Assembly: GCA_002762785.1 (NCBI GenBank)
Contig: PCXY01000005.1
Location: 252,796 to 316,795, forward strand
Reading direction: 5' to 3'
Length of the DNA stretch: 64,000 nucleotides
Source: Candidatus Woesearchaeota archaeon CG10_big_fil_rev_8_21_14_0_10_45_16
Lineage (GTDB): Archaea; Nanobdellota; Nanobdellia; Woesearchaeales; GW2011-AR9
Shown here: piece after piece, positions 1-64,000 of the stretch
Layout of the letters: each line of letters starts with the position of its first letter
Numbering within the stretch: position 1 is the first letter of the stretch
Program-made: the position numbers and the translations under genes
The notes under the pieces: model-generated
What the model was told of the DNA's origin: nothing
Databases searched by the model: none
The model's input: only the letters and a program-made list of their open reading frames with translations

Positions 1-35
1 ATATAAATCAATGTCACGCCGGTGCTATCATGTTT

Positions 36-181
36 CTATTCCATGAACTTCCGCATGGCAGGATGCATGTCCAATCACAAACCTTTTGGCTTCGCAAAAT
101 GTTTGATCGAAATGCTCTCAGGTGGAATCTGTCGATTCCACGACTATTCCATGAACTTCCGCATGGCAGGATGCATGTCCA
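36..181. repeat. 38-bp direct repeat of the secY 3' end
   Basis: A 38-bp perfect direct repeat lies at 36-73 and 144-181, with a 108-bp offset. The copy at 144-181 is the secY 3' end, encoding the last residues (DMHPAMRKFME) and the stop. The downstream copy is in the same frame on the minus strand, but a TGA precedes it, so it would not be translated by readthrough of the secY stop. This looks like a tandem duplication remnant. Confidence 0.9.
122..141 (-). terminator. Hairpin just after secY, possible RNA end or processing site
   Basis: A perfect inverted repeat with 8-bp arms (GTGGAATC / GATTCCAC) and a 4-nt loop lies 2 nt beyond the secY stop codon. No strong T-tract follows on the minus strand, so classical termination is uncertain. 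It lies between the two copies of the 38-bp repeat and could be a processing site or a by-product of the duplication. Confidence 0.35.
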
Positions 182-1556
182 TCATGTGCTGCTTGGCGAT
201 CTCTTCGTACAGCTTATAGACGATCATGACAGCCAGAAGAATACCTGTACCGTTAGAAAGCGTGCCCGTGAGATCTGCGAACGCCGCCAGCAGACCGATA
301 GCTGCGCCACCCATGACCGTCAGCGGCCAGATGTATCTTTTCAGGATAGCTTCCAATACCCTTTCATCTTTCCTGAAACCAGGGATCTGCAACCCTGAAG
401 CCAGGATCTGTTTTGCCTGAGAGGCAGCATCCATGTTGGCGGTCTGCATCCAAAAAATGCTGAAGATGATCGAACCTAAGATAAAGACCACAGTATAAGA
501 GACGGCTTGCCCTAATTGGATTAGTGTAAAACTACCTTGGATAAGGCTTTCCACGATGTTCGGAGGACTTAACCAATAGACGATGCCGCTTACTGGACTG
601 CTTCCTGAGAACGTTCCTAATAATGGATACCCCCAATTCTGCAACAACCTGGCAAAGAGCTGGATGTTGGCCATCAACGCGGCAACTAAGATAACGGGAA
701 TGTTAGAAGTATAAAAGAAATTCAGCGGCCAGCGCATGCCATAACCACGGACCTTTCCGAAGGTAAGAGGTATCTCTACTTTCATAGCCTGACCATAGAC
801 ACAGATCATGAACACGACGACGGTAGCGATGACGGCCGCTATCTGCAATAGAGCCGTGGTAACGTCACCCATCGATAAAGCTTGGAAAAATGCGGGTATG
901 GCTCCAGCAGCGATGTCGGGATTAGTAGGGGATGGTAAAAAGTTAAGAGCTCGGATAAAGATCTGCTGGGCTACGCCGGCAACGATAAACAAGCTTAACC
1001 CGGAACCGAAACCCCATTTACTGACAACTTCGTCCATCAGCATGATCAAGATACCGCCGAGGAAAAGCTGGATGATCAGCAGGATCTCAAACTGTGCAAA
1101 CAAGGAGGCAGTCATGACAGTACCGTTAGCAAGAGTCGCGCCGACTGCCGACGGCGCAAGGCCGCCCATCAAGACATAGATAGCTGCTTCCAGGATGATA
1201 AAACCGACAGATAATACTTTCTGCAAAGCCTGAAATCTTTTACGGCCTTCCCCGGAAGTAAGATCCATCTTAAGAATACCAGTCCCTGCTAATAACTGCA
1301 GGACGATGGAAGCGGTGACGATCGGTCCGATACCAAGAGAGATGATACTGCCGAATGATGCTCCTAAGATGATAGATAAGAATTCAAATTGCTGTAAAGC
1401 GTTGTCGCCAAGGCCGAACAATGGCACAAGACCAAGCACATAAAACAAAACGAGTATGATCAAGGTCCATTTTAATTTTTCTTTAAAAGGAAGCCGTTTC
1501 TGCTGCGGACCCCGTACTTCAGGGAAGATGGAGACTAATTTTTCCAGCAGAGCCAT
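144..1556 (-). CDS. secY: Preprotein translocase subunit SecY
   Basis: Central channel subunit of the Sec translocon (Sec61alpha homologue), inserting and exporting proteins across the cytoplasmic membrane. The roughly 470-aa product has about ten hydrophobic segments. It begins MALLEKLVSIFPEV, typical of archaeal SecY, and keeps the N-terminal plug region and cytosolic loops. An upstream in-frame start at 1616 would overlap uL15 by 47 nt, so the ATG at 1556, 13 nt after the uL15 stop, is preferred. It is the last gene of the spc block seen here. Partners Sec61beta and SecDF are elsewhere in the window. Confidence 0.97.
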   Translation of the reverse strand: MALLEKLVSIFPEVRGPQQKRLPFKEKLKWTLIILVLFYVLGLVPLFGLGDNALQQFEFLSIILGASFGSIISLGIGPIVTASIVLQLLAGTGILKMDLTSGEGRKRFQALQKVLSVGFIILEAAIYVLMGGLAPSAVGATLANGTVMTASLFAQFEILLIIQLFLGGILIMLMDEVVSKWGFGSGLSLFIVAGVAQQIFIRALNFLPSPTNPDIAAGAIPAFFQALSMGDVTTALLQIAAVIATVVVFMICVYGQAMKVEIPLTFGKVRGYGMRWPLNFFYTSNIPVILVAALMANIQLFARLLQNWGYPLLGTFSGSSPVSGIVYWLSPPNIVESLIQGSFTLIQLGQAVSYTVVFILGSIIFSIFWMQTANMDAASQAKQILASGLQIPGFRKDERVLEAILKRYIWPLTVMGGAAIGLLAAFADLTGTLSNGTGILLAVMIVYKLYEEIAKQHMMDMHPAMRKFME

Positions 1557-1569
1557 TTTGAGGTTCGGC

Positions 1570-2010
1570 TTAAGCAGATTCAGGAACTGAACCGCCGGCA
1601 GCCTGGATTTTTTCAACAGCCTTGCCAGTCAGGTGACCAGACTGCACCGTCAGCTTGACGGTAAGGTCTCCTGCGCCCAGCAAGCGGCCGAAGCCTAACT
1701 TGACAAGATCTATAACGTAAACATCACTCTCTTTTGTAATTTTACCGCTCTTTACTAATGATTCACAGCGCTGCGGCGTGAAATAGCTAACATTAACTGC
1801 TTTGAGAGGTGATACTGTTCGTCGCGGCCTGAAACCATCTTTACCAAAGATACGATGCTGACCTGCTTTCTTGTGACCGGCTCGCTTACCTGTTCCTGCA
1901 TTACCTCGCCCGCCTCTGGAACCAGCTCCTCGCCGTTTCTTACGGCTGCCGCCACCATGAGTAGTGTGAGCGCGGTACTTGGTTACTTTTTTACGTCTGC
2001 GTACGACCAT
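1570..2010 (-). CDS. rpl15: Large-subunit ribosomal protein uL15
   Basis: Archaeal uL15 (eukaryotic L27a/L28), a 60S-like core protein with a basic, Gly-rich N-terminus that threads into rRNA. The sequence shows the family hallmark HTTHGGGSRKKRRGAGSRGG near residues 16-35, followed by a globular C-terminal domain. Its length, 146 aa, is normal. Its start codon overlaps the uL30 stop (TAATG), which implies translational coupling within the spc operon. Confidence 0.97.
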   Translation of the reverse strand: MVVRRRKKVTKYRAHTTHGGGSRKKRRGAGSRGGRGNAGTGKRAGHKKAGQHRIFGKDGFRPRRTVSPLKAVNVSYFTPQRCESLVKSGKITKESDVYVIDLVKLGFGRLLGAGDLTVKLTVQSGHLTGKAVEKIQAAGGSVPESA

Positions 2011-2486
2011 TATAACATCCTCATGATCAGATCATCCATCTTATCGCCGCGGAAGCCGAGACCGCCGCCAACTTTAAACGCCATCTTGATACCTTTACGA
2101 CCGAAACCTTTACGAGGCGGATTAAGCCTGAAGTAGGGTTTGTACTTCTTACCAGCAACTTCCAGAACTTTATAAGAGTATTTCTTTTTTGAATCGGTAA
2201 GACGGGCTTTGAATTCTTCGCCGCGTTTAGCGACAAGTTCAGTAAAAGTAGCATCGCTGATCGGTCCATAGGTGACATAATCCTTAACTTTCTGGATCAT
2301 ACCCCGGTTGACTGGAGTGTCTGCAACGACCGCGCAATAGTTCTTATGGCCAAGGCGCAGCATCTGCAGCGTATCTTTGATCTCTTGGGTCAGTCCGACC
2401 ATACCTCTGACAAGGACAATGGCAATCCTGCCGGAACTTGCCGGCGCTGCGGTTGTTTTCTTTTCTGCCATTTTTTTCTCCGTCAT
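2010..2486 (-). CDS. rpl30: Large-subunit ribosomal protein uL30
   Basis: Archaeal/eukaryotic-type uL30 (L7), binding 23S rRNA near the 5S region. The core starts at GRIAIVLVRG and contains the LRLGHKNYCAVV and VNRGMIQKVKDYVTYG motifs. About 20 mostly charged or Ala-rich residues precede the core. A GTG at 2495 would add three residues; the ATG at 2486 is preferred because no Shine-Dalgarno supports the GTG. It lies between uS5 and uL15 as in other archaea. Confidence 0.95.
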   Translation of the reverse strand: MTEKKMAEKKTTAAPASSGRIAIVLVRGMVGLTQEIKDTLQMLRLGHKNYCAVVADTPVNRGMIQKVKDYVTYGPISDATFTELVAKRGEEFKARLTDSKKKYSYKVLEVAGKKYKPYFRLNPPRKGFGRKGIKMAFKVGGGLGFRGDKMDDLIMRML

Positions 2487-2499
2487 AGTGTTCACGATC

Positions 2500-3267
2500 T
2501 TATTCTTTTAATTTGCCTTCGATGATGCCGAGCTTAGCGATATCACCAGGTTGGATCTTGATCTCTGATAATTTCTTGAGAGCATCCATACAAGCAGTGA
2601 TGAGATTCAATTTGGTCTTGGTCTGACCGCTGGTCTTGCTCCAGATGTCTTTGACACCGGCAAGAGCCAGGATCTTAGCGCATTCTTTTTCGACGCACAA
2701 CCCAGTACCACGAGGAGCAGGCATCAGCCGGATTATTGCAGATCCGCACTTGCCTTCAACTGCGAACGGGATGGAATTAGCTTCACGAGCATCTGTCTCC
2801 CAGCTGCCGCAGCCCCTTCTGATCCTGATCAGATGAAGTCTTGCTTTCCGTTTAGCTTTATCACGGGCCGGGACAGTCTCTTTACTCTTTCCGGTAGCGA
2901 CGCCGACGTAACCGTTCTTGTTGCCGACGACAGCACAAGTGGTGAAAGCGATCTTGTTCCCTTCCCTGGTCTTCTTTTGGGTCTGGCGGAAGATTCTGCG
3001 CTGACCGCCGCCGAACTTACCTTTGGCCTGGCCGATAAGGAGGAGATCTTCTTCCATTCCAGGGAGGAGGGTGTCGACAATCTCTGACTCTAGGATTGTA
3101 TAACCGTTGTCAAAGATCTGGTCAATGTCAGTGATCTTGCCTTCTTTGACCATCTTGCCGACTTCAGTGATAGGATTCCATTTTTCCAGAGGATTTTCTA
3201 CAGGTGTATTGCGGTCATCACGTGATGGCTGTCTTCTTTGCCGTTTTTTATTATCTTTTCTTTCCAT
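2500..3267 (-). CDS. rps5: Small-subunit ribosomal protein uS5
   Basis: Archaeal uS5 (eukaryotic S2), a decoding-site and mRNA-entry protein. An N-terminal charged stretch is followed by the double-stranded-RNA-binding-like S5 domain (VGNKNGYVGVATGKSKE) and the C-terminal S5 domain with RLMPAPRGTGLC. Its 255 aa is slightly long because of a basic, Asn/Lys-rich first 25 residues. It sits 4 nt after uL18 in the operon. Confidence 0.97.
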   Translation of the reverse strand: MERKDNKKRQRRQPSRDDRNTPVENPLEKWNPITEVGKMVKEGKITDIDQIFDNGYTILESEIVDTLLPGMEEDLLLIGQAKGKFGGGQRRIFRQTQKKTREGNKIAFTTCAVVGNKNGYVGVATGKSKETVPARDKAKRKARLHLIRIRRGCGSWETDAREANSIPFAVEGKCGSAIIRLMPAPRGTGLCVEKECAKILALAGVKDIWSKTSGQTKTKLNLITACMDALKKLSEIKIQPGDIAKLGIIEGKLKE

Positions 3268-3270
3268 TCT

Positions 3271-3852
3271 CTAGCCCTGTATCTTTTTCTTGGTCTCTTC
3301 AAAAGACTTGACGACATCTTCTGGTTTAGCTTTGTTTTTTAAATATTCCGCAAAGCGGCGGGTGTATGCTTCCTGGTTAGCTGCCAGGATCTTAGCATAG
3401 GCTGCAATATGAGCCCCGCTCATCCTTGCTGCATCGGGGAACATATCTTCATCGCCATGCGGGACAACAACACCGGCGTCAAGCACGCCTTTCAGGAAAG
3501 CATATGCTTTTCCTTTTTTCTGGGGTGTCTTGATACCTGCATCGAGGATCGCTTCCTTGTGGCTGGCTTTCAGAGCTTTCTTGCCCAGCATATAGCCGGT
3601 AAGGTAGGCTGCTGGAAAATTCTTGCAGGAATAGTTCCAGCCAAGTTTTTTCAACGCTGAGGAATCGACACCGACAAGCACCTTATCTCCCTGCGGGGTG
3701 AAAGCTGCCAGCTGCGCGATGATCCTTTGGTTGGTGAACCTGATGATCAGACGAGGTTTTCCTGATAAGAGCAGATGAAGACGTTTCTTGTAGTTCGTCC
3801 TTTGTTCTCTTCGCCGTCTGTAGATGACTGTTTTGGGTTTTCTGCTTGCCAT
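3271..3852 (-). CDS. rpl18: Large-subunit ribosomal protein uL18
   Basis: Archaeal uL18 (eukaryotic L5), which binds 5S rRNA with uL5. The N-terminus has the basic YRRRREQRTNYKKRL motif that contacts 5S rRNA. It is followed by the RLIIRFTNQRIIAQL strand region and a helical C-terminal extension typical of the archaeal/eukaryotic form. The 193-aa length is usual. It starts 1 nt after the eL19 stop. Confidence 0.97.
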   Translation of the reverse strand: MASRKPKTVIYRRRREQRTNYKKRLHLLLSGKPRLIIRFTNQRIIAQLAAFTPQGDKVLVGVDSSALKKLGWNYSCKNFPAAYLTGYMLGKKALKASHKEAILDAGIKTPQKKGKAYAFLKGVLDAGVVVPHGDEDMFPDAARMSGAHIAAYAKILAANQEAYTRRFAEYLKNKAKPEDVVKSFEETKKKIQG

Positions 3853-3853
3853 T

Positions 3854-4300
3854 TTATTTGCTCTTGATCATGCTGTGTTCTGTCATGTATAGCTTGATGT
3901 GACGCTTGTTCCTGAAGTAACCGCCTTTACATTTTCGGTACAATGATCGGTAATCGGAAACTGTCAGCAGCTGTTTCTCTCTCAAATCCTTCAGGAAAAC
4001 CCTCTGTGACCGGATTCGGGCCATCCATTGTTCTTTCCTGCTGACTCTCGAAAATTTCTTTCCCCGCTTGCTTCCTTTACCTTTCTGCCTTCCCTTCTTC
4101 TTTTGGGCAGCTACTTTTCGGGCGCCGGCCCGGGAATGCTGGTTGACATTAGCGACGGTGACTTTCTTGACTGCGATCAGACCTCTCATATCTGAGCGGG
4201 TGATGGCTTTCTTGACATCTTCAAGGGCCGAATCCATGAAACGGATCTTTTTAGGAGAGACTTTCAGGATCTTTCCAGCCAGTTGTTTTTTTGCTTTCAT
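3854..4300 (-). CDS. rpl19e: Large-subunit ribosomal protein eL19
   Basis: eL19 occurs in archaea and eukaryotes but not bacteria. It is a long-helix protein that forms an intersubunit bridge. The sequence KKQLAGKILKVSPKKIRF and the very basic linker with KKKGRQKGKGSKRGKK are diagnostic. An upstream in-frame start at 4360 would overlap eL32 by 50 nt and adds an atypical sequence, so ATG 4300, 10 nt after the eL32 stop, is chosen (148 aa). Confidence 0.95.
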   Translation of the reverse strand: MKAKKQLAGKILKVSPKKIRFMDSALEDVKKAITRSDMRGLIAVKKVTVANVNQHSRAGARKVAAQKKKGRQKGKGSKRGKKFSRVSRKEQWMARIRSQRVFLKDLREKQLLTVSDYRSLYRKCKGGYFRNKRHIKLYMTEHSMIKSK

Positions 4301-4310
4301 GGTAGTATGA

Positions 4311-4922
4311 TCATTGCTTCTGTGTAAGCACTTTCTCCATCTCTTTCTTCTCTTCTTCAAGATGTTTCATCTTGTCTTCCACGCTTTCTTTACCTTTCTC
4401 TTTCTCTTGAGCTTTCTCTTCAGCTTCTTTCTTGGAAGCTTTCTGCTTCTTTTCCTCGGTCTTCTGGGTGCGTGATTTCACTTTCTCGCCGCGAGCTTTC
4501 TTGCGGGCGTCAAGCGAACCTGTAAGATCAGTAAGTTTCTTAGCGGGATCAGCGACATTTAATATCCTGATCTTCTTTTCCTGAGCGATCTTTAAGAGAG
4601 TCATCTTCTTCTTCATGCCGACGGTAGAGCCGATGATTGCGCCTTGTTCAGCAGGATTGATAGCTTTCATCTCAGCAAGAGTATGGACGACGACTGGAGC
4701 CAGGCCGGACCTGTCCAGACCGTGGACTTCTTTCGGTGAACCGTACCCTGGAGTCGGCATCGGCGGTCTTCCCCGGTGGAACTGGCGGACAGCTGAATGC
4801 TTGCCGCGAGGGAAACGCCAACGGCTGCTGACACGAGCCGAAAACTTAGACTCTTTCACGACAAAAGTAGGTTTGCCTTTCTTCGCTTCTCTTCTTGCTT
4901 TAAGTGATTTTTCGATTGTCAT
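4311..4922 (-). CDS. rpl32e: Large-subunit ribosomal protein eL32 with charged tail
   Basis: eL32 core at about residues 15-133, with the WRFPRGKHSAVRQFHRGRPP and GYGSPKEVHG signatures. Residues from about 134 to 203 form a lysine/glutamate-rich, probably helical or disordered C-terminal extension that is not part of the usual fold. Similar charged tails occur on uS17, uS3 and uL22 in this operon. Position between uL6 and eL19 is canonical. Confidence 0.96.
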   Translation of the reverse strand: MTIEKSLKARREAKKGKPTFVVKESKFSARVSSRWRFPRGKHSAVRQFHRGRPPMPTPGYGSPKEVHGLDRSGLAPVVVHTLAEMKAINPAEQGAIIGSTVGMKKKMTLLKIAQEKKIRILNVADPAKKLTDLTGSLDARKKARGEKVKSRTQKTEEKKQKASKKEAEEKAQEKEKGKESVEDKMKHLEEEKKEMEKVLTQKQ

Positions 4923-4923
4923 C

Positions 4924-5469
4924 TTATGCTATGCTCTTTCCTGCTTTGTCTGTTATATAGATGCCGTCCTGGAAGATCCTTCTGTCCCTGTTGGTGATAC
5001 GGCAGAGATTCTCGATACGTGCCGCCATCAAGCCGGCCTTTTCTTTGTCAACACTAGTGACGGTAACATCAACGCCATTGATCTCAACTTTAGCGCCGGC
5101 GACCATGCCGACACGTCTTGGCACTGCCTCGCCAAGGAAGTTCTTGACGACAAACTCCTGGCCAGCCACAGCGACGTTCATCGGGAAGTGGCCGGAGCAG
5201 ATCTTGAGCTTGTAGACGAACGGTTCCTGGACGCCTTTGATCATATTGTTGATATGTGATTCGAATGAACCGATGATGGTCTTTTCTCTCTTAGTCCCTT
5301 TCTTGACTTCCAAGACCACTTTGCCAGTTTCGACTTTTGTTTTTACCAGAGGATGCTTGAAGTCGCGGCTGACTTCACCTTTCGGGCCTTTGACTGTCAA
5401 AAGGTTTTCCTGCAGCACAGCAGTGACCCCTTGGGGCAGTTCCATTTCCCGAACGATATCTTCTTTCAT
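4924..5469 (-). CDS. rpl6: Large-subunit ribosomal protein uL6
   Basis: uL6 (eukaryotic L9) sits near the factor-binding region of the large subunit. Two tandem L6 domains are visible. The second contains the conserved archaeal region TVTSVDKEKAGLMAARIENL. The 181-aa length is standard for archaea. The start follows the uS8 stop by 4 nt, and the stop is 1 nt before the eL32 start. Confidence 0.97.
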   Translation of the reverse strand: MKEDIVREMELPQGVTAVLQENLLTVKGPKGEVSRDFKHPLVKTKVETGKVVLEVKKGTKREKTIIGSFESHINNMIKGVQEPFVYKLKICSGHFPMNVAVAGQEFVVKNFLGEAVPRRVGMVAGAKVEINGVDVTVTSVDKEKAGLMAARIENLCRITNRDRRIFQDGIYITDKAGKSIA

Positions 5470-5473
5470 GGTC

Positions 5474-5863
5474 TTAATAGCAGTAAGCCAGAAGCTTTCC
5501 TCCTGTATTCTTTTCCTTGGCCTGTAGATGAGTCAGGACTCCCAGCGGAGTTGAGACGATGATAAGGCCGAAATCTTTAGCCGGCAGGTATCGCTTCTCC
5601 CATTTCTCAAATGCATTGTATTTGGTTGAAAACCGCGGCTTGATGACACCGCATTTGTTGAGATTGCCCAAAAGATTCACTTTAAGCATTCCCCCTTTTC
5701 CATCTTCGACTTCTTCAAATGAGCCAAGGTAATTATTATCATTCATGATAGTGAGGACTCTCTTGATCATAGACGAAGCTGGCTTGATCAGTACTTCACG
5801 CTTTCCTACCCGTTCGGCGTTGATGATCTTGGTCAACGCTGCTGCCAATGGATCGTTTAACAT
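5474..5863 (-). CDS. rps8: Small-subunit ribosomal protein uS8
   Basis: uS8 (eukaryotic S15a), a primary 16S rRNA-binding protein of the platform. It begins [17 protein letters not shown] and ends in the rRNA-binding C-terminal domain with [13 protein letters not shown], where the STP(L/K)G motif contacts helix 21. The 129-aa length is exact for the family. It lies in the canonical uS14-uS8-uL6 order. Confidence 0.97.
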
Positions 5864-5881
5864 TTTTCTTTCCTCACCGTC

Positions 5882-6112
5882 TTAACTATATTTCTTAAAC
5901 CCTAGCCCTGGAGCCATCTCCCGGAAGCACTGCCGGCAGAGGTGGAGCTCGTATTTGTTGATGTGCCCGCCCATACGACCGCAGTTGCGGCATTTTCGCA
6001 GGGCTTTCCCACAGCTGCGGGCCTTTGGCGCATTGAACTTGATGAATTTTGCTTTCTTGATAGGTTTCGCATTCAGCTGCGTAAACATTTTACGATAGTC
6101 GCTGGTCGTCAT
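5882..6112 (-). CDS. rps14: Small-subunit ribosomal protein uS14, zinc-binding form
   Basis: Short uS14 (S29-type) of the small-subunit head. Two cysteine pairs in CRNCGRMGG and HLCRQCFRE form the zinc knuckle. The protein is 76 aa, longer than the typical 50-60-aa archaeal form because of about 25 basic N-terminal residues. Its start overlaps the stop of uL5. Confidence 0.95.
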
Positions 6113-6651
6113 TATTCAACTGTCACCCCTAGGTTTTTGACGAAGCCGATAGCCTCTTCTTTAGTGATCTGGTGGGTCTTGCCGACAACAGCCGGATGAA
6201 CCCTTCTCTTCTTGACACGGTATCCTGGTCTTTCAAGGGTAACCGCAACTTCCAGACCAAAGATCTTCAGGTCAGGGTCGTATTCAAGCCCTTCGATATC
6301 GATGTATTCAGGGATGCCGAACGAAAAATTGCCCGACCCATCAAAGTTATTTATGGAGAGAGTATTTTCCTTAGCGACCAGCAGTCTTTTCAGCAGCGCT
6401 TCCGGACTTTTACGTACAGTGACTTTGCAGCCGATAGCCAGTCCTGGCCTGAGACCCCATCCAGGGATACGTTTTTGAGTCATGGTCTTTACCGGCTCCA
6501 GAGGAGACAGTTTCTTCAGGAGTTTCAATCCTTTCTTGAGCATGTCTTCGTTCTTGCCGGCGCCGATGTTCAGAGTGATCTTGCTGACGCTGACCTTGCG
6601 CATCGGGTTCTCTCCCTGAGGTCCAGGCGTTGATGTTTTTTTGTCAGTCAT
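6112..6651 (-). CDS. rpl5: Large-subunit ribosomal protein uL5
   Basis: uL5 (eukaryotic L11) contacts 5S rRNA and the P-site tRNA. Diagnostic segments are [38 protein letters not shown] and [16 protein letters not shown]. The 179-aa length includes about 14 residues before the usual start (M17 of this frame, MRKVSVSK), so initiation there is an alternative. The product partners uL18 on 5S rRNA. Confidence 0.96.
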
Positions 6652-6701
6652 TTTTGGTCTTTGATATTTATCTTGATAGTCTTATTGGTAGTTGGCTTTG
6701 T

Positions 6702-7385
6702 TTATGATAAAGTCACCAGCGGTTTGCTGTCACCGACGACAAACAAGTGAGTCTTTGCTGTCTCGATATCCTGGCCTTCTGCCAGGAAAGTGGCTTCTTT
6801 GCCATGGACTTCTTTAAGTACGCCGAAGTTACCGGCATGTTTTCCACCAGTCAGGAAGACTGATGCTTTCTCCTGTAATGGCAGGACCTTTTTCACTTTC
6901 TGATCTGGTAAGGAGATAAGTAAAGTGTCGCCGACATTGGCTTTCTCTGTCGCTCGTACATTGCGGCCGTCATGAAGGTTGAACTGCAGCACGCCTTTAG
7001 GTAATACAGTCTTGCCGGTGATCTTGCATGGTTTGAACGTGGATTCTTCCTCTTTGATAGCAACCAGTACCAGACGGCCTTTCTTGTCAAAGACAACCCG
7101 ATGGTACTGCTTCAATGAGGGGATGGCCAGGACATCAAATAGGCCGATGATAAGACGGTGATCTTTACGACGTCTGCCGTCGACCAGCACTTCATTGGCA
7201 TGAAGCATCTTCTTGACTTCAGCCATAGTCTGGGCCAGCTTAAGCACATCGCGAAGGACGGTACCTAAAGCAAGACCAAAATTGAGGGAATGTGCGCCGG
7301 CATTAGGCCGTACGGTAAAGACGGTCTCTTTACGGTCAAGCACCCAAGTTCGTGGGCTGGCGATCCTTTTAAGGTGATTTTTCAT
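6702..7385 (-). CDS. rps4e: Small-subunit ribosomal protein eS4
   Basis: eS4 is the archaeal/eukaryotic S4e protein. It starts with MKNHLKRIASPRTWVLDRKE, carries an S4 RNA-binding segment (residues about 42-105) and has a C-terminal KOW-like region (GGKHAGNFGVLKEV). The 227-aa length is typical. Its ATG overlaps the uL24 stop by 4 nt, which signals coupled translation. The 50-nt gap to uL5 is among the larger gaps in the operon. Confidence 0.97.
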   Translation of the reverse strand: MKNHLKRIASPRTWVLDRKETVFTVRPNAGAHSLNFGLALGTVLRDVLKLAQTMAEVKKMLHANEVLVDGRRRKDHRLIIGLFDVLAIPSLKQYHRVVFDKKGRLVLVAIKEEESTFKPCKITGKTVLPKGVLQFNLHDGRNVRATEKANVGDTLLISLPDQKVKKVLPLQEKASVFLTGGKHAGNFGVLKEVHGKEATFLAEGQDIETAKTHLFVVGDSKPLVTLS

Positions 7386-7816
7386 TTTTTCTTCTCGTCT
7401 TTTGTCTCTTTAGCAGCCCCAACAGCAGGTCTGCTCTTCTCTCCGGTAAGTTTCTGTTTTCTTTTATTGTCTTTAAGATCAAGACTGGTGATCATAAGAT
7501 TGGAAGCGTTGAAAGCGACAGGAACTTTTGATCCTTCTTTCTTGTAGTATTCCATGCCGACGATGTACACTTTGCCTCGAGCGAGGATGATGCGGTCGAC
7601 AGCTGCTTCTTTGCCTTTGAACTTGCCGCGCATGATCTTAACTTTATCGCCCTTGCGGAGCTGGACATTTCGTTTAGCGTATTTCTTGCGCAGTTCAGGA
7701 GACAAGTGAGCATGGAGCATCTTCTGCTTGATATGAAGCGGCGCGTTGTGAGCGTACTTGCGCTGCTTGCGGGGTTGGCTGCTTGCCTTCCAGGCTGGTG
7801 AAAATGCTTTTTTCAT
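7382..7816 (-). CDS. rpl24: Large-subunit ribosomal protein uL24
   Basis: uL24 (eukaryotic L26), an early-assembly rRNA-binding protein with a KOW motif (GDKVKIMRGKFKGKEAAVD). The N-terminal part (SSQPRKQRKYAHNAPLH) is characteristic of archaeal uL24. About 20 extra Lys/Glu/Ala-rich residues end the 144-aa protein. It follows uL14 after a 65-nt gap and overlaps eS4 by 4 nt. Confidence 0.96.
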   Translation of the reverse strand: MKKAFSPAWKASSQPRKQRKYAHNAPLHIKQKMLHAHLSPELRKKYAKRNVQLRKGDKVKIMRGKFKGKEAAVDRIILARGKVYIVGMEYYKKEGSKVPVAFNASNLMITSLDLKDNKRKQKLTGEKSRPAVGAAKETKDEKKK

Positions 7817-7881
7817 TTTTATCTGTTGTTTGTCTGTCGTTTATCTGTTTTTTATAGGTTTTATCTTTTTCGGGATATATT

Positions 7882-8283
7882 TTAGACTATGATTCTGGCC
7901 ACTTTAGCGACGGCCGGCCATCTTTCAGCCACTTCTTTGGCGATGGCACCTTTGAAGATAGTCCCTTTAGGGTTACCTTTCTCGTCTTTCAAGACGACAG
8001 CAGCGTTGTCTTCGAAACTGATCCTCATGCCGTCAGGCCTTCGGTATTCTTTCTTTTGGCGGACGATGATCGCCGGAACGACGGTCTTCCTCATCTCCAG
8101 CTTCCCTTTCTTGACGGAAGCCATGACCATGTCGCCGACACCAGCAGCAGGCATACGGCCTCGGACAGTCTTGTGGCCTTTGACTGAGATGATCTTCAGG
8201 ATCTTAGCTCCAGAGTTGTCGCATGTCGGTACAAAAGCCTGCGATGGAAGACTCTTGACGATCCTTCCTTTTACTGCTTTCAT
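7882..8283 (-). CDS. rpl14: Large-subunit ribosomal protein uL14
   Basis: uL14 (eukaryotic L23) forms an intersubunit bridge. Its beta-barrel fold is seen in CDNSGAKILKIISVKGH, GVGDMVMASVKKGK and the C-terminal NPKGTIFKGAIAKEVAERWP, the archaeal/eukaryotic consensus ending. The 133-aa length is standard. Its start overlaps the stop of uS17 by 4 nt. Confidence 0.97.
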   Translation of the reverse strand: MKAVKGRIVKSLPSQAFVPTCDNSGAKILKIISVKGHKTVRGRMPAAGVGDMVMASVKKGKLEMRKTVVPAIIVRQKKEYRRPDGMRISFEDNAAVVLKDEKGNPKGTIFKGAIAKEVAERWPAVAKVARIIV

Positions 8284-8819
8284 TCTTCAGATTCCTCGTG
8301 AGCTTTAGGTTTGTGGTGCTTGGATTCTTTGTGACCTTTGTGGTCATCGTGACTTTTATGGTCTTCTTTATCTTCTTTAATATCTTTTTTCTCAGTATGA
8401 CCAGCTTTCTCTTTGTGATCTTTTTTAGAGTGATGCGTTTTCTCAGTTTGAGCCTCTTCACGAGCTGCTTCTTCTTTCATCAGGAAAGCTTTATCCTTAC
8501 CGACAACAGCTAGGACGACGTGGTTCTTGGTCTTGCTGATCGGTCTGGTTCTGGCGACGACTACCCGGTCGCCGACTTGAGCGTTGATGCTGGTAGGATT
8601 ATGCACGCGAAGTCGTGAACGCCGTACTTCAAAACGCTCATACTTTGGAACAGGCAAGGAACGATCCCATTCTATAGTTGCAGAACGGTTGGTATCTTTC
8701 TTGATGACAGTGCCCTCTAGCAGTTCCTTCTTGACAGAGATTGTCCCATAGAATGGGCAATTCTGGTCGTACTGTTCCGGTTGTGGCGGGGCTTTGTACC
8801 CCAGGACTTCTTGTTTCAT
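8280..8819 (-). CDS. rps17: Small-subunit ribosomal protein uS17 with histidine-rich tail
   Basis: uS17 (eukaryotic S11) core at about residues 15-112: CPFYGTISVKKELLEGTVIK, then an OB-fold with RRSRLRVHNPTSINAQVGD. The core matches archaeal uS17, but residues 113-179 are an added Lys/Glu/His tail with eleven histidines between residues 129 and 174, many in HK, DH or HH contexts. Such a tail could bind metal ions, which is inference. The gene overlaps uL14 by 4 nt. Confidence 0.96.
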   Translation of the reverse strand: MKQEVLGYKAPPQPEQYDQNCPFYGTISVKKELLEGTVIKKDTNRSATIEWDRSLPVPKYERFEVRRSRLRVHNPTSINAQVGDRVVVARTRPISKTKNHVVLAVVGKDKAFLMKEEAAREEAQTEKTHHSKKDHKEKAGHTEKKDIKEDKEDHKSHDDHKGHKESKHHKPKAHEESEE

Positions 8820-8842
8820 TTTTGGTTTTTTCTTCCGTCTGT

Positions 8843-9088
8843 TTATTTTCCTTTGATCCTCTCTTCAGGTCTTCTGGCGATGATCCTGCCGTCGATGACC
8901 TCACCTGTTCCGAGGATGCGGAACGTGATCGTGTTCTTGAGCAGCGTCTTGTGGACGCCGCCGACATCAATCACCAAAGTGCTTTTGGTCTCATCCACCA
9001 CCGCCCCTTTAAGACCTTTCTGGCCTTTGTTGGCAGCGTCGATGATCTCGATCTTTTCACCGATCAGCTCTTTGGTATATGTCGCCAT
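8843..9088 (-). CDS. rnp1: RNase P protein component 1 (Rnp1, Rpp29/Pop4)
   Basis: An 81-aa Sm-like barrel protein of archaeal RNase P, the tRNA 5'-maturation ribonucleoprotein. The family pattern is seen in ELIGEKIEIIDAANKGQKG, GVVDETKSTLVI and the C-terminal GEVIDGRIIARRPEER. The frame is open upstream, but the start at 9088 (MATYTKELIG), preceded by a GGTGGTG stretch, fits the family length. In known archaeal RNase P this subunit pairs with Rpp21 (Rnp4), encoded here at 56971-57279; the RNA is at 26662-27066. Confidence 0.93.
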   Translation of the reverse strand: MATYTKELIGEKIEIIDAANKGQKGLKGAVVDETKSTLVIDVGGVHKTLLKNTITFRILGTGEVIDGRIIARRPEERIKGK

Positions 9089-9119
9089 GTGTTCACCACC
9101 GGAAATCAACTTCCGGTGC

Positions 9120-9425
9120 TTATCTGACTTCGATCGTCTCCTCAGGAAACCCGAGTTCCACCAAAGCCTTCTTGATACGTGACTTATGGTCACCCTGCAG
9201 CTCGATCTGGCCGCCTTTGGCCGTCCCGCCGCAGGCAAACTTGGACTTGAGCTTCTTCAGGATGTCATTGGTGTCGACGCCTTTTTGGACGCCGCTGACG
9301 ATCGTGTATTTCTTACCGAACTTCCTCTTCTCGATAGCCACCGTGATACGCTGCTGTTCACGGATGACCTGATCGAAAGAGACAAGATCTTTCGGCAAGC
9401 CGGTGATTGGGTCAATGTCAACCAT
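9120..9425 (-). CDS. sui1: Translation initiation factor aIF1 (SUI1 family)
   Basis: 101-aa SUI1/eIF1-type factor that monitors start-codon selection on the small subunit. The SUI1 fold is clear: IEKRKFGKKYTIVSGV, then KLKSKFACGGTAKGGQIELQGDH, which includes the conserved CGGT/GD loop elements, and a C-terminal helix ending ELGFPEE. Located between uL29 and Rnp1, as in many archaea. Confidence 0.96.
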   Translation of the reverse strand: MVDIDPITGLPKDLVSFDQVIREQQRITVAIEKRKFGKKYTIVSGVQKGVDTNDILKKLKSKFACGGTAKGGQIELQGDHKSRIKKALVELGFPEETIEVR

Positions 9426-9429
9426 AGTC

Positions 9430-9633
9430 TTACTTGGAAGGAACCTCCTTCTCCTGTAAGAGAGTATAGATGCGAGCGATGTTCTTTTTCATCTGCCGCA
9501 ACTTACCTGGATTAGCGGTGTTGGCGCCTGACGCTACCTGAGCGTTTAGCTTCAGGAGTTCCTTTTTAAATTCTTCTGCTCTCCCTTTAAGCTGAACGTC
9601 GGACAGACCGCGTAACTCTTTTGTGATTTTCAT
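9430..9633 (-). CDS. rpl29: Large-subunit ribosomal protein uL29
   Basis: Small two-helix protein at the exit-tunnel rim (eukaryotic L35). The sequence ELRGLSDVQLKGRAEEFKKEL and KLRQMKKNIARIYTLLQEKE are family features. The 67-aa length is normal. The start codon overlaps the uS3 stop, and the next gene, aIF1, begins 4 nt downstream. Confidence 0.96.
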   Translation of the reverse strand: MKITKELRGLSDVQLKGRAEEFKKELLKLNAQVASGANTANPGKLRQMKKNIARIYTLLQEKEVPSK

Positions 9634-10562
9634 TATTTGGATTCCTCATCAGCTGTCTTATCGGCTGTCTCCACAACTTCTTCGCTCGTTTCAACAGCAG
9701 CCGGTTCTTCAGCAGCAGGTTCAGCTTCCTCAATATCTTTGGAAGCATCTTCGGCAGCTGGTTCTTCTGTCGATTCAACAGTCTCAACTGCAGACTCTCC
9801 AGCAGCTTCAGCAACAGCAGCTTTTTCTTCAGCTGGTTTCTCTTCTGATTTCTTAGCAGTTTTCTTGGCAGTTTTCTTCTTCGGAGATTTTTTGGCAGGT
9901 TTCTTAGCTGCTTTTTTCTCTTCGGTCTCTTCTGCTTCCTTGATCTCTTCCATGATCTGCTCAGGTTCATCAAGGATCTCGACGCTGTCCGGCAATACCA
10001 AGTTAGGAGGCATGATCGATACTTTGATGCCGATGATACCGCTCTTCAGAAGAGCGAAGGTCTTAGCGCTGCGGACACCGGTCAAAGCGACGTCGCCGCA
10101 CTTCTTCAGATACCCTTGGTAGAAGCGCCAGTTCTTTGCCCTTGCTCCAGGAATCTTTCCAGAGATGATGATCTCTACTCCTAGAGCGCCAGCATCAAGG
10201 ACACTCTGCATCGTCTTATGGCCGACGCCTTTGAAACGGGCTGAGCCGAAACGTTCTAATGAAGAGGCGATACGTTCCGCGACGATAGAAGCGTCAAGGA
10301 AGATGTCTTTTATCTCTGCAATCTCGATCTGTGGATTTTCCAGGTTGAAATCTTTTTTCAAAGTCCTGGTCAGTTCTTTGATATTAGCCCCTTTAGAGCC
10401 GACGATCAGGCTAGGCCTGCTGGTCTGGATGATTATCTTTTCGCCGAGAGGGATCTTCTTTAGTGTAATCTGGGAGATGCCAGCACCTTTCAATTTCTGC
10501 TGTACATACTGTTTAATGTAGTACTCTTTTGTCTTCTGAGCAATAAAGTCCCGCTCGATCAT
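9633..10562 (-). CDS. rps3: Small-subunit ribosomal protein uS3 with long acidic/basic tail
   Basis: uS3 shapes the mRNA entry channel. Residues about 15-85 form a type II KH domain with the GxxG loop (VGSKGANIKEL), and residues 100-195 are the C-terminal S3 domain (GALGVEIIISGKIPGARAK). Residues 205-309 are a low-complexity Ala/Glu/Lys extension, first Lys-rich and then Glu-rich. Other archaeal uS3 proteins often have short tails, but about 105 residues is long. The low-complexity DNA also creates spurious open frames on both strands. Confidence 0.96.
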   Translation of the reverse strand: MIERDFIAQKTKEYYIKQYVQQKLKGAGISQITLKKIPLGEKIIIQTSRPSLIVGSKGANIKELTRTLKKDFNLENPQIEIAEIKDIFLDASIVAERIASSLERFGSARFKGVGHKTMQSVLDAGALGVEIIISGKIPGARAKNWRFYQGYLKKCGDVALTGVRSAKTFALLKSGIIGIKVSIMPPNLVLPDSVEILDEPEQIMEEIKEAEETEEKKAAKKPAKKSPKKKTAKKTAKKSEEKPAEEKAAVAEAAGESAVETVESTEEPAAEDASKDIEEAEPAAEEPAAVETSEEVVETADKTADEESK

Positions 10563-11419
10563 TTTTTATCCCCTCTCAAGGTTCCATCCTGTTTCAATTT
10601 TTCATATAAGTTTGATACTTGATCGACCGCTTTCTGGTCTTTTTCTTTCTGGTTAAACTCTGCTGCTTTCTTCTGGGCCTGCTTCAAGAGATCTTCAGGA
10701 GAAAGCTGCTGTGGAGCAGCTTTGACAGTCTCTTTAGACGTCATTTTAGGAGTAGGAGTAGGAATTGGAGTTTCTTTGACCGCCGGTCTTGCAGCTGGAG
10801 CTGGTTTACTTTCTGTCTTTGCCGCCTCAGACTTAGCTTCTTTTACGACAGGAGCAGCTTTGACTTCTGCTGCCTCTTCTTTCTTCTCTTCATTCTTGAC
10901 GGTCGGTTTCTCGACGACAGCAGGTTTCTCTTCAGATCCTTTTTCAGCAGATCCTTTTTCGGATCTTTTCTCGGCAGCCTTTTTCTTGGCAGCTTTCTTC
11001 ATCTCCTGGACGACAACTTCCAGATGAGACCTCTTGGTAGCATGCCTCTGGCGGCCGCCGGAGAACGGAACTGATGCCTTGTTGGCAAGCAGCTTGACGA
11101 TCTTCAGGCTACCAGCGTTCAAGCCTTTCGACTGGGCATTAGCTTCGACACCTTTGATCAGTTTCAGGAATTCTTTCGCCGCTTTCTGTGGGAAGCGACC
11201 GGCAGCCATGCCTGGCTTGTGACCGACATCTTTCCGGTAGCGGTTGAACGGGACAGCTTTCTTCAAAGCCACGACGTCTTCCAGGAAATCTTTAGCAAAA
11301 GCGACGCTATGATAACGCAGGTAATTGCTCAGTTCGACGCTGTGCTTGGTGGAGATCGGTACATCTCGTGATCTCGCGGAAGCGCAATGTTCTGGATTTA
11401 TGGTCGTTGCTTGTTTCAT
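10559..11419 (-). CDS. rpl22: Large-subunit ribosomal protein uL22 with 149-aa extension
   Basis: uL22 (eukaryotic L17) lines the peptide exit tunnel. The core spans residues 1-137, with ARSRDVPISTKHSVELSNYL, GRFPQKAAKEFLKLI and the beta-hairpin GGRQRHATKRSHLEVVV. Residues 138-286 form a Lys/Ala/Glu then Pro/Thr-rich extension ending in a probable helix. The tail is as long as the core, which is unusual. The gene overlaps uS3 by 4 nt. Confidence 0.95.
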   Translation of the reverse strand: MKQATTINPEHCASARSRDVPISTKHSVELSNYLRYHSVAFAKDFLEDVVALKKAVPFNRYRKDVGHKPGMAAGRFPQKAAKEFLKLIKGVEANAQSKGLNAGSLKIVKLLANKASVPFSGGRQRHATKRSHLEVVVQEMKKAAKKKAAEKRSEKGSAEKGSEEKPAVVEKPTVKNEEKKEEAAEVKAAPVVKEAKSEAAKTESKPAPAARPAVKETPIPTPTPKMTSKETVKAAPQQLSPEDLLKQAQKKAAEFNQKEKDQKAVDQVSNLYEKLKQDGTLRGDKK

Positions 11420-11421
11420 CT

Positions 11422-11802
11422 CTATCGTGCTGATACTGATTTGCTTGATCGGGTTGCGCCGATACCAGCTGAACTATGAGTAACCGCTTTACGGGTGTGG
11501 GAAAATTCTCCCAGGCAGTGGCCCAGCATCTCTAAAGTGCAGGTTACCGGGACAAAGTCTTTGCCGTTATAGACCCGGATGGTCTTTCCCAACATCAAAG
11601 GGGTGATGACCATGTTACGGGCATGGGTTTTCATGTTATTGGCGCCTGCTTCAAGGTACTGCATCAACGCTTTCTGCTGGTCGGTCAAGCCGCGCTGCAA
11701 TGAGCGTCGAGAGCGTGAGGGGATGAGCTTCATGAACTCTTTCATGTCAATCTGCTTGACATCCGCTTCGGATTTCCCTTTCCACATCAATTCTTTTGCC
11801 AT
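11422..11802 (-). CDS. rps19: Small-subunit ribosomal protein uS19
   Basis: uS19 (eukaryotic S15) lies in the small-subunit head. Archaeal features: EFMKLIPSRSRRSLQRGLT at the N-terminal half, then NMVITPLMLGKTIRVYNGKDFVPV and the tail GHCLGEFSHTRKAVTHSSAG. The 126-aa length is usual. It is 2 nt upstream of uL22 and 9 nt after uL2. Confidence 0.97.
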   Translation of the reverse strand: MAKELMWKGKSEADVKQIDMKEFMKLIPSRSRRSLQRGLTDQQKALMQYLEAGANNMKTHARNMVITPLMLGKTIRVYNGKDFVPVTCTLEMLGHCLGEFSHTRKAVTHSSAGIGATRSSKSVSAR

Positions 11803-11811
11803 TTTTTAACC

Positions 11812-12525
11812 TTATTTCTTCCTGCCCGTACGTCGTGGAGCGATCTTACCTACTTTTCGTCCAGGCGGCGCATTTCTTGGGCTTTGTGTCGGACGTCCCT
11901 TGACCGCAGAGCTCTTACCACCGAATGGATGGTCGACTGCGTTCATGGAAACTCCGCATACTTTTGGATATAATTTATTGCGAGCTCTCATGCGATGATA
12001 TCTTGTTCCAGCTTTCAAGAACGGTTTCTCAGTGCGGCCGCTTCCCGACAAGACGCCGATAGAGGCGCGGCAGGCATCGAGGAATATCTTTTCTTTACGC
12101 GAAGGTAATACGACACGTACGGAGCCATCAGCTTTAGCGACGACCCTCGCAAACGTTCCGGAAGCACGCACCAGCTTGCCTCCGTCGCCAGGACGCAGTT
12201 CAATATTATGGATCAAAGTCCCTTCTGGGATCTCTCGTAACGGCATGATGCAGCCGGTCTGCGGTTCGGCGCCAGATGACGGAACGCCGTTGGTGATGGT
12301 ATCTCCAACTTTGATACCTAAAGGAGCAAGAGCGAGAACTTTGTCGCCGGTAGCATAAGCAACCTGCATCAAAGGAGAGGTATGGCCAGCGCAATGGACC
12401 AAGTCGATGACAGTACCGACACTTTCAAGACCATAGTGCTTGACTTCGCCTTTGAAGCGATGGCTAGGTGAAGTATAGGTCTTGCTGCCGCGTCCACGGC
12501 GTTGTGATATCAGTCGTTTACCCAT
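11812..12525 (-). CDS. rpl2: Large-subunit ribosomal protein uL2
   Basis: uL2 (eukaryotic L8) is needed for peptidyl-transferase centre assembly. Seen are GKRLISQRRGRGSKTYTSPS at the N-terminus, the OB and SH3-like core, and the late VCGVSMNAVDHPFGG segment. In that segment the widely conserved second His (DHPHGG) is Phe, while the first His is kept. The 237-aa length fits archaea. Confidence 0.97.
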   Translation of the reverse strand: MGKRLISQRRGRGSKTYTSPSHRFKGEVKHYGLESVGTVIDLVHCAGHTSPLMQVAYATGDKVLALAPLGIKVGDTITNGVPSSGAEPQTGCIMPLREIPEGTLIHNIELRPGDGGKLVRASGTFARVVAKADGSVRVVLPSRKEKIFLDACRASIGVLSGSGRTEKPFLKAGTRYHRMRARNKLYPKVCGVSMNAVDHPFGGKSSAVKGRPTQSPRNAPPGRKVGKIAPRRTGRKK

Positions 12526-12538
12526 CGTTTTTCTCTAT

Positions 12539-12874
12539 CTAAATCATCCCCAGATCAGCGCTGACGTCGGATGCCAGATGGTCTGGACTTAACTTGACGA
12601 CGGCCCGCTTCTGGCCTCTGAATGAATTTTGAATGTTAACTTTTGTGACTTTGACATTGAACAGTTTCTCGACAGCCATCTTGACGTCATACTTGGTAGC
12701 GCGCGGATGGACTGCGAAGGAAAGCTTGTTGTCAAACTCTATCTGACGGATGCTTTTTTCCGTCGATAGGGGATATTGTAATACTCTGTATGGATCGATC
12801 TGGATCTCCGGCTGTTCTGACACGTTGGTCTCAGGTTCAGCGTCTTTCATCTCAGTCTGTTTTTTAGCTGCCAT
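12539..12874 (-). CDS. rpl23: Large-subunit ribosomal protein uL23
   Basis: uL23 (eukaryotic L23a) sits at the exit-tunnel opening and docks SRP and NAC. The core, from about residue 26, has the family pattern YPLSTEKSIRQIEFDNKLSF and HPRATKYDVKMAVEKLFNVKV. About 25 acidic or polar residues precede it. It lies between uL4 and uL2 in canonical order. Confidence 0.95.
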   Translation of the reverse strand: MAAKKQTEMKDAEPETNVSEQPEIQIDPYRVLQYPLSTEKSIRQIEFDNKLSFAVHPRATKYDVKMAVEKLFNVKVTKVNIQNSFRGQKRAVVKLSPDHLASDVSADLGMI

Positions 12875-12878
12875 TATC

Positions 12879-13685
12879 TTAGATAAAGAGTTTCTTCTCT
12901 TTCATCACCTCAACAGCTTTATCAGTCCATAAGGTCACCCTTCCAGGCATGGCGCCGGGAGCCAGCACTTCTGCATTGAGCGCGTTGACCGGGACGATGT
13001 CGAGACCGGGAACGTTCTTGGCTGCTTTCATGAGAGGGCACTCGCCGCTGACGACCAGCAGGATGCTTTTCTTCTGGCGGTAGCGTCGGCCTCTCATCTT
13101 GCCTAGTCCAGCTCTGATCTTTTTGACCAGTGATCGTTCTAGTTCCTGAGCGAAGCCTAAAGCTTGCAGGACCTTGTTAACTTCTTTAGTAGATTTTGCA
13201 TTTTCGAAAGTGGAGTCAAGGATGAATGGGTATTCTGCCGGGAGGATATGGCCGCGGCCGGCAACGAGAGTCTTGTCGATGGTAGCTGCTAAAGCTGAAC
13301 GGATAGCCTTGCGGTTCTCCTTCTTGTTGATCTGCTGCTCCCATACTTTGATGGATTTAGGAGGATGAGCTCGCCTACCGCCTCTGGTCTGCGGGGAGAA
13401 GGTACCTACCCAGGACATTCTAGTACCACGACGGGAATGTATCTTCCGGTTGACTCTGGAGATGCCAAGGCCGTAACAACCTCGGTAGTTTCGTCTCCGT
13501 TTACTTAACTTAGAAGAATGACGGAAGCCTGCTTCAGGATCAGCCCCGTACTGCTGACGGGCGGAACTCTGCAAGGCCAATACTGCTCTCTTGATCAGGT
13601 CAGGCCGGAACGGCTCCGAGAACTGGCTCGGCAACTCTCTTTCACCTGACTTGTTCTTGTCTGCAGTATAGATCGGTAGTTTCAT
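12879..13685 (-). CDS. rpl4: Large-subunit ribosomal protein uL4
   Basis: uL4 extends a loop into the exit tunnel. Features: FRPDLIKRAVLALQSSARQQYG, the tunnel loop with the RRNYRGCYGLGISRVNRK and PQTRGGRRAHPPK segments, and the C-terminal GALNAEVLAPG-type region (here VNALNAEVLAPGAMPGRVTLWT). The 268-aa length is typical. It overlaps uL3 by 4 nt. In bacteria uL4 regulates the S10 operon; whether that holds here is unknown. Confidence 0.97.
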   Translation of the reverse strand: MKLPIYTADKNKSGERELPSQFSEPFRPDLIKRAVLALQSSARQQYGADPEAGFRHSSKLSKRRRNYRGCYGLGISRVNRKIHSRRGTRMSWVGTFSPQTRGGRRAHPPKSIKVWEQQINKKENRKAIRSALAATIDKTLVAGRGHILPAEYPFILDSTFENAKSTKEVNKVLQALGFAQELERSLVKKIRAGLGKMRGRRYRQKKSILLVVSGECPLMKAAKNVPGLDIVPVNALNAEVLAPGAMPGRVTLWTDKAVEVMKEKKLFI

Positions 13686-14644
13686 TTTGAAATGAGTTTA
13701 ATCTCTGGAGCCTCTTTCAGTGTTTTTTTCTTGATTCGGGTAGCCTGTGTCAGCACAATAGGTCTCTTTACCGGACCGACAACTGAACCCCTTATTAAAA
13801 GGTAACTATTATTGACCAGACCGTAATGTGGAATGCCGCTCTGAGGATTGACATCTTCACCGTTCTGACCGACTTTCAGGATCTGCTTGTTATATTCGGT
13901 TCGGGAATGGAAGCCCATCTTACCACCCTGAGCAACCCGGTAATCAACTCTTTTAGGAGTCCATGAACCCAGGTTTCCGATACCACGTTTGGTCTTTTCA
14001 GCTTTGTGCTGCCTGATCGGCACGCCGTATCGCTTGACCGTTCCCTGGAAGCCTTTTCCTTTGGTGATACCATGGATATCAGTAGGATTGCCTTTCTCAA
14101 AGACGTCTTCAACTTTGATCTCCTTGCCAAGTATCTCTTTAGCATAGGCCAGCTTGTCATCTTTGGAGCCGCCAAGAGCCATCTCTAATACTTTAGGTAC
14201 TTTAGAACCAGTATTGGCTGATTTTGGGTTGGAGAAGACCAAAAGCCGCAAGTCTTCGAATTCTTTTACTGCATCGAAGCTTTTGACAGCTTTCTTCGGT
14301 AAAGGGAAAGTGTTTCCCAATTCTTTAGGTAATTTAGGAGCAAGAATGGAAGTTGATTTTCGCACACCAGTGCCATGTTTTTGATAGAAGACGACGCCAG
14401 CCACGGTCATGGGCGGACATTCGATGATGGTGGAAGGGATGCTGATTCTTTCCCCTTTGGTGATGGATTTCGGTCGGTTGTCGACGGCCATCAGATGGGT
14501 CATCCCTGCTTTGTAGCCGATGAAACCAAGAATCTTGACTTTGCTTTCATTAGTCCATGACCTGATTCGAGCTATAGAATGTCTGGACCTCTTCCTAGGC
14601 CAGAACTGCATACTTCCTCTTCTCGGATGTCGGACTCTTCCCAT
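13682..14644 (-). CDS. rpl3: Large-subunit ribosomal protein uL3, first gene of the operon
   Basis: Archaeal uL3 (320 aa), reaching the peptidyl-transferase centre. The start MGRVRHPRRGSMQFWPRKR is family-typical, and GFIGYKAGMTHLM and KGKGFQGTVKRYGV follow. It opens the S10-spc operon. The start codon is preceded by hairpin-forming sequence at 14653-14668 and 14673-14684, and it lies about 165 nt from the predicted transcription start. No clear Shine-Dalgarno stands at the usual distance. Confidence 0.97.
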   Translation of the reverse strand: MGRVRHPRRGSMQFWPRKRSRHSIARIRSWTNESKVKILGFIGYKAGMTHLMAVDNRPKSITKGERISIPSTIIECPPMTVAGVVFYQKHGTGVRKSTSILAPKLPKELGNTFPLPKKAVKSFDAVKEFEDLRLLVFSNPKSANTGSKVPKVLEMALGGSKDDKLAYAKEILGKEIKVEDVFEKGNPTDIHGITKGKGFQGTVKRYGVPIRQHKAEKTKRGIGNLGSWTPKRVDYRVAQGGKMGFHSRTEYNKQILKVGQNGEDVNPQSGIPHYGLVNNSYLLIRGSVVGPVKRPIVLTQATRIKKKTLKEAPEIKLISK

Positions 14645-14812
14645 TTTTGTAGACCTGCCTTGGCAGGTATGCGGTCATATGACCCTTTTCGTCGAAACAG
14701 CCTATTTGGGGCTTCCATCGAGAATATCTGGATGGTTGCCTTGTCAGGCCAACAAACCGTGACCATTTACTCAATCAAGTTGAGCAGTCTGAACACGGTT
14801 TTATCGTGAATA
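14645..14812 (-). promoter_or_regulatory. rpl3 leader: Structured 5' leader of the ribosomal operon
   Basis: About 165 nt separate the predicted start site from the uL3 ATG, although most promoters in this window give leaderless messages. The leader holds a 7-bp inverted repeat around 2 nt at 14653-14668 (ACCTGCC/GGCAGGT, ending 8 nt before the start codon) and a 12-bp perfect palindrome GGTCATATGACC at 14673-14684. In RNA the first would fold as a 6-bp stem with a CAAG loop. A translational autoregulatory role is inferred, not shown. Confidence 0.5.
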
Positions 14813-14830
14813 TGCCTGGAGAAGGGCGGT

Positions 14831-14841
14831 CTTTTATAAAG
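14831..14841 (-). promoter_or_regulatory. TATA box of the S10-spc operon
   Basis: On the minus strand the sequence reads CTTTATAAAAG, a good archaeal TATA box. Start of transcription is predicted near 14810. It is the only strong candidate upstream of uL3, and the operon from uL3 to SecY has mostly very small gaps. Confidence 0.75.
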
Positions 14842-14874
14842 GTTGCGGTAATTTAGAATATACGCTAAAATGAC

Positions 14875-14891
14875 TTAGAAATAAATTCTAA
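14875..14891. promoter_or_regulatory. TTAGAA inverted repeat between divergent promoters
   Basis: TTAGAA-ATAAA-TTCTAA is a perfect inverted repeat with 6-bp arms. Another TTAGAA copy lies at 14853-14858. The repeat is just upstream of the TATA box of the plus-strand gene at 14930 and about 35 bp upstream of the ribosomal operon TATA box. It could be an operator, but A/T-rich repeats can occur by chance. Confidence 0.35.
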
Positions 14892-14899
14892 ACACTAAA

Positions 14900-14909
14900 A
14901 ATTATAAAA
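14900..14909 (+). promoter_or_regulatory. TATA box for the AbiGi-like gene
   Basis: AATTATAAAA is centred about 26 nt before the ATG at 14930, so the transcript would be leaderless or nearly so. Confidence 0.65.
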
Positions 14910-14929
14910 GGGAGCATTCGCGACCACCT

Positions 14930-15778
14930 ATGACTATAGGGCCTAACTTGTTATACCATATTGCCAGGTCGCACAACGAGTTCAATCCAGTAGAAAGCTT
15001 GGTGTCCATGGTTTCAGAAAGATTCATCGAAGGGCAGGCAACAAAAGGTTATTTTGCAAGGCCAGAGAAGGTGAGATCGGTTTCGTTTACTGAGAGTAAT
15101 CTAAGAGACCTAGGGAAACTCATCAGTAGAAGAAGCGAATTTGGTATCTGCTTTGAAAAAAATCTGGTAGATCCAAAAGGTAGAAAGATAAAGCCAGTCC
15201 ATTATCTAAGTAGAGAACAAGTAGATGCCATTAAATATCAAAGATACTATCCTAAAGGTCTTGATGATAAAGATAGATATTGGATCGATCTCGATGAAAG
15301 AGGAACTTATTCTTTCTCTTGGGAACGAGAGTGGAGAAAACTTGGTGATCTCTCTTTTGAATATGAGGCAGTAGTATTTTTACTGGTTCCAGAATATTTT
15401 GCCCAGAACATAAGAGACTCGTTCGGATTAAACATAATCCCTTCATCTGCTGTGAGAAATCCAGCACCACATATGGAAAGGATCAGCCGGTTGATCAAAG
15501 AAACTAGATCAAAAGCGCATAAATTAAGCGAGATGGAAGTTAAAGAGGAGTACTTGCGAAAATTAGCTCAGAGATGTAGTGAGTTCATAGATTCGCCGAC
15601 TTATTTTGAAAGAATTGCCGAGATGAGAGAATACAGAGAAAGAGAAATCTTTACGGAATGGGGGGAATTGAGAGATGCTGACGGCGAGGACAATTTCTTT
15701 GAAGCAGCAATGTTTGATCTTGATAATCGCCTTGATAGGATACTTGAAATGGAAAGAGAGATAGAAGAGGAAGAATAA
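14930..15778 (+). CDS. AbiGi/DUF2971-like protein
   Basis: A 282-aa soluble protein. Its order of motifs resembles the DUF2971 / AbiGi abortive-infection antitoxin-like family: VSFTES (residues 51-56), FGICFEKN (71-78), PVHYLS (89-94) and the WEREWR block (131-136). The C-terminal third is charged and probably helical, ending in a Glu run. Family assignment is by recalled motif pattern only. No obvious toxin gene lies next to it. It stands alone, divergent from the ribosomal operon, and is more A/T-rich than its neighbours, which may suggest transfer. Confidence 0.55.
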   Translation: MTIGPNLLYHIARSHNEFNPVESLVSMVSERFIEGQATKGYFARPEKVRSVSFTESNLRDLGKLISRRSEFGICFEKNLVDPKGRKIKPVHYLSREQVDAIKYQRYYPKGLDDKDRYWIDLDERGTYSFSWEREWRKLGDLSFEYEAVVFLLVPEYFAQNIRDSFGLNIIPSSAVRNPAPHMERISRLIKETRSKAHKLSEMEVKEEYLRKLAQRCSEFIDSPTYFERIAEMREYREREIFTEWGELRDADGEDNFFEAAMFDLDNRLDRILEMEREIEEEE

Positions 15779-15781
15779 GAC

Positions 15782-16234
15782 CTACTTCAACTCTTTAATC
15801 TTCTGCAGCACTTCTTTAACATGTCCTGGTACAGATACCTTGCTCCAGGAATACGCAACATTTCCTGCAGGATCTATCAAGAAGGTGCTGCGGACGACAC
15901 CCAAGTATTTCCGGCCGTACATGCTTTTCTCCTGCCAGACGCCGTAAGCTTCAAGTACCTTCTTGCTCTCATCGCTGAGTAACGTGATCCCCAAGCCCTC
16001 TTTCTCACAGAAACCGGCGTGACTTTTCACGGAATCGGGAGAGACGCCGGCGATCTCCACACCTAATTTCCCAAACTCAGCTTTAGCAGCCGTGAAATCA
16101 TGCGCTTCCAACGTACAGCCGGAAGTATTATCTTTCGGATAGAAGTATAATACTACCCATCGGCCTTTGAAATCAGATAGAGAAACATCTTGACCGTTCT
16201 GGTCAGGCAATGTGAACGATTTTGCTTTAGGCAT
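15782..16234 (-). CDS. bcp: Peroxiredoxin, PrxQ/Bcp family
   Basis: Thiol peroxidase reducing H2O2 and organic peroxides with thioredoxin-type donors. The 150-aa protein starts MPKAKSFTLPDQNG; a longer open frame to 16300 is not family-like. Peroxidatic Cys40 lies in SGCTLEAHDF. The usual resolving Cys five residues later is His45. A second Cys at position 76, 36 residues on, fits the PrxQ subtype that resolves through helix alpha3. TrxB at 50495 could supply electrons. It overlaps the next upstream gene by 8 nt. Confidence 0.92.
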   Translation of the reverse strand: MPKAKSFTLPDQNGQDVSLSDFKGRWVVLYFYPKDNTSGCTLEAHDFTAAKAEFGKLGVEIAGVSPDSVKSHAGFCEKEGLGITLLSDESKKVLEAYGVWQEKSMYGRKYLGVVRSTFLIDPAGNVAYSWSKVSVPGHVKEVLQKIKELK

Positions 16235-16469
16235 CTCCTTTCCCGCCCTCGACCTTCCGCACCATCGACTCCAGCTCGTTCTCATGCTTGAAATCGTCAT
16301 GACCCGAACCGGAGAATTCTACCTTGATCCAGACGCGCTTGCCGCACTTGCACTTGTTGACTTTGTAATGCTTCTGGCCTACCCATACCGATTCCCAGCG
16401 GTCATCTTCCAGCTTGTTGTCGCAGTAGAAACATTCGTGAGACTCAAAATCTTTCGGTATGTGGCCCAT
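16227..16469 (-). CDS. Small zinc-ribbon-like protein, function unknown
   Basis: An 80-aa protein with two cysteine pairs, HECFYCDNK (near residues 13-16) and KCKCGKR (near 40-42), as expected for a zinc ribbon. The middle is aromatic and basic, and the tail is Glu/Gly-rich. It overlaps the peroxiredoxin start by 8 nt and probably forms an operon with it. I do not recognise the family beyond the zinc pattern. Confidence 0.7.
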   Translation of the reverse strand: MGHIPKDFESHECFYCDNKLEDDRWESVWVGQKHYKVNKCKCGKRVWIKVEFSGSGHDDFKHENELESMVRKVEGGKGDA

Positions 16470-16522
16470 GATCCCAAAAGACGAGAGAAACTTTATATAG
16501 CTTACGTTTCCTGGATAGGGAT

Positions 16523-17386
16523 ATGAAGTACATTTTCAGCAACATCCTGGGCTCTTTTGTCATCGATGAGCAGAAGAAGACCATCAGTAAAGAAAAAGGC
16601 GAGTACAAAGAACTTCCTGCAGAGAAATATCCCTTGGCTTTAGAACTGTTGAAAGACCAGCAGTATTTTGCAGATTTTCACACTAGTAACTTAAGCAAGA
16701 CCAAGAAAGATATCAAAGCGAGTGTTTCCCAAGATCACCTTATCACACAAGCCATCAGCAACATCGGCGAGATCGAAAAGGTCCGCAACCTTCTGAGCAA
16801 GAGAGTGAGGGAATGGTATTCGTTATATTTCCCGGAACTAGAAGAAAAGATCGAAAGTCATGAACATTTCATCGAAGCCATCAGCGGCAAGACCAGAGAG
16901 CAGCTTATCAAAGAATTCAAGCTCAAGTCAGAGATGGGATCTGACTTAAAGAAAGAAGATGTCGATGAGATATTAGAAGTAGCTGTCCAGATCCAAAATC
17001 TTACTGCATTGCAAGAGAAGCATGAGAAATATCTAGAAGCGATCATGAAGAAGCATTGTCCGAACATCCTGGAACTGGCCGGAGTGACCATCGGCGCCAG
17101 ATTATTAGAGATCGGCAAAGGACTGAAACATCTGGCGATGCTGCCGGCATCGACCATCCAATTGTTAGGCGCGGAAAAAGCGTTGTTCAGACATCTAAAG
17201 ACCGGCGCGAAATCACCGAAGTTCGGTGTGATCATGCAGCACCAAGTGGTTCAGAAAGCTAAGGAGAAGGGCAAAGCTGCCAGAGCGTTAGCTGACAAAT
17301 TATCATTATGCGCCCGGATAGATTATTTCAAAGGCGAGGCTAAGGCGGCAGAATACAAGAAAGAACTGGAGAAAAGATTCTTATGA
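16523..17386 (+). CDS. nop5: Nop5 (Nop56/58 family), box C/D sRNP core protein
   Basis: Scaffold that links L7Ae, guide RNA and fibrillarin for 2'-O-methylation. The coiled-coil region (about 75-130) and Nop domain are visible, including GVTIGARLLEIGKGLKHLAMLP, LGAEKALFRHLKTGAKSPKFG and the IMQHQVV segment. At 287 aa it is short; many archaeal Nop5 proteins are 370-420 aa. The reduction is mainly in the N-terminal fibrillarin-binding domain and the basic C-terminal tail. It overlaps the next gene by 4 nt. Confidence 0.92.
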   Translation: MKYIFSNILGSFVIDEQKKTISKEKGEYKELPAEKYPLALELLKDQQYFADFHTSNLSKTKKDIKASVSQDHLITQAISNIGEIEKVRNLLSKRVREWYSLYFPELEEKIESHEHFIEAISGKTREQLIKEFKLKSEMGSDLKKEDVDEILEVAVQIQNLTALQEKHEKYLEAIMKKHCPNILELAGVTIGARLLEIGKGLKHLAMLPASTIQLLGAEKALFRHLKTGAKSPKFGVIMQHQVVQKAKEKGKAARALADKLSLCARIDYFKGEAKAAEYKKELEKRFL

Positions 17387-17763
17387 GAGACGCCGTCGAA
17401 AAAGTCTACGAACTTCACAAGAAAAACCAAATCTACTCGGCCTGGGCCCAGGATGAGACGATCATAGACATGATCAAGGATCTCCAGTCTGAAGTAGAAG
17501 AAGTCAGGGAAGAAGCCGAGAGAGAAGATTGGGACAATTTCAAAGACGAGATCGGCGATGTCTTATGGGACTGCCTGGGAATCATCGTCAGGGCTGAAAA
17601 TGAGGGTCATTTCACCATGAAAGAAGTGCTGGAGCACATCCATCAGAAATTTACGGAACGGAAACCGTTCCTCTTAGAAAGCCGTCACATCTCCAAGGAA
17701 GAAGAGAACAAGCTGTGGCGGGAAGTGAAGGAGAAGCAGAAGAATGCAAGAAATAGAAGTTAA
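17383..17763 (+). CDS. mazG: MazG-like nucleotide pyrophosphohydrolase
   Basis: A 126-aa single MazG domain that would hydrolyse NTPs to NMP and PPi. The metal-binding pattern is clear: LQSEVEEVREEAE (residues 31-43), then NFKDEIGDVLWD (about 50-61), giving the E-x-x-E and E-x-x-D acidic pairs. It overlaps nop5 by 4 nt upstream and the CYTH gene by 20 nt downstream, so translation is coupled within the box C/D operon. Specific substrate unknown. Confidence 0.88.
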   Translation: MRDAVEKVYELHKKNQIYSAWAQDETIIDMIKDLQSEVEEVREEAEREDWDNFKDEIGDVLWDCLGIIVRAENEGHFTMKEVLEHIHQKFTERKPFLLESRHISKEEENKLWREVKEKQKNARNRS

Positions 17764-18262
17764 GATATTAAACATCAATTCGGAAAAAGTAAGGAAGAAA
17801 CTATTAGAATTAGGTGCAAAGAAAGTATTTGAAGGTGAAGTGAAAGCTTCTCATTTTGATTTTTCGGATGAGCGTATCAGAAATGCCGGAGAAGATCTAC
17901 GAGTAAGGACGGTCGGCAACAAAGTTGAGTTTTGTTTTAAGGGGAAAAACCAATCGGAAGTATTCAAGTCTAAAGAAGAGATAGAAGTTATTACAGATTC
18001 TTTTCAGAAAACTACAGCCATCCTTGACAGATTAGGGTTAAAAGAACAAGAGAAATTTGCCAAGCGTCGTGAATCATATCAATTGGGAAAAGTGAAATTT
18101 GAGATTGATACCTATCCTGAATTGCCAACTTTTTTAGAGATAGAAGCGCCAACAGAAGACGAAGTGGAAAAATATGTTAAAGCTTTGGGATATACCCTTG
18201 AACAGACCACTAATCTTACTGCTGGGGAACTGATTAAAAATGCCAAAAATAACACCACATAA
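17744..18262 (+). CDS. CYTH-domain protein (CyaB class IV cyclase / triphosphatase type)
   Basis: A 172-aa CYTH protein. It starts MQEIEVKIL, the ExExK signature that binds metal and triphosphate. The antiparallel tunnel motifs follow: LRVRTVGNKVEFCFKGK, KRRESYQLGKVKFEIDTYPEL and FLEIEA. Members hydrolyse triphosphates such as PPPi or ThTP, or cyclise ATP; which one applies is not visible. It overlaps MazG by 20 nt and fibrillarin by 23 nt. Confidence 0.9.
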   Translation: MQEIEVKILNINSEKVRKKLLELGAKKVFEGEVKASHFDFSDERIRNAGEDLRVRTVGNKVEFCFKGKNQSEVFKSKEEIEVITDSFQKTTAILDRLGLKEQEKFAKRRESYQLGKVKFEIDTYPELPTFLEIEAPTEDEVEKYVKALGYTLEQTTNLTAGELIKNAKNNTT

Positions 18263-18893
18263 AGTCTTCGAGATCTATGAGGACAAGAGACGACTGTACA
18301 CCAAGAGTATCGTGCCAGGCAAGGCCCCGTTCGCGGAACGTCTCGTCGGTGAGTACCGGGAATTCGATCCTCGCAGGAGCAAGCTGGCGGCAGCTATCGT
18401 CAAAGGCGCCAACAATATCGGTATCCGTAAAGGCGACGTGGTGCTATATCTGGGAGTGAGTCATGGTTACACCGCTTCGTTTGTCTCCGACATGGTCGGC
18501 AAAGAAGGACTTATCTTTGGTATCGATCCGGCGCCGCGAGTAGTAAGGGACCTGGTATTCTTATCAGAACAGAGGAAGAACCTGATACCTTTATTGGTTG
18601 ATGCCAACCATCCCGAAGAGTATATAACAAGGGTCTGTCAGGCTGATATCGTCTATCAAGACATCGCCCAGAAGAATCAGGCCGAGATATTTGTCAAGAA
18701 TTGCAGGCTGTTCCTTAAGAAAGGCGGGTATGGACTGCTGGCGGTAAAAGCTCGAAGTATTGACGTCAAGAGAAGGCCGAAAGATATCTTCAATGAGACC
18801 AGGGTCGTCTTGGAGAAAGAGTTCACGGTCATCGATTTCCGGCTGCTTGATCCGCTAGAGAAAGATCACTGCATGATCATCGTGAAGAAATAG
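18240..18893 (+). CDS. flpA: Fibrillarin (FlpA), rRNA/tRNA 2'-O-methyltransferase
   Basis: SAM-dependent methyltransferase of the box C/D sRNP. It starts in the family style (KITPHKVFEIYEDKRRLYTK), with the SAM-binding loop YLGVSHGYTASFVSD and GIDPAPRVVRDL, and DIVYQDIAQKNQAEIF for catalysis. The 217-aa length is typical. In many archaea nop5 and flpA are adjacent; here mazG and a CYTH gene stand between them. Confidence 0.95.
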   Translation: MPKITPHKVFEIYEDKRRLYTKSIVPGKAPFAERLVGEYREFDPRRSKLAAAIVKGANNIGIRKGDVVLYLGVSHGYTASFVSDMVGKEGLIFGIDPAPRVVRDLVFLSEQRKNLIPLLVDANHPEEYITRVCQADIVYQDIAQKNQAEIFVKNCRLFLKKGGYGLLAVKARSIDVKRRPKDIFNETRVVLEKEFTVIDFRLLDPLEKDHCMIIVKK

Positions 18894-18942
18894 TTCTGTA
18901 TCAATAACAAGCAATATAAACAACAAAAACTTTCCTTTCTTT

Positions 18943-19224
18943 ATGTCATTACGAAAAGAGGCTGCTTACCTGTACCTTCTTTCTAAAGAGCTGAACAAAG
19001 TAAATAAAGAACTGAAGCATCTCAGCAAGAAAGCTGAACATCACATCGAGAAGCACAACAGGTCCAAATCAGAAGAAGACCGGCAGCGGCATCGCAAGAA
19101 GCACCATAATGTAAAGACCGAGATGGAGAAACTGCTCAAAAGACACAATGATCTTATCTCAACGATCCGGGCGCATTCGCACCGTTTCATCAGGAAACTT
19201 CAGGACGAGCACCTGCTGCGTTAA
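18943..19224 (+). CDS. Small basic coiled-coil protein, function unknown
   Basis: A 93-aa Lys/His/Glu-rich protein predicted to be almost entirely helical, with heptad-like spacing of Leu and Ile. A TATA-like ATATAAA lies about 25-30 nt upstream of the ATG. It is the last gene of the rightward run after fibrillarin but has its own promoter. No family recognised. Its composition fits nucleic-acid binding, which is a guess. Confidence 0.6.
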   Translation: MSLRKEAAYLYLLSKELNKVNKELKHLSKKAEHHIEKHNRSKSEEDRQRHRKKHHNVKTEMEKLLKRHNDLISTIRAHSHRFIRKLQDEHLLR

Positions 19225-19351
19225 GATGACTTTGCAAAAAGGAATTTTTGGTGGAATAAACTTCTAAAAATGTCAAACCAAGCCCAAAATTCCGCCATTT
19301 CAAATCCTCTTCAGAATTTTGCGCATCAAAAAAAGATCCTGAAAAGTTCTC

Positions 19352-19591
19352 TTAAGATTTCTTCTCTTTAACGTGGATGATGTTGACCGGACAGACGTCA
19401 GCTGCTTCCTGGTTTATGGCTTTGGCTTCTTCAGAATCGATATCCAGCTCGTAATGATCATCTACTTTCTTTGAGCCTTTCAGGTCAGCCATTCCTTCTT
19501 CATCCATCTCCCAATACTCTGGAGCGATAGCTGCGCAGGCACCGCAGCTGATGCAGTCTTTCTTGAAGTGGAGGACTTTATATTTAGCCAT
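19352..19591 (-). CDS. Ferredoxin, single [4Fe-4S] cluster
   Basis: 79-aa electron carrier. Cys13, Cys16 and Cys19 in CISCGACA and Cys67 in ADVCPVNII make a single [4Fe-4S] site of the monocluster type. The region between is acidic. Start at 19591 (MAKYKVLHF) is chosen over in-frame ATGs upstream because the minus-strand TATA box at 19611-19620 puts transcription at or very near this ATG. Confidence 0.9.
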   Translation of the reverse strand: MAKYKVLHFKKDCISCGACAAIAPEYWEMDEEGMADLKGSKKVDDHYELDIDSEEAKAINQEAADVCPVNIIHVKEKKS

Positions 19592-19610
19592 AACCATCAG
19601 CACAAGCCGT

Positions 19611-19620
19611 TTATTTATAA
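19611..19620 (-). promoter_or_regulatory. TATA box of the ferredoxin gene
   Basis: Minus-strand TTATAAATAA is centred about 24 nt from ATG 19591. It is back to back with the lipoprotein promoter. Confidence 0.7.
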
Positions 19621-19648
19621 GGTTTTTCTCGGAAGCCCCACCAAAAAG

Positions 19649-19660
19649 CTTATATAAATA
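19649..19660 (+). promoter_or_regulatory. TATA box of the first lipoprotein gene
   Basis: CTTATATAAATA is centred about 24 nt before ATG 19678, implying a leaderless transcript. Confidence 0.7.
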
Positions 19661-19677
19661 GTTTCGTTCATCAGGCT

Positions 19678-20634
19678 ATGCAAAAAAGAGGCGTACCATT
19701 TATCTTAGTATTTGTAGTGCTTGTCCTTCTCGTAGCCGGCTGCGGCCGTGTTCCTGGCGGTGCCAATGCCCGTGATACAGCAGCGTTGGCCAGAGAGGCG
19801 CAGTCAGGGACGCAAGGAGTAGAATTAGAGATCCAGCCCAACTTCCCGCCAGCTACAGTCTATGATCTAAATGACCTTACCGCTTTAGTTGAAGTCAAGA
19901 ACAAAGGCAACTTTAATCTGGAAAGACAGGATTGTTTCGTGCAGATCACCGGTTTTGATCCAAACATAATCCGCGGCGGTTTCGGTCTGCCGCAGCCCTG
20001 TTCCCAGAGCACCAACACTTTAGAAGGGAAGAATGTCTATAACATCGAGGGCGGTTTCGACCAGTTGGAATTCACCTCGCCGGCCATCCAATTGCCCGAC
20101 AACGTCGGTGAATACAATCCTACACTGCAGTTCGTCAGCTGTTATAATTACCAGACTCACGCCAGCCCGCTGGTCTGTGTCGACCCGTTATTCTACCAAG
20201 TATCCGCCGACCAGAAGACTTGCCAGCCGCGTGATGTAAGCACGGGTGGCGGACAGGGTGCCCCTGTTGCCGTTACCAATGTCAACGTAGACATGATCGG
20301 TCAGAATCGGGCCGTCTTTGAGATCTCCATCGCTAACCTCGGCGGCGGAACAGTTCTCAGTCCGGGAGCCGGTATCCAGAACTGCGGCGGCGCCGTGCTG
20401 AGTCGACAGGATCTTAACAAGGTCCAATACGAAGTCCGCCTCAGCGGCCAGAGCCCTTTGAACTGCAAGCCGAGAGACGGTACAGTATTGCTCAACAACA
20501 ATCAAGGAAAGATCGTCTGCACATTTAACATTCCAGGAACCTTAGCCTATGAGACACCGTTGCAGATCAACCTGCAGTACAGTTATCTTGACTCGCAAAG
20601 CCGTACGCTCAGGATAGTCAAGACTCCTGGGTAA
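19678..20634 (+). CDS. Lipoprotein, tandem paralogue 1
   Basis: 318-aa exported protein. An N-terminal signal sequence ends in the lipobox LVAGC (Cys22), so it is probably lipid-anchored outside the membrane. After a short linker the body is beta-rich, with GTQGVELEIQP near residue 40 and an Asn-Lys-Gly repeat element (VEVKNKGNF). It has several cysteines that could form disulfides. The neighbour at 20684 has the same layout. Function unknown; a CARDB-like beta-sandwich role in cell-surface binding is possible. Confidence 0.75.
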   Translation: MQKRGVPFILVFVVLVLLVAGCGRVPGGANARDTAALAREAQSGTQGVELEIQPNFPPATVYDLNDLTALVEVKNKGNFNLERQDCFVQITGFDPNIIRGGFGLPQPCSQSTNTLEGKNVYNIEGGFDQLEFTSPAIQLPDNVGEYNPTLQFVSCYNYQTHASPLVCVDPLFYQVSADQKTCQPRDVSTGGGQGAPVAVTNVNVDMIGQNRAVFEISIANLGGGTVLSPGAGIQNCGGAVLSRQDLNKVQYEVRLSGQSPLNCKPRDGTVLLNNNQGKIVCTFNIPGTLAYETPLQINLQYSYLDSQSRTLRIVKTPG

Positions 20635-20645
20635 ACTTTAAATAC

Positions 20646-20660
20646 GGAGATTGATTCTCC
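20646..20660 (+). promoter_or_regulatory. Small hairpin in the leader of lipoprotein 2
   Basis: GGAGA-TTGAT-TCTCC forms a 5-bp inverted repeat between a TTTAAATA element (about 20638-20645) and the ATG at 20684. This gene may have a short leader rather than be leaderless; a GAGGGA lies about 8 nt before the ATG. Confidence 0.35.
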
Positions 20661-20683
20661 ATACATTATCAAAGAGGGATACC

Positions 20684-21586
20684 ATGATACACGCAAGATA
20701 TGTTACACCATTCTTACTGATGACTTTACTATTGCTGACGGCCTGCGGCCAGGGCGATTCCAATACTCCAGTGCAAGGCGCGTTCCTTGGAGGAACTCAA
20801 GGCGTCGTCACTGTTTTTGAACCGTTCGGCGTGGAAGAGAACGGCCTCCAGACTATCTTTGATACAGAAGCGTTTCCTATCGAAGTAACTTTACAGAACA
20901 AAGGCGAGTATCAAGTACAGCCTGGCGAAGTTAAAGTACAGCTTCTCGGTCCAGCTCCTGAGGAGTTTGAAGGTATCCCCAGCAGAGAACTGATGAACGC
21001 CGGAGTCCTTGACGAGATCTCTGAACTGGTTCCTGAAGGCGGTGAAGAGACCATCTCATTCACCAGCGATGCTAAATTCGTGGAAGAGGTCGCCAACTTT
21101 TTGGATAGAGACTGGTTCGCCAATATTGAATATACCTACAAAACTTTCGTAGTCGTTCCAGAAGTCTGCCTTAAAGAAGATCTTACCGATACCAGAGTTT
21201 GCGACGTACGGGAACCTAAACAGTTCTTCGTCTCCGGTGCGCCGATCACCGTGACTGCTGTTGAAGAAGACACTGCCGGAAGAGGTATCATGGCCCTCAA
21301 ATTAACTCTCAGAAACGCTGGAACCGGCAAGGTGACCATGCCTGGACTAGAGTTTGACGATACCCGCGAAAGACTAGCTTTTAGTATCGACGACCCAGCT
21401 TGGGAATGTAAATCAGCTGGAAAAGTCAACGAAGCAAGATTATTCAACGGCGAAGCAGAGATCGTCTGCAAGCTGAAAGAAACCTTGCCCCAGGATACCC
21501 TTTCCACCAAGCAGGTGAAATTGACGCTTGATTACAAGTACCGCGAACTGATCCAAGAAAAACTAAGGGTCAAGCAGAGCAATTAG
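20684..21586 (+). CDS. Lipoprotein, tandem paralogue 2
   Basis: About 300 aa, with signal peptide and lipobox LLTAC. The ATG at 20684 (MIHARYVTPF) follows a GAGGGA element; the frame is open from 20651. It shares with the upstream gene the early GTQGV element, an N-K-G strand and the late N-x-G-x-G-x-V strand, so the two are probably duplicates. It lacks most of the cysteines of paralogue 1. Probably surface-exposed; specific role unknown. Confidence 0.75.
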   Translation: MIHARYVTPFLLMTLLLLTACGQGDSNTPVQGAFLGGTQGVVTVFEPFGVEENGLQTIFDTEAFPIEVTLQNKGEYQVQPGEVKVQLLGPAPEEFEGIPSRELMNAGVLDEISELVPEGGEETISFTSDAKFVEEVANFLDRDWFANIEYTYKTFVVVPEVCLKEDLTDTRVCDVREPKQFFVSGAPITVTAVEEDTAGRGIMALKLTLRNAGTGKVTMPGLEFDDTRERLAFSIDDPAWECKSAGKVNEARLFNGEAEIVCKLKETLPQDTLSTKQVKLTLDYKYRELIQEKLRVKQSN

Positions 21587-21635
21587 ATCTTTTGTTAGAT
21601 TATATTTTTAAATTACCTTCTTTCTTTTATTCTTT

Positions 21636-21825
21636 ATGAAACTTTTGGATTGTATGAAAGAAGGGGGTGTTCCTTTTGGTAATTTCCATCTTCTCAAAGA
21701 TGAAACAGACAGGAGAAACCAGGATAGATGAGTTTCAAGTGGTTGAACCAGAACAAGCACAAGCCATCAAAAGAATCGTCGACCAGACCAGATCTGTCCG
21801 CATCTATCATGGGAAGGCGGCTTAG
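21636..21825 (+). other. Possible small gene(s), two overlapping short frames
   Basis: A 31-codon frame starts at ATG 21636, about 27 nt after a TTATATTTTTAAAT element, and stops at 21731. A second frame (ATG 21700, or GTG 21667) runs 41-52 codons to 21825 and looks protein-like (IDEFQVVEPEQAQAIKRIV). The two could be coupled, or one gene broken by a frameshift. It lies between the lipoproteins and rfcS (convergent). Support is limited to codon appearance and the promoter. Confidence 0.3.
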
Positions 21826-21827
21826 AT

Positions 21828-22784
21828 CTACTTCTTCCCGACCAACACCGCATAGGCCAGAAAGCTCTCCAGCTGTACGTATTCATCGGACCCTTCGACC
21901 ATCCTGAACTCAGTCTCGCCGCATTTGTCGATGAGCTGTACTTTCAACCTATCATCGATAGATAAGTTCCAGATCTCTCTTTGGACCTGTTTTATCACGT
22001 CTAATCCCGACAGGCCATAGTTCAACATAAGGTCCAATAATTTCTTCTTAGAAGAGATGAAATCGCCTTTCACCGCTACCGACAATAATTCATTGACCTC
22101 TTTAGGCTTGGCCACGGAAGCCATGGAATAGACCAACTCGGGAGTTATATCCTTGCCCATCACCGCGCAGGACTGCATGATGTTCTCTAATCTTCGGCAG
22201 TCGCCGTCACAGACTTCAAACAACGCTTTCTTGCTTTCAGCAGAGACGGTCAGCTGTTCTTCTTTAGCTACTTTGTCGATCACCAGGCTGATCTCTGCTT
22301 CAGACAACGGCTTAAAACGGAAAATAGCACATCGTGATTGGATCGGATCAATAATCTTAGAAGAATAGTTACAACTTAAGATAAATCGACAGGTCCTAGT
22401 ATAATTCTCCATTGTTCGACGAAGAGCCTGCTGTGCTTCTCTGGTTAAAGCATCACTTTCATCAAGATAGATTAATTTAAATGGCACGTCGCCGATAGCT
22501 TTGGTACGGGCGAAATCTTTTACTTTTACTCGAACAACATCAATGCCACGTTCGTCGGAAGCGTTCAACTCCAGAGTGTTCTGACGCCAGTTTTCGCCAA
22601 ACAATTGACGGGCTATGACCAATGATAAAGTGGTTTTCCCAACACCAGCCGGCCCAGAGAACAGCAGATGAGGCATATTGCCGGAAGAAACGAAAGCTTC
22701 AATTTTCTTTACAATTTCTGTCTGGCCTTGTATCTCACTAAAGTTTTGAGGCCTATACTTTTCCGTCCAGATAGATGAAGTCAT
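21828..22784 (-). CDS. rfcS: Replication factor C small subunit
   Basis: AAA+ clamp-loader subunit that loads PCNA. It has Walker A GPAGVGKT (residues 44-51), Walker B LIYLDESDAL, and the SRC box in DPIQSRCAIFRF. The 318 aa match RfcS, and no intein is present. A minus-strand TATA-like CTTATAAAATAG near 22808-22818 supports the start at 22784. Confidence 0.96.
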   Translation of the reverse strand: MTSSIWTEKYRPQNFSEIQGQTEIVKKIEAFVSSGNMPHLLFSGPAGVGKTTLSLVIARQLFGENWRQNTLELNASDERGIDVVRVKVKDFARTKAIGDVPFKLIYLDESDALTREAQQALRRTMENYTRTCRFILSCNYSSKIIDPIQSRCAIFRFKPLSEAEISLVIDKVAKEEQLTVSAESKKALFEVCDGDCRRLENIMQSCAVMGKDITPELVYSMASVAKPKEVNELLSVAVKGDFISSKKKLLDLMLNYGLSGLDVIKQVQREIWNLSIDDRLKVQLIDKCGETEFRMVEGSDEYVQLESFLAYAVLVGKK

Positions 22785-22846
22785 ATTATCTTAACAAAGG
22801 GACTATTTTATAAGTTTTACCACACTGTATAGGACATATCCTCTTC

Positions 22847-23038
22847 TTAGAACGCATACAGCAGCACGCTTCTGACCCATTCTACGATGCTCTGCCAAGG
22901 GACGCCGAAAGCAAAGATCAGCACCATCGAGATCAGCAGGAACCAGACTACCGCTTTCAGCAGGAACGACAGTATCCGACCTGCAAAGACCAAGATGATG
23001 ATAAAGATGATGATTCCGGTTATCGAAAAAAGATCCAT
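22847..23038 (-). CDS. Small membrane protein, function unknown
   Basis: 63 aa with two hydrophobic segments (about residues 4-28 and 31-48) and a short amphipathic Trp-containing C-terminus. No family recognised. It lies downstream of the mechanosensitive channel gene, about 54 nt away on the same strand, and may be cotranscribed. Confidence 0.55.
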   Translation of the reverse strand: MDLFSITGIIIFIIILVFAGRILSFLLKAVVWFLLISMVLIFAFGVPWQSIVEWVRSVLLYAF

Positions 23039-23092
23039 CCTTTTCTAATAATAGCTTTTCTTTTTAATTATTTCTGAACAGAAGACAAGGGA

Positions 23093-24157
23093 TCACTTCT
23101 CTTTCTTCAGGTATAAGGTCTGGGTCGGGAACGGTATCTCGATCTTCGCTTTCAATAAGGTGGCATGGATCACTTCAGTAGCTTCAACCCATTTGGCATA
23201 GGCGTTATCCCAGTCTACCCAGAAGCGAGCTTTGAACTTTAAAGCAAAATCGCCCATCTCCACGAAGATGACGTCCATGTAAGGGTCGCTGTAGATCTTA
23301 TCGATCTTCTGCAGGGCTTCCAGCACCACTTTCTTGACTTTCTCTACGTTGCTGCCGTAAGCGACACCAAACTCGACGATCTTCCTGACCCGATGGTTCG
23401 GCCGCATGTAATTGCTGATCTTCATGTTTGCTAATTGCCCGTTAGGCACGAATATCAGTTCATTATCGTAAGTAAGCATCTTGGTGCTTCTTAGCCCGAT
23501 CTCTTTGATGACGCCCATCTCACCTGATTCCAGACGGACAGCATCGCCGATATTAAAGTTCTTGTCGATGATCAGGCTGACCCCACCAAAGATATTCTTA
23601 AGAGAATCCTGCAGAGCAAAGCCTAGTACCAATCCAGAGATGCCGACACCGGCCAGATAAGGAGTTATATCGATCTGCCAGATATCCAGCACCCACATGA
23701 TAGCGACAATAGAAAAGATAACCTTGACGATCTTATGGAACAACGGCAACAATACTTCATCGACAGATGTCCGGGTCTTCTTGGCGAAACTCTGACCCCA
23801 GGTCTCGATGATAACATCTATAACCCTCACTAAGATCAAGATAAAGATGACTGCCAAAGCAGAATTTGCCGCCTGCATCACATAATTATGAACATCCAGA
23901 TGAAGCAGCGAAAGACGGAGACCAAAAAAGAATGCCAGCAACGATAACGGTTTCCGGGTCTTCTCAAAGATCAGGTCGTCAAAGAGGGTGGCGGTCTTTT
24001 TAGCCACCCTATTAAGATAGAACCCGAAGACGAAAAGGATGATCTCGGCCAGGATGATGAAAGAGACCAAGATCAAGAAGGCGAATACGTACTGGTTCTG
24101 TAGATAGTTCCCATACGGCAGTGTTCCCAGCCAGTTTAGTATCTCTTCTTTCATCAT
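23093..24157 (-). CDS. mscS: MscS-family mechanosensitive channel
   Basis: 354-aa small-conductance mechanosensitive channel that would release solutes on osmotic downshock. About four N-terminal membrane helices precede the pore and cytoplasmic beta domain: AGVGISGLVLGFALQDSLKN is the TM3-like pore helix, followed by FNIGDAVRLESGEMGVIKEI. The C-terminal vestibule domain is present. The start may be at the second Met. It lies 46 nt downstream of the antiporter gene, so osmotic and ion homeostasis genes are clustered. Confidence 0.93.
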   Translation of the reverse strand: MMKEEILNWLGTLPYGNYLQNQYVFAFLILVSFIILAEIILFVFGFYLNRVAKKTATLFDDLIFEKTRKPLSLLAFFFGLRLSLLHLDVHNYVMQAANSALAVIFILILVRVIDVIIETWGQSFAKKTRTSVDEVLLPLFHKIVKVIFSIVAIMWVLDIWQIDITPYLAGVGISGLVLGFALQDSLKNIFGGVSLIIDKNFNIGDAVRLESGEMGVIKEIGLRSTKMLTYDNELIFVPNGQLANMKISNYMRPNHRVRKIVEFGVAYGSNVEKVKKVVLEALQKIDKIYSDPYMDVIFVEMGDFALKFKARFWVDWDNAYAKWVEATEVIHATLLKAKIEIPFPTQTLYLKKEK

Positions 24158-24203
24158 TCTTTCATCATTTTGTTTATTATTCTTTTATCTATTCTCTCAT
24201 TAC

Positions 24204-25439
24204 CTAAAATCCATGCGGCAGGATAATCTTTCTTTTAAGCATAAAAACTCTGATGGAACTTAATACTATCGTTCCAGTGATGACGATGTATGATATCTTC
24301 GCCATGAAATCGGCCTGCGGGACGCCGAACTGTAAAGCTAGCTGAGCGATGGCTGCAGCCGCCAGACCGCGGGCGAACATGCTGTTCACCAAGGTGCGCT
24401 GATCCAGTTTTAGTTTCCTCGTCAGCAATAGCGAAGAGGTTCTGGAGAAAGCCAGCAGCACGGCGATGATAAGGCCGATGACCAAAGCCCTGGTGTCAGT
24501 GAAGTCGATCAGGATGCCGATATAGACAAAAAAGAACGTCTTCAGGAAAAATGATATCTGGTGGTAAAAGTATTCTTCAGCCGGCGTGGTGACGGCGACA
24601 CCAAGTTCGCCTTTGATAGCTTTCTGCTCTTTCTTGCTTCCCCGGCTGAGTATGCCTTTCAGGATGGAAGAAAGTTGTTTTGAGTTCTTGAGCATCAGGC
24701 CGAAGAATAACGTCGCTATCGCCCCGTTGCCGTTGAGGAATTCAGCCATTACATAAACTAGCAGGAGATAGGCCACGACCATGACATAGTTGTGTTCTTT
24801 AAGGACATGGTTAGTGAGAATTATCCAGATGACACCGCCGATAAGGCCGATAAGGCCGGCGACGGCAAAGAGAGAAGCCAGCTGAGTGAAAGTCTGCCTG
24901 AAACCAAATGAACCCAGCTGGATGATCTCGATGACCGTCAAGGAAAAGACGATACAGAAAACATCGGTGAGAGCTGATTCAAGAGTCAGCAACGAGTATA
25001 ATCTTTCTTTGACTTTTATCTGCTGAAGGATAGGGATGACAAAAGACGATGAGACGCCGCCCAACAGGAAACCCATCAGCAGTGACTCCAGGAATGGGAA
25101 ACCACTGATGAGCATCACGCAAAGGATGACTGCTGAAGAGATGATGAAGTTAAAGATGGTCAGGATGAAACTCTCTGAGAACTCGCGGATCAACGAAGCC
25201 AGGTTGATATTAAACGCGCCGTCGAACAATAAGAACAAGAGCGTGAACGTCGTGAAAACGGGGGCCAGACCAGAGAGGGAAGCAGGAGTTACGTAGTTCA
25301 AGACCGAAGGTCCGATGACAAAGCCAAGGATTATCAGGAACAACACATCAGGCAGGCCGAAGCGGCGGAAGATGAAGCTTGCGAAGAAGGCAAAGAACAG
25401 GATAAGACTCGCTGCCAATAATATGCCAGTAACTGTCAT
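24204..25439 (-). CDS. Cation:proton antiporter, CPA2 family
   Basis: 411-aa integral membrane protein with about 11-12 hydrophobic segments, related to Na+/H+ exchangers of the KefB/NapA group. Features: the GFVIGPS loop near residue 40, the acidic intramembrane region in FLLFDGAFNIN, and ARGLAAAAIAQ near the C-terminus. No C-terminal TrkA-N domain is attached. Ion specificity, Na+ or K+, cannot be read from the sequence. Confidence 0.9.
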   Translation of the reverse strand: MTVTGILLAASLILFFAFFASFIFRRFGLPDVLFLIILGFVIGPSVLNYVTPASLSGLAPVFTTFTLLFLLFDGAFNINLASLIREFSESFILTIFNFIISSAVILCVMLISGFPFLESLLMGFLLGGVSSSFVIPILQQIKVKERLYSLLTLESALTDVFCIVFSLTVIEIIQLGSFGFRQTFTQLASLFAVAGLIGLIGGVIWIILTNHVLKEHNYVMVVAYLLLVYVMAEFLNGNGAIATLFFGLMLKNSKQLSSILKGILSRGSKKEQKAIKGELGVAVTTPAEEYFYHQISFFLKTFFFVYIGILIDFTDTRALVIGLIIAVLLAFSRTSSLLLTRKLKLDQRTLVNSMFARGLAAAAIAQLALQFGVPQADFMAKISYIVITGTIVLSSIRVFMLKRKIILPHGF

Positions 25440-25498
25440 AGATAAATACCTCTTTTACTGAAGAAGAAAGAATCAGGTTTTAAATAAGTTTCGCCGCC

Positions 25499-25594
25499 CT
25501 AGGCAGCGATGGAAAGATAAAGAGCGAGTTCTTCGTGGTCGCCTTGAGCGTATTGGTGCTGGAGCAGGTCACGAAGACATTTCTGATAGTTCAT
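25499..25594 (-). CDS. 31-aa ORF translationally coupled to the PRC-barrel gene
   Basis: ATG at 25594 overlaps the stop of the PRC-barrel gene as ATGA, and the frame runs 31 codons to TAG at 25499. The predicted peptide starts MNYQKCLRDLLQHQYAQG and looks like an amphipathic helix. It is too short for most gene finders. The ATGA junction, used throughout this genome, is the main support. Function unknown. Confidence 0.4.
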   Translation of the reverse strand: MNYQKCLRDLLQHQYAQGDHEELALYLSIAA

Positions 25595-25863
25595 TCGTCG
25601 CTTTCCTCACTATTGCCGCTTGGAACAGCATTCCGCGAGATTATCAAGACATCGCCGACGGCCTTGACTAACTGATGGGGAACGATGACGCCTTTGGCGC
25701 TTCCCAGAACACGGCTCAAGAAAGATGCTTTGGTCGCTTTTATCTTCCAACCAGAGATCTTGTTTCCAGAAACGATACCATCCTCGATATCGCCGAAGTA
25801 ATCTCCTGCATCAGTAAAAACTTTAAGATCGTACACCTGTGACACTTTTTTCATCTTTAACAT
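25591..25863 (-). CDS. PRC-barrel domain protein
   Basis: A 90-aa single PRC-barrel protein. The barrel pattern is visible: VYDLKVFTDAGDYFGDIEDG, a middle strand region and GVIVPHQLVKAVGDVLIIS. A GAGGTGAGGTG Shine-Dalgarno-like stretch precedes the ATG at 25863, so this message is not leaderless. Small archaeal PRC-barrel proteins include cell-division factors (CdpB type) that bind SepF; that role here is only a possibility. Confidence 0.85.
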   Translation of the reverse strand: MLKMKKVSQVYDLKVFTDAGDYFGDIEDGIVSGNKISGWKIKATKASFLSRVLGSAKGVIVPHQLVKAVGDVLIISRNAVPSGNSEESDE

Positions 25864-25930
25864 ACGGATTCACCTCACCTCTTCAGATCAAAGGGCGTAG
25901 GTTTAAATAGTTTTCTGTTATGGAAAGATT

Positions 25931-26617
25931 ATGGTTCTGAAGATAATCGGCTCCTCTCATATCGCCGAACAGAGTGTGCGGGAGATCAAGAAAGCGGTGG
26001 AAGAGTTCAAGCCGGATATCATCGCTTTGGAGCTGGATGCACAAAGGGCTTTGGCCCTGTCGCAGAAAGAACAGACTTCCCGGATCTCTCTAGCCCAGAT
26101 CAGGCAGATCGGTGTGAAAGGATACCTGTTCGCCAAGATTGGCCAGTATGCCCAGCAGAAGTTGGGACATTCGGTCGGCGTGGCTCCAGGCAGTGAGATG
26201 AAGACGGCCATGGACCTAGCTGCCAAACAGAAGACCACGATAGCTTTCATCGACCAGCCGATACAGATCACCTTACGGAATTTCTCTAAAAGATTGACTT
26301 GGAAGGAAAAATTTAGGTTCTTGGGAGATATCTTCAACGGCATCTTCAGAAGCAAGAAACAGGCTGAAAAATGGGGTATCGTCACTTTTGACCTGCGTGC
26401 CGTCCCAGATGCAGACGTTATCGAACTGCTGATCGAACAGCTTCGGAAAAGATATCCTTCTGTGTATAAGACGTTGATAGATGATAGGAACAGATACATG
26501 GTCAAGCAATTGGTCAAGCTGATACGGAAGGATCCTGAAAAAAAGATATTGGCAGTCGTAGGGGCTGGACACGTCAAAGGGATGAATGAGATTCTTCTGA
26601 AAGTAGATGTGCTGTGA
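25931..26617 (+). CDS. TraB/PrgY (Tiki-like) family protein
   Basis: 228 aa. The family hallmarks are GSSHIAEQSV at the N-terminus, ALELDAQR (near 35), GSEMKTAMDLA (near 95), DDRNRYM (near 180) and VVGAGHVKGM near the C-terminus. Known members include the pheromone-shutdown protein PrgY/TraB and metalloproteases such as Tiki. The archaeal role is not established. No clear transmembrane segment remains here, unlike longer archaeal homologues. Confidence 0.9.
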   Translation: MVLKIIGSSHIAEQSVREIKKAVEEFKPDIIALELDAQRALALSQKEQTSRISLAQIRQIGVKGYLFAKIGQYAQQKLGHSVGVAPGSEMKTAMDLAAKQKTTIAFIDQPIQITLRNFSKRLTWKEKFRFLGDIFNGIFRSKKQAEKWGIVTFDLRAVPDADVIELLIEQLRKRYPSVYKTLIDDRNRYMVKQLVKLIRKDPEKKILAVVGAGHVKGMNEILLKVDVL

Positions 26618-26633
26618 TTGTTTTTCCCTATAA

Positions 26634-26643
26634 TTTTATAAAT
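26634..26643 (+). promoter_or_regulatory. TATA box of rnpB
   Basis: TTTTATAAAT is centred about 25 nt before the predicted RNase P RNA 5' end. Confidence 0.7.
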
Positions 26644-26661
26644 CAGCTTCATAAATAAGCC

Positions 26662-27066
26662 TTGAAAGTAGCAGCGTCAGGAAGAGACGGGGCTCGCAAG
26701 AGAACCCAGGAAAGTCCGCCCACCATCAAAAGGCAACTTCCAGAAGGAAGATGGGGAAATCCCATGGCTCTGGCTCAGAAACGACACGTCCTGCGGATAA
26801 AGGGATGATATGGCGAAGCTTCGAGCGATTGAAGTGAGTTCCTAAATGATCTGAAAAGATCTCCAGGTATAACCCGTTGACGTCTCCGCAGGGAACGATG
26901 AAACGGCGAAACCTTACTGAAAGCAAGAATTTCAGGGGCCCTGAAGATTATGGGCCTGGCCGGTGCAAGTCAGTATGACGCTTAGTAGAATACTTCCACG
27001 GATCATCGCATTGCCATCGCAATGTTTGGGTCTTACAGAAGGCGGCTTACGGCGCTCTACTTTCAT
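26662..27066 (+). ncRNA. rnpB: RNase P RNA
   Basis: Catalytic RNA of tRNA 5'-end maturation. Conserved regions are visible: CR-I AGGAAAGTCCGCC at 26708-26720, a GAAACGGCGAAACC stretch near 26900, and CR-V ACAGAAGGCGGCTTA at 27035-27049. The ends pair as P1: TGAAAGTAG at 26663-26671 with CTACTTTCA at 27057-27065, extended inward by AGCG/CGCT across a bulge. Length of about 405 nt suggests a mostly complete archaeal type A-like form. Protein partners Rnp1 and Rnp4 are in this window. Confidence 0.95.
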
Positions 27067-27077
27067 CCCTTTCAAAA

Positions 27078-27088
27078 AATATATAAAC
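27078..27088 (+). promoter_or_regulatory. TATA box of the Sec61beta gene
   Basis: AATATATAAAC is centred about 27 nt before the ATG at 27110. Confidence 0.65.
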
Positions 27089-27109
27089 ACATTACCATAA
27101 ACCACGACC

Positions 27110-27283
27110 ATGAGCAAAGACGACAAGATCAGGATGCCCTCGGGACAAGGCGGAATCACCCGTTACTTTGAAGAGTCAGCTTCTAAGGTCCAGCTTTCTC
27201 CTGCTGCGGTACTGGTAGTAGCCATAACTATCATCATCCTTGTGGTTGCCCTTAACTACTTCGGCCTCGGTTTCTTCAGCTAA
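27110..27283 (+). CDS. secG: Preprotein translocase subunit Sec61beta
   Basis: 57-aa tail-anchored beta subunit of the SecYEbeta channel, too short to be caught by simple ORF filters. It has the family N-terminus with MPSGQGGITRYFEE, then a single C-terminal transmembrane helix (about residues 32-54) rich in Val and Ile. The large partner SecY is at 144-1556. The gene sits between rnpB and the NAC gene, each with its own promoter. Confidence 0.93.
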   Translation: MSKDDKIRMPSGQGGITRYFEESASKVQLSPAAVLVVAITIIILVVALNYFGLGFFS

Positions 27284-27340
27284 AGAGCGAGTCGGCATCG
27301 CTCACAAAGAATACGGCTTAGTCCATTTCAGAACAAGTAG

Positions 27341-27350
27341 TTTTATAAAA
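27341..27350 (+). promoter_or_regulatory. TATA box of the NAC gene
   Basis: TTTTATAAAA is centred about 26 nt before ATG 27372, which helps choose this start over the longer open frame. Confidence 0.7.
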
Positions 27351-27371
27351 ATCAGCTTTTTCTACATCTTT

Positions 27372-27710
27372 ATGTTACCAGGAATGAACCCACGGAAGAT
27401 GCAGCAAGTGATGAAGCAGATGGGCATCCAGCAAGTCGAGATCCCTGCTCAGGAAGTCATCATCAGGACTCGAGACAAAGACATCATCATCAGCAACCCT
27501 TCCGTCTCCAAGGTCAACATGATGGGCCAGGAGACTTTTCAGATTATGGGCACGGCCGTCGAACGGTCTCGAGACAGCAGACCGACCATCTCTGACGACG
27601 ATATCAAGACGGTGATGGGACAGACCGGCGTCTCCCGGGAAGAAGCTGAAAAAGCCATCGATGAAGCATCCGGCGACCTGGCCGAAGCTATCATGAAACT
27701 GATGCAATGA
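27372..27710 (+). CDS. nac: Nascent polypeptide-associated complex protein (NAC)
   Basis: 112-aa archaeal NAC, which binds ribosomes near the tunnel exit and shields nascent chains. The NAC domain starts MNPRKMQQVMKQMGI and includes VIIRTRDKDIIISNPSV and GQETFQIMGTAVE. A UBA domain closes it (DDDIKTVMGQTGVSREEAEKAI). The TATA box fixes the start at 27372. Its last codons overlap the next ORF as ATGA. Confidence 0.95.
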   Translation: MLPGMNPRKMQQVMKQMGIQQVEIPAQEVIIRTRDKDIIISNPSVSKVNMMGQETFQIMGTAVERSRDSRPTISDDDIKTVMGQTGVSREEAEKAIDEASGDLAEAIMKLMQ

Positions 27711-28171
27711 ATTCTACAGACGCAGCAGCCCTAGCCAGGGAGCGTTATCATGCCGCTTCCCACCTATTGACAGTAACCTATCCACTTATCAACGATCCCA
27801 AGCTGCTTATCGGCATCATCAATAACATTACAACAGCTCTGGAAGCTGCTCTTGATGCTATCTTGCTGCATGGCCGGGAACGGCAGACGATTCCACTTTA
27901 CAATACTACTTTACTAGGAAAAGTCGCCTGCTTCCGGGAAAACCTGATGCCCTGGCAGGAGATAAGCTCAAAATATGTCAACCTTCTGCTGGACCTTAAG
28001 AAAGTAGAAGAACTGCATCAGAAAAGTCCAGTGGAATTCTCACGAAGGGGCAATTTTATCATCTGCGGCAAAGAGTACGATCTTACTACCATAAGCCCGA
28101 AAGATATCAAGGAATACTTAAAACTGACTGGAGAGTTCTTGCAGGCGATGGAGCGGATCGTGCCCAGGTAG
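27707..28171 (+). CDS. Helical protein coupled to NAC, function unknown
   Basis: 154 aa, mostly alpha-helical, starting inside the NAC stop (ATGA). A hydrophobic helix (IINNITTALEAALDAILLH) is followed by a charged helix and a small strand region (RRGNFIICGKEYDL). The C-terminal helix has GEFLQAMERI. The next gene shows the same order of elements, so the two are probably paralogues. Coupling to NAC suggests a role near translation, as inference. Confidence 0.7.
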   Translation: MNSTDAAALARERYHAASHLLTVTYPLINDPKLLIGIINNITTALEAALDAILLHGRERQTIPLYNTTLLGKVACFRENLMPWQEISSKYVNLLLDLKKVEELHQKSPVEFSRRGNFIICGKEYDLTTISPKDIKEYLKLTGEFLQAMERIVPR

Positions 28172-28247
28172 CGTAAAATACGCTTTAAAATGGAAAATAA
28201 TAAAAACTAGGCCACATTATGTTCAACTTTATGCGGCAGACCTTACT

Positions 28248-28727
28248 ATGGAAGAATATTTATTAGAAGCGCGGGAAGAATTAAAACGTCTTGAACACAT
28301 CATATACGTCAGTCTCAAATATACGAGAACTGTCGACGTCATCATCAATGCCTTGAACCGCATGGTCGGCACCTTTGATAACATCATCGAAGCCTTTCTG
28401 GAAAAAGCTAAGGAAGAGGGCAAGATCGAATCGCTGCCTAAAAGTCCGGCTTTAAGAGCTAAAAGAGTTTCTGAGATCTACAGCGATGACGAAAAGCTGC
28501 AGCGATACCTCCACTTCTACACGTTTTTAAAAACTGTTCTCAAAGCTGAACCTGAAAAACGACAGGAATACCGCCGCCACGTTACGTTCATCGTCCCTCT
28601 GGAAAAGTCGACAGCAGAGATCAAGATCGACAACCTCACTTATGCTGAAAAATACATGCATGAGTTTCTGCAGTATGCAAGATTGAAGATCCTTGGCACT
28701 TCCGAAGAAGACGAAGACGAGTTCTGA
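28248..28727 (+). CDS. Helical protein, paralogue of the NAC-linked protein
   Basis: 159 aa with the same layout as the previous gene: an N-terminal helix pair (IINALNRMVGTFDNIIEAFLE), a middle helix, RRHVTFIV and a C-terminal HEFLQYARLKIL, plus an acidic end. No known domain is recognised; the helix pairing resembles small HEPN-like or bundle proteins but has no diagnostic motif. Confidence 0.7.
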   Translation: MEEYLLEAREELKRLEHIIYVSLKYTRTVDVIINALNRMVGTFDNIIEAFLEKAKEEGKIESLPKSPALRAKRVSEIYSDDEKLQRYLHFYTFLKTVLKAEPEKRQEYRRHVTFIVPLEKSTAEIKIDNLTYAEKYMHEFLQYARLKILGTSEEDEDEF

Positions 28728-28746
28728 CGGCTGTGGAAGAACAATC

Positions 28747-28756
28747 TTTTTATATC
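28747..28756 (+). promoter_or_regulatory. TATA box of the CADD-like gene
   Basis: TTTTATATCG is centred about 26 nt before ATG 28777. This supports that start rather than the longer frame from 28693, which would overlap the previous gene. Confidence 0.6.
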
Positions 28757-28776
28757 GTGATGGATTACGGCGAAAG

Positions 28777-29445
28777 ATGGAAATCCACTCTATCGTCCAG
28801 GAAAGAAGCCTTTTGAAACACCCGTTCTACCGACTGTGGCTGCAGGGGAAACTGCCTAAGGAAGCGCTGCAGAGATATACTACCCAGTATTTCCAGCTGG
28901 TGGCGCACCTGCCTCGTTTTATCAGTGCTATCCATAGCGACTGCGCAGATGAATCTACTAGAAAGATCCTTCTACAGAACCTGCGAGAGGAAGAGCTGGG
29001 CGAAGGCAACGGCAATGTCGCCCATACCAGATTATGGCTTGATTTTGCGGAAGAGCTGGGCGTCTCTGTAGAAGAGGTGATAAACGCTAAACTGCTGCCG
29101 GAAACGAAGCAGGCAGTGGAGACTATGCGCAGGTTATGTGATTCATCGACCGGCGAGGGAGCAGCGGCATTATATGCCTACGAGTCGCAGGTGCCGCAGA
29201 TCGCTGAAGAGAAGATCGCCGGATTAAAACAGCATTATGCTCTTGATTCTGAGAAAGCGCTGCGTTTCTTTATCGTCCATCAGGAAGCCGACAAGAAACA
29301 TGGCGCGGTCTGGGATGCTTTAATCAGGAAGCACCATGACGAAAAATGTGAACAAAGCGCTAAAGAAGCAGCAGAAGCTCTTTGGACAATGTTTGACGGT
29401 ATGCTGGAAGCCTATGTGCCGGAAGAAATAAGGATTGCTTGTTGA
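28777..29445 (+). CDS. CADD-like diiron oxygenase-fold protein, probable para-aminobenzoate synthase
   Basis: 222-aa protein of the heme-oxygenase-like fold (TenA/PqqC/CADD group). Ligand residues are placed as in Chlamydia CADD: Glu76-x6-His83, Glu136 in YAYESQVP, and His168-x3-Asp172-x2-His175. Lys146 lies ten residues after Glu136, as does the lysine CADD consumes, and Tyr135 precedes it. CADD converts its own tyrosine to pABA for folate. Folate enzymes FolC, ThyA, DHFR and GlyA are encoded at 46-50 kb. A thiaminase-like TenA role is less likely from these residues. Confidence 0.75.
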   Translation: MEIHSIVQERSLLKHPFYRLWLQGKLPKEALQRYTTQYFQLVAHLPRFISAIHSDCADESTRKILLQNLREEELGEGNGNVAHTRLWLDFAEELGVSVEEVINAKLLPETKQAVETMRRLCDSSTGEGAAALYAYESQVPQIAEEKIAGLKQHYALDSEKALRFFIVHQEADKKHGAVWDALIRKHHDEKCEQSAKEAAEALWTMFDGMLEAYVPEEIRIAC

Positions 29446-29511
29446 GTTTTTCCACAACAAAAATATTAAATACTCCCATCTACTCTGTATATCAAAAAGA
29501 CGTGATGTTCC

Positions 29512-30219
29512 ATGACTAAATTCATTACTATCATCTCCGGGAAAGGTGGTGTCGGCAAGACTACCGCAGCCGTCAATATCGCTCAGGCTCTCAGCAACCT
29601 GGGGAAAAAAGCAGTAGTAGTAGACGGCAACCTGGTGACCCCGAACGTGGCCATCCATCTGGGGATGATGAATCCGGAAGGGACCATCAATAAGTTTCTA
29701 CGAAAAGAGAAAAGCCTTCGGGAAGTCATGTATCTCCATGAAAGCGGTGTTTCCGTCATCCCAGCTTCTCCCTCTTATAACGAATTTCAGAAGACCAACA
29801 CGCAGAAGATCGGCAAGATCTTTGAACATCTTAACGATGCTGCTGATTTTGTACTGATAGATGCGCCCAGCGGCCTCGGTTACGAAGTCAGCCAGATCCT
29901 TAAGCACAGCGATGAGATCCTGCTGGTAGTCAACCCTACCCTCAGCTCAGTCATGGACGGGCTTAAGTCTATCGAGATGGCGAAAGACAATGATAATGTC
30001 GTGGCTGGTGTGGTCATGAACCTATCCCATAGAGGACGCCATGAACTCAAGCCGCAGGAAGTGTCGGATATCCTTGGCTATCCGATCATCGCCAATGTTC
30101 CCCGGCATGACAAAGTAAGGAAAGCCCTTCATCGGCAGACTCCACTAAACTATCTTTATCCCAGATCACGGCCGGCGCGCCAGTTCCAGAAAGTAGCGGA
30201 GCATTTGAGTTCAGGATGA
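29512..30219 (+). CDS. minD: MinD/ParA-type ATPase
   Basis: 235-aa P-loop ATPase with the deviant Walker A GKGGVGKTT (residues about 11-19), switch DGNLVTPN, Walker B FVLIDAPSGLG and a C-terminal region that lacks an obvious amphipathic membrane-targeting helix. MinD-type proteins position or regulate partner proteins at the membrane. It overlaps the next gene, a four-helix membrane protein, by 4 nt, so that protein may be its partner. Confidence 0.92.
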   Translation: MTKFITIISGKGGVGKTTAAVNIAQALSNLGKKAVVVDGNLVTPNVAIHLGMMNPEGTINKFLRKEKSLREVMYLHESGVSVIPASPSYNEFQKTNTQKIGKIFEHLNDAADFVLIDAPSGLGYEVSQILKHSDEILLVVNPTLSSVMDGLKSIEMAKDNDNVVAGVVMNLSHRGRHELKPQEVSDILGYPIIANVPRHDKVRKALHRQTPLNYLYPRSRPARQFQKVAEHLSSG

Positions 30220-30734
30220 AATATTCACGTAAAGTAGAATTAAGAGAAAAAGGTTGGAGCTCGCAAGAGATCCACAAAGCAGAGAAAGCGCTGGAAGAAG
30301 CGTCAAGGCATGACATCGCCTTCTCCCGGATGATCTTCTGGAGCGCCCTATTGCTGACGGTGGTTGCGAATTTCTTGGTGACGGCCGTGCTTATCCCTTT
30401 CCTGGCTTTCTTCGAACCCTGGACACTGTACGTGACCATGAGCATCATCGCCCTGATGATCGGTTTCGTCTATAATTTTCTATTGTCCGATATTGCCCAC
30501 ATAGAAGCAAGGCATCATATCCTGGCAGGGATCATCGTTCCGGTCATTGCCATAGGCAATGTCGTGTTGATGATATTTGCTTCGGACAGGCTGCTGTCAG
30601 GCTCCGATATTGTCGTCACGGAAGATCCCTGGACACTGGCTGGCGTGTTCGTAGCCGCTTTCCTGCTGCCGTATCTTCTTGGCCGTCTCCGCTACCTGTT
30701 TAAAGAGAGACGGAAAGTGCTGATCTCCCATTGA
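30216..30734 (+). CDS. Membrane protein coupled to MinD, function unknown
   Basis: 172 aa. An N-terminal helical segment (about residues 1-35) with RKVELREKGWSSQEIHKAE precedes four hydrophobic helices, two of them in tight pairs. The C-terminus is basic. Its ATGA overlap with minD and absence of a promoter imply cotranscription. No family recognised; a membrane anchor or target for the ATPase is a plausible guess. Confidence 0.7.
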   Translation: MKYSRKVELREKGWSSQEIHKAEKALEEASRHDIAFSRMIFWSALLLTVVANFLVTAVLIPFLAFFEPWTLYVTMSIIALMIGFVYNFLLSDIAHIEARHHILAGIIVPVIAIGNVVLMIFASDRLLSGSDIVVTEDPWTLAGVFVAAFLLPYLLGRLRYLFKERRKVLISH

Positions 30735-30760
30735 GAACATTTTCTCTAAAAGATTGAGGT

Positions 30761-30828
30761 CTAGACGTAGCATCTAGTCACTTTGTTCGTGACTTTCTCG
30801 TCAGTAACAACTGAGGATAATGTTGATA
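30761..30828. other. Three adjacent hairpins between convergent genes
   Basis: Inverted repeats occur at 30761-30777 (CTAGA/TCTAG), 30776-30794 (AGTCAC/GTGACT) and 30805-30828 (TAACAAC/GTTGATA, one mismatch). They fill a 219-bp gap (30735-30953) between the MinD partner gene and secD, which converge. They could form terminator structures for both directions or a small RNA. No protein frame is evident. Confidence 0.35.
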
Positions 30829-30953
30829 GATTAGAGTGCAACGTGATCAATCGAAGAGAGAAGCTCGGGGCTCAGCAAAGATTTGTTGTTATCGTAGTTA
30901 TTGAAAAATAAAGATTATAAAACCAAAAATTAGCAGGAATATCTGACCCAACC

Positions 30954-32519
30954 TTATTCGTTGCCCAGCAGTATCTCGATCACAGCTGCGAAGGCAGGAC
31001 GGGCGATCAGCACGCCGAAGGAGATGCCGGCGATGGTCGTCAAAGCGAAACCTTTCAATAGCCCGGCGCCGGCCCAGAGAAGAGGCAGCATGCCAGCTAG
31101 TGTAGTCAGATAAGCACCGACGACGATAAACATGGCGTTCTTGAGACGATTCTTCCAGCTGCTGCTGCGTTCACCACGCAAAGTCTCGTCGGTGATGACC
31201 ACCAGATGGTCGACACCCGTACCGGCGACGATGATGATACCGGCGATGGCTGCCAGATCAAGATTAGTGCCCACTAAAGCGGCAAAGCCCAGGATCATAA
31301 CCATTTCTGACAACAAAGTCAGGATCATCGGGATGACTACTTTCAATCTCCTGTAGCGGAGATAGATGACTAAGATGACGGCTAAGATAGCTAGGAGACC
31401 GACTTTGATGATATTCTCCAGGAATTCGTGGCCTAATGAAGGTGAGATGCTATCAAGCTTGACCACATTCAGCTGCACCGGGAGACTGCCGGTGATGATG
31501 ATCGTCTGAAGCCGTTTCATGCTGTCTAACGTATTAGTGATAGCTTCCTGCTGGGTTCTTCCCGAGCCGGAACCAGAGATCTGGATGTTGCTGGTCTGTC
31601 TTCCCTGAAGTTCACAGCCGATGCGCAAGGAATCGACTTCCTGGTCGTCAAGATACAAGACCAGATCTTTGTCAAGATAACATTGACCTTCTTCACGGAT
31701 AGCTTTCAGCTGTCCAGTAAGCTGAGCCTGCCTCTGCGCCGCTTCAGGGCTTAAAGTTATACTAAAGAAAAATGAACAGAAATAACCGTCGCCAGAATTC
31801 TGACAGCCGCGACGCGGATCGATGCCGGAACAGTCAGCAGTCCTACAGACGTAGGTAATGTCCTTATCTCCGCCGGAGAAGACCGGCTGGTCGGCGATGG
31901 TCGCCTCAAACTTTCCCTGGCTGGCCAGCAGCTGCTGGACTTCTTCTTCCGTAACGCCGGCTATCTCGATCAGGATGAAATCTTCACCTTGAAGATCAGA
32001 AGCTTCCCTAATGACCACGTCACTCAGTCCATAGACATTGAGACGCTGCTGCAGGCTCTCGATGGTTGTCTGGAGATCTTCCTGAGAAACTTTCTCCTGC
32101 GGTTTCAACAATACTCTAGTTCCACCGGCCAGATCAAGACCTTTACGTAAGTTAGAGACAGGAGCGTCATAGACGCGCAGACCCAGATTTGCACCATCGG
32201 TTATCAAAGTATAGGTAGCTCTAGAAGTCTGCACCCTCACCGTAGTGTTGGCAGGCAGTTTTGAAATGTAATCATAATAATCATCTTCACCCATGATAGT
32301 GGTAGAGTCAAGACGGGTGATGGTCTCTTTCCCTAACGGCGTCAGCTTTGGAGAAGGGTTCTCGATGCCGCCGTTGGCAGCAGAAGAATTAGGAGCGACG
32401 CTGCGGATAGCCACCCCATCATTGCCGAAAAATTGCGGCTGGATGGCAACGTATGAGAATAATAAGAATGCCAATAATAGCAAGACTCTCCAGTTTTTGA
32501 GAAGGGGCGAGATTTTCAT
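30954..32519 (-). CDS. secD: Protein-export membrane protein SecD
   Basis: 521-aa partner of SecF that uses the proton gradient to aid late translocation. It has one N-terminal membrane helix, a large external domain with LRKGLDLAGGTRVLLKP near residue 125, and five C-terminal helices with AAIAGIIIVAGTGVDHLVVI. The external domain contains several cysteines. It overlaps secF by 4 nt. Confidence 0.95.
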   Translation of the reverse strand: MKISPLLKNWRVLLLLAFLLFSYVAIQPQFFGNDGVAIRSVAPNSSAANGGIENPSPKLTPLGKETITRLDSTTIMGEDDYYDYISKLPANTTVRVQTSRATYTLITDGANLGLRVYDAPVSNLRKGLDLAGGTRVLLKPQEKVSQEDLQTTIESLQQRLNVYGLSDVVIREASDLQGEDFILIEIAGVTEEEVQQLLASQGKFEATIADQPVFSGGDKDITYVCRTADCSGIDPRRGCQNSGDGYFCSFFFSITLSPEAAQRQAQLTGQLKAIREEGQCYLDKDLVLYLDDQEVDSLRIGCELQGRQTSNIQISGSGSGRTQQEAITNTLDSMKRLQTIIITGSLPVQLNVVKLDSISPSLGHEFLENIIKVGLLAILAVILVIYLRYRRLKVVIPMILTLLSEMVMILGFAALVGTNLDLAAIAGIIIVAGTGVDHLVVITDETLRGERSSSWKNRLKNAMFIVVGAYLTTLAGMLPLLWAGAGLLKGFALTTIAGISFGVLIARPAFAAVIEILLGNE

Positions 32520-33397
32520 TTCTGCTTCCTCTCCAGGTAGATCCTTAGGATGCCCACGTTCTGGATCCAGGTCATGATAATATCCACGACCAGACCGATG
32601 AACAAGATCAACATGATCTGTTTGACGATGTCGCTCTGCACGAAAAAGAAAGCGATAAGCACTGCAACCAGAGTGGTGGAAGTCATGGTCGCCCCAGTCT
32701 TCATGGCGCTGTAGACCCTTTGCATCACCGATTCGTCACGGCGTTTCAAGACCCTAGTGCTAAGCAGGATGTCGGTATCGACAGAATAACCTATCAGCAT
32801 CAAGAAAGCGGCGATGCCGGCCGATCCTAATTTCATGCCGGTCAAATTGAACACAGCCAGAGTGACCACGATGTCGGAAAAAGCGGCCAGGATGACAGCC
32901 ATACTTGGCGCGATAGCCCGGAAATAGAAAAATACGACGGTTCCCATCAGCAGGAAGGCGACGATAAGCGAGAGTACTAATTGCCTGAAGAAACTGTCGC
33001 CGAGAGCGGAACCGACCACTTCGACGCTGTAATCACCGCTCTTGATACCGGCTTCTTTCTCGATGGCAGTTGTCAGCGCATCAATGTCGGCTGTCTCTTG
33101 AGCGCCGGAATCGACAGCCACGCTGGTGATAGTATTACCAGAAGAAAGAGTCCTCATAGTGACATCAAGAGTAGGAAACTGCTGTTCAAGGCTTTGCTCT
33201 ATAGCGCTGATGTCCAAACTAGGATTATAATCAAAAGTGATGGTGGAACCGCCTTTCAACGAGATCCCTTTATGGACAAAGTCACCAGTAGTACTATACT
33301 GTACGCTGATCTGGATTATAGCTAGAAGCAGAATCAGGAAAGGGATGATCAGAAGCTTCTTGTACTGGTTCTCATAGATCCTCTTGATTGAACGCAT
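32516..33397 (-). CDS. secF: Protein-export membrane protein SecF
   Basis: 293-aa SecF with six membrane helices. Features: FVHKGISLKGGSTITFDYNP in the first periplasm-side region and GYSVDTDILLSTRVLKRRD, which is the conserved D1 motif. An in-frame ATG at 33469 exists, but the minus-strand TATA box near 33420-33430 (CTTTATATAGG) puts the start at 33397 (MRSIKRIYENQ), about 27 nt downstream. secF precedes secD, the usual archaeal order. Confidence 0.95.
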   Translation of the reverse strand: MRSIKRIYENQYKKLLIIPFLILLLAIIQISVQYSTTGDFVHKGISLKGGSTITFDYNPSLDISAIEQSLEQQFPTLDVTMRTLSSGNTITSVAVDSGAQETADIDALTTAIEKEAGIKSGDYSVEVVGSALGDSFFRQLVLSLIVAFLLMGTVVFFYFRAIAPSMAVILAAFSDIVVTLAVFNLTGMKLGSAGIAAFLMLIGYSVDTDILLSTRVLKRRDESVMQRVYSAMKTGATMTSTTLVAVLIAFFFVQSDIVKQIMLILFIGLVVDIIMTWIQNVGILRIYLERKQK

Positions 33398-33546
33398 GAT
33401 TCCTGGCAAGGAAGCCGATCCTATATAAAGATTGTGATGAAGAGGGATGTGTAGAAAATGAAGGGTCACCGCCTAAAGACGGATGTGTAAAGTCGAGAGA
33501 GGCCAGATCTAATTGAAGTCAAGCCGTTTTGGTATTCTGACACAAT

Positions 33547-33558
33547 AAAACTTATAAA
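33547..33558 (+). promoter_or_regulatory. TATA box of pyrG
   Basis: AAACTTATAAAG is centred about 27 nt before ATG 33580. The rest of the 33398-33579 gap shows no other clear signal apart from the divergent secF TATA box. Confidence 0.65.
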
Positions 33559-33579
33559 GCAGCAGCCAGCCAGACATCT

Positions 33580-35259
33580 ATGCCCACTGCACCAGAGTCA
33601 GAAACCAAGTATATCTTTGTCTCAGGTGGCGTCATCTCCGGCATCGGCAAGGGCGTCTCTGCTGCTTCTATCGCGGTATTACTGAAAGGAAGAGGATTAA
33701 AAGTAAGCAGTATCAAATGTGAAAATTATCTTAATATCGATTCTGGTACGATCAATCCGATCGAACACGGTGATCCTTTTCTCTGCAACGACGGCCTGGA
33801 AGCAGACATGGATCTCGGCACCTATGAAAGGTTCTTAGGAGAAGAGATGGGCCATGCTAATTTCACCACCATGGGCCAGATCTATAAAGCAGTCATCGAT
33901 AGGGAGCGTTCCATGGGCTACAACGGTGAGGACGTGGAAGCGATCCCGCACGTCTCGGATGAGATTATCGAACGTATCATCAATGCCGGGAAAGGCAAGG
34001 ACATCGTCATCGTCGAGCTGGGCGGGACCGCCGGCGAGTATCAGAACATGCTTTATTATGAAGCCTGCCGCATCATGAAGACGACGATGCCGGGAAAAGT
34101 CATCAACATCCATGTATCTTACATGCCCTTGCCGAAACATCTCGGCGAACCGAAGACCAAACCGACCCAGATGTCAGTAAGTTTACTCATGAGCATGGGC
34201 ATCCAGCCAGAATTTCTGATCTTACGAGGGGAAGTCGGTCTTGATGAAAGAAGACGGTATGTACTTGGATTGAGAACAAGTATCCGTGGTGAAAACATCT
34301 TTGTGGCTCCCGATGTAGAATCCATCTATAAAGTTCCTCTTCTTTTCGCGGAACAGCAGGTTGACAGCAAGGTCCTTCATCATTTCGGCATGTTCCCCAG
34401 CAAGATAGATCTTACACCGTGGGAGAAGTTAGTGCAGGGCATCGGATCGACCAAGAAAGACAAGATAAAAGTGGCAGTAGCCGGCAAGTATCTCAGCAAG
34501 AACAAAGGCGATTTCGAGCTGGTCGATGTCTATAATTCATTGATGGAAGCGATCAAGCACGCCGGCTGGAAACTTAACATCGAACCGGAGATAAATTTTG
34601 TCAGCACCTTGCTGATCGAAGAAGAGGGTGCGGAAGCAAGCCTACGGGACATGGATGCTATCATCGTGCCGATCGGCTGGGGCAAGAGAGGAGCGGAAGG
34701 GAAAGTGCAGGCAGTCAAATATGCCCGTGAGAATAAGATCCCTTATCTGGGCCTTTGTTATGGTATGCAGCTAGCCTGTGTGGAATTCGCCCGCAATGTA
34801 GTCGGGTTAGAAGGAGCAGACACCGAAGAAAATGATCCCGATACTGCTCACAAGATCGTCCACAGCATCCCCTTCAACGAAAAATATCAGACCATCAAAG
34901 GCGAGGGCACCTCGATGCGCCTTGGCGCCTACGATTGTGTCATCAAGCCCAATACTTTAGCTGAGAACTTGTATAGCAGATGGAACGGCTGGAAAGATCA
35001 GGAGAAACACATCATCTCGGAAAGACACCGGCATCGCTTTGAGTTTAACAACTCGTATAGAGAACCGCTGCAACAGAAAGGCTTCGTCTTTTCCGGCACC
35101 TCGCCTGATGATTTCTTCGTGGAAGTGATCGAACTGCCGAAAGAGATGCATCCGTTCTTCATCGCTACTCAAGGCCATCCAGAATACAAGTCGCAGCCGC
35201 TGAAACCGCATCCTTTGTTCTTAGGACTGCTGGAAGCAGCGCTGGCGAATAAGAAGTAG
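33580..35259 (+). CDS. pyrG: CTP synthase
   Basis: Makes CTP from UTP, ATP and glutamine. The N-terminal amidoligase domain has VSGGVISGIGKGVSAASIA and the NPIEHGDPFLCNDGLEADMD segment. The C-terminal class I glutaminase domain has the nucleophile in GLCYGMQLA and the catalytic His/Glu in TQGHPEYKS. The 559 aa are slightly longer than the usual 530-550. In the family motif at the N-terminal site, PYLNIDPGTMSP-type, the sequence here is NYLNIDSGTINP. Confidence 0.96.
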   Translation: MPTAPESETKYIFVSGGVISGIGKGVSAASIAVLLKGRGLKVSSIKCENYLNIDSGTINPIEHGDPFLCNDGLEADMDLGTYERFLGEEMGHANFTTMGQIYKAVIDRERSMGYNGEDVEAIPHVSDEIIERIINAGKGKDIVIVELGGTAGEYQNMLYYEACRIMKTTMPGKVINIHVSYMPLPKHLGEPKTKPTQMSVSLLMSMGIQPEFLILRGEVGLDERRRYVLGLRTSIRGENIFVAPDVESIYKVPLLFAEQQVDSKVLHHFGMFPSKIDLTPWEKLVQGIGSTKKDKIKVAVAGKYLSKNKGDFELVDVYNSLMEAIKHAGWKLNIEPEINFVSTLLIEEEGAEASLRDMDAIIVPIGWGKRGAEGKVQAVKYARENKIPYLGLCYGMQLACVEFARNVVGLEGADTEENDPDTAHKIVHSIPFNEKYQTIKGEGTSMRLGAYDCVIKPNTLAENLYSRWNGWKDQEKHIISERHRHRFEFNNSYREPLQQKGFVFSGTSPDDFFVEVIELPKEMHPFFIATQGHPEYKSQPLKPHPLFLGLLEAALANKK

Positions 35260-35329
35260 AAAATGTGATTACCTCCAAGTGACTATTTTCGGGTAAAAGT
35301 TTATAAATAACTGATTGAATAGAACCTCC

Positions 35330-35956
35330 ATGGTAGAGATGCTAGAAATTTATGACCTGAAGGGAGAACTGATAGGAACACAAGATCGAGCTTCTTTCTA
35401 TCGTGAAATCAAAGATGAATTTGCTCACACCGGGAGGATCACCCGGCAAGTACGGAGAGTAACGTTGCTTCTAAAAAATACGAAAGGAAATATTTATCTT
35501 CAGAAACGAAGCAAATCTAAAAGTGAAAATTCTGGACTTTACGACAAGACGATCGGCGGTCATGTTAAAGCCAGAAATACGTTCGACATGACTATGATTC
35601 AAGAATCAGCTGAAGAATTGGGGTTCCCCGCAGCCGTTTTACCTTCTGAGGATTATGATCAGATGCTAAGAAATATCAATCTTGAAACAATAGCTATTCT
35701 CACTCAAGTTGAGATCCATAATAATTTTCAGTCAAGAAGAGTAGATAGAAAAGGAAAGATTTTTGTCCAGCCATACATCTCTGCTTCCTATGTAGGAACA
35801 TATGACGGTTCATTGCGATTCACAGACGGAGAGAGCTCAGGTATTGAAGTTTTTTCATTGCAGGAACTTGAGAAAGAGCTAGAGATTAACGCGGGAAGAT
35901 ATACTGCTGACCTAAGTTTTTTAGTGAGACGCCATAAAAATTTTCTTTCACGGTAA
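35330..35956 (+). CDS. Nudix-fold hydrolase with altered Nudix box
   Basis: 208-aa protein. In the Nudix box G77-x5-[N83]-x7-[Q91]-E92-x2-E95-E96-x-G98, the first Glu is Asn and the Arg is Gln, but the three metal-binding glutamates are kept. The N-terminal YDLKGELIGTQDR resembles IPP isomerase-like Nudix proteins. A TATA box near 35299-35309 sets the ATG at 35330 rather than a TTG at 35315. It is A/T-rich relative to pyrG. Confidence 0.75.
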   Translation: MVEMLEIYDLKGELIGTQDRASFYREIKDEFAHTGRITRQVRRVTLLLKNTKGNIYLQKRSKSKSENSGLYDKTIGGHVKARNTFDMTMIQESAEELGFPAAVLPSEDYDQMLRNINLETIAILTQVEIHNNFQSRRVDRKGKIFVQPYISASYVGTYDGSLRFTDGESSGIEVFSLQELEKELEINAGRYTADLSFLVRRHKNFLSR

Positions 35957-36011
35957 AAAAAGAGGGGCCCAAAACTCAATATTTATAACCTTCATTCTTT
36001 CAAAGGATACC

Positions 36012-36449
36012 ATGGAACTTGTTGTTAAAGAAGCGTCATTACCGGAAGCGGCTACGGTGAATGCGACCATCACGGAGTTTGACCGGGTATTTGATGCACC
36101 ATATTTCAGCCAGACCATCGGCAGCAAAAAACATCTGATCATAGTAGCGTATCTTAGTGGTCGGCCGGTCGGTTATGTCATCGGCTACGACAAGTTCAGC
36201 GACGGTTCGTTCTACTGCTGGATGGCCGGCGTCGATCCTGAACATAGAAGAAAAGGGATCCTGAAAGCCATGATGACTTATTTCAATAGCTGGGTGCGTG
36301 GGAAAGGTTATGAAAAGATCAAGATCAAGACCCGCAACAACCGCAGAGAGATGCTGTCGTATCTAGTGAAAGAAAGGTATAATTTTACGGAAGTTGAGCC
36401 GCAGGAGAACATCGAAGACAACAGGATCATGCTAGAGAAGAGTATCTGA
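36012..36449 (+). CDS. GNAT-family N-acetyltransferase
   Basis: 145-aa single GNAT domain. Acetyl-CoA motif A is seen in MAGVDPEHRRKGILKAMM (the V-x-P-x-x-R-x-x-G-x-x pattern), and motif B in IKIKTRNNRREMLSYLVKERYNFTEVE. Substrate unknown. A TATA-like ATATTTATAA lies about 26 nt upstream of the ATG. It is not tied by overlap to its neighbours. Confidence 0.85.
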   Translation: MELVVKEASLPEAATVNATITEFDRVFDAPYFSQTIGSKKHLIIVAYLSGRPVGYVIGYDKFSDGSFYCWMAGVDPEHRRKGILKAMMTYFNSWVRGKGYEKIKIKTRNNRREMLSYLVKERYNFTEVEPQENIEDNRIMLEKSI

Positions 36450-36521
36450 GGATTGATTTTGAGCTGACTGTACCGGCGCTCATCAAAAACATTTATAAAC
36501 AACTCTTCCCTCTTTAACATA

Positions 36522-37469
36522 GTGGAATTTATCCAGCTAAAAGAGGTGTCAAAGAGTTTCGGCCGGAAGACGATCATCCAGGATGTAAACCTCACCATCA
36601 AAGATGGCGAGATCTGGGGCGTCCTTGGCAATTCAGGTAGTGGTAAGACTACTCTTCTGAACCTTCTTTCAGGATTCCTGCAGCCATCTGTCGGAGAGAT
36701 CGGCTACTTTTCTAGGATTGACAACCAGCCAAAGAATCTTTATACCAATTTTCACAAGATCAAAAGACATATCGGTTTCACGCCGCAGCATTCGGCTATC
36801 TATCCCAAGCTGACAGTAAAAGAAAACTTACTGCACTTCGGTCAATTATACGGACTGAAGAAAGAGACTATCATCGAAAACGCCAAGAGCTTGCTTCATT
36901 TTACCGGATTATACGAAGACCGTGACAAGATCGCTGACCACCTTTCTGAAGGGATGAGAAAACGGCTGGACATCATGTGCAGTCTCATCCACAAGCCGCG
37001 GATACTATTTTTAGACGAGCCGACGGCCAACCTCGGTCCGATCGCTGAAAGAGATGTGCTAGCTTTGATCGAAGCCGTAAATGCCCAAGGCGTAACTGTA
37101 GTGATGGCTTCACATAACCTTGAAAATGTCGAGCGTGTCTGCACCAAGTTTGCTATCATCAAAGACGGGAAACTGCGAAGCTACCAGATGCTGGATGAAC
37201 TTCAGAGACCGTTCCTGAAAGATAATGTTTCGATCAATATCAAGACCAGTAAAGAAAAGGATCAATTGATCGCCATCGCCAAGAAGCTGCCTGTCAGCAG
37301 GATCGTCGATCAAGGCAATCAGCTCGTGCTTGATTCAGTCGATCCAGGGAAAACCATGTCCAAGCTTCTGGATTCTATCGAAAGTGAAGGGTTGTATCTG
37401 CATGATCTTGATGTCAGGAAGCCGACCCTGCGAGAGATCTTTGAGAAGATAGTGGAGGACAAAGAATGA
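36522..37469 (+). CDS. ABC transporter ATP-binding protein
   Basis: 315 aa. Walker A GNSGSGKTT, the Q-loop, signature LSEGMRKRLDI and Walker B ILFLDEP make a complete ATPase domain (residues 1-220). A C-terminal domain of about 90 residues follows. The start is GTG at 36522, about 28 nt after a TTTATAAAC TATA box, so the mRNA is probably leaderless with GTG. It overlaps the permease gene by 4 nt. Confidence 0.93.
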   Translation: MEFIQLKEVSKSFGRKTIIQDVNLTIKDGEIWGVLGNSGSGKTTLLNLLSGFLQPSVGEIGYFSRIDNQPKNLYTNFHKIKRHIGFTPQHSAIYPKLTVKENLLHFGQLYGLKKETIIENAKSLLHFTGLYEDRDKIADHLSEGMRKRLDIMCSLIHKPRILFLDEPTANLGPIAERDVLALIEAVNAQGVTVVMASHNLENVERVCTKFAIIKDGKLRSYQMLDELQRPFLKDNVSINIKTSKEKDQLIAIAKKLPVSRIVDQGNQLVLDSVDPGKTMSKLLDSIESEGLYLHDLDVRKPTLREIFEKIVEDKE

Positions 37470-39178
37470 GCTCGCTGTGGCTGCTGACCAAGAAAAGCTT
37501 GAAAGTGCTGATCCGCTCCAAGAGTTCGGCATTGATAGTCATCTTCGCTCCGCTTCTGATCATCCTGGTCTTGGGGTTAGCCTATAACACTAATGAGCGT
37601 TTCGGGCTGAACATCGGCGTCTATGCGCCGTCGTTCACTGATGATGTCAATAGTTTTGTCAGCATCCTGCAGGAAGATGAGTTCACCATCATTCCCTACG
37701 ATTCGTCGATAGAACAATGTGTCGATGACATCAGGAGCGGTCTCGTCCACACCTGCATCTCACTGCCTTCCTCATTGAAAGTGGAAGATAACAACCCAAA
37801 AGATATCGTTTTCTATGTCGATCCCAGCCGGGTAAATTTGGTATGGATGGTCCAAGAGACAGTCAAAGGCAAGTTTGAACTGCGATCCCAGACCATCAGG
37901 GAAGAGCTCAGCCAGAATATCTTGACCAAGCTGATGACCACTAAAGACGGCATCGCCGCCCAAAATTCATTATTATCGTCTGTCAAGGAACAGCAGAATT
38001 CTTTCAGCGCATCGACTGAGGCCGTCAAGCAGCAGCTCAGTACTTTAGATCTCACGCTGCCGGAAAGCTCGTACAGCACCGAATCTGTAGACACCATCAA
38101 GTCCAGCATCAACAGCAGCCATGAGAAGATCGGTGAAGCGCTAGATAGTCTCGACAGCCTGAACATCTCTTCCGGCCAGAAAGCCGATATCAAAGATGCG
38201 TTGGAAAAAGCTCAGGAAGAGCTTAGCTCATCATTAACATTGGTTGAAGGGAACGCTTCTTCATCTGTATTGGGGATAATCGCGATACTGGAACAGGACT
38301 TAGCGTCGGCTAGAGTTAAGCTGCAGGCAGCGGCTGAAAGGACGGCTAACAGTCAGACCATCCTTGAGACTGCATCGGGCGAGATTGCCCAAACCTTGGA
38401 ACAGCTGAACTCTATCTCAGACGGGTTAGGAAAACTGCAGCAGAACATCGAGTCGCAGCAGGTGACAGAAGCAGGGACCATCGCCTCGCCGTTGAACACC
38501 AAGATCGAAAAAGTCAGCACGGAAGGGACCTATCTAAGCTATCTTTTCCCTGCTTTATTGATATTGGTGGTCATGTTCAGCTCTCTGGCTTTGGGGACGA
38601 CTCTTGTCATGGTAGAGAAAAATAGCCCTGCTTTCATCCGCAACTTCTTCCTGCCGATCAAGAAAGTGACGTTCATCGCCTCCATCTATTTTACGAACCT
38701 GATATTGATACTGATCCAGATCGCAGTCATCCTATTGATCTCGTTATTCTTCCTCAGCGATTCCATCGCCGCCTTCCCGACGGTGGCTTTCATCCTTTTC
38801 GTCGCGGCTTCCGTCTTTACTTTCCTTGGTATGGTCGTTGGTTATATCTTCAAATCTGAAGAGACCGGCATCCTTGCTTCCATATCTTTAGGCAGTTTGT
38901 TATTGTTTATCTCTGGTTTGATTTTACCATTAGAAGGTATCGCCCCTCTGTTACGCGGACTCGTCAGTTTAAATCCATTCGTCATTGCAGAAGGGATGGT
39001 CAGAGAAGTTTTCATCTTTGGTGCGCCTTTCACCAATATCTGGATTGATCTTCTGATCCTTATCAGTTATGCAGTAGCCTTATTTTTGATAATATTGATT
39101 ATCGAATCATTCTTGCACGATCATCTGGTTGAAAGGATGATCAGACATCACCGTGAAAAACAGCAGAGACCAAAGTAG
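37466..39178 (+). CDS. ABC-2 type transporter permease
   Basis: 570 aa. One N-terminal membrane helix (about 20-42) is followed by a large external domain of about 320 residues rich in Ser, Thr and Gln with heptad patterns suggesting a coiled coil. Five or six C-terminal helices follow, as in ABC-2 (YhgE/Pip-like) exporters. With the preceding ATPase it forms an exporter; substrate unknown. The external coiled coil suggests a cell-surface or polymer-related role (inference). Confidence 0.88.
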   Translation: MSSLWLLTKKSLKVLIRSKSSALIVIFAPLLIILVLGLAYNTNERFGLNIGVYAPSFTDDVNSFVSILQEDEFTIIPYDSSIEQCVDDIRSGLVHTCISLPSSLKVEDNNPKDIVFYVDPSRVNLVWMVQETVKGKFELRSQTIREELSQNILTKLMTTKDGIAAQNSLLSSVKEQQNSFSASTEAVKQQLSTLDLTLPESSYSTESVDTIKSSINSSHEKIGEALDSLDSLNISSGQKADIKDALEKAQEELSSSLTLVEGNASSSVLGIIAILEQDLASARVKLQAAAERTANSQTILETASGEIAQTLEQLNSISDGLGKLQQNIESQQVTEAGTIASPLNTKIEKVSTEGTYLSYLFPALLILVVMFSSLALGTTLVMVEKNSPAFIRNFFLPIKKVTFIASIYFTNLILILIQIAVILLISLFFLSDSIAAFPTVAFILFVAASVFTFLGMVVGYIFKSEETGILASISLGSLLLFISGLILPLEGIAPLLRGLVSLNPFVIAEGMVREVFIFGAPFTNIWIDLLILISYAVALFLIILIIESFLHDHLVERMIRHHREKQQRPK

Positions 39179-39640
39179 ATGGCATTGATAATCATCACCG
39201 GAACACCAGGCACGGGAAAATCGACTTTGGCCATAATGTTAAAGAAAAAAGGTTTCTACCGTCTAGATCTTCATGAGCATTACAAAGAAGTTTCTACTGG
39301 TTATGATAGAAGCAAAAAGGCCTATGATGTTGATGTTAAGAGATTAGAAAAGTTGGTCAGAAAAGTCGTTAAAGAACACAAGGATGTGGTTTTTGATTCC
39401 CATGTTTCACACCTGCTGCCCAAGAAGATGGTTGATTGCTGTGTTGTTTTAGTATGTTCCGACCTGAAAAAATTAGAGAAAAGGTTACAGGAAAGGAACT
39501 ATTCCAAGAAGAAGATACGTGAGAATCTGGATGCAGAGATATTTCAAGAGTGCCTGATGGAAGCGCAGGAGAGAGGTTTTACACCAGTAGTGGTGGATAC
39601 GGCTACAGTAAAGAAGAAAGAGATGATCGGCTTTATTTAG
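39179..39640 (+). CDS. Fap7/AK6-like adenylate kinase
   Basis: 153 aa with P-loop GTPGTGKST (residues 8-16). The motif DSHVSHLLPKK and the segment CSDLKKLEKRLQERNYSKKK match the AK6/Fap7 group of small nucleoside-phosphate kinases, which act on 18S/16S rRNA maturation in eukaryotes and archaea. It starts directly after the permease stop and converges with the next gene, overlapping it by 8 bp. Lower G+C than neighbours. Confidence 0.82.
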   Translation: MALIIITGTPGTGKSTLAIMLKKKGFYRLDLHEHYKEVSTGYDRSKKAYDVDVKRLEKLVRKVVKEHKDVVFDSHVSHLLPKKMVDCCVVLVCSDLKKLEKRLQERNYSKKKIRENLDAEIFQECLMEAQERGFTPVVVDTATVKKKEMIGFI

Positions 39641-40547
39641 TGACAATATTTTTAGCAAAAGCCAGATTGTTAAATGTATTTTCATCTGACTTTATTACCA
39701 TCTGCACCAAAGCTTCCAGCGTCCTTACATGGTCACATTTTTTAGTGAGGGGCGTCTTACCTAGATTTATATGACCATCGGACAAGATCTCTGTTCTGAT
39801 GACGGAATTGGTAGGATTGTCTCGTCTAGTCTCTTCAAGATGGTGTACGGTCGCAAAAGCCTCAGATCCGTTCAAGACCCTCCTTATCTCATACTCTCCT
39901 TTACATTGATTATAAGGACTTTTTTGAGAATCCGTTGAAAGCTGATAATGTACTTTCACTTTATGAAGCCCAATATGCTCATCGACCATAGTTGTAACGG
40001 AAAAATTAACTGCGCGGCCGCCTCTCGTTACAAACCTTTTGTTGGTGACAGAAACGTAACCCGGCACTGGTATCCCCCTCGGGCCTGGAACGGCATCGCC
40101 GTGAAGATTCCTAAAATCTGGCCCGAAGAAGAAACCATCTTTCAGAGGAAGGTCCTGCTTATTTTCAAATTCGTAATGTGTGAACAGGCGATCTAAGGCG
40201 TTTTCATCGCCACGTTCGTAATCATAAAATACTTCAAGGATAGTATCATCCCGAAGATCCCGTAATCGAGATTTGATGAAGATCGTATGAGGCCTCAATG
40301 CTTTTCTAGGATCGTGACGATCGATAGTTACCAAGAAAGGCAGACCAACTTTTGAGTAGCGCAGCCTCAGAGCAGCATCGACAGCGCCGATAGTCTTTAA
40401 AGCACGATCTGGATCGCGTCTTTGTCCATCAGGAATTGTCTTAAGTCCCCTATACGTAGGCTCACCAGGTATAACCTGAAAATGATATGGTAAAGTCTCA
40501 GCTCGATGTGGGTTCTCTCTAAGGAAGTCGGCAATCTTCATCAGCAT
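39633..40547 (-). CDS. Unknown 304-aa protein
   Basis: Soluble protein, basic, with beta-rich central and C-terminal regions. It contains repeated charged pairs (RHDPRKALRPHTIFIKSRL, ERGDENALDRLF) and VHYQLSTDSQKSPYNQCKGE. No nuclease, kinase or methyltransferase motif is recognised. The true start may be ATG 40541, two codons in. A minus-strand TATA-like AAATATTTAAAC lies near 40563-40574. It diverges from aRF1. Confidence 0.65.
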   Translation of the reverse strand: MLMKIADFLRENPHRAETLPYHFQVIPGEPTYRGLKTIPDGQRRDPDRALKTIGAVDAALRLRYSKVGLPFLVTIDRHDPRKALRPHTIFIKSRLRDLRDDTILEVFYDYERGDENALDRLFTHYEFENKQDLPLKDGFFFGPDFRNLHGDAVPGPRGIPVPGYVSVTNKRFVTRGGRAVNFSVTTMVDEHIGLHKVKVHYQLSTDSQKSPYNQCKGEYEIRRVLNGSEAFATVHHLEETRRDNPTNSVIRTEILSDGHINLGKTPLTKKCDHVRTLEALVQMVIKSDENTFNNLAFAKNIVTK

Positions 40548-40562
40548 CCTGGAGAAATGCTA

Positions 40563-40574
40563 GTTTAAATATTT
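40563..40574 (-). promoter_or_regulatory. TATA box of the 304-aa gene
   Basis: Minus-strand AAATATTTAAAC is 22-28 nt from the two possible start codons, fitting leaderless transcription. Confidence 0.55.
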
Positions 40575-40621
40575 TACTCCTTAACAATAGAAAATTATCT
40601 TTAGAACAGTTGACCGCAAAT

Positions 40622-40631
40622 CTTTATAAAT
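40622..40631 (+). promoter_or_regulatory. TATA box of the aRF1 operon
   Basis: CTTTATAAAT is centred about 26 nt before ATG 40653. It is the only promoter seen for the four-gene aRF1 operon. Confidence 0.7.
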
Positions 40632-40652
40632 CAGCTTCTATCTGTTATCAAA

Positions 40653-41753
40653 ATGGCTATTACTCCACAGGAAAAGATCAAGATCAAGAGGACTATCGCT
40701 GAATTAAAGAGCCATCGGGCTCCCCATACTGAGTTTGTCTCAGTCTATATTCCGGCAGGATACGAGTTAAGTAAGATCATTCAACATTTAGCGGAAGAGC
40801 AAGGGACGGCTTCCAACATCAAATCGGCTGTTACCAAAAAGAACGTGCAAGGTGCTTTGGAAAAGATGATCCAGCATCTAAGGACGCTGACAAAAACACC
40901 GCCAAACGGACTGGCCATCTTCACCGGGAACATCGCTGCCGGAGAAGGAAAGATCGACATGAGAGTCTGGAGCGTCGAACCGCCGGTGCCGTTGAATATC
41001 AGGATCTACCGCTGTGATAAAGCTTTCGTCACCGACATCCTGGAAGACATGATCATGGAGCACAATGTCTATGGTCTGGTAGTATTAGATAAGAGGGATG
41101 CGATGCTGGCTTTGTTAAGAGGAAAGACGATAATCCCATTGCAGAAAACCCATTCGGAAGTCCCGGGAAAGTTTAAAGCGGGGGGACAATCCGCTGCCCG
41201 CTTCGCCCGTCTTCGGGAAGGGGCGATGAAAGAGCATTTCAAGAAGATCGCTGATTACATGAAAGAACAGTTCCTTCCACTAGGAAATAATCTTAAAGGG
41301 ATCATCATCGGCGGTCCCGGTATCACCGTCCACGATTTCATAAATAAAGATTATCTGACTGGAGATATCAAGAAGAAGGTGATAGGGACAAAAGATCTTT
41401 CTTATACAGAAGAATGGGGACTGCAGGAACTTCTTGACAGGTCGACAGATCTGCTGGCGAACGAAGAAGTCATGGATGAGAAGAGAATTATGGAAAATTT
41501 CTTCCAAGTTTTTAGAGAAAATCCTAAGAAGATCGCCTATGGAGAGAAGGAAGTGTTGAAAGCCTTGGAGATGAATGCAGTAGACATCTTATTATTGTCT
41601 GAAAGCATCTCTGAAGATAAGATCTTTTCACTCGAGGAAAAGGCCAACGTCGGCGGTTCTACAGTGAAGGTGATCTCTACGGAAACTCGGGAGGGTGTCC
41701 AGCTTCGAGATCTCGGCGGGGTGGCTGCGATATTGCGGTTTGAGATAGGATGA
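40653..41753 (+). CDS. prf1: Peptide chain release factor aRF1
   Basis: 366-aa class I release factor. Stop-codon motif NIKS is at residues 55-58, and the peptidyl-hydrolysis motif GGQ is at 177-179 in KAGGQSAARFARLREG. The C-terminal domain is present but short; many archaeal aRF1 proteins are about 400-420 aa. NIKS rules out the Dom34/pelota relative. Its stop overlaps the next ORF as ATGA. Confidence 0.95.
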   Translation: MAITPQEKIKIKRTIAELKSHRAPHTEFVSVYIPAGYELSKIIQHLAEEQGTASNIKSAVTKKNVQGALEKMIQHLRTLTKTPPNGLAIFTGNIAAGEGKIDMRVWSVEPPVPLNIRIYRCDKAFVTDILEDMIMEHNVYGLVVLDKRDAMLALLRGKTIIPLQKTHSEVPGKFKAGGQSAARFARLREGAMKEHFKKIADYMKEQFLPLGNNLKGIIIGGPGITVHDFINKDYLTGDIKKKVIGTKDLSYTEEWGLQELLDRSTDLLANEEVMDEKRIMENFFQVFRENPKKIAYGEKEVLKALEMNAVDILLLSESISEDKIFSLEEKANVGGSTVKVISTETREGVQLRDLGGVAAILRFEIG

Positions 41754-42004
41754 GTGATCTAGAATTATGCGCAAGAGAATCGATCAGGGCAGGAACGGTC
41801 CATCTTCCTAATGCTCTTTATTCTATCTATACTGTTGGCGGCTTTGTTGGCGGAGAGATTACCATCCACTATCGGAAAAGACCGGGAATGCTGCCTTCTG
41901 ATATGCATGATACAGGGTTCCGGCTTCCTGAAGGGGTGGAGAGAGTAAATTTCAGAAGCGCGCCAAAAGATTCTTATGTACTTGTTGAGTATGTTGTAGA
42001 ATGA
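41750..42004 (+). CDS. Small protein coupled to aRF1, function unknown
   Basis: 84 aa, beta-rich, with ALYSIYTVGGFVGGEITIHY and a Pro/Asp-containing end. It is joined to aRF1 by ATGA and to the next gene by another 4-nt overlap, so the three are translated in series. No family recognised. Confidence 0.6.
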   Translation: MSDLELCARESIRAGTVHLPNALYSIYTVGGFVGGEITIHYRKRPGMLPSDMHDTGFRLPEGVERVNFRSAPKDSYVLVEYVVE

Positions 42005-43401
42005 TAGATTCAAAGAAAGAAATATTTCGATGGGGGCCGATCCCCGGAAGATTTTATTATATCTCTGAGTTCTGCTTCGTCTGTTACAAGGCTTTCGGAG
42101 AGAAATATCGCGGGGAAAGATGGGTAGAGACCGTTCTTCTGTTCAAAGACAACCGGATGGTCTGGATCAACCAGATGGAAAGTTTGCGTACTTCCGGCCG
42201 GAAGACATTCTTAAAATATATGGTTAACAAAGACAGTAGGAGGAAAGTCTATCAAGAGTGGAAGAAACATCTGGCGGAACTGTCTGATTTCCAGGAGAAA
42301 CTAAGAGAGTCGGATTTGCAAAAGATGGATGAATCTGAGTTCAAGAAAACCTTCGACGAATTTTTCCGGCTTACTATCGACTTTTGGGTTGATACGATCC
42401 CGCCGGAGCTGGGAAATTATGGTTCGGAAGACGTTCTTAGAGAAGAACTTATGCTCATCAAAGAAAAGGAAGAGTTAAGTTCGGTGATGGAAATATTGTC
42501 GACCCCTGAAGAACTATCATTCTATCTAGAAGAAGAGGTCGCCCTATCAGAGACAGATGATATTAAAGATCATCAACAAAAGTATTTCTGGCTGCAAAAT
42601 AGTTATGCAGGGACAAAAATTCTAGATAAAAATTATTTTGCTGAGAGAAAGAAAGACCTTCCGAATGATCTCAGAAAGAAGACCGAAGAAAAGCTAGAGA
42701 AAGTAAAATCGGAGAAGATGCGGATTGCGAAAAAGCATAATCTCTCAGCCAGAACATTGGAGATAGCGCAGGCGATCAGCGATAACATAGAATGGCAAGA
42801 CCAAAGGAAGAAGCATATATTCATCAATCTTCATTACAAACACATTTTATTGGAAGAAGTAGCTAGGAGGTATAGCTACCCTATTAAAGGCCTGCTTAAC
42901 TGTGGTTTTGATGAGGTCGAAAAAATACTTGAGGGTGAAGACCTGCATGGCCGATTAAAAGAGAGGAGAGATGGCTTTGGTCTTGATTTTTTTCAAGAAG
43001 CGAGGATAATTCCTTCGGCAGAAGCGGCCAAGTGTTGGGAGGAGTACACTTATGAAAAGATCATTGAAGAAGTCGACCATTTTAGTGGTGTTGTCGCCAG
43101 CAAAGGTCAGGGAGTTGCCCGTGGGAAAGCCAAAATTATCCTTGATCCATTCCAAGCTGGGTCATTTCGTAAGGGAGATATTCTGATCGCTCCCATGACC
43201 AGCCCAGAGTATGTTTTCCTTATGGAAAAAGCTGCTGCCATCATCACTGATACCGGAGGACTGACCTGCCACGCGGCTATCGTCGCCAGGGAATTTGGCA
43301 TCCCTTGTATCGTCGGCACAAAGATTGCCACCCAAGTTCTTAAAGACGGAGACCTGATAGAAGTTAATACCGAGAAAGGTACTGTCAAAAAGCTACAATG
43401 A
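42001..43401 (+). CDS. PEP-utiliser mobile (swivelling) domain protein with unique N-terminus
   Basis: 466 aa. The C-terminal 90 residues are a PEP-utilising-enzyme swivelling domain with phosphohistidine motif GGLTCHAAIVARE (His424). The N-terminal 370 residues are helical and charged and lack the ATP-grasp and PEP-binding barrel of PEP synthase, so it cannot be that enzyme on its own. A full PpsA is encoded at 59471-61732. Similar stand-alone proteins are uncharacterised. Coupled by overlap to the 84-aa gene and to the protease. Confidence 0.8.
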   Translation: MIDSKKEIFRWGPIPGRFYYISEFCFVCYKAFGEKYRGERWVETVLLFKDNRMVWINQMESLRTSGRKTFLKYMVNKDSRRKVYQEWKKHLAELSDFQEKLRESDLQKMDESEFKKTFDEFFRLTIDFWVDTIPPELGNYGSEDVLREELMLIKEKEELSSVMEILSTPEELSFYLEEEVALSETDDIKDHQQKYFWLQNSYAGTKILDKNYFAERKKDLPNDLRKKTEEKLEKVKSEKMRIAKKHNLSARTLEIAQAISDNIEWQDQRKKHIFINLHYKHILLEEVARRYSYPIKGLLNCGFDEVEKILEGEDLHGRLKERRDGFGLDFFQEARIIPSAEAAKCWEEYTYEKIIEEVDHFSGVVASKGQGVARGKAKIILDPFQAGSFRKGDILIAPMTSPEYVFLMEKAAAIITDTGGLTCHAAIVAREFGIPCIVGTKIATQVLKDGDLIEVNTEKGTVKKLQ

Positions 43402-44069
43402 ACCTCATCCAGGAATCCTATGAACGGCTGTTTCCGGAGAAAGAGTTTTCTTATAATGCCAAGATGGAATACAACCGACGGCTGGCTCCTTTTAATGCCA
43501 ATATCGCTTTGCATCGCAATGTCCTCAGCGTCAACATGAACCTGCAATGGAAGGATATCGATGAAGAGATCAAGATCGGACTGATCCAGCATCTGCTGCT
43601 GAAGATCTTCAGGAAGAAAGGGATGACCCAAAACATCGAACTGTACAACAATTTTACCAAGAACATCCACATCCTCACTCCGAAAGATAAGATTGATCCA
43701 CAGCTGGAGATATCTTTCGACAGGGTCAACAAGTTATTTTTAGAGAGTTCGTTGGAAAAGCCGAACCTTTGCTGGGGGACCGATTCCCGAAGGAAGCTGG
43801 CGCATTACAATTTTCACAATGATACGATAACCGTATCAACAATCTTTAAAGAAGCTGCTCCCCACGTACTTGATTATGTGATGTACCATGAGATGCTCCA
43901 CAAACATTTCAAGTTCGAGCATAATAATGGACGAAGCTCCTACCATTCACCGGCCTTCAAAGCTGCTGAACGGCAATATCCAGAGTATCAAGAGATCGAG
44001 AAGGAGATCACCGGGCTGATCAGGGGAATGAAAAAGAAGCCGGCTTCATTGTGGCGGTTCTTTAGGTGA
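43398..44069 (+). CDS. SprT-like zinc metalloprotease
   Basis: 223 aa. HEMLH at residues 164-168 is a zinc-binding HExxH, with a further His at about 183 (SSYHSPAF) as third ligand, in the style of SprT/SPRTN and wlm peptidases. The N-terminal 120 residues are mostly helical with no known domain. It is the last member of the aRF1 operon by a 4-nt overlap. A role in DNA-protein crosslink or ribosome-associated proteolysis is open. Confidence 0.8.
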   Translation: MNLIQESYERLFPEKEFSYNAKMEYNRRLAPFNANIALHRNVLSVNMNLQWKDIDEEIKIGLIQHLLLKIFRKKGMTQNIELYNNFTKNIHILTPKDKIDPQLEISFDRVNKLFLESSLEKPNLCWGTDSRRKLAHYNFHNDTITVSTIFKEAAPHVLDYVMYHEMLHKHFKFEHNNGRSSYHSPAFKAAERQYPEYQEIEKEITGLIRGMKKKPASLWRFFR

Positions 44070-44143
44070 TGGTTGTTTCAGAGAGCAGGGAATTCCTTTT
44101 CCTTATCGATAACTTTAAAAACCAGCCCTAATTCTAGCTCTAA

Positions 44144-44353
44144 ATGGCCAAAAAGAGGTTTCTCTCGCTGAACGCCATGGATAAGATCATGCGGGAAGCG
44201 GGGGCAGCAAGAGTGTCGGATGACGCCAAAGCTGCTTTAGCAGATGTTCTGGAGAAGAAAGCGATGGAAATCTCCAGCGAGGCCAAAAAGCTTGCCGAAC
44301 ACGCCGGCAGGAAAACGATAACCGATAAGGATATCGAATTAGCAGTTAAGTAG
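44144..44353 (+). CDS. Archaeal histone
   Basis: 69-aa histone-fold protein, HMfB type. Helix-loop-helix elements: LSLNAMDKIMREAGAARVSDD, the long middle helix KAALADVLEKKAMEISSEAK and KTITDKDIELAVK. A TTTAAAAA element lies about 30 nt upstream. It is followed after 11 nt by the aIF5A gene. Confidence 0.94.
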   Translation: MAKKRFLSLNAMDKIMREAGAARVSDDAKAALADVLEKKAMEISSEAKKLAEHAGRKTITDKDIELAVK

Positions 44354-44364
44354 GTGGTTTTGAA

Positions 44365-44763
44365 ATGAGTGAATACGAAAAGAAACTTGTCAGCGTAGGA
44401 ACGCTGAAGAAAGGCGATACGATCATAATTGATGGTGCCCCCTGTAAGATTACAGACACCGCAACCTCCCGTCCGGGAAAACACGGCCATGCCAAAGTAA
44501 ATTTGATGGCTGTGGGTATGCTTGATGGCAAGAAAAGGAATCTGGTCATACCAGGCCACGACAAGGTAGAAGCGCCGATAGTCGAGAAGAAGAGCGCTCA
44601 GGTCCTCTCCGTATCAGGAAAGAACGCCAGCGTCATGGATATGGATACCTACGAAACCTTTGAGATGGAGATTCCCGAAGAATTGACCGCCGAGATCAAA
44701 GAAGGCGTGGAAGTCCTCTATTGGACCATCATGGGCATGAAAGTGATGAAACAAGTGAAGTGA
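44365..44763 (+). CDS. eif5a: Translation factor aIF5A
   Basis: 132-aa elongation/initiation factor that relieves stalling. The hypusine loop SRPGKHGHAK has modifiable Lys39. N-terminal SH3-like and C-terminal OB domains are complete, ending VLYWTIMGMKVMKQVK. It lies between the histone and eL40 genes, with short spacing suggesting one operon. Confidence 0.96.
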   Translation: MSEYEKKLVSVGTLKKGDTIIIDGAPCKITDTATSRPGKHGHAKVNLMAVGMLDGKKRNLVIPGHDKVEAPIVEKKSAQVLSVSGKNASVMDMDTYETFEMEIPEELTAEIKEGVEVLYWTIMGMKVMKQVK

Positions 44764-44769
44764 TAATAT

Positions 44770-44934
44770 ATGGTTAAATTTCCAGAAGCAGACGCACGAA
44801 TGTTCAAGAACATCTTTGTAGATCGTAAGACAAAACGTAAGATTAGGGCCAACCCGCTTAAAGTACAGGCTGGCAAGATCAGGGGCAGAGGCAAGAACGC
44901 CGGCACCAAATTACGACCGAAAAGAAAGAAGTAG
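44770..44934 (+). CDS. rpl40e: Ribosomal protein eL40, cysteine-free variant
   Basis: 54-aa basic protein not visible to longer-ORF filters. Its start VKFPEADARMF and ending LRPKRKK match eL40, which in most archaea carries four zinc-binding cysteines between these parts. Here the middle (NIFVDRKTKRKIRANPLKVQ) has no cysteine at all. It follows aIF5A by 6 nt. The identity is strong by its ends and context; the zinc loss is directly visible. Confidence 0.75.
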   Translation: MVKFPEADARMFKNIFVDRKTKRKIRANPLKVQAGKIRGRGKNAGTKLRPKRKK

Positions 44935-44937
44935 ACT

Positions 44938-44960
44938 TGTTATTATTCTTTATTTTATTA
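44938..44960 (+). terminator. T-rich tract after eL40
   Basis: A T-rich stretch with several T runs begins 4 nt after the eL40 stop, as in archaeal U-tract termination. The next promoter-like element is near 44975. Confidence 0.45.
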
Positions 44961-45009
44961 TCTCAACTTATAGAAACACATAAAAACCCTGAAAAAAGCC
45001 TTCTTACTT

Positions 45010-46197
45010 ATGGTGATGGATTTCCTGTTAAAGTACAAAGCGATAATCTTATTCTATGCCGTCATCATAATCTTACTTTATCTTAAAAGGAAGAGATTAG
45101 ACTTCCAAGCAAAGGTCATCGTTCTTTACCGGATGAAATGGGGTATCAAGTGGATGGACAAATATTCTTCTAAATTCCGTGAATGGGTAGTCCTACTTGG
45201 TTATATTGGTACTGGCGTTGGATTCATTGGAATGCTGACCATCATGTATGTACTAATAAAAAACTTGGTGGATTTAGTCCTAAAACCTGCCGCCACATCA
45301 GGTGTAGCTCTGGTTTTGCCAGGTACAGAAATCCCAGGATTAGGTATATTGCCGTTTTGGCATTGGCTTATCGCTATTTTTTTGATTGCTCTGGTACATG
45401 AGTTTTCACACGGTATCGTAGCTAGAGCTCATAACATTAAAGTCAAAAATACTGGCCTCGTCTTGTTTGGTCCGATCATCGGTGCTTTCGTCGAACCTGA
45501 TGAGAAGAAGATGCGCAAGGAGTCGGATATAGTCCAATATTCAATACTAGCGGCTGGTGCTTTCGCTAATATACTACTGGCCATCGCCGCCATCTTATTG
45601 CTGTCTTTCGTCACCGCCCCTTTACAGCAGACGATGATCGAACCTACCGGCTTCTCGTTCGCTAGTTATGTAGAAAACGGTTTACCGGCAGAAACTGCTG
45701 GAATCCCTGTTAATGTTATAGTCTATTCTATCGATGGGAAAGAAGTTACTGACTTTGAAAGTTTCAGTGAAGTATTATACACGAAAAAGCCGGGCGATCA
45801 GATCATGGTGGGAACTGTTGAAAATGAATATCCTCTTACACTTATCGATAATCCTGACTCACCAGGGAAACCGTTCCTGGGCATCTACAACATCAAGAAT
45901 GAGTTTGATGTCAAAGAGCAATATCAATCTGGCATTGGTAGTGTAGCGTTCTTTACCTTAGAGAAACTTAACGGATTCCAGCAACCAAACCATGGTTTCT
46001 TAAAATGGTTGTTCCTCTTAAGCCTGGGTATCGGTCTGTTTAATTTACTCCCTTTACCAATTGTCGACGGCGGCAGGATGGCCCAAGTGTTCCTCTACAA
46101 GCTGCAAGGAGCTGAACGTGGAGAGAAGAACTACCGCCGTATCGGCATGTTTTTCTTGGTAATATTGTTATTTTTATTGGGACTTTCTTTCTTTTAG
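45010..46197 (+). CDS. Site-2 protease family intramembrane metalloprotease
   Basis: 395 aa with about six membrane segments. The catalytic HEFSH is at residues 130-134 in a hydrophobic helix, and the third ligand lies in the NLLPLPIVDGGRM motif near residue 350. A PDZ-like region sits between (PVNVIVYSIDGKEVTDFESF). This M50/RseP-like layout suggests cleavage of membrane-anchored proteins. Start may be at M3. Confidence 0.93.
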   Translation: MVMDFLLKYKAIILFYAVIIILLYLKRKRLDFQAKVIVLYRMKWGIKWMDKYSSKFREWVVLLGYIGTGVGFIGMLTIMYVLIKNLVDLVLKPAATSGVALVLPGTEIPGLGILPFWHWLIAIFLIALVHEFSHGIVARAHNIKVKNTGLVLFGPIIGAFVEPDEKKMRKESDIVQYSILAAGAFANILLAIAAILLLSFVTAPLQQTMIEPTGFSFASYVENGLPAETAGIPVNVIVYSIDGKEVTDFESFSEVLYTKKPGDQIMVGTVENEYPLTLIDNPDSPGKPFLGIYNIKNEFDVKEQYQSGIGSVAFFTLEKLNGFQQPNHGFLKWLFLLSLGIGLFNLLPLPIVDGGRMAQVFLYKLQGAERGEKNYRRIGMFFLVILLFLLGLSFF

Positions 46198-46198
46198 A

Positions 46199-47434
46199 TC
46201 AATGAAGACTTTCTTTTAAGAACTTCAGAGCATCGCCGATCATGTACAATGAACCGGTAGCCAACAGAAGACCGTCTTTCTGGAATTCAAGCCCTTTCTC
46301 TACTGCTTCTTTGATATCAGGGATGATCAAAACCTTATCAGTATGTTTCTTCACTTCTTCAGCTAAAATGTCCGCCGGCAATGGTTTATGGCTGCCTTCA
46401 GTGACGATAATATCCCGAAACAAAGGAACTAGCATCTGCACGATCTTTTCTTTTTCTTTATCTTTGGCCAAAGCCAGGACCAACACATCTTTTTTCTCGA
46501 TAGTCTGTAAAAATGCCGCCAACGTTTCTACACCCGCAACGTTATGGGCTCCGTCTACGATAATCAATGGTTTTCTGGAAACGATCTCCAGCCGGCCCGG
46601 CCAGAAAGCTTCCCGCAAACCTTTCTCCAAAGATACTTCAGGGATCTTCAATCCAGAAACGGCTATAGCCTTGGCGGCAAGAGCAGCATTCTTTACCTGA
46701 TGCTTGCCGTCCATGGAGATCAGATATTTTTTCCCTGAGAAGAGAAACTGCTGTTTTCCTAAGGTTGATGATAAGATTTGCGGAGCCTCTATGATATGCA
46801 TCGGACTTTTTTTCTTGAGACACTCTTCCTTGAATAGATAAAATACTGTCTGGTCTTCTTCTGCGGTCACCAGAGGGATGCCCCTCTTGATGATGGCTGC
46901 TTTTTCTTTCGCGATCTGTTCTTTCGTATCGCCAAGGATGTCCATGTGATCAAAATTGATGTTTGTGATGACCGAAACAAGCGGCGTGAGGACATTGGTC
47001 GCATCTAACCGACCGCCGAGACCGACTTCGATGACGGCAACGTCGACTTTCTTTTTGGCGAAATAAAGAAAAGCTAAGGCCGTAGTGAATTCGAAGAAAG
47101 TCGTCTCGATGGAATTTTCTTCAATGGCTGCTCGGATCTTCTTGATAAGCTGTACCAGATCGCCGTCAGTGATATCTAAACCATCGACCTTTATCCTCTC
47201 ATTGAATTTGATAAGGTGAGGACTAGTGTACAGGCCAACGGATAACCCTGCCGCTTTTAAGATAGAAGCTAGGTAACTGCAAGTACTGCCCTTGCCGTTA
47301 GTTCCAGCCACCTGGATGGTCTTGAACGAATGCTGCGGGTTGCCCAAGACTATAAGCAGCTGCTCCATCCGCTCCAGTCCCAGCCTGACGCCGAACAACT
47401 GAAGGTTGTACAAGTAATCAAGTTCCTGATCCAT
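46199..47434 (-). CDS. folC: Folylpolyglutamate / dihydrofolate synthase
   Basis: 411-aa Mur-ligase-type enzyme adding glutamate to folates. P-loop GTNGKGST at residues 44-51, the omega-loop TSPHLIKFNERIKVDG, ATP-site FDHMDILGD and C-terminal VDGAHN are all present. It converges with the S2P gene and diverges from thyA. With ThyA, DHFR and GlyA it makes a folate cluster. Confidence 0.95.
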   Translation of the reverse strand: MDQELDYLYNLQLFGVRLGLERMEQLLIVLGNPQHSFKTIQVAGTNGKGSTCSYLASILKAAGLSVGLYTSPHLIKFNERIKVDGLDITDGDLVQLIKKIRAAIEENSIETTFFEFTTALAFLYFAKKKVDVAVIEVGLGGRLDATNVLTPLVSVITNINFDHMDILGDTKEQIAKEKAAIIKRGIPLVTAEEDQTVFYLFKEECLKKKSPMHIIEAPQILSSTLGKQQFLFSGKKYLISMDGKHQVKNAALAAKAIAVSGLKIPEVSLEKGLREAFWPGRLEIVSRKPLIIVDGAHNVAGVETLAAFLQTIEKKDVLVLALAKDKEKEKIVQMLVPLFRDIIVTEGSHKPLPADILAEEVKKHTDKVLIIPDIKEAVEKGLEFQKDGLLLATGSLYMIGDALKFLKESLH

Positions 47435-47526
47435 AAGCTGTTGAGGAGTTGTTTTTTTAAAAAGGTTCTAGTCGGTTACCACAATCTATTTAAACGTTCA
47501 AGATCCATGGATGATGGGTGGTTTCG

Positions 47527-48423
47527 ATGAGACAATATCTAGATCTGCTAAAATTTGTTCTTGAGAAAGGTGAAGAGAAACACGACCGTACTGGCGTGGG
47601 GACGATAAGCACTTTTGGTTATCAGATGCGGTTTGATCTTCAGAAAGGATTTCCTCTGCTGACTACCAAAAAAGTGTTTACTAAAGCGATAATCCATGAA
47701 CTTATCTGGTTCCTTCAGGGAGACACCAACATCCGTTATCTGGTACAGAATGGTGTCCGGATCTGGAACGAATGGCCGTTCCAGAAATACTTGAAAGAGA
47801 ACGATCTAGAACAGCAATATCCTCAATATTCTGAAGCCTGGACGCAAAAGATGGCAGAGTTTGTCGAGAACGTCAAGAATGATGAAGAGTTCGCCAAAAG
47901 ATGGGGCGATCTTGGTCCTGTATATGGTAAACAGTGGCGTGATTTCAACGGTGTCGATCAGATCTCTGAAGTCATCAGCCAGATCAAGAACGATCCGGGA
48001 AGCCGCAGGATGATCGTCTGCCCTTGGAACCCGGCAGAGGTCCATAAGATGGCCCTGCCGCCCTGTCATTGTTTTTTCCAGTTCTATGTCAATGACGGAA
48101 AGTTGTCGTGCCAGCTGTATCAACGAAGCTGCGATGTTTTTCTGGGAGTTCCTTTCAACATCGCTTCCTATGCCTTGCTGACGATGATGGTAGCTCATGT
48201 CTGCAACCTGCAGCCAGGTGAGTTCGTCTGGACAGGCGGGGATGTACATATCTATTCAAACCATCTTGAACAGGTGAAAGAACAGCTTAGCCGGGAACCA
48301 AGAGCCTTGCCAACGATGAAGATCAACCCCGAGGTTAAAAGTATCTTTGACTTCAAGTTTGAAGATTTCACTTTGGAAGAGTATGATCCCCATCCGGCAA
48401 TCAAAGCGCCGGTGGCCGTATGA
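47527..48423 (+). CDS. thyA: Thymidylate synthase ThyA
   Basis: 298-aa folate-dependent dTMP synthase. Catalytic Cys180 is in [12 protein letters not shown], and [20 protein letters not shown] is the folate/dUMP region. Start at ATG 47527 is preceded by GGTGG at a Shine-Dalgarno distance; an upstream GTG at 47518 is also possible. Overlaps DHFR by 4 nt. The product DHF is recycled by that enzyme. Confidence 0.97.
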
Positions 48424-48896
48424 TCTCCATAATAGTCGCCATGACCAAGGACAGAGTCATCGGTAGAGATAACGACCTGCCGTGGCATCTGCCGGAGGAT
48501 CTCAAGAACTTTAAGAGCCTGACGACTGGCAACACCGTCATCATGGGGCGGAAGACTTATGAGAGCATCCCTCAAAAATTTAGACCGTTGCCAAACAGGC
48601 ATAATATCGTAATCAGCCGTTCCATGCCTATGGCAGAAGGGATAACGGTAGCCAGAAGTGTTGAAGAAGCCGTCATCAAAGCGAGAGAGATAGGGAAAGA
48701 AGCGTTTATCATCGGCGGCGGAACCATATACAGGCAATCTTTGCCTTTCACTGATCGGATGTATATATCCTATGTTGCAAAAGATTATGAAGGCGATGTG
48801 CGTTTCCCAAAATTTGAAGAGAGAGAGTGGATAGTTGAACGTGAAGAAAAATTTGACGAATTTACCTTGGTGGTGTATACAAAAAATGGAACATAA
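48420..48896 (+). CDS. folA: Dihydrofolate reductase
   Basis: 158-aa DHFR. It has [37 protein letters not shown] and [22 protein letters not shown]. Its ATG overlaps the thyA stop, so the two steps of dTMP/folate recycling are coupled. Length is typical for bacterial-type DHFR, and transfer from bacteria is likely. Confidence 0.97.
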
Positions 48897-50184
48897 AGAC
48901 CCGGAAGTATGGAAGCACATGCAGGCTGAACTGCAAAGACAGCAGACTGTCCTCAACATGATCCCGTCAGAGAATTATGTAAGCAACACCGTGTTGCAGG
49001 CGGCCGGGAGCGTGCTTACCAACAAGTACAGCGAAGGGTATCCCAAGAAAAGGTATTATCAGGGAAATTCTCATGTTGATGAGATCGAACTGCTGGCTAT
49101 CGAAAGGGCGCAAAGACTATTCGGCGCCGAACACGTTAATGTACAATCTCTTTCCGGCAGCCCGGCCAACCAGGCTGTCTTCCACGCTTTATTGAACCCG
49201 GGGGACAAGATTATGGGCATGCGCCTGGACATGGGAGGTCATCTCACGCATGGCCACAGCGTCAATTTTTCGGCCCGTTATTATCAGACCGTGCAGTATG
49301 GCGTCGATCCGGAAACGGAACTATTAGACATGGAAGCTATCCGGCAATTAGCGTTGAAAGAAAAACCTAAGATCATCGTCTCCGGCGCCACAGCTTATCC
49401 ACGGCTGATCGATTTCAATGCCTTCCAAAAGATCGCTGATGAGGTCGGAGCTTATACTCTAGCCGATATCAGCCATATCGCTGGATTGGTGGCTGGCGGC
49501 GTGCATCCGACGCCATTCCCTTTTACCGACGTAGTCATGACCACCACCCATAAGACTCTTCGCGGACCGAGAAGCGCCATGATCATGTGCAAGAATGAAG
49601 ATCGGCTGGCTAATGTGGAAGGATTAGATGAGAAGCAGGCTAAAAAAGAAAGGGACATGGCCGGCAAGATCGACAGGGCTGTCTTCCCCGGATTGCAAGG
49701 AGGACCGCACAATCATATCACTGCTGCCAAAGCGGTGGCGTTCGGCGAAGCGCTGACTTATGATTTCAGGATGTATGCAGAGCAGATCGTCAAGAACGCT
49801 AAAGCTCTGGCTGAATCATTGATGGGCAACGGCATAAAATTGGTGACAAACGGCACAGATAATCATCTTATCCTTATCGACTTACGGCCGATGGGCATCG
49901 GCCTCGGAAGAGATGCTGCCGTGGCCTTGGAAGAAGCCGGGATCATCACCAACTGCAATACTGTTCCGTATGATCCCTCAACACCGTTCAAACCATCTGG
50001 AGTAAGGATCGGCACCCCTTCATTAACGTCGCAAGGCATGAAAGAGCCGGAGATGCGGCAGATCGGCGAATGGATGGCTGCTGTACTGAAAGATATGGGT
50101 AATACTGCTCTTAAACAGAAGATAAAAGAAGACGTGAAAGAGTTGTGTTCTCGGTTCCCTATCTACCAAGGAAGGGAATGTTAA
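48886..50184 (+). CDS. glyA: Serine hydroxymethyltransferase
   Basis: 432-aa PLP enzyme interconverting serine and glycine with a C1 folate. PLP lysine is in TTTHKTLRGPR (Lys223). The start [12 protein letters not shown] at 48886 overlaps DHFR by 11 nt; the longer frame from 48835 is less likely. It completes the thyA-folA-glyA operon. Confidence 0.96.
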   Translation: MEHKDPEVWKHMQAELQRQQTVLNMIPSENYVSNTVLQAAGSVLTNKYSEGYPKKRYYQGNSHVDEIELLAIERAQRLFGAEHVNVQSLSGSPANQAVFHALLNPGDKIMGMRLDMGGHLTHGHSVNFSARYYQTVQYGVDPETELLDMEAIRQLALKEKPKIIVSGATAYPRLIDFNAFQKIADEVGAYTLADISHIAGLVAGGVHPTPFPFTDVVMTTTHKTLRGPRSAMIMCKNEDRLANVEGLDEKQAKKERDMAGKIDRAVFPGLQGGPHNHITAAKAVAFGEALTYDFRMYAEQIVKNAKALAESLMGNGIKLVTNGTDNHLILIDLRPMGIGLGRDAAVALEEAGIITNCNTVPYDPSTPFKPSGVRIGTPSLTSQGMKEPEMRQIGEWMAAVLKDMGNTALKQKIKEDVKELCSRFPIYQGREC

Positions 50185-50492
50185 AAGACGGGCCGGCTAA
50201 GATCGTCGATGACCTGTTCTGGTTCCAGAAACGCTACCAAACCTTTTATGGTCTGATAATGAGGACTTTTTTCCCTATTCTGAACCACATCAGAGACGAC
50301 CGGACCAGAAAACTGGACCAATGCCAGATCTCTTCCTCTTTGAAGGAAACTGGCCCCAATTTCGTTTTTAGGTTCTTCTCCAGGTCTGACGTAATCAGAC
50401 AAATTTGATCTACTTGGCTCAAATCCTGCCCTTTGCAGAACTTCGAAAACCTTTTCACGGGTATATCCTTCTCCTACACAATATATTGACAT
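50181..50492 (-). CDS. Unknown 103-aa protein downstream of trxB
   Basis: Small mixed alpha/beta protein starting MSIYCVGEGYTREKVFEVL. The first 20 residues resemble a beta-alpha unit. No family recognised. It starts 2 nt after the trxB stop, and its 3' end overlaps the glyA stop on the other strand by 4 bp. It is probably in the trxB operon. Confidence 0.6.
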   Translation of the reverse strand: MSIYCVGEGYTREKVFEVLQRAGFEPSRSNLSDYVRPGEEPKNEIGASFLQRGRDLALVQFSGPVVSDVVQNREKSPHYQTIKGLVAFLEPEQVIDDLSRPVF

Positions 50493-50494
50493 GT

Positions 50495-51418
50495 TTATTC
50501 AATCCCCTTATGAGTTAAATACCTCTCCACCTCGATGGCTGCCTGACAGCCCATACCAGCGGCCGTGATGGCCTGCCGATATTTTGTATCATGGACATCT
50601 CCAGCCGCGAAGACGCCAGGAATGTTAGTGTGCATGAACCGGTCTGCTTTCAGATAACCTTGCTCATCAAGTTCGAGCTTGCCTATGAATGGTTTAGTGT
50701 TAGGGATGTGGCCGATAGCCAAAAAGACACCATCGCATTTGAAATCAGTGATCTCATTTGTCTTTAGGTTCTTCAGCTTGACGCCAGTGACGAATTTGTC
50801 ACCGACAACTTCTGAGATTTCAGAATCCCAGATGAAACTGATCTTTTCATGATTCGTTGCCCGTTCCTGCATGATCTTGGAAGCTCGTAACGTATCTCTC
50901 CTGTGGACGACGGTAACTTTAGTAGCGAACTTGGTCAGGAACAACGCTTCTTCCATAGCCGAATCACCGCCGCCGATGACGACGACTTCCTTATTCTTAT
51001 AGAAAGCTCCGTCACAGGTTGCGCAGGTAGATACGCCTCTGCCTTTGTATTTCTCTTCTGATTCCAGACCTAGCCATCTGGCCGATGCTCCCGTGGCGAC
51101 TATCAAGGAATGGCATTGTAATTTTTCACCGCTTACTAAGGTTAATTCAAAACCGTCGTCTATTTCCTGAAATTTGGTGACGATATCTGTCTTGAATTTA
51201 GCGCCGAACCGTTCCGCTTGTTTCTTGCAGCGGTTCACTAATTCGGTGCCTTCTACCCCTTCCGGGAAGCCGGGGAAGTTTTCCACTTCTGTAGTCAGTG
51301 TCAATTGCCCTCCGTCTTCCGGACCTGAGATCAATAAAGGTGAAAGGTTGGCCCTGGCCGTGTAGATAGCAGCCGTACAGCCGGCCACACCTGTTCCAAG
51401 GATGATGACTTTTTCCAT
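50495..51418 (-). CDS. trxB: Thioredoxin reductase
   Basis: 307-aa FAD/NAD(P)H enzyme. FAD site GTGVAGCTAAIYTAR at the N-terminus, redox-active CATC (Cys132, Cys135) and NADPH-binding GGGDSAMEEALFL. C-terminal FAD motif FAAGDVHDTKYRQ. Supplies electrons to thioredoxin and hence potentially to the PrxQ at 15782. Confidence 0.96.
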   Translation of the reverse strand: MEKVIILGTGVAGCTAAIYTARANLSPLLISGPEDGGQLTLTTEVENFPGFPEGVEGTELVNRCKKQAERFGAKFKTDIVTKFQEIDDGFELTLVSGEKLQCHSLIVATGASARWLGLESEEKYKGRGVSTCATCDGAFYKNKEVVVIGGGDSAMEEALFLTKFATKVTVVHRRDTLRASKIMQERATNHEKISFIWDSEISEVVGDKFVTGVKLKNLKTNEITDFKCDGVFLAIGHIPNTKPFIGKLELDEQGYLKADRFMHTNIPGVFAAGDVHDTKYRQAITAAGMGCQAAIEVERYLTHKGIE

Positions 51419-51525
51419 TTTTAGCTGAGAATAGTGATCATATAAAAAGTTGATGGAATTTAATGTTAATTCTCAACCTGGAAACCAACAAATAGCTTTA
51501 TAAAATATGATAACTTACTAAGACC

Positions 51526-52290
51526 ATGCGATTCGGAGAAGTCTTCAGCAAAAGCTGGAAAGAGTACACCAGCAACTGGCAGTTTTTTGCAGTGATTGTC
51601 CTTGCCCTTGTTTTTATACCAAATATAATCGTGTCCCTGGTTGCTATCCCAGTATCTCTACAGCTCTCTAATATCGGGCAAGACTTGTCTGAAATATTTG
51701 CGATATTATTTAGTCCGATGAGCATGCTCGTAGCCATAGTTGGACTGATCTCGATCCTGCTTAGCATCTGGGCTTCCGCTTCGATGATCTATTACTCTCT
51801 TAGCAAGAAGAAAAATATGTCCGTGAAGGAAGCGCTTGACGGTGGAAGAAAATATTTCTGGAAGTATCTCGGTTACAATATTGTCCAGGGGTTCTTTGTC
51901 ATCATGCTCTTCATCGCTTTTATCATTCCGGGCATCATCTTCTCTGTGTTCTGGGTCTTCGGCCCTTTTATCCTGATCGGCGAGAACAAGAGGATACTGG
52001 AATCTTTAGGTGAAAGTTACCGTCTGGTGAGCGGCCGCTGGTGGAAAGTCCTTGGCTGGGGCCTTTTGTTTATCCTGATGGTCATTGGAGTTTCTTTCGT
52101 CGTCGCCATGATAAGTTTCATCATCACCTCGCTTAGTTCCTTGATGTGGGCATCATTGATAAGCCCGGCTGCAATGATGGTCACCACTAACATCGTCTCC
52201 AAGACCATCACCTTGCTGACACAGTTTGTAGTGGGGCCGATGAGCGTCCTGTTCCTTAAGAATTTCTATCTGGACCTGAAGAAGAATTGA
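51526..52290 (+). CDS. Multi-helix membrane protein, GPDPase_memb/DUF4013-like
   Basis: 254 aa with about six hydrophobic helices. It begins MRFGEVFSKSWKEYTSNWQ, the kind of start seen in the glycerophosphodiesterase-membrane-domain-like family. It contains Pro-rich helix turns (IIPGIIFSVFWVFGPFIL) and a C-terminal basic end. Function unknown. A TTTATAAAATA TATA box is about 25 nt upstream of the ATG. Confidence 0.7.
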   Translation: MRFGEVFSKSWKEYTSNWQFFAVIVLALVFIPNIIVSLVAIPVSLQLSNIGQDLSEIFAILFSPMSMLVAIVGLISILLSIWASASMIYYSLSKKKNMSVKEALDGGRKYFWKYLGYNIVQGFFVIMLFIAFIIPGIIFSVFWVFGPFILIGENKRILESLGESYRLVSGRWWKVLGWGLLFILMVIGVSFVVAMISFIITSLSSLMWASLISPAAMMVTTNIVSKTITLLTQFVVGPMSVLFLKNFYLDLKKN

Positions 52291-52335
52291 ATTTTCTCCA
52301 AGAATCTTTTTAAAAAACACCTCGCCTGATAACAC

Positions 52336-53313
52336 ATGGAAGAAAGGCATGCTTCATTTCTCATCCCTATAATTGATGGTAAGATCTGGCTGGGACAACG
52401 GGTCAAAGATCCCCATAGTGGGAAATGGGGTGCTATAGGTGGGAAGAGTGAACTGAAACGAGCTTCTCTCATCGTGGGTCCGCAATATGTTGCAAGATTT
52501 TCTTGTGGAGTAAAGACCAGCGTCGCTGACCGATTACTCGCAGAGAAGGGCCTGGAATATAGTGGGCAGACAGCTGTCCGTGAGGCTTGTGAGGAATTGT
52601 TTGCCGATCTAAGATATCCCGATGATTTCAATGAAGGGGATTTTGCTGGCGTAGTGAGAACCGGAAGCATCGATGATCAGTTTGAGGGGATACGCTGGGA
52701 TCTACATTTTCATATCGGAACCATTAATAGGAGAGATTTATCTCTGGACCAAAGAGAACTGAACGGGTTTCAACCATTAACGGAAATTAATCCAGAAGAT
52801 ATCTGGCCGATGACCAAATATGCGTTGACAGATCTCAAGTGGAGGTATACCTCTCGTTGTGGCGGCCAAACACCCATAAACTTTGACGAGAATCTGAGGT
52901 CTTATCGCGATATGAACCTTGACGAACAGATTCCAGATTTCAAGCTTCCCTGGATAAGCTCCAGTCTCATGGGGCTGATATTTTATTTTACAGAGAACGG
53001 CATCTTCGAAAGAGATTGGCAATGGGAAGGGGCTTATCAGTTGCGGCTGCGCGAAGATATGCCTCCTGGTTTCCTGGAAAATGAATCTCATCCCGAGCTG
53101 CCTCTAGTTCTTAATTTTCTAAGAGGATATGAAAGAAGAGTCTTTGGGAGTGAAGAGGAGTTCCAAGCGGAGATGGGAAACTTAACGATCGAATCAGAAG
53201 ATCCGTTGATGAAACAAGGTGTCCGTCTTTTAGAATACGGGGGTGTCGGCGTGAGACTGCAAAACGGCCCGCCTGGGATGTGCTGTTTTGGTTATATGAA
53301 AAAAGAGGGATAA
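52336..53313 (+). CDS. Nudix-like protein with insertion
   Basis: 325 aa. The N-terminal half shows Nudix features: FLIPIIDGKIWLGQR, the GGK of GKWGAIGGK (residues 35-37) and REACEELFADL with Arg82-Glu83 and Glu86-Glu87. About 40 residues lie between the glycines and the RE..EE part, so the box is interrupted. The C-terminal 200 residues match no domain I know. A TTTTTAAAA TATA-like element is about 30 nt upstream. Confidence 0.6.
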   Translation: MEERHASFLIPIIDGKIWLGQRVKDPHSGKWGAIGGKSELKRASLIVGPQYVARFSCGVKTSVADRLLAEKGLEYSGQTAVREACEELFADLRYPDDFNEGDFAGVVRTGSIDDQFEGIRWDLHFHIGTINRRDLSLDQRELNGFQPLTEINPEDIWPMTKYALTDLKWRYTSRCGGQTPINFDENLRSYRDMNLDEQIPDFKLPWISSSLMGLIFYFTENGIFERDWQWEGAYQLRLREDMPPGFLENESHPELPLVLNFLRGYERRVFGSEEEFQAEMGNLTIESEDPLMKQGVRLLEYGGVGVRLQNGPPGMCCFGYMKKEG

Positions 53314-53318
53314 AAAGA

Positions 53319-54800
53319 TCACTTCCCCATCAGATAATACAACAACACCCTTACCCCTGAACCAGTAGCGCCTTTGCAGAGATAATCGCCGTCCACACAC
53401 CAATAGGCGGAACCAGCGATATCAAGATGCGCCCACTTCGCTTTCTCAACAAATTTGCTTAAGAAAACGCCGGCGGTAACGGAACCAGCTTCATAGCCTT
53501 TACCTTTCTGACTAATATTGTTCAGATCCGATATCGAACCATTCATCCAATCTTGATATTCGTCATAGAACGGCAGTTCCCAAACCCGGTCGCCGCTGTT
53601 CATTCCGGCTTCTTTCAACGAGCTGATCAATCTGTCGTCCTTGCCCATCACCGCAGCTGCATAGTAGCCTAAAGCCACCACGCAGGCACCGGTCAAGGTG
53701 GCGAGAGTCACCATGTATTCAGGATTATACTTGTCATCAGCATAGGCCATGGCATCTGCCAGAACTAATCTTCCTTCAGCGTCAGTGTTGCCGATCTCGA
53801 TGGTCTTGCCGTTGTATGCTTTCACGATATCGCCTGGTCGTTGCGCATGTGAACTTACCATGTTTTCACACATCGGCATCACACCTAGAATATTCTTTTT
53901 GATACCCAGTTGAGCAGCCGCTTTGATCGTTCCCAGTACTGCCGCCGAACCCGCCATGTCGGTCTTCATGTCTTCAATGTACTTAGTCGGTTTCAGATTA
54001 TAGCCGCCTGAATCGAAAGTGATACCTTTCCCGACGAGAGCGACAGGTTTTCCGGAACCGCCTTTGTATTCCAGCAGTATCAGTTTAGGCGGATTGGCAC
54101 TGCCCAGGTTCACGCCCAATAGGGAGCCCATACCCAGCTTTTTCATCTCAGCTTCTCCCAGAACTTTCATGCTGATCTTAGGACTGGAAGCAGCCACCTG
54201 CTTGGCTATCTTCTCCATGTAGACTGAATTGACGACGCTGGCAGAATCGTTGACTAGATCGCGGACAAAATTACTTGATTCCCCGATTACCCTGCCTATT
54301 TTAAGTCCACTGCCCAAAGCTGCAACATTGCCTGACCATTGCAAGGAGACCATCTCTAGGAGAGTGATCTTCTCTTTCCTTTCTTCAGAGAGATATTTTA
54401 TGAAAGAGTAGTTGGCCAGCAATAAAGATTCTGCGGCAGCTGTACCCAGCTGCTCAGCATCGAACTGGTCCTTGACCAGATCCAGGATATCGGTAGTGAA
54501 AGATGGCTGTCTTAGAGTGCGGACAGCCTTGACTGCTTTTCCCAGAGCGCGGCGGACTTTCTCGAGCGTAAGCTCTTTTTTCTTGCCAAGCGCCAAAAAG
54601 ACCACATTATGATAAGGCAGACCGTTATTTTTTGTTACAAAAACTTCTCCAAACTTTTCTTTATGCAAAACCTTCTCTTTCAAAGCATCTTCGAGATCTT
54701 TCTGCAACACGCTATTCTTCAGGGTTTTTGTCTCATCCAGGATGCCCAGCACTAAGACATCCGCTTTTTGGTCTAATCCAGCAGTCGTTGTAATCTTCAT
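53319..54800 (-). CDS. pepA: Leucyl aminopeptidase (M17)
   Basis: 493-aa two-zinc aminopeptidase. The N-terminal macro-like domain is followed by the catalytic domain with VGKGITFDSGGYNLKP, DMKTDMAGSAAVLG and the signature NTDAEGRLVLADAMAYA. Start at ATG 54800 follows a strong AGGAGGT Shine-Dalgarno; the longer frame from 54872 overlaps the previous gene. The C-terminus with GVRVLLYY is typical. Confidence 0.96.
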   Translation of the reverse strand: MKITTTAGLDQKADVLVLGILDETKTLKNSVLQKDLEDALKEKVLHKEKFGEVFVTKNNGLPYHNVVFLALGKKKELTLEKVRRALGKAVKAVRTLRQPSFTTDILDLVKDQFDAEQLGTAAAESLLLANYSFIKYLSEERKEKITLLEMVSLQWSGNVAALGSGLKIGRVIGESSNFVRDLVNDSASVVNSVYMEKIAKQVAASSPKISMKVLGEAEMKKLGMGSLLGVNLGSANPPKLILLEYKGGSGKPVALVGKGITFDSGGYNLKPTKYIEDMKTDMAGSAAVLGTIKAAAQLGIKKNILGVMPMCENMVSSHAQRPGDIVKAYNGKTIEIGNTDAEGRLVLADAMAYADDKYNPEYMVTLATLTGACVVALGYYAAAVMGKDDRLISSLKEAGMNSGDRVWELPFYDEYQDWMNGSISDLNNISQKGKGYEAGSVTAGVFLSKFVEKAKWAHLDIAGSAYWCVDGDYLCKGATGSGVRVLLYYLMGK

Positions 54801-54843
54801 TCTAAACCTCCTTATGGGGGACGCAGTTAATAACCTTTTCGCC

Positions 54844-55521
54844 TTAACTATAGCGCTCAACCTTGATATCACTGCGATCCACTCCTTTCTCTAATAATAA
54901 CTCTTTGGTCTCCAATACCAGCTCTTTTAGGCCGCAGATGTAAAATACTTTCCCTGTAAGGTCCTCTGGAAGATGTTTCTGCACCCGACCGGAAAGACCT
55001 TCCCATTCTTCCCTGCTTAACGTAGGGATGTACGTGAAATTCTTATCTTTCTTCTCCAATGAGACAAATTCGTCGTGGAGGAATAGGTCTTTCTTTGACT
55101 TCACACCAAATATCAGCGTGAACTTTCCCATGGACAAGTATTCTTTGAGCATGCTGTAAAATGGAGCGACACCGGTGCCGCCGGCGATAAACCAAACTTC
55201 TTTTTCGGTCTCTTCAAACACGAAATGGCCTAAAGGTCCTTTGACAAGGAAAGTGTCGCCTTTCTTGGCCTTCCTAAATATATCTGAGGCAAAGCCGTCT
55301 TCCACCAGCTTGATGCAGAGATCGATCTTTCCTTTCTGGGAAGGCGGGTTCAATATCGAATATGACCTCGGCTTTTTTTCACCGTCTTTTTCGATGAACA
55401 AGGTGATAAACTGGCCTGCTTTGAACACGAAATCATCTGGAGCTGATAATGACAGGATGATGACATCTGCAATGAGTTTTCTTTTCTCTACTACTTTGGC
55501 ATCGAACGAGAATAGTTTCAT
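54844..55521 (-). CDS. Flavin-dependent oxidoreductase, ferredoxin-NADP reductase-like
   Basis: 225 aa. FAD-binding domain with RSYSIL (residues about 52-57) and VKGPLGHF; NAD(P)-binding domain with WFIAGGTGVAPFYSML and the C-terminal YICGLKELV. Domain order fits the FNR superfamily. The iron-sulfur or other partner domain is separate; the ferredoxin at 19352 could be a partner. Own start 32 nt after the MGMT stop. Confidence 0.9.
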   Translation of the reverse strand: MKLFSFDAKVVEKRKLIADVIILSLSAPDDFVFKAGQFITLFIEKDGEKKPRSYSILNPPSQKGKIDLCIKLVEDGFASDIFRKAKKGDTFLVKGPLGHFVFEETEKEVWFIAGGTGVAPFYSMLKEYLSMGKFTLIFGVKSKKDLFLHDEFVSLEKKDKNFTYIPTLSREEWEGLSGRVQKHLPEDLTGKVFYICGLKELVLETKELLLEKGVDRSDIKVERYS

Positions 55522-55553
55522 CCCTCTTACGGGAAAAGGTCTTTTTATATACT

Positions 55554-55877
55554 TTACGAAAAAGAATGCAGGTATTTGCCTAAGTCGATCCGATTATCTT
55601 CCATTTTAATACCCTCTTTCTCAAGCATTCTGATCTTCTTTTTTATGTTCCCTTGAGCCTTGCCGCAGTAGCCGCCGATCCGACCATCGCTTTTGACCAC
55701 CCGATGACAGGGCACGGAAGGCGCATAGGGATTACGCTTTAAAGCCTGCCCTATAGCTTGGGAAGAGTTGATGCCTAACTTCAATGCCATCTCTTTATAG
55801 GTACTTACTTTCCCTTGCGGAATCTCTTGACAAAGTCGGTAAACTTTTTCTTGGAAACTGGTGGTGGTTGCTGCCAT
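55554..55877 (-). CDS. ogt: O6-methylguanine-DNA methyltransferase (single domain)
   Basis: 107-aa DNA-repair protein or alkyltransferase-like protein, consisting only of the C-terminal catalytic domain. FQEKVYRLCQEIPQGKVSTY is the start of the domain; PCHRV (Cys57) carries the acceptor thiol and the GYCGKAQGN segment is the DNA-binding side. The Ada-type N-terminal half is missing. Its 5' end overlaps the PadR-like gene by 73 nt in another frame. Confidence 0.9.
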   Translation of the reverse strand: MAATTTSFQEKVYRLCQEIPQGKVSTYKEMALKLGINSSQAIGQALKRNPYAPSVPCHRVVKSDGRIGGYCGKAQGNIKKKIRMLEKEGIKMEDNRIDLGKYLHSFS

Positions 55878-56194
55878 TCTTGATGATACCTTTGCAGATA
55901 ATCCTCGACTGCTTTATTGCCTTGCGGAGAAGCGTTCCTGCCCAACGTATAATACACTTTTTCAACCGTATTTCCCCAGGAGTATTGGCCTTTCTCTTCC
56001 TCTATCCCATGGATCTCGATCTCTTTGGTCTCGATGCCTTTCTTGAGATGGTAGTAGATACTGCGCTGGCTGACTTCCGGAAACACTTCATTGTAGACTT
56101 TAGCCACCTGGTAGCCGTAGCCTTTGCCTAACGACAGAAGGATCTCCAGGATGTTGTTCCGGATGATACTGTGGACTGGTCTTCCTCGAGGCAT
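55805..56194 (-). CDS. PadR-like winged-helix protein
   Basis: 129 aa. N-terminal winged helix with IRNNILEILLSLGKGYGYQV and SQRSIYYHLKKGIETKEI, as in PadR and related transcription regulators. A small beta hairpin and a helical, basic C-terminal tail follow. The last 24 codons overlap the MGMT gene in a different frame, so both must be under dual constraint. It may regulate the operon. Confidence 0.78.
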   Translation of the reverse strand: MPRGRPVHSIIRNNILEILLSLGKGYGYQVAKVYNEVFPEVSQRSIYYHLKKGIETKEIEIHGIEEEKGQYSWGNTVEKVYYTLGRNASPQGNKAVEDYLQRYHQEWQQPPPVSKKKFTDFVKRFRKGK

Positions 56195-56267
56195 GATCGT
56201 CCGAGGATTGCGAGGTATATAATTCTTTTCCTGCAGAATGATTTACAAACACAAAACATTTCACAAA

Positions 56268-56276
56268 ACATTTAAA
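56268..56276 (+). promoter_or_regulatory. TATA box of the VapBC-Rnp4 operon
   Basis: CATTTAAAT is centred about 27 nt before ATG 56300. It would also drive the downstream toxin and RNase P subunit genes. Confidence 0.6.
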
Positions 56277-56299
56277 TAAGCAGATAATCTAAATGTTTC

Positions 56300-56536
56300 A
56301 TGGGAACGATAACGATAAATGTTGATGATCAGCTGGAACAACAGTTCAGAGCTACCGTTGAACAGAAACTCGGTACAGGAAAAGGAAAATTAGGGCAGGC
56401 TGTGCAAGAAGCTCTCGACAACTGGATTGCAAGAAAAAGGCAGTATGAGATTTCAGAGCGGCAGGTACGGTTAGTCAAAGAAGGGATGCCTATCGGTGCT
56501 GGGAAATGGAGTAGGAGCGATATGCATGAGCGATAA
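56300..56536 (+). CDS. vapB: VapB-like antitoxin
   Basis: 78 aa; the N-terminal strand (TITINVDDQLEQQFRATV) and central helix suggest a ribbon-helix-helix or AbrB-related antitoxin. The C-terminal half is charged (KRQYEISERQVRLVKEG) and would bind the toxin. It overlaps the PIN-domain toxin by 11 nt. Assignment rests mostly on the pairing. Confidence 0.7.
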   Translation: MGTITINVDDQLEQQFRATVEQKLGTGKGKLGQAVQEALDNWIARKRQYEISERQVRLVKEGMPIGAGKWSRSDMHER

Positions 56537-56969
56537 GGTTCCCTATTTGATCGATACTAATGTTCTTATCCATGCCTATGATAATCTTAGCAATCCAGCT
56601 AAACACGAGAAAGCCGGGAGATTAATCGAAAAGTGCTGGCTGGGAAAACAAGATCTAGCCATATCCTACCAGAACCTAGCTGAATTTGTATATGTGATCA
56701 CTTCCTCTAAAGTAAAACATCCGGTTCCGGTAAAGACTGCAAGACAGATTGTCAACGATATTATCCACTTCTCTTCATGGGTCAAGATCGGCTATGGACA
56801 GGAGGAGATGCTTCTGGCTTTGGAAGAATATGAAAAACAAAGAAAGAATTTTTGGGATATCCTTATCGCCTCAACCATGATCGCCAGCGATATCTTTTAT
56901 ATCTATACTGAAAATATCAAAGATTTCAAAAGTTATAAAAAGATAAAGGCGCAGAATCCTTTCGAATAA
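56526..56969 (+). CDS. vapC: VapC-like PIN-domain toxin
   Basis: 147-aa PIN nuclease. Metal-binding acids are Asp10 in LIDTNVLIHAY, Glu53 in NLAEFVYV, Asp111 in NFWDILIAST, and the TEN..DF region near Asp133. VapC toxins cut tRNA or rRNA. Start at 56526 (MSDKVPYLID) fits family length; the frame is open from 56496. One nucleotide separates its stop from the start of Rnp4. Confidence 0.85.
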   Translation: MSDKVPYLIDTNVLIHAYDNLSNPAKHEKAGRLIEKCWLGKQDLAISYQNLAEFVYVITSSKVKHPVPVKTARQIVNDIIHFSSWVKIGYGQEEMLLALEEYEKQRKNFWDILIASTMIASDIFYIYTENIKDFKSYKKIKAQNPFE

Positions 56970-56970
56970 G

Positions 56971-57279
56971 ATGCCAAAACGACCACTCCCAAAGAACAAG
57001 CAGAAAGAGATCGCTCTAGAAAGGATCAAGACCTTGTTCAAGCAGGCTGATGGGATCTTCTCCAAGAATAAATCTTTAGCAAATAGGTATGTTACTTTAG
57101 CCAGAAAAATCGCCATGAAAGCAAAATTAAAGATGCCTCGTGAGTACAAGAGGAAATTCTGCAAGCACTGCTACAAGTATCTTCGTTCCGGCGTCAATGC
57201 CCGGATCAGGACCAGGGACGGGAAAGTGGTGATCTCGTGTCTGGAATGCAAGAAATTTACCCGGATAGTGTTACGATAG
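56971..57279 (+). CDS. rnp4: RNase P protein component 4 (Rnp4, Rpp21/Rpr2)
   Basis: 102-aa zinc-ribbon subunit of RNase P. Helical N-terminus with ARKIAMKAKLKMPREYKRKF, then Cys pairs in FCKHCYKYL and ISCLECKKF; NARIRTRDGKVVI between them is typical. It pairs with Rnp1 (8843-9088) and binds the RNA at 26662. It is placed 1 nt after vapC, and its end overlaps the converging PHP gene by 9 nt. Confidence 0.92.
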   Translation: MPKRPLPKNKQKEIALERIKTLFKQADGIFSKNKSLANRYVTLARKIAMKAKLKMPREYKRKFCKHCYKYLRSGVNARIRTRDGKVVISCLECKKFTRIVLR

Positions 57280-57939
57280 ATAGCTTTCTTGCTTCAGAAA
57301 ATTGAAACAGGCTCTGCGATGATCCCGTAATTCACTTAAAGTATGGGCGTCACTATTGACATAGATACGGTCTGCCTTCTGCAGCATGATCTGAAGATTG
57401 TCGGCATTCCCGCCTTGCCGAAAATAACGGCCATTGAATTCCAAAGGGATATCGTGGTGATTAGCAGCTTCCACCAATGCTGCCATGTCCAGATGTTCGG
57501 TTCCTTTCTGGATGTGTGGATGCCCTAAGAACCTAATCTTCTGTCCATACTTTTCCATGGCTTTAAGATACGCCTCCGTCACTTTTGAAAAATTGCCCTG
57601 ATAAACTTGATGATGCAAAGAAAGGATCAGAAAGTCAGAGGTATGGCCGGCGATATCTTCACAGATATTTCCTTCTTCATCAAGAAGATCGCCTTCAACA
57701 CCGAAGATGACCTTAACATCGTTATGGACATTCTCCCAACGCTGGACTATGCTTCGATGGGCTTTCTTCGTCAATCCCGATCGGTCTAAAGCAGCTTGAG
57801 AATGGTCAGTGATGGCGATCTCTTCCAACCCTAACCTACCGGCGTACTGGACTATCTCATCGATAGTAGGAAGACCATCAGAATACTGTAAAGAGTGCAT
57901 ATGATAATCACCGCTCAAGCCGGGGTTTACGATCTCCAT
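57271..57939 (-). CDS. PHP-domain phosphoesterase
   Basis: 222 aa with the PHP metal-site motifs in order: DYHMHSLQYSDG, ITDHSQAA, GVEGDLL, SLHHQVY, GHPHI and NSDAHTL. Full complement of His/Asp/Glu ligands suggests an active phosphatase, as in YcdX or histidinol-phosphatase-like enzymes. Substrate not visible. Single gene. Confidence 0.88.
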   Translation of the reverse strand: MEIVNPGLSGDYHMHSLQYSDGLPTIDEIVQYAGRLGLEEIAITDHSQAALDRSGLTKKAHRSIVQRWENVHNDVKVIFGVEGDLLDEEGNICEDIAGHTSDFLILSLHHQVYQGNFSKVTEAYLKAMEKYGQKIRFLGHPHIQKGTEHLDMAALVEAANHHDIPLEFNGRYFRQGGNADNLQIMLQKADRIYVNSDAHTLSELRDHRRACFNFLKQESYLS

Positions 57940-57986
57940 AAGACATTTTAAGGGAAGTTTCTTTATAACTTTTTTGAATCAAGAAC

Positions 57987-59474
57987 CTATAACAAACTCT
58001 TCCCAGTCATCTCTTTCGGCTTCTTCAATCCCAGAACCTTCAAGATCGTAGGAGCCACATCCGCCAAACTGCCCGGCCGCATCTTCCCTGCCCGGCCGAC
58101 GACGACAAACGGCACCTTGCTAGTGGTATGGCAGGTTTCAGAGCCGCTGGACATCTGTTCACAGTTGCCATGGTCGGCAGTCATGAAGATTACACCAAGA
58201 AACTCTTTCACGATCCTGCCTAAAGCATGATCGATGGCTTCCACGGCCTTGACGGCTGCTTTGACGTTTCCAGTGTGGCCGACCATGTCACCATTAGAGA
58301 AATTGACGACAAAGAAATCAAATGCGTCTTTATTCTTGAGAAGTACAGAGGTGATCTCTTTCACTTTCATCTCCGGCGTCTTGTCATAATGCGCCACTTT
58401 CCGGCTGGGGATATGAATCCGCTTCTCATGGGGGAAAACGCATTCGCACAGCCCATTAAAAAAATAAGTGACGTGAGCCCATTTTTCGGTCTCTGCCAGC
58501 CTTAATTGGGACATCCCTGCGGAAGAGATAACTTCACCCAGTGTCTTCTCGGGAACAAGCGGCGGAAAAGCTGCCGGCACCGGCATCAGACTATCATACT
58601 GTGTAAGGGTCACGAATTTCAACCCGATGATCTTCTTCCTCTTGAACTCGTTGAACTTTCCCCAGACAAAAGCACGAGTTAATTCACGAGCCCGATCCGA
58701 GCGGAAATTGAAAAATATGACAGAGTCGTCGGCATCGACCACACATTTGTTGGTAAGGATAGTCGGTTTGAAGAATTCGTCAGTCTCGCCATGAGCATAC
58801 GCTTCGGCCAGAGCTTTCAAAGGATCTTTTTTCTTACGTCCGATACAGTTGACCATGCAGTCATAGGCTTTGTGCTCGCGTTTCCAACGGTTGTCACGAT
58901 CCATAGCGTAGAAGCGGCCGATCATCGTCGCTAATGTGCCAACACCAAGCTCAGACATCTTGCGTTGGAGTCTCATTACATATTTAGCTGCGGCTTTGGG
59001 CGGCGTGTCCCTCCCGTCAAGAAAAGCATGGACGTAGACTTCTTTCACGCCTCTCTTTTTGGCCATCTCTAACAGGGCAAACAGATGATCGATATGGGAA
59101 TGGACACCGGAATCGCTCAACAACCCCATCAGATGCAACTTCTGTTTTTTATCTTTGGCATGGTTGACGGCTTCCAGCAGAACCTTGTTCTTATAAAAAG
59201 AGCCGTCTTTGATCGATCTGTTTATCCGCAGCAGGTCAGTGTCGATAACTCGGCCTGCGCCTAAGGTAAGGTGGCCTACCTCAGAATTGCCCATCACTCC
59301 GGCAGGAAGGCCAACAGATCTGCCGGAAGCTTCTAAGACGGTATGAGAATATTTTTTCAGCAATGAATTGTAGACCGGCGTCTTGGCCAGCTTGATGGCA
59401 TTGCCTTTCGCAGCCGGATTGATACCCCAGCCGTCCAGGATAAGAAGCAGTGCTTTCTGTCTTTCTGCCATCAT
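57987..59474 (-). CDS. gpmI: Cofactor-independent phosphoglycerate mutase
   Basis: 495-aa Mn-dependent alkaline-phosphatase-fold enzyme interconverting 3- and 2-phosphoglycerate. Phosphoserine loop MGNSEVGH; metal-site motifs ILDGWGIN, DGRDTPPKA and MTADHGNCEQM; GDMVGHTGN near the end. Bacterial-type iPGM (not the shorter archaeal ApgM). Overlaps ppsA by 4 nt. Confidence 0.95.
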   Translation of the reverse strand: MMAERQKALLLILDGWGINPAAKGNAIKLAKTPVYNSLLKKYSHTVLEASGRSVGLPAGVMGNSEVGHLTLGAGRVIDTDLLRINRSIKDGSFYKNKVLLEAVNHAKDKKQKLHLMGLLSDSGVHSHIDHLFALLEMAKKRGVKEVYVHAFLDGRDTPPKAAAKYVMRLQRKMSELGVGTLATMIGRFYAMDRDNRWKREHKAYDCMVNCIGRKKKDPLKALAEAYAHGETDEFFKPTILTNKCVVDADDSVIFFNFRSDRARELTRAFVWGKFNEFKRKKIIGLKFVTLTQYDSLMPVPAAFPPLVPEKTLGEVISSAGMSQLRLAETEKWAHVTYFFNGLCECVFPHEKRIHIPSRKVAHYDKTPEMKVKEITSVLLKNKDAFDFFVVNFSNGDMVGHTGNVKAAVKAVEAIDHALGRIVKEFLGVIFMTADHGNCEQMSSGSETCHTTSKVPFVVVGRAGKMRPGSLADVAPTILKVLGLKKPKEMTGKSLL

Positions 59475-61732
59475 CGCTTTTTCTCAGCCTTGGCCACTAC
59501 CTGCCTGATCTCGTCGACAGCATCGACATTGGCTGAGATGGAATCGACGCCTTGCTGCACCAGGAAGCGGGCCATCTCTGGACGGCTGCCAGCCTGGCCG
59601 CAGATGGAAGTGGTAACATTATATTTCCGGCAGACGCTGATGACCTTGGCGATCTCTCCCAATACAGCAGGATGCATCTCGTCAAAAAGGGGAGCGATGC
59701 GGCTATTGTTCCTATCGATACCGAGCGTAAGCTGAGTTAAGTCATTGGTGCCAAAGGAGACAAAACTGATGCCTTCTTTACAAAGATCCTCGATGATCCA
59801 GCAAGAGGCTGGTGTTTCGACCATGATGCCAAACTCGATATCTTTCAACGGCTTCAGGCCTAGCTCTTCCATGATCTTCTTGGCTTTCTGAACTTCCTCG
59901 ACACGGATGATGAACGGCAGCATCACTCCGACATTCGTCAAGCCCTCATCATGCAGTTCTTTCATGGCCTGAAACTCGGCTTTAAGTATCTCCGGTTCGT
60001 CCAACAGCCGGCGGATAGCGTGCCAGCCGATCATCGGGTCAGTCTCATGCGGTTCTTTGTCGCCGCCTTTAAGGTTGCGGTACTCGTCTGACCTCATGTC
60101 AGAACAGCGCACCCAGACCGGTTTAGGGAAGAACGCTTTGGCGATCTTGCCGATGCCTTCTTTCAGTAAAGCGATGTATTCATGAGCCTTGTCCTGGCGG
60201 ATATATTCAGCAGGATGGATGCCGCCGTTGGCGATGATGATCTCCAGCCGTACCAATCCGACGCCATCGGCTCCGGTGGAAGCAGCACGCTCGGCGAAGT
60301 CCGGCAGGTCCATGATGACCTTAACTTCTGTCTGCGTCTCAACTTTCTCGGCTTTTTCTTTTTTCTCTTCTTGAAAAGCGACCTTGCCTTCGTAGACAAT
60401 GCCTTTGGTCGCATAGACTGTGATGACCTGGCCGTCTTTGAGAACTTTGGTAGCGTGTTCAGTGCCGACGATACAGGGCGTACCCATCTCCCGGCTGACG
60501 ATGGCCGCGTGGGCAGTCATCCCGCCCTCATCGGTAACGATAGCGGCGGCTCTTTGCATCGCCGGAACATAATCCGGAGTGGTCATAGTGGCGACTAAGA
60601 TGTCGCCTTTCTGGACTTTAGAAAGATCGTCCATCGACAGGACTATCCTGACCGGACCGCTGATGATGCCGCGGCAGGCAGTCTCGCCCCTGAGCACTAT
60701 TTTGGCGTCAGTCTCCTGCAGTTCTTTTTCTTTCTCGTGATTCTTGTTGAAAGTGGTGACGGCCCTGGTCTGGACGATATAGATCCGGCCTTTTTCGACA
60801 GCCCATTCGATGTCCTGCGGACGGCCGTAGTGCTCCTCAATCTTCTTGCCTAACCTGGCCAGCTCTTTGATGTCGCTGTCCGGAACCACTTGGCGTTCCT
60901 GCATTTCTCGAGGGATATCCTGCTCTTCATTCCTGCCTGCCTCATTACGGAACAAGCCCCGCTCTTTCTTCTTGATCTCAACATGGATGATGTCTTTGGT
61001 CTTCTTGTCTACTATGTAAAGGTCGGGACTTATCTGGCCGCCGACGATCATCTCTCCCAAACCGTAGATCGCTTCTATCACTGTCTGGCTGTCATCGTTG
61101 GTAGCTGGATTGACAGTAAACATGATGCCGGACTGATCAGAATTGACCATCCTCTGGATGATAGCCGAGATGAGAACTTTAGAATGGTCAAACTGGTTCT
61201 TGGTGCGGTAATAGATGGCTCTAGCGGTGAACAAGGAAGCCCAGCAGTCCCTGACCGCTTTGATCACATTATCTTTTCCTTTGATATTAAGGAAGGTGGC
61301 CTGCTGCCCGGCAAACGAAGCCGACGGCAGGTCTTCAGCCGTGGCGGAACTTCTGACTGCCACGAACACTTCCTGGCCCCCTAGAAGATTGGCAGCTGTC
61401 TTCTTGTCAGCGCTTAACAGTTCATAGTTGTCCTTGATCTCGTCTGCAATATCCTCGGGGATAGTAGTAGAAGTGATCAGTTTCTGGATAGCTGCGGCAG
61501 ATTGCTGCAGCCGGCTGGTGTCTTCCATATCTAGATCTTTCAGATAGGATTGGATCTTGTCTTTGATACCGGTAACTTCGATAAATTCCTTATACGTCTG
61601 AGCTGTGACGGCAAAGCCTTCCGGTACCGGCAGCCCCAAGTTAAACATCTCACCCAGGTTGCTGCCTTTACCTCCTGCTACCGCGATAGAATCTTTGTTC
61701 AGGTCCTTAAACCATTTGACGTACATCGACAC
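59471..61732 (-). CDS. ppsA: Phosphoenolpyruvate synthase
   Basis: 753-aa enzyme converting pyruvate and ATP to PEP, AMP and Pi. ATP-grasp-like domain (residues about 10-330) with VAVRSSATAEDLPSASFAGQ; swivelling domain with His408 in GGMTAHAAIVSRE; C-terminal PEP barrel with FVSFGTNDLTQLTLG and the catalytic Cys in SICGQAGSRPEM. Start may be at M3. With gpmI it gives a two-step gluconeogenic operon. Confidence 0.96.
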   Translation of the reverse strand: MSMYVKWFKDLNKDSIAVAGGKGSNLGEMFNLGLPVPEGFAVTAQTYKEFIEVTGIKDKIQSYLKDLDMEDTSRLQQSAAAIQKLITSTTIPEDIADEIKDNYELLSADKKTAANLLGGQEVFVAVRSSATAEDLPSASFAGQQATFLNIKGKDNVIKAVRDCWASLFTARAIYYRTKNQFDHSKVLISAIIQRMVNSDQSGIMFTVNPATNDDSQTVIEAIYGLGEMIVGGQISPDLYIVDKKTKDIIHVEIKKKERGLFRNEAGRNEEQDIPREMQERQVVPDSDIKELARLGKKIEEHYGRPQDIEWAVEKGRIYIVQTRAVTTFNKNHEKEKELQETDAKIVLRGETACRGIISGPVRIVLSMDDLSKVQKGDILVATMTTPDYVPAMQRAAAIVTDEGGMTAHAAIVSREMGTPCIVGTEHATKVLKDGQVITVYATKGIVYEGKVAFQEEKKEKAEKVETQTEVKVIMDLPDFAERAASTGADGVGLVRLEIIIANGGIHPAEYIRQDKAHEYIALLKEGIGKIAKAFFPKPVWVRCSDMRSDEYRNLKGGDKEPHETDPMIGWHAIRRLLDEPEILKAEFQAMKELHDEGLTNVGVMLPFIIRVEEVQKAKKIMEELGLKPLKDIEFGIMVETPASCWIIEDLCKEGISFVSFGTNDLTQLTLGIDRNNSRIAPLFDEMHPAVLGEIAKVISVCRKYNVTTSICGQAGSRPEMARFLVQQGVDSISANVDAVDEIRQVVAKAEKKR

Positions 61733-61802
61733 ACCTCTTTACAAAGAAATTGAAAGAGAATCTCGTATTTAAAGGTTGTTATGAAGAACAGGGAATACCT
61801 GC

Positions 61803-62135
61803 CTACTCGTCTTCGCCGAAATCTTCTGTGTCTTCGTACTGCGTCTGTTCCTGTTCAGGCATCTTGTGGATGTCTGCTTCGGTCATCGTCGCATACTTGG
61901 AAGAACGCTGCGGCTGGCCGCCGGCTGGCTTGTCAAGTTTTTGGACCACTTCAGCAAAACCGACCTTTTCGAGAACTTTCGTAACTTTGATACGGACAAA
62001 ATCGCCCTTGCTTACGCCTGGGACAAACAGGACGAAGCCTTTGACCCTGGCGATACCGTCCCCTTTTTCTCCAACGGAGTTGATCCAAACATCGTAATTT
62101 TCGCCTGCGTTTACCGGCGCGCTTCTTTCATTCAT
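61803..62135 (-). CDS. TRAM-domain protein
   Basis: 110 aa. A TRAM domain (residues about 10-65: YDVWINSVGEKGDGIARVKG, then GFVLFVPGVSKGDFVRIKV) binds RNA. TRAM-only proteins in archaea act as cold-shock-like RNA chaperones. The C-terminal half is Gln/Glu/Asp-rich. An AGGAGG Shine-Dalgarno precedes the ATG, and a CTTTAAATAATACG TATA-like element lies near 62228-62240. Confidence 0.9.
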   Translation of the reverse strand: MNERSAPVNAGENYDVWINSVGEKGDGIARVKGFVLFVPGVSKGDFVRIKVTKVLEKVGFAEVVQKLDKPAGGQPQRSSKYATMTEADIHKMPEQEQTQYEDTEDFGEDE

Positions 62136-62244
62136 GTATGTAGCCTCCTGACAGTTTTAGATTTATATTCGACAGAATTAGATGACATTTGTTTTAGTAT
62201 CCATATAATGCAGTCTGGGGGGTCTGCGTATTATTTAAAGCTTT

Positions 62245-62277
62245 TGGAAGAAAAGAAGAAGAAGAAAAAAAGAAAAA
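62245..62277 (-). terminator. Poly-U terminator after radA
   Basis: On the minus strand the sequence right after the radA stop is almost pure T/C with runs of five and seven T. This is a typical archaeal U-rich terminator. It lies just upstream of the TRAM gene promoter. Confidence 0.6.
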
Positions 62278-63216
62278 CTAATTGACATCTTCCAGCTTGC
62301 TTTCCGTGACCATGAAATTGGTCTCAGCGTCAGGCAGGTTCGGTGCGTCGATCAGCTTGGCCACCCTCGATCCTTTCTTGCCTTTTCGCAGGTAGATCCT
62401 GAACGTGGAAGCGTGGCCGACAACATGACCACCGATGGCAGTGGTCGGATCGCCGAAGAACTGGTCCGGCTTGGCCATGACCTGGTTAGTAACGTAGACG
62501 CAGACGTTGTGGCTGTTAGCTAATTTCGACAAGATATGCATATGCCGATTGAGCTTCTGCTGTCGCTCTGCCAAGGTGCCGCGGCCGATAAACTCGGCAC
62601 GGAAGTGCGATGTCAGTGAATCGACAACGACCAGCCTAACGTTCTTGCCCTGCTCAGTTATCAGTCCGTCAACTTTCTCTGCCAGGAGCATCTGGTGATC
62701 TGAATTATACGCTTTAGCGACCATGATCCTTTGTAAAGCTTCTTCCGGATCAAGGTCGATGCCGGCGGCCAGCTGCTTGATCCTTTCGGGACGGAAAGTG
62801 TTCTCAGTATCGATGTAGACGGCAACCGCATCGGGGTCTGTCTTTAAAGTCTGCACTGCCAGGATGTGGCCGATCTGGGTCTTGCCGCAGCCGAACTCGC
62901 CAAAACATTCTGTTATCGCACCAGTTTCGAAACCGCCTTCCATCATCTCATCAAAGCCTTTACAACCAAGAGAGATCTTCATCACTTTCTGCCGCCGTTC
63001 CATGACGTCAGCGCCCGTCTCGAAGCCCATCTTCATGCTGTCTCTGGCCGCATTGATCATCTTCCTAGCCACTGCTTCGGAAACTCCCGCGGTCTCGCAG
63101 AGTTCGCCCAACGTCGCCACGGCGATAGACATCATGTCATGATATCCCGCTGATTCTAATTTTTCGGCAGTCGCTGCACCTACGCCCGGTAGATCCTGAA
63201 TCGTTATCTTTTCCAT
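62278..63216 (-). CDS. radA: DNA repair and recombination protein RadA
   Basis: 312-aa RecA/Rad51-type strand-exchange protein. N-terminal helix-hairpin-helix domain (LPGVGAATAEKLESAGYHD), Walker A GEFGCGKTQ, Walker B LVVVDSLT and the L2 region. No intein. Start at 63216 is favoured by a GGAG just upstream; ATG 63234 adds six residues. Confidence 0.95.
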   Translation of the reverse strand: MEKITIQDLPGVGAATAEKLESAGYHDMMSIAVATLGELCETAGVSEAVARKMINAARDSMKMGFETGADVMERRQKVMKISLGCKGFDEMMEGGFETGAITECFGEFGCGKTQIGHILAVQTLKTDPDAVAVYIDTENTFRPERIKQLAAGIDLDPEEALQRIMVAKAYNSDHQMLLAEKVDGLITEQGKNVRLVVVDSLTSHFRAEFIGRGTLAERQQKLNRHMHILSKLANSHNVCVYVTNQVMAKPDQFFGDPTTAIGGHVVGHASTFRIYLRKGKKGSRVAKLIDAPNLPDAETNFMVTESKLEDVN

Positions 63217-63254
63217 TTTTAGCTCCGTTTCCATTTTGTATAATACCTCGTTTT

Positions 63255-63548
63255 TTAATAATTGTTATGCTGCAACACCAAGTGTTCATAGGCCTTTTGA
63301 AGCAATAAAGCTGCCTTCGGCAGGTCGTTGATGCGCAGGGAACCGGTGGTGTGCCATTTTCCCTCGCCGTCAGTATAGTTTCTCTCTAAAGAGATGGTGC
63401 TATACTCTGCTTCCTCGCCTTTGGCGTTCTGGCCTTTGTTACGCCAGATGGTGGTAGAAATCGCGCCGGCCCTGAATTTCTTCGCCGGCTGGTTCTGTGG
63501 TTCTTCTTTTGCTGGTACTTCTTTTACCAATACTTTTTGTGTTTTCAT
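63255..63548 (-). CDS. Small protein upstream of radA, function unknown
   Basis: 97 aa. A charged N-terminus precedes FRAGAISTTIWRNKG and YSTISLERNYTDGEGKWH, then RINDLPKAALLLQKAYEHLVL. It reads like a compact conserved domain, likely OB- or beta-rich with a final helix. A GAGGTAAC element precedes the ATG. It is on the same strand as radA with a 38-nt gap, and might act in recombination, as inference. Confidence 0.7.
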   Translation of the reverse strand: MKTQKVLVKEVPAKEEPQNQPAKKFRAGAISTTIWRNKGQNAKGEEAEYSTISLERNYTDGEGKWHTTGSLRINDLPKAALLLQKAYEHLVLQHNNY

Positions 63549-63675
63549 TTTTGTTACCTCTTGCTTTCGCGTCTTATTTCAAACACCATCTGATTGCAGA
63601 TGATGCGAGGCGCAGCTGTTGTCAGTTGCAGAAATGTTTCTGGCCAGGTAGTTTATAAACTTCAGCTGGACTTGA

Positions 63676-63751
63676 CCAGTGCGTCCAGTGGCTTCCTTCA
63701 CCGGCTGAAATGCAGAAATTTTGAGGTTTCAGATCCTCTAGCACTGGACAC
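63676..63751 (+). other. Possible structured RNA with self-complementary ends
   Basis: CCAGTGC (63676-63682) pairs perfectly with GCACTGG (63741-63747), or alternatively GTCCAGTG (63683-63690) with CACTGGAC (63742-63749). Inside, CTGAAA and TTTCAG can pair. ACA directly follows the outer stem. A TATA-like GTTTATAAAC is centred about 25 nt before the 5' end. A tRNA-like or H/ACA-like RNA is possible, but tRNA arms do not form properly and the 5' side of any pocket is too long. Confidence 0.3.
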
Positions 63752-63904
63752 TGTGATGTGGGGAGTGGGCCACCATAATTTTAATAAAAGTGTTCTAGGG
63801 AAGTGGTTCTATGAAGGTGGAAGAATGGAAAAGAAAGCAACATTATTGAGAATAGTAGCATTGATCGGAATCTATTCAAAATTTTTAAACAATTAACCTC
63901 ACCA
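63752..63904. other. Gap with no supported gene
   Basis: About 150 bp between the structured element and the partial CDS. An open plus-strand frame crosses it (63594-63896), but its composition is not protein-like at the front. I see no promoter that fits its start. Confidence 0.4.
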
Positions 63905-64000
63905 TCACCGCAGATAGATCTCGCCGAAGTATAACTGCCGTGGCTCCGGCCTCTGAGGGGGCTGCTCGTAAACATACGCTACGTTCGTTATACCGATTTT
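63905..64000 (-). CDS. Partial CDS, C-terminal end of an unknown protein
   Basis: The last 31 codons and TGA stop of a minus-strand gene that continues beyond the window. The visible part has NVAYVYEQPPQRPEPRQLYF and ends GEIYLR. Its codon pattern looks coding. Too short to assign a family. Confidence 0.6.
   Translation of the reverse strand, partial: KIGITNVAYVYEQPPQRPEPRQLYFGEIYLR

Follow-up and report, generated by a model that had tools for sequence, protein, structure and literature searches.

How does an archaeon with a small genome, equipped to use folate but lacking the chorismate route, obtain the pABA that folate contains? CADD-type enzymes offer one answer, as they consume two of their own residues in forming the aromatic moiety of folate. 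We analysed a 64,000-nucleotide stretch of the genome of Candidatus Woesearchaeota archaeon CG10_big_fil_rev_8_21_14_0_10_45_16 (contig PCXY01000005.1, positions 252,796 to 316,795; hereafter the window), in which a reading made from the sequence alone had picked out one open-reading frame as a candidate CADD-like pABA synthase. Our analysis indicates that this gene very probably encodes a self-sacrificing pABA synthase of the CADD type, which would provide pABA for folate synthesis in an archaeon that has no chorismate route. The case is built on homology, catalytic residues, a predicted fold, the absence of chorismate enzymes, the presence of FolB, FolK, FolP, FolC and FolA and co-occurrence with FolP in relatives, and from these we infer activity, mechanism, and metal and O2 use. 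The features discussed are collected in Table 1.

Table 1. Features of the locus, the folate genes of the window and a paralogue in a relative (window coordinates unless a locus is given).
Feature	Position	Strand	Evidence
Archaeal RNase P RNA, 1.7 kb upstream of the CADD gene	26679..27062	+	Rfam RF00373, 109.7 bits vs 84
Archaeal alpha-NAC	27240..27710	+	Profile; synteny
Candidate self-sacrificing pABA synthase of the CADD family (222 aa, starts with ATG)	28777..29445	+	Profile, PDB match, predicted fold
Tyr18 (CADD Tyr27), putative sacrificed side chain giving the pABA ring	28828..28830	+	Alignment; Tyr in 92/92 family rows; role from homologues (PMC11965152)
Glu72 (CADD Glu81), predicted metal ligand	28990..28992	+	Alignment
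Four-residue insert GNVA (79-82) ahead of His83, between the first two ligands	29011..29022	+	Alignment, model
His83 (CADD His88), predicted metal ligand	29023..29025	+	Alignment
Tyr135 (CADD Tyr141), metal-preference residue, and Glu136 (CADD Glu142), predicted ligand	29179..29184	+	Alignment
Lys146 (CADD Lys152), putative amine donor	29212..29214	+	Alignment; Lys in 91/91 rows with a residue there
Phe164 (position of CADD Tyr170), metal-preference residue	29266..29268	+	Alignment
His168, Asp172, His175 (CADD His174, Asp178, His181), predicted ligands	29278..29301	+	Alignment
FolC, dihydrofolate/folylpolyglutamate synthase	46199..47434	-	TIGR01499, 384 bits vs cut-off 162.65
ThyA, thymidylate synthase	47518..48423	+	PF00303, E 1.3e-124
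FolA, dihydrofolate reductase (DHFR)	48420..48896	+	PF00186, E 8.3e-53
GlyA, serine hydroxymethyltransferase, start approximate	48913..50184	+	PF00464, E 6.3e-154
Sub-cut-off CADD-like paralogue in relative G479 (others: L003, L004)	L135:4729-5487	-	

Folate genes without a chorismate route

The sequence-only reading had named FolC, ThyA, DHFR and GlyA in the window, all four of which are confirmed by profile, and had pointed to FolP and FolB as the enzymes to look for; family searches find both, along with FolK, in the genome (1,178,529 bases, or 1.18 Mb, 98.27% complete), where the FolP gene is broken in the genome sequence by a run of N. Neither the chorismate-binding enzyme (PF00425, PabB/TrpE) nor chorismate synthase (PF01264) was found in this genome, while each search was positive in 14 of 14 control genomes, so the complete chorismate pathway to pABA that would have told against a CADD-type route is absent. 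The earlier proposal that such a route provides pABA without chorismate enzymes is thereby supported, with FolP, FolK and FolB present and activity predicted from homology, and, because the usual pathway is missing, the CADD protein appears to be the only internal source of pABA in the cell.

A search of this genome gave no GTP cyclohydrolase I (FolE type I, PF01227), which leaves the first pterin step without an assigned enzyme unless the cell has an MptA/FolE2. An unnamed 132-residue open-reading frame on contig C4 of the genome (L123:7534-7932) overlaps folB at its start; it matches no Pfam family above cut-off and is possibly a partner in the pterin branch. The CADD gene itself does not lie beside the folate genes in its own genome. 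The genome encodes a superoxide dismutase and the window a peroxiredoxin, as would suit a cell exposed to O2; as a marker of O2, superoxide dismutase proved non-discriminating, being found in 38 of 45 relatives with or without CADD.

A full member of the CADD family

The open-reading frame matches the CADD family profile (NCBIfam TIGR04305) with 247.6 bits (E = 9.6e-74, curated cut-off 200), a score far above what chance would give, and no other match of this kind occurs in the genome. Searched against the PDB, its sequence matches two 4-aminobenzoate synthases and CT610/CADD best (E ~1e-38). Phage and plasmid records gave distant matches only, with <30% identity among the matches listed, and no meaningful RNA structure was found at the start of the gene (z = -0.92).

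Alignment to CADD bears out the three residue patterns first noticed from the sequence: all six metal ligands are present (E72, H83, E136, H168, D172 and H175), ten residues separate E136 from K146, and Tyr135 stands ahead of Glu136. These six ligands are, however, common to related oxygenases. The residues which that reading left unnamed, Y18, the most telling of all, and Y34, Y38 and W87 (equivalent by alignment to CADD Tyr43, Tyr47 and Trp92), are likewise all found in the open-reading frame. Across 92 family rows (80 loci from a genome collection, ten archaeal relatives, the window open-reading frame and CADD) the positions matching Y27, Y43, Y47 and W92, those of the six ligands and that of K152 never vary, bar one gap at the Lys. 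In the pABA synthase of Nitrosomonas europaea (NePabS), mutation of the counterparts of Tyr43, Tyr47 and Trp92 abolishes or lowers activity (PMC11965152). The open-reading frame is thus a full CADD-family member that shows every testable feature of the family, with clustering among folate genes seen only in its relatives.

Three paralogues below the family cut-off, from related archaea, keep most of the ligands and lack the equivalents of Lys152 and Tyr43; those of G164 and G085 lack both the sacrificed Tyr27 and the Lys, and that of G479 lacks the Lys. They look like dimetal oxygenases of these archaea, and because they retain most ligands without the Lys and Tyr43, the ligands by themselves are weak evidence.

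Distribution and folate operons in relatives

CADD above cut-off occurs in 11 of 353 genomes of the order, and the 11 span six families. FolP, counted as strong PF00809 matches in short frames with long multi-domain proteins (most ~640 aa or more) and fragments left out, occurs in 21 of the 353. All 11 CADD-positive genomes encode FolP vs. 10 of the 342 others (Fisher p = 1.6e-15, kinship ignored), whilst the chorismate-binding enzyme PabB is found in none of the 11 vs. five of the ten FolP-positive genomes without CADD (p = 0.012). In one relative (G495) the folate operon reads folE-folB-CADD-folP-folK, and in another (G378) CADD is directly upstream of folP; two others carry folE-pabB-pabA-pabC-folP-folB-folK (G295) and pabB-pabA-pabC-folP-folB-folK (G374), the pab names there following the best-fitting families and position, with several scores under equivalog cut-offs. 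Taken together, these operons show one CADD gene in the place of three pab genes within the order. Among 80 bacterial CADD loci the tested folate genes are rarely nearby (one locus, FolE), and close to three Chloroflexota loci are genes resembling PabB or TrpE.

An above-cut-off CADD and a chorismate-binding enzyme are both missing from five FolP-positive genomes (G322, G336, G254, G400 and G479). Salvage of pABA, a different route or incompleteness of the genomes may account for this, and folate synthesis can thus be sustained in them through salvage or a different route. In G336 the operon reads folE-folB-folK-X-folP, where X (225 aa, L132:6042-6716, minus strand, protein P0002) has no Pfam or NCBIfam match and shows, by eye, a His-x-Asp...His...Arg pattern like that of 2-oxoglutarate/Fe oxygenases; a third route to pABA may involve X. 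In G334 an open-reading frame directly upstream of folP (L124:7014-7580, minus strand) has no family above cut-off, resembles Nudix hydrolases by eye and is possibly a dihydroneopterin triphosphate pyrophosphatase.

These distributions bear on the alternative that survives best, a dimetal oxygenase of the heme-oxygenase-like kind with a different small substrate and no more than a resemblance to CADD. The superfamily is catalytically diverse, its members share the six ligands, and the sub-cut-off paralogues of unassigned role in related genomes lend the idea some room. Against this, the open-reading frame scores above the CADD cut-off whilst the paralogues are without the Lys and Tyr43, and in two cases without the sacrificed Tyr, and FolP accompanies the gene in every genome that has it, with folate operons in relatives; we regard this alternative as improbable.

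Predicted structure and neighbouring families

An AlphaFold model of the protein, built from 33 sequences, was obtained with high confidence (pLDDT 94.6, pTM 0.91), and its top Foldseek match is CADD (1rcw; TM 0.92 by target length, rmsd 1.6, 37% identity). The GNVA insert is placed by the model in a loop between predicted helices 59-74 and 83-93. Four residues are also inserted in the archaeal sequences L097, L098, L099 and L101, and three at the same loop in the bacterial rows L012, L015 and L038. We dropped the idea that the insert breaks the metal site, given its loop position and its recurrence in relatives whose catalytic residues are all intact.

PqqC (PDB 1otv, 1otw) shares the heme-oxygenase-like helical bundle, and an enzyme of the PqqC or TenA type, working in PQQ synthesis or thiamine salvage, would have the same fold and does give weak profile matches. 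These reach only 71.9 bits for PqqC (TIGR02111, cut-off 240) and 13.1 bits for TenA thiaminase II (TIGR04306, cut-off 130), so far under both cut-offs that we rejected filing the open-reading frame in either family, and the thiamine-salvage signal which the sequence-only reading had set against its own proposal does not appear. PqqC structures fit the model at TM ~0.75 by target length, the PqqC match in the PDB sequence search is ~27 orders of magnitude weaker than those to CADD and the 4-aminobenzoate synthases, and identity to PqqC is ~20%, which makes a function of this type highly improbable.

Archaeal origin of the locus

Between the alpha-NAC gene and CADD lie two small open-reading frames (27707-28171 and 28248-28727), neither with a Pfam family above cut-off, which keep their place in two related genomes. 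The order alpha-NAC, two small open-reading frames, CADD recurs in G359 and, with one extra open-reading frame, in G334, where the CADD proteins share 66% and 59% identity, respectively, with that of the window; this conserved synteny and identity indicate that the gene is old in the family. In a tree whose bacterial sampling comprised the 80 best loci only, the 11 archaeal CADD sequences group (support 98/90) with one Peregrinibacteria (CPR) sequence inside. In gene content the genome is archaeal, and its small size suggests a DPANN lineage. The wider family is bacterial (80 of the 80 loci retained from the collection), which is all that would favour a bacterial contaminant in this metagenome-assembled genome, a reading of vanishing probability given the archaeal cluster in the tree and excluded by the archaeal RNase P RNA and alpha-NAC just upstream and by the synteny shared with two relatives.

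Comparison with characterised enzymes and metal preference

The candidate pABA synthase shares with CADD (CT610 of Chlamydia trachomatis; PDB 1rcw, 8va9) the ligands and the equivalents of Tyr27, Tyr43, Tyr47, Trp92, Tyr141 and Lys152, as well as the fold, as predicted by the model, and both genes replace absent pab genes. Placement in a folate operon is seen for CADD in Chlamydia (PMC1971073) and for the archaeal gene in G495 and G378. The two differ in sequence (~37-39% identity), in the Phe at the Tyr170 position, in the four-residue loop insert and in the archaeal host. The residues tested in NePabS (NE1434), namely Tyr25, Tyr41, Tyr45, Trp99 and Lys159 (PMC11965152), are all conserved in the archaeal protein, and NePabS, like the archaeal gene in its own genome, is encoded away from folate biosynthesis genes (PMC11965152). 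The closest solved chain, at ~44% identity, is a 4-aminobenzoate synthase (PDB 9pj4), which resembles Nitrosomonas sequences.

In NePabS the two residues next to the metals are Phe/Phe and Fe/Fe is the preferred metal set, whereas the archaeal protein has Tyr/Phe, as in the F148Y variant of NePabS, which shows similar activity with Fe/Fe and Mn/Fe (PMC11965152). Because this variant works with both metal sets, we predict by analogy that the archaeal enzyme would be metal-flexible and accept either. Three natural classes occur at this pair of positions among the 92 rows (Tyr/Phe in 39, Phe/Phe in 30 and Tyr/Tyr in 23); for the commonest, Tyr/Phe, the cited literature on the family reports no wild-type enzyme.

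Proposed mechanism and implications

On the model drawn from CADD and NePabS (PMC11965152, PMC13108848), E72, H83, E136, H168, D172 and H175 would hold a dimetal site at which O2 is activated, and a radical would be relayed via aromatic residues (e.g. Y135, Y38 and W87) to Y18. The C-alpha/C-beta bond of Y18 would then be broken and the freed side chain oxidised with O2 to give the carboxylate, with K146 donating the amine; one pABA would be released per protein, to be coupled to the pterin by FolP and passed on to FolC and DHFR.

The self-sacrificing pABA synthases characterised to date come from two bacteria, and the holders given in PMC11965152 are all bacterial; a full-text search of the open-licence literature found no publication on an archaeal one. 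The present gene thus adds archaea to the holders of an enzyme type that is itself already known. A broader scenario, in which an O2-dependent self-sacrificing route became established in this DPANN-like order through a single acquisition, shared with a CPR lineage, that replaced pabABC in the folate operon, and in which the G336 enzyme between folK and folP is an O2-using third pABA route, so far undescribed, in a genome with neither of the other two, seems to us unlikely as a whole.

If the archaeal enzyme is active, an enzyme that yields one product per protein reaches the archaeal domain, and the completion of folate in chorismate-less archaea with small genomes would be explained. These cells would then need O2 to make a vitamin.
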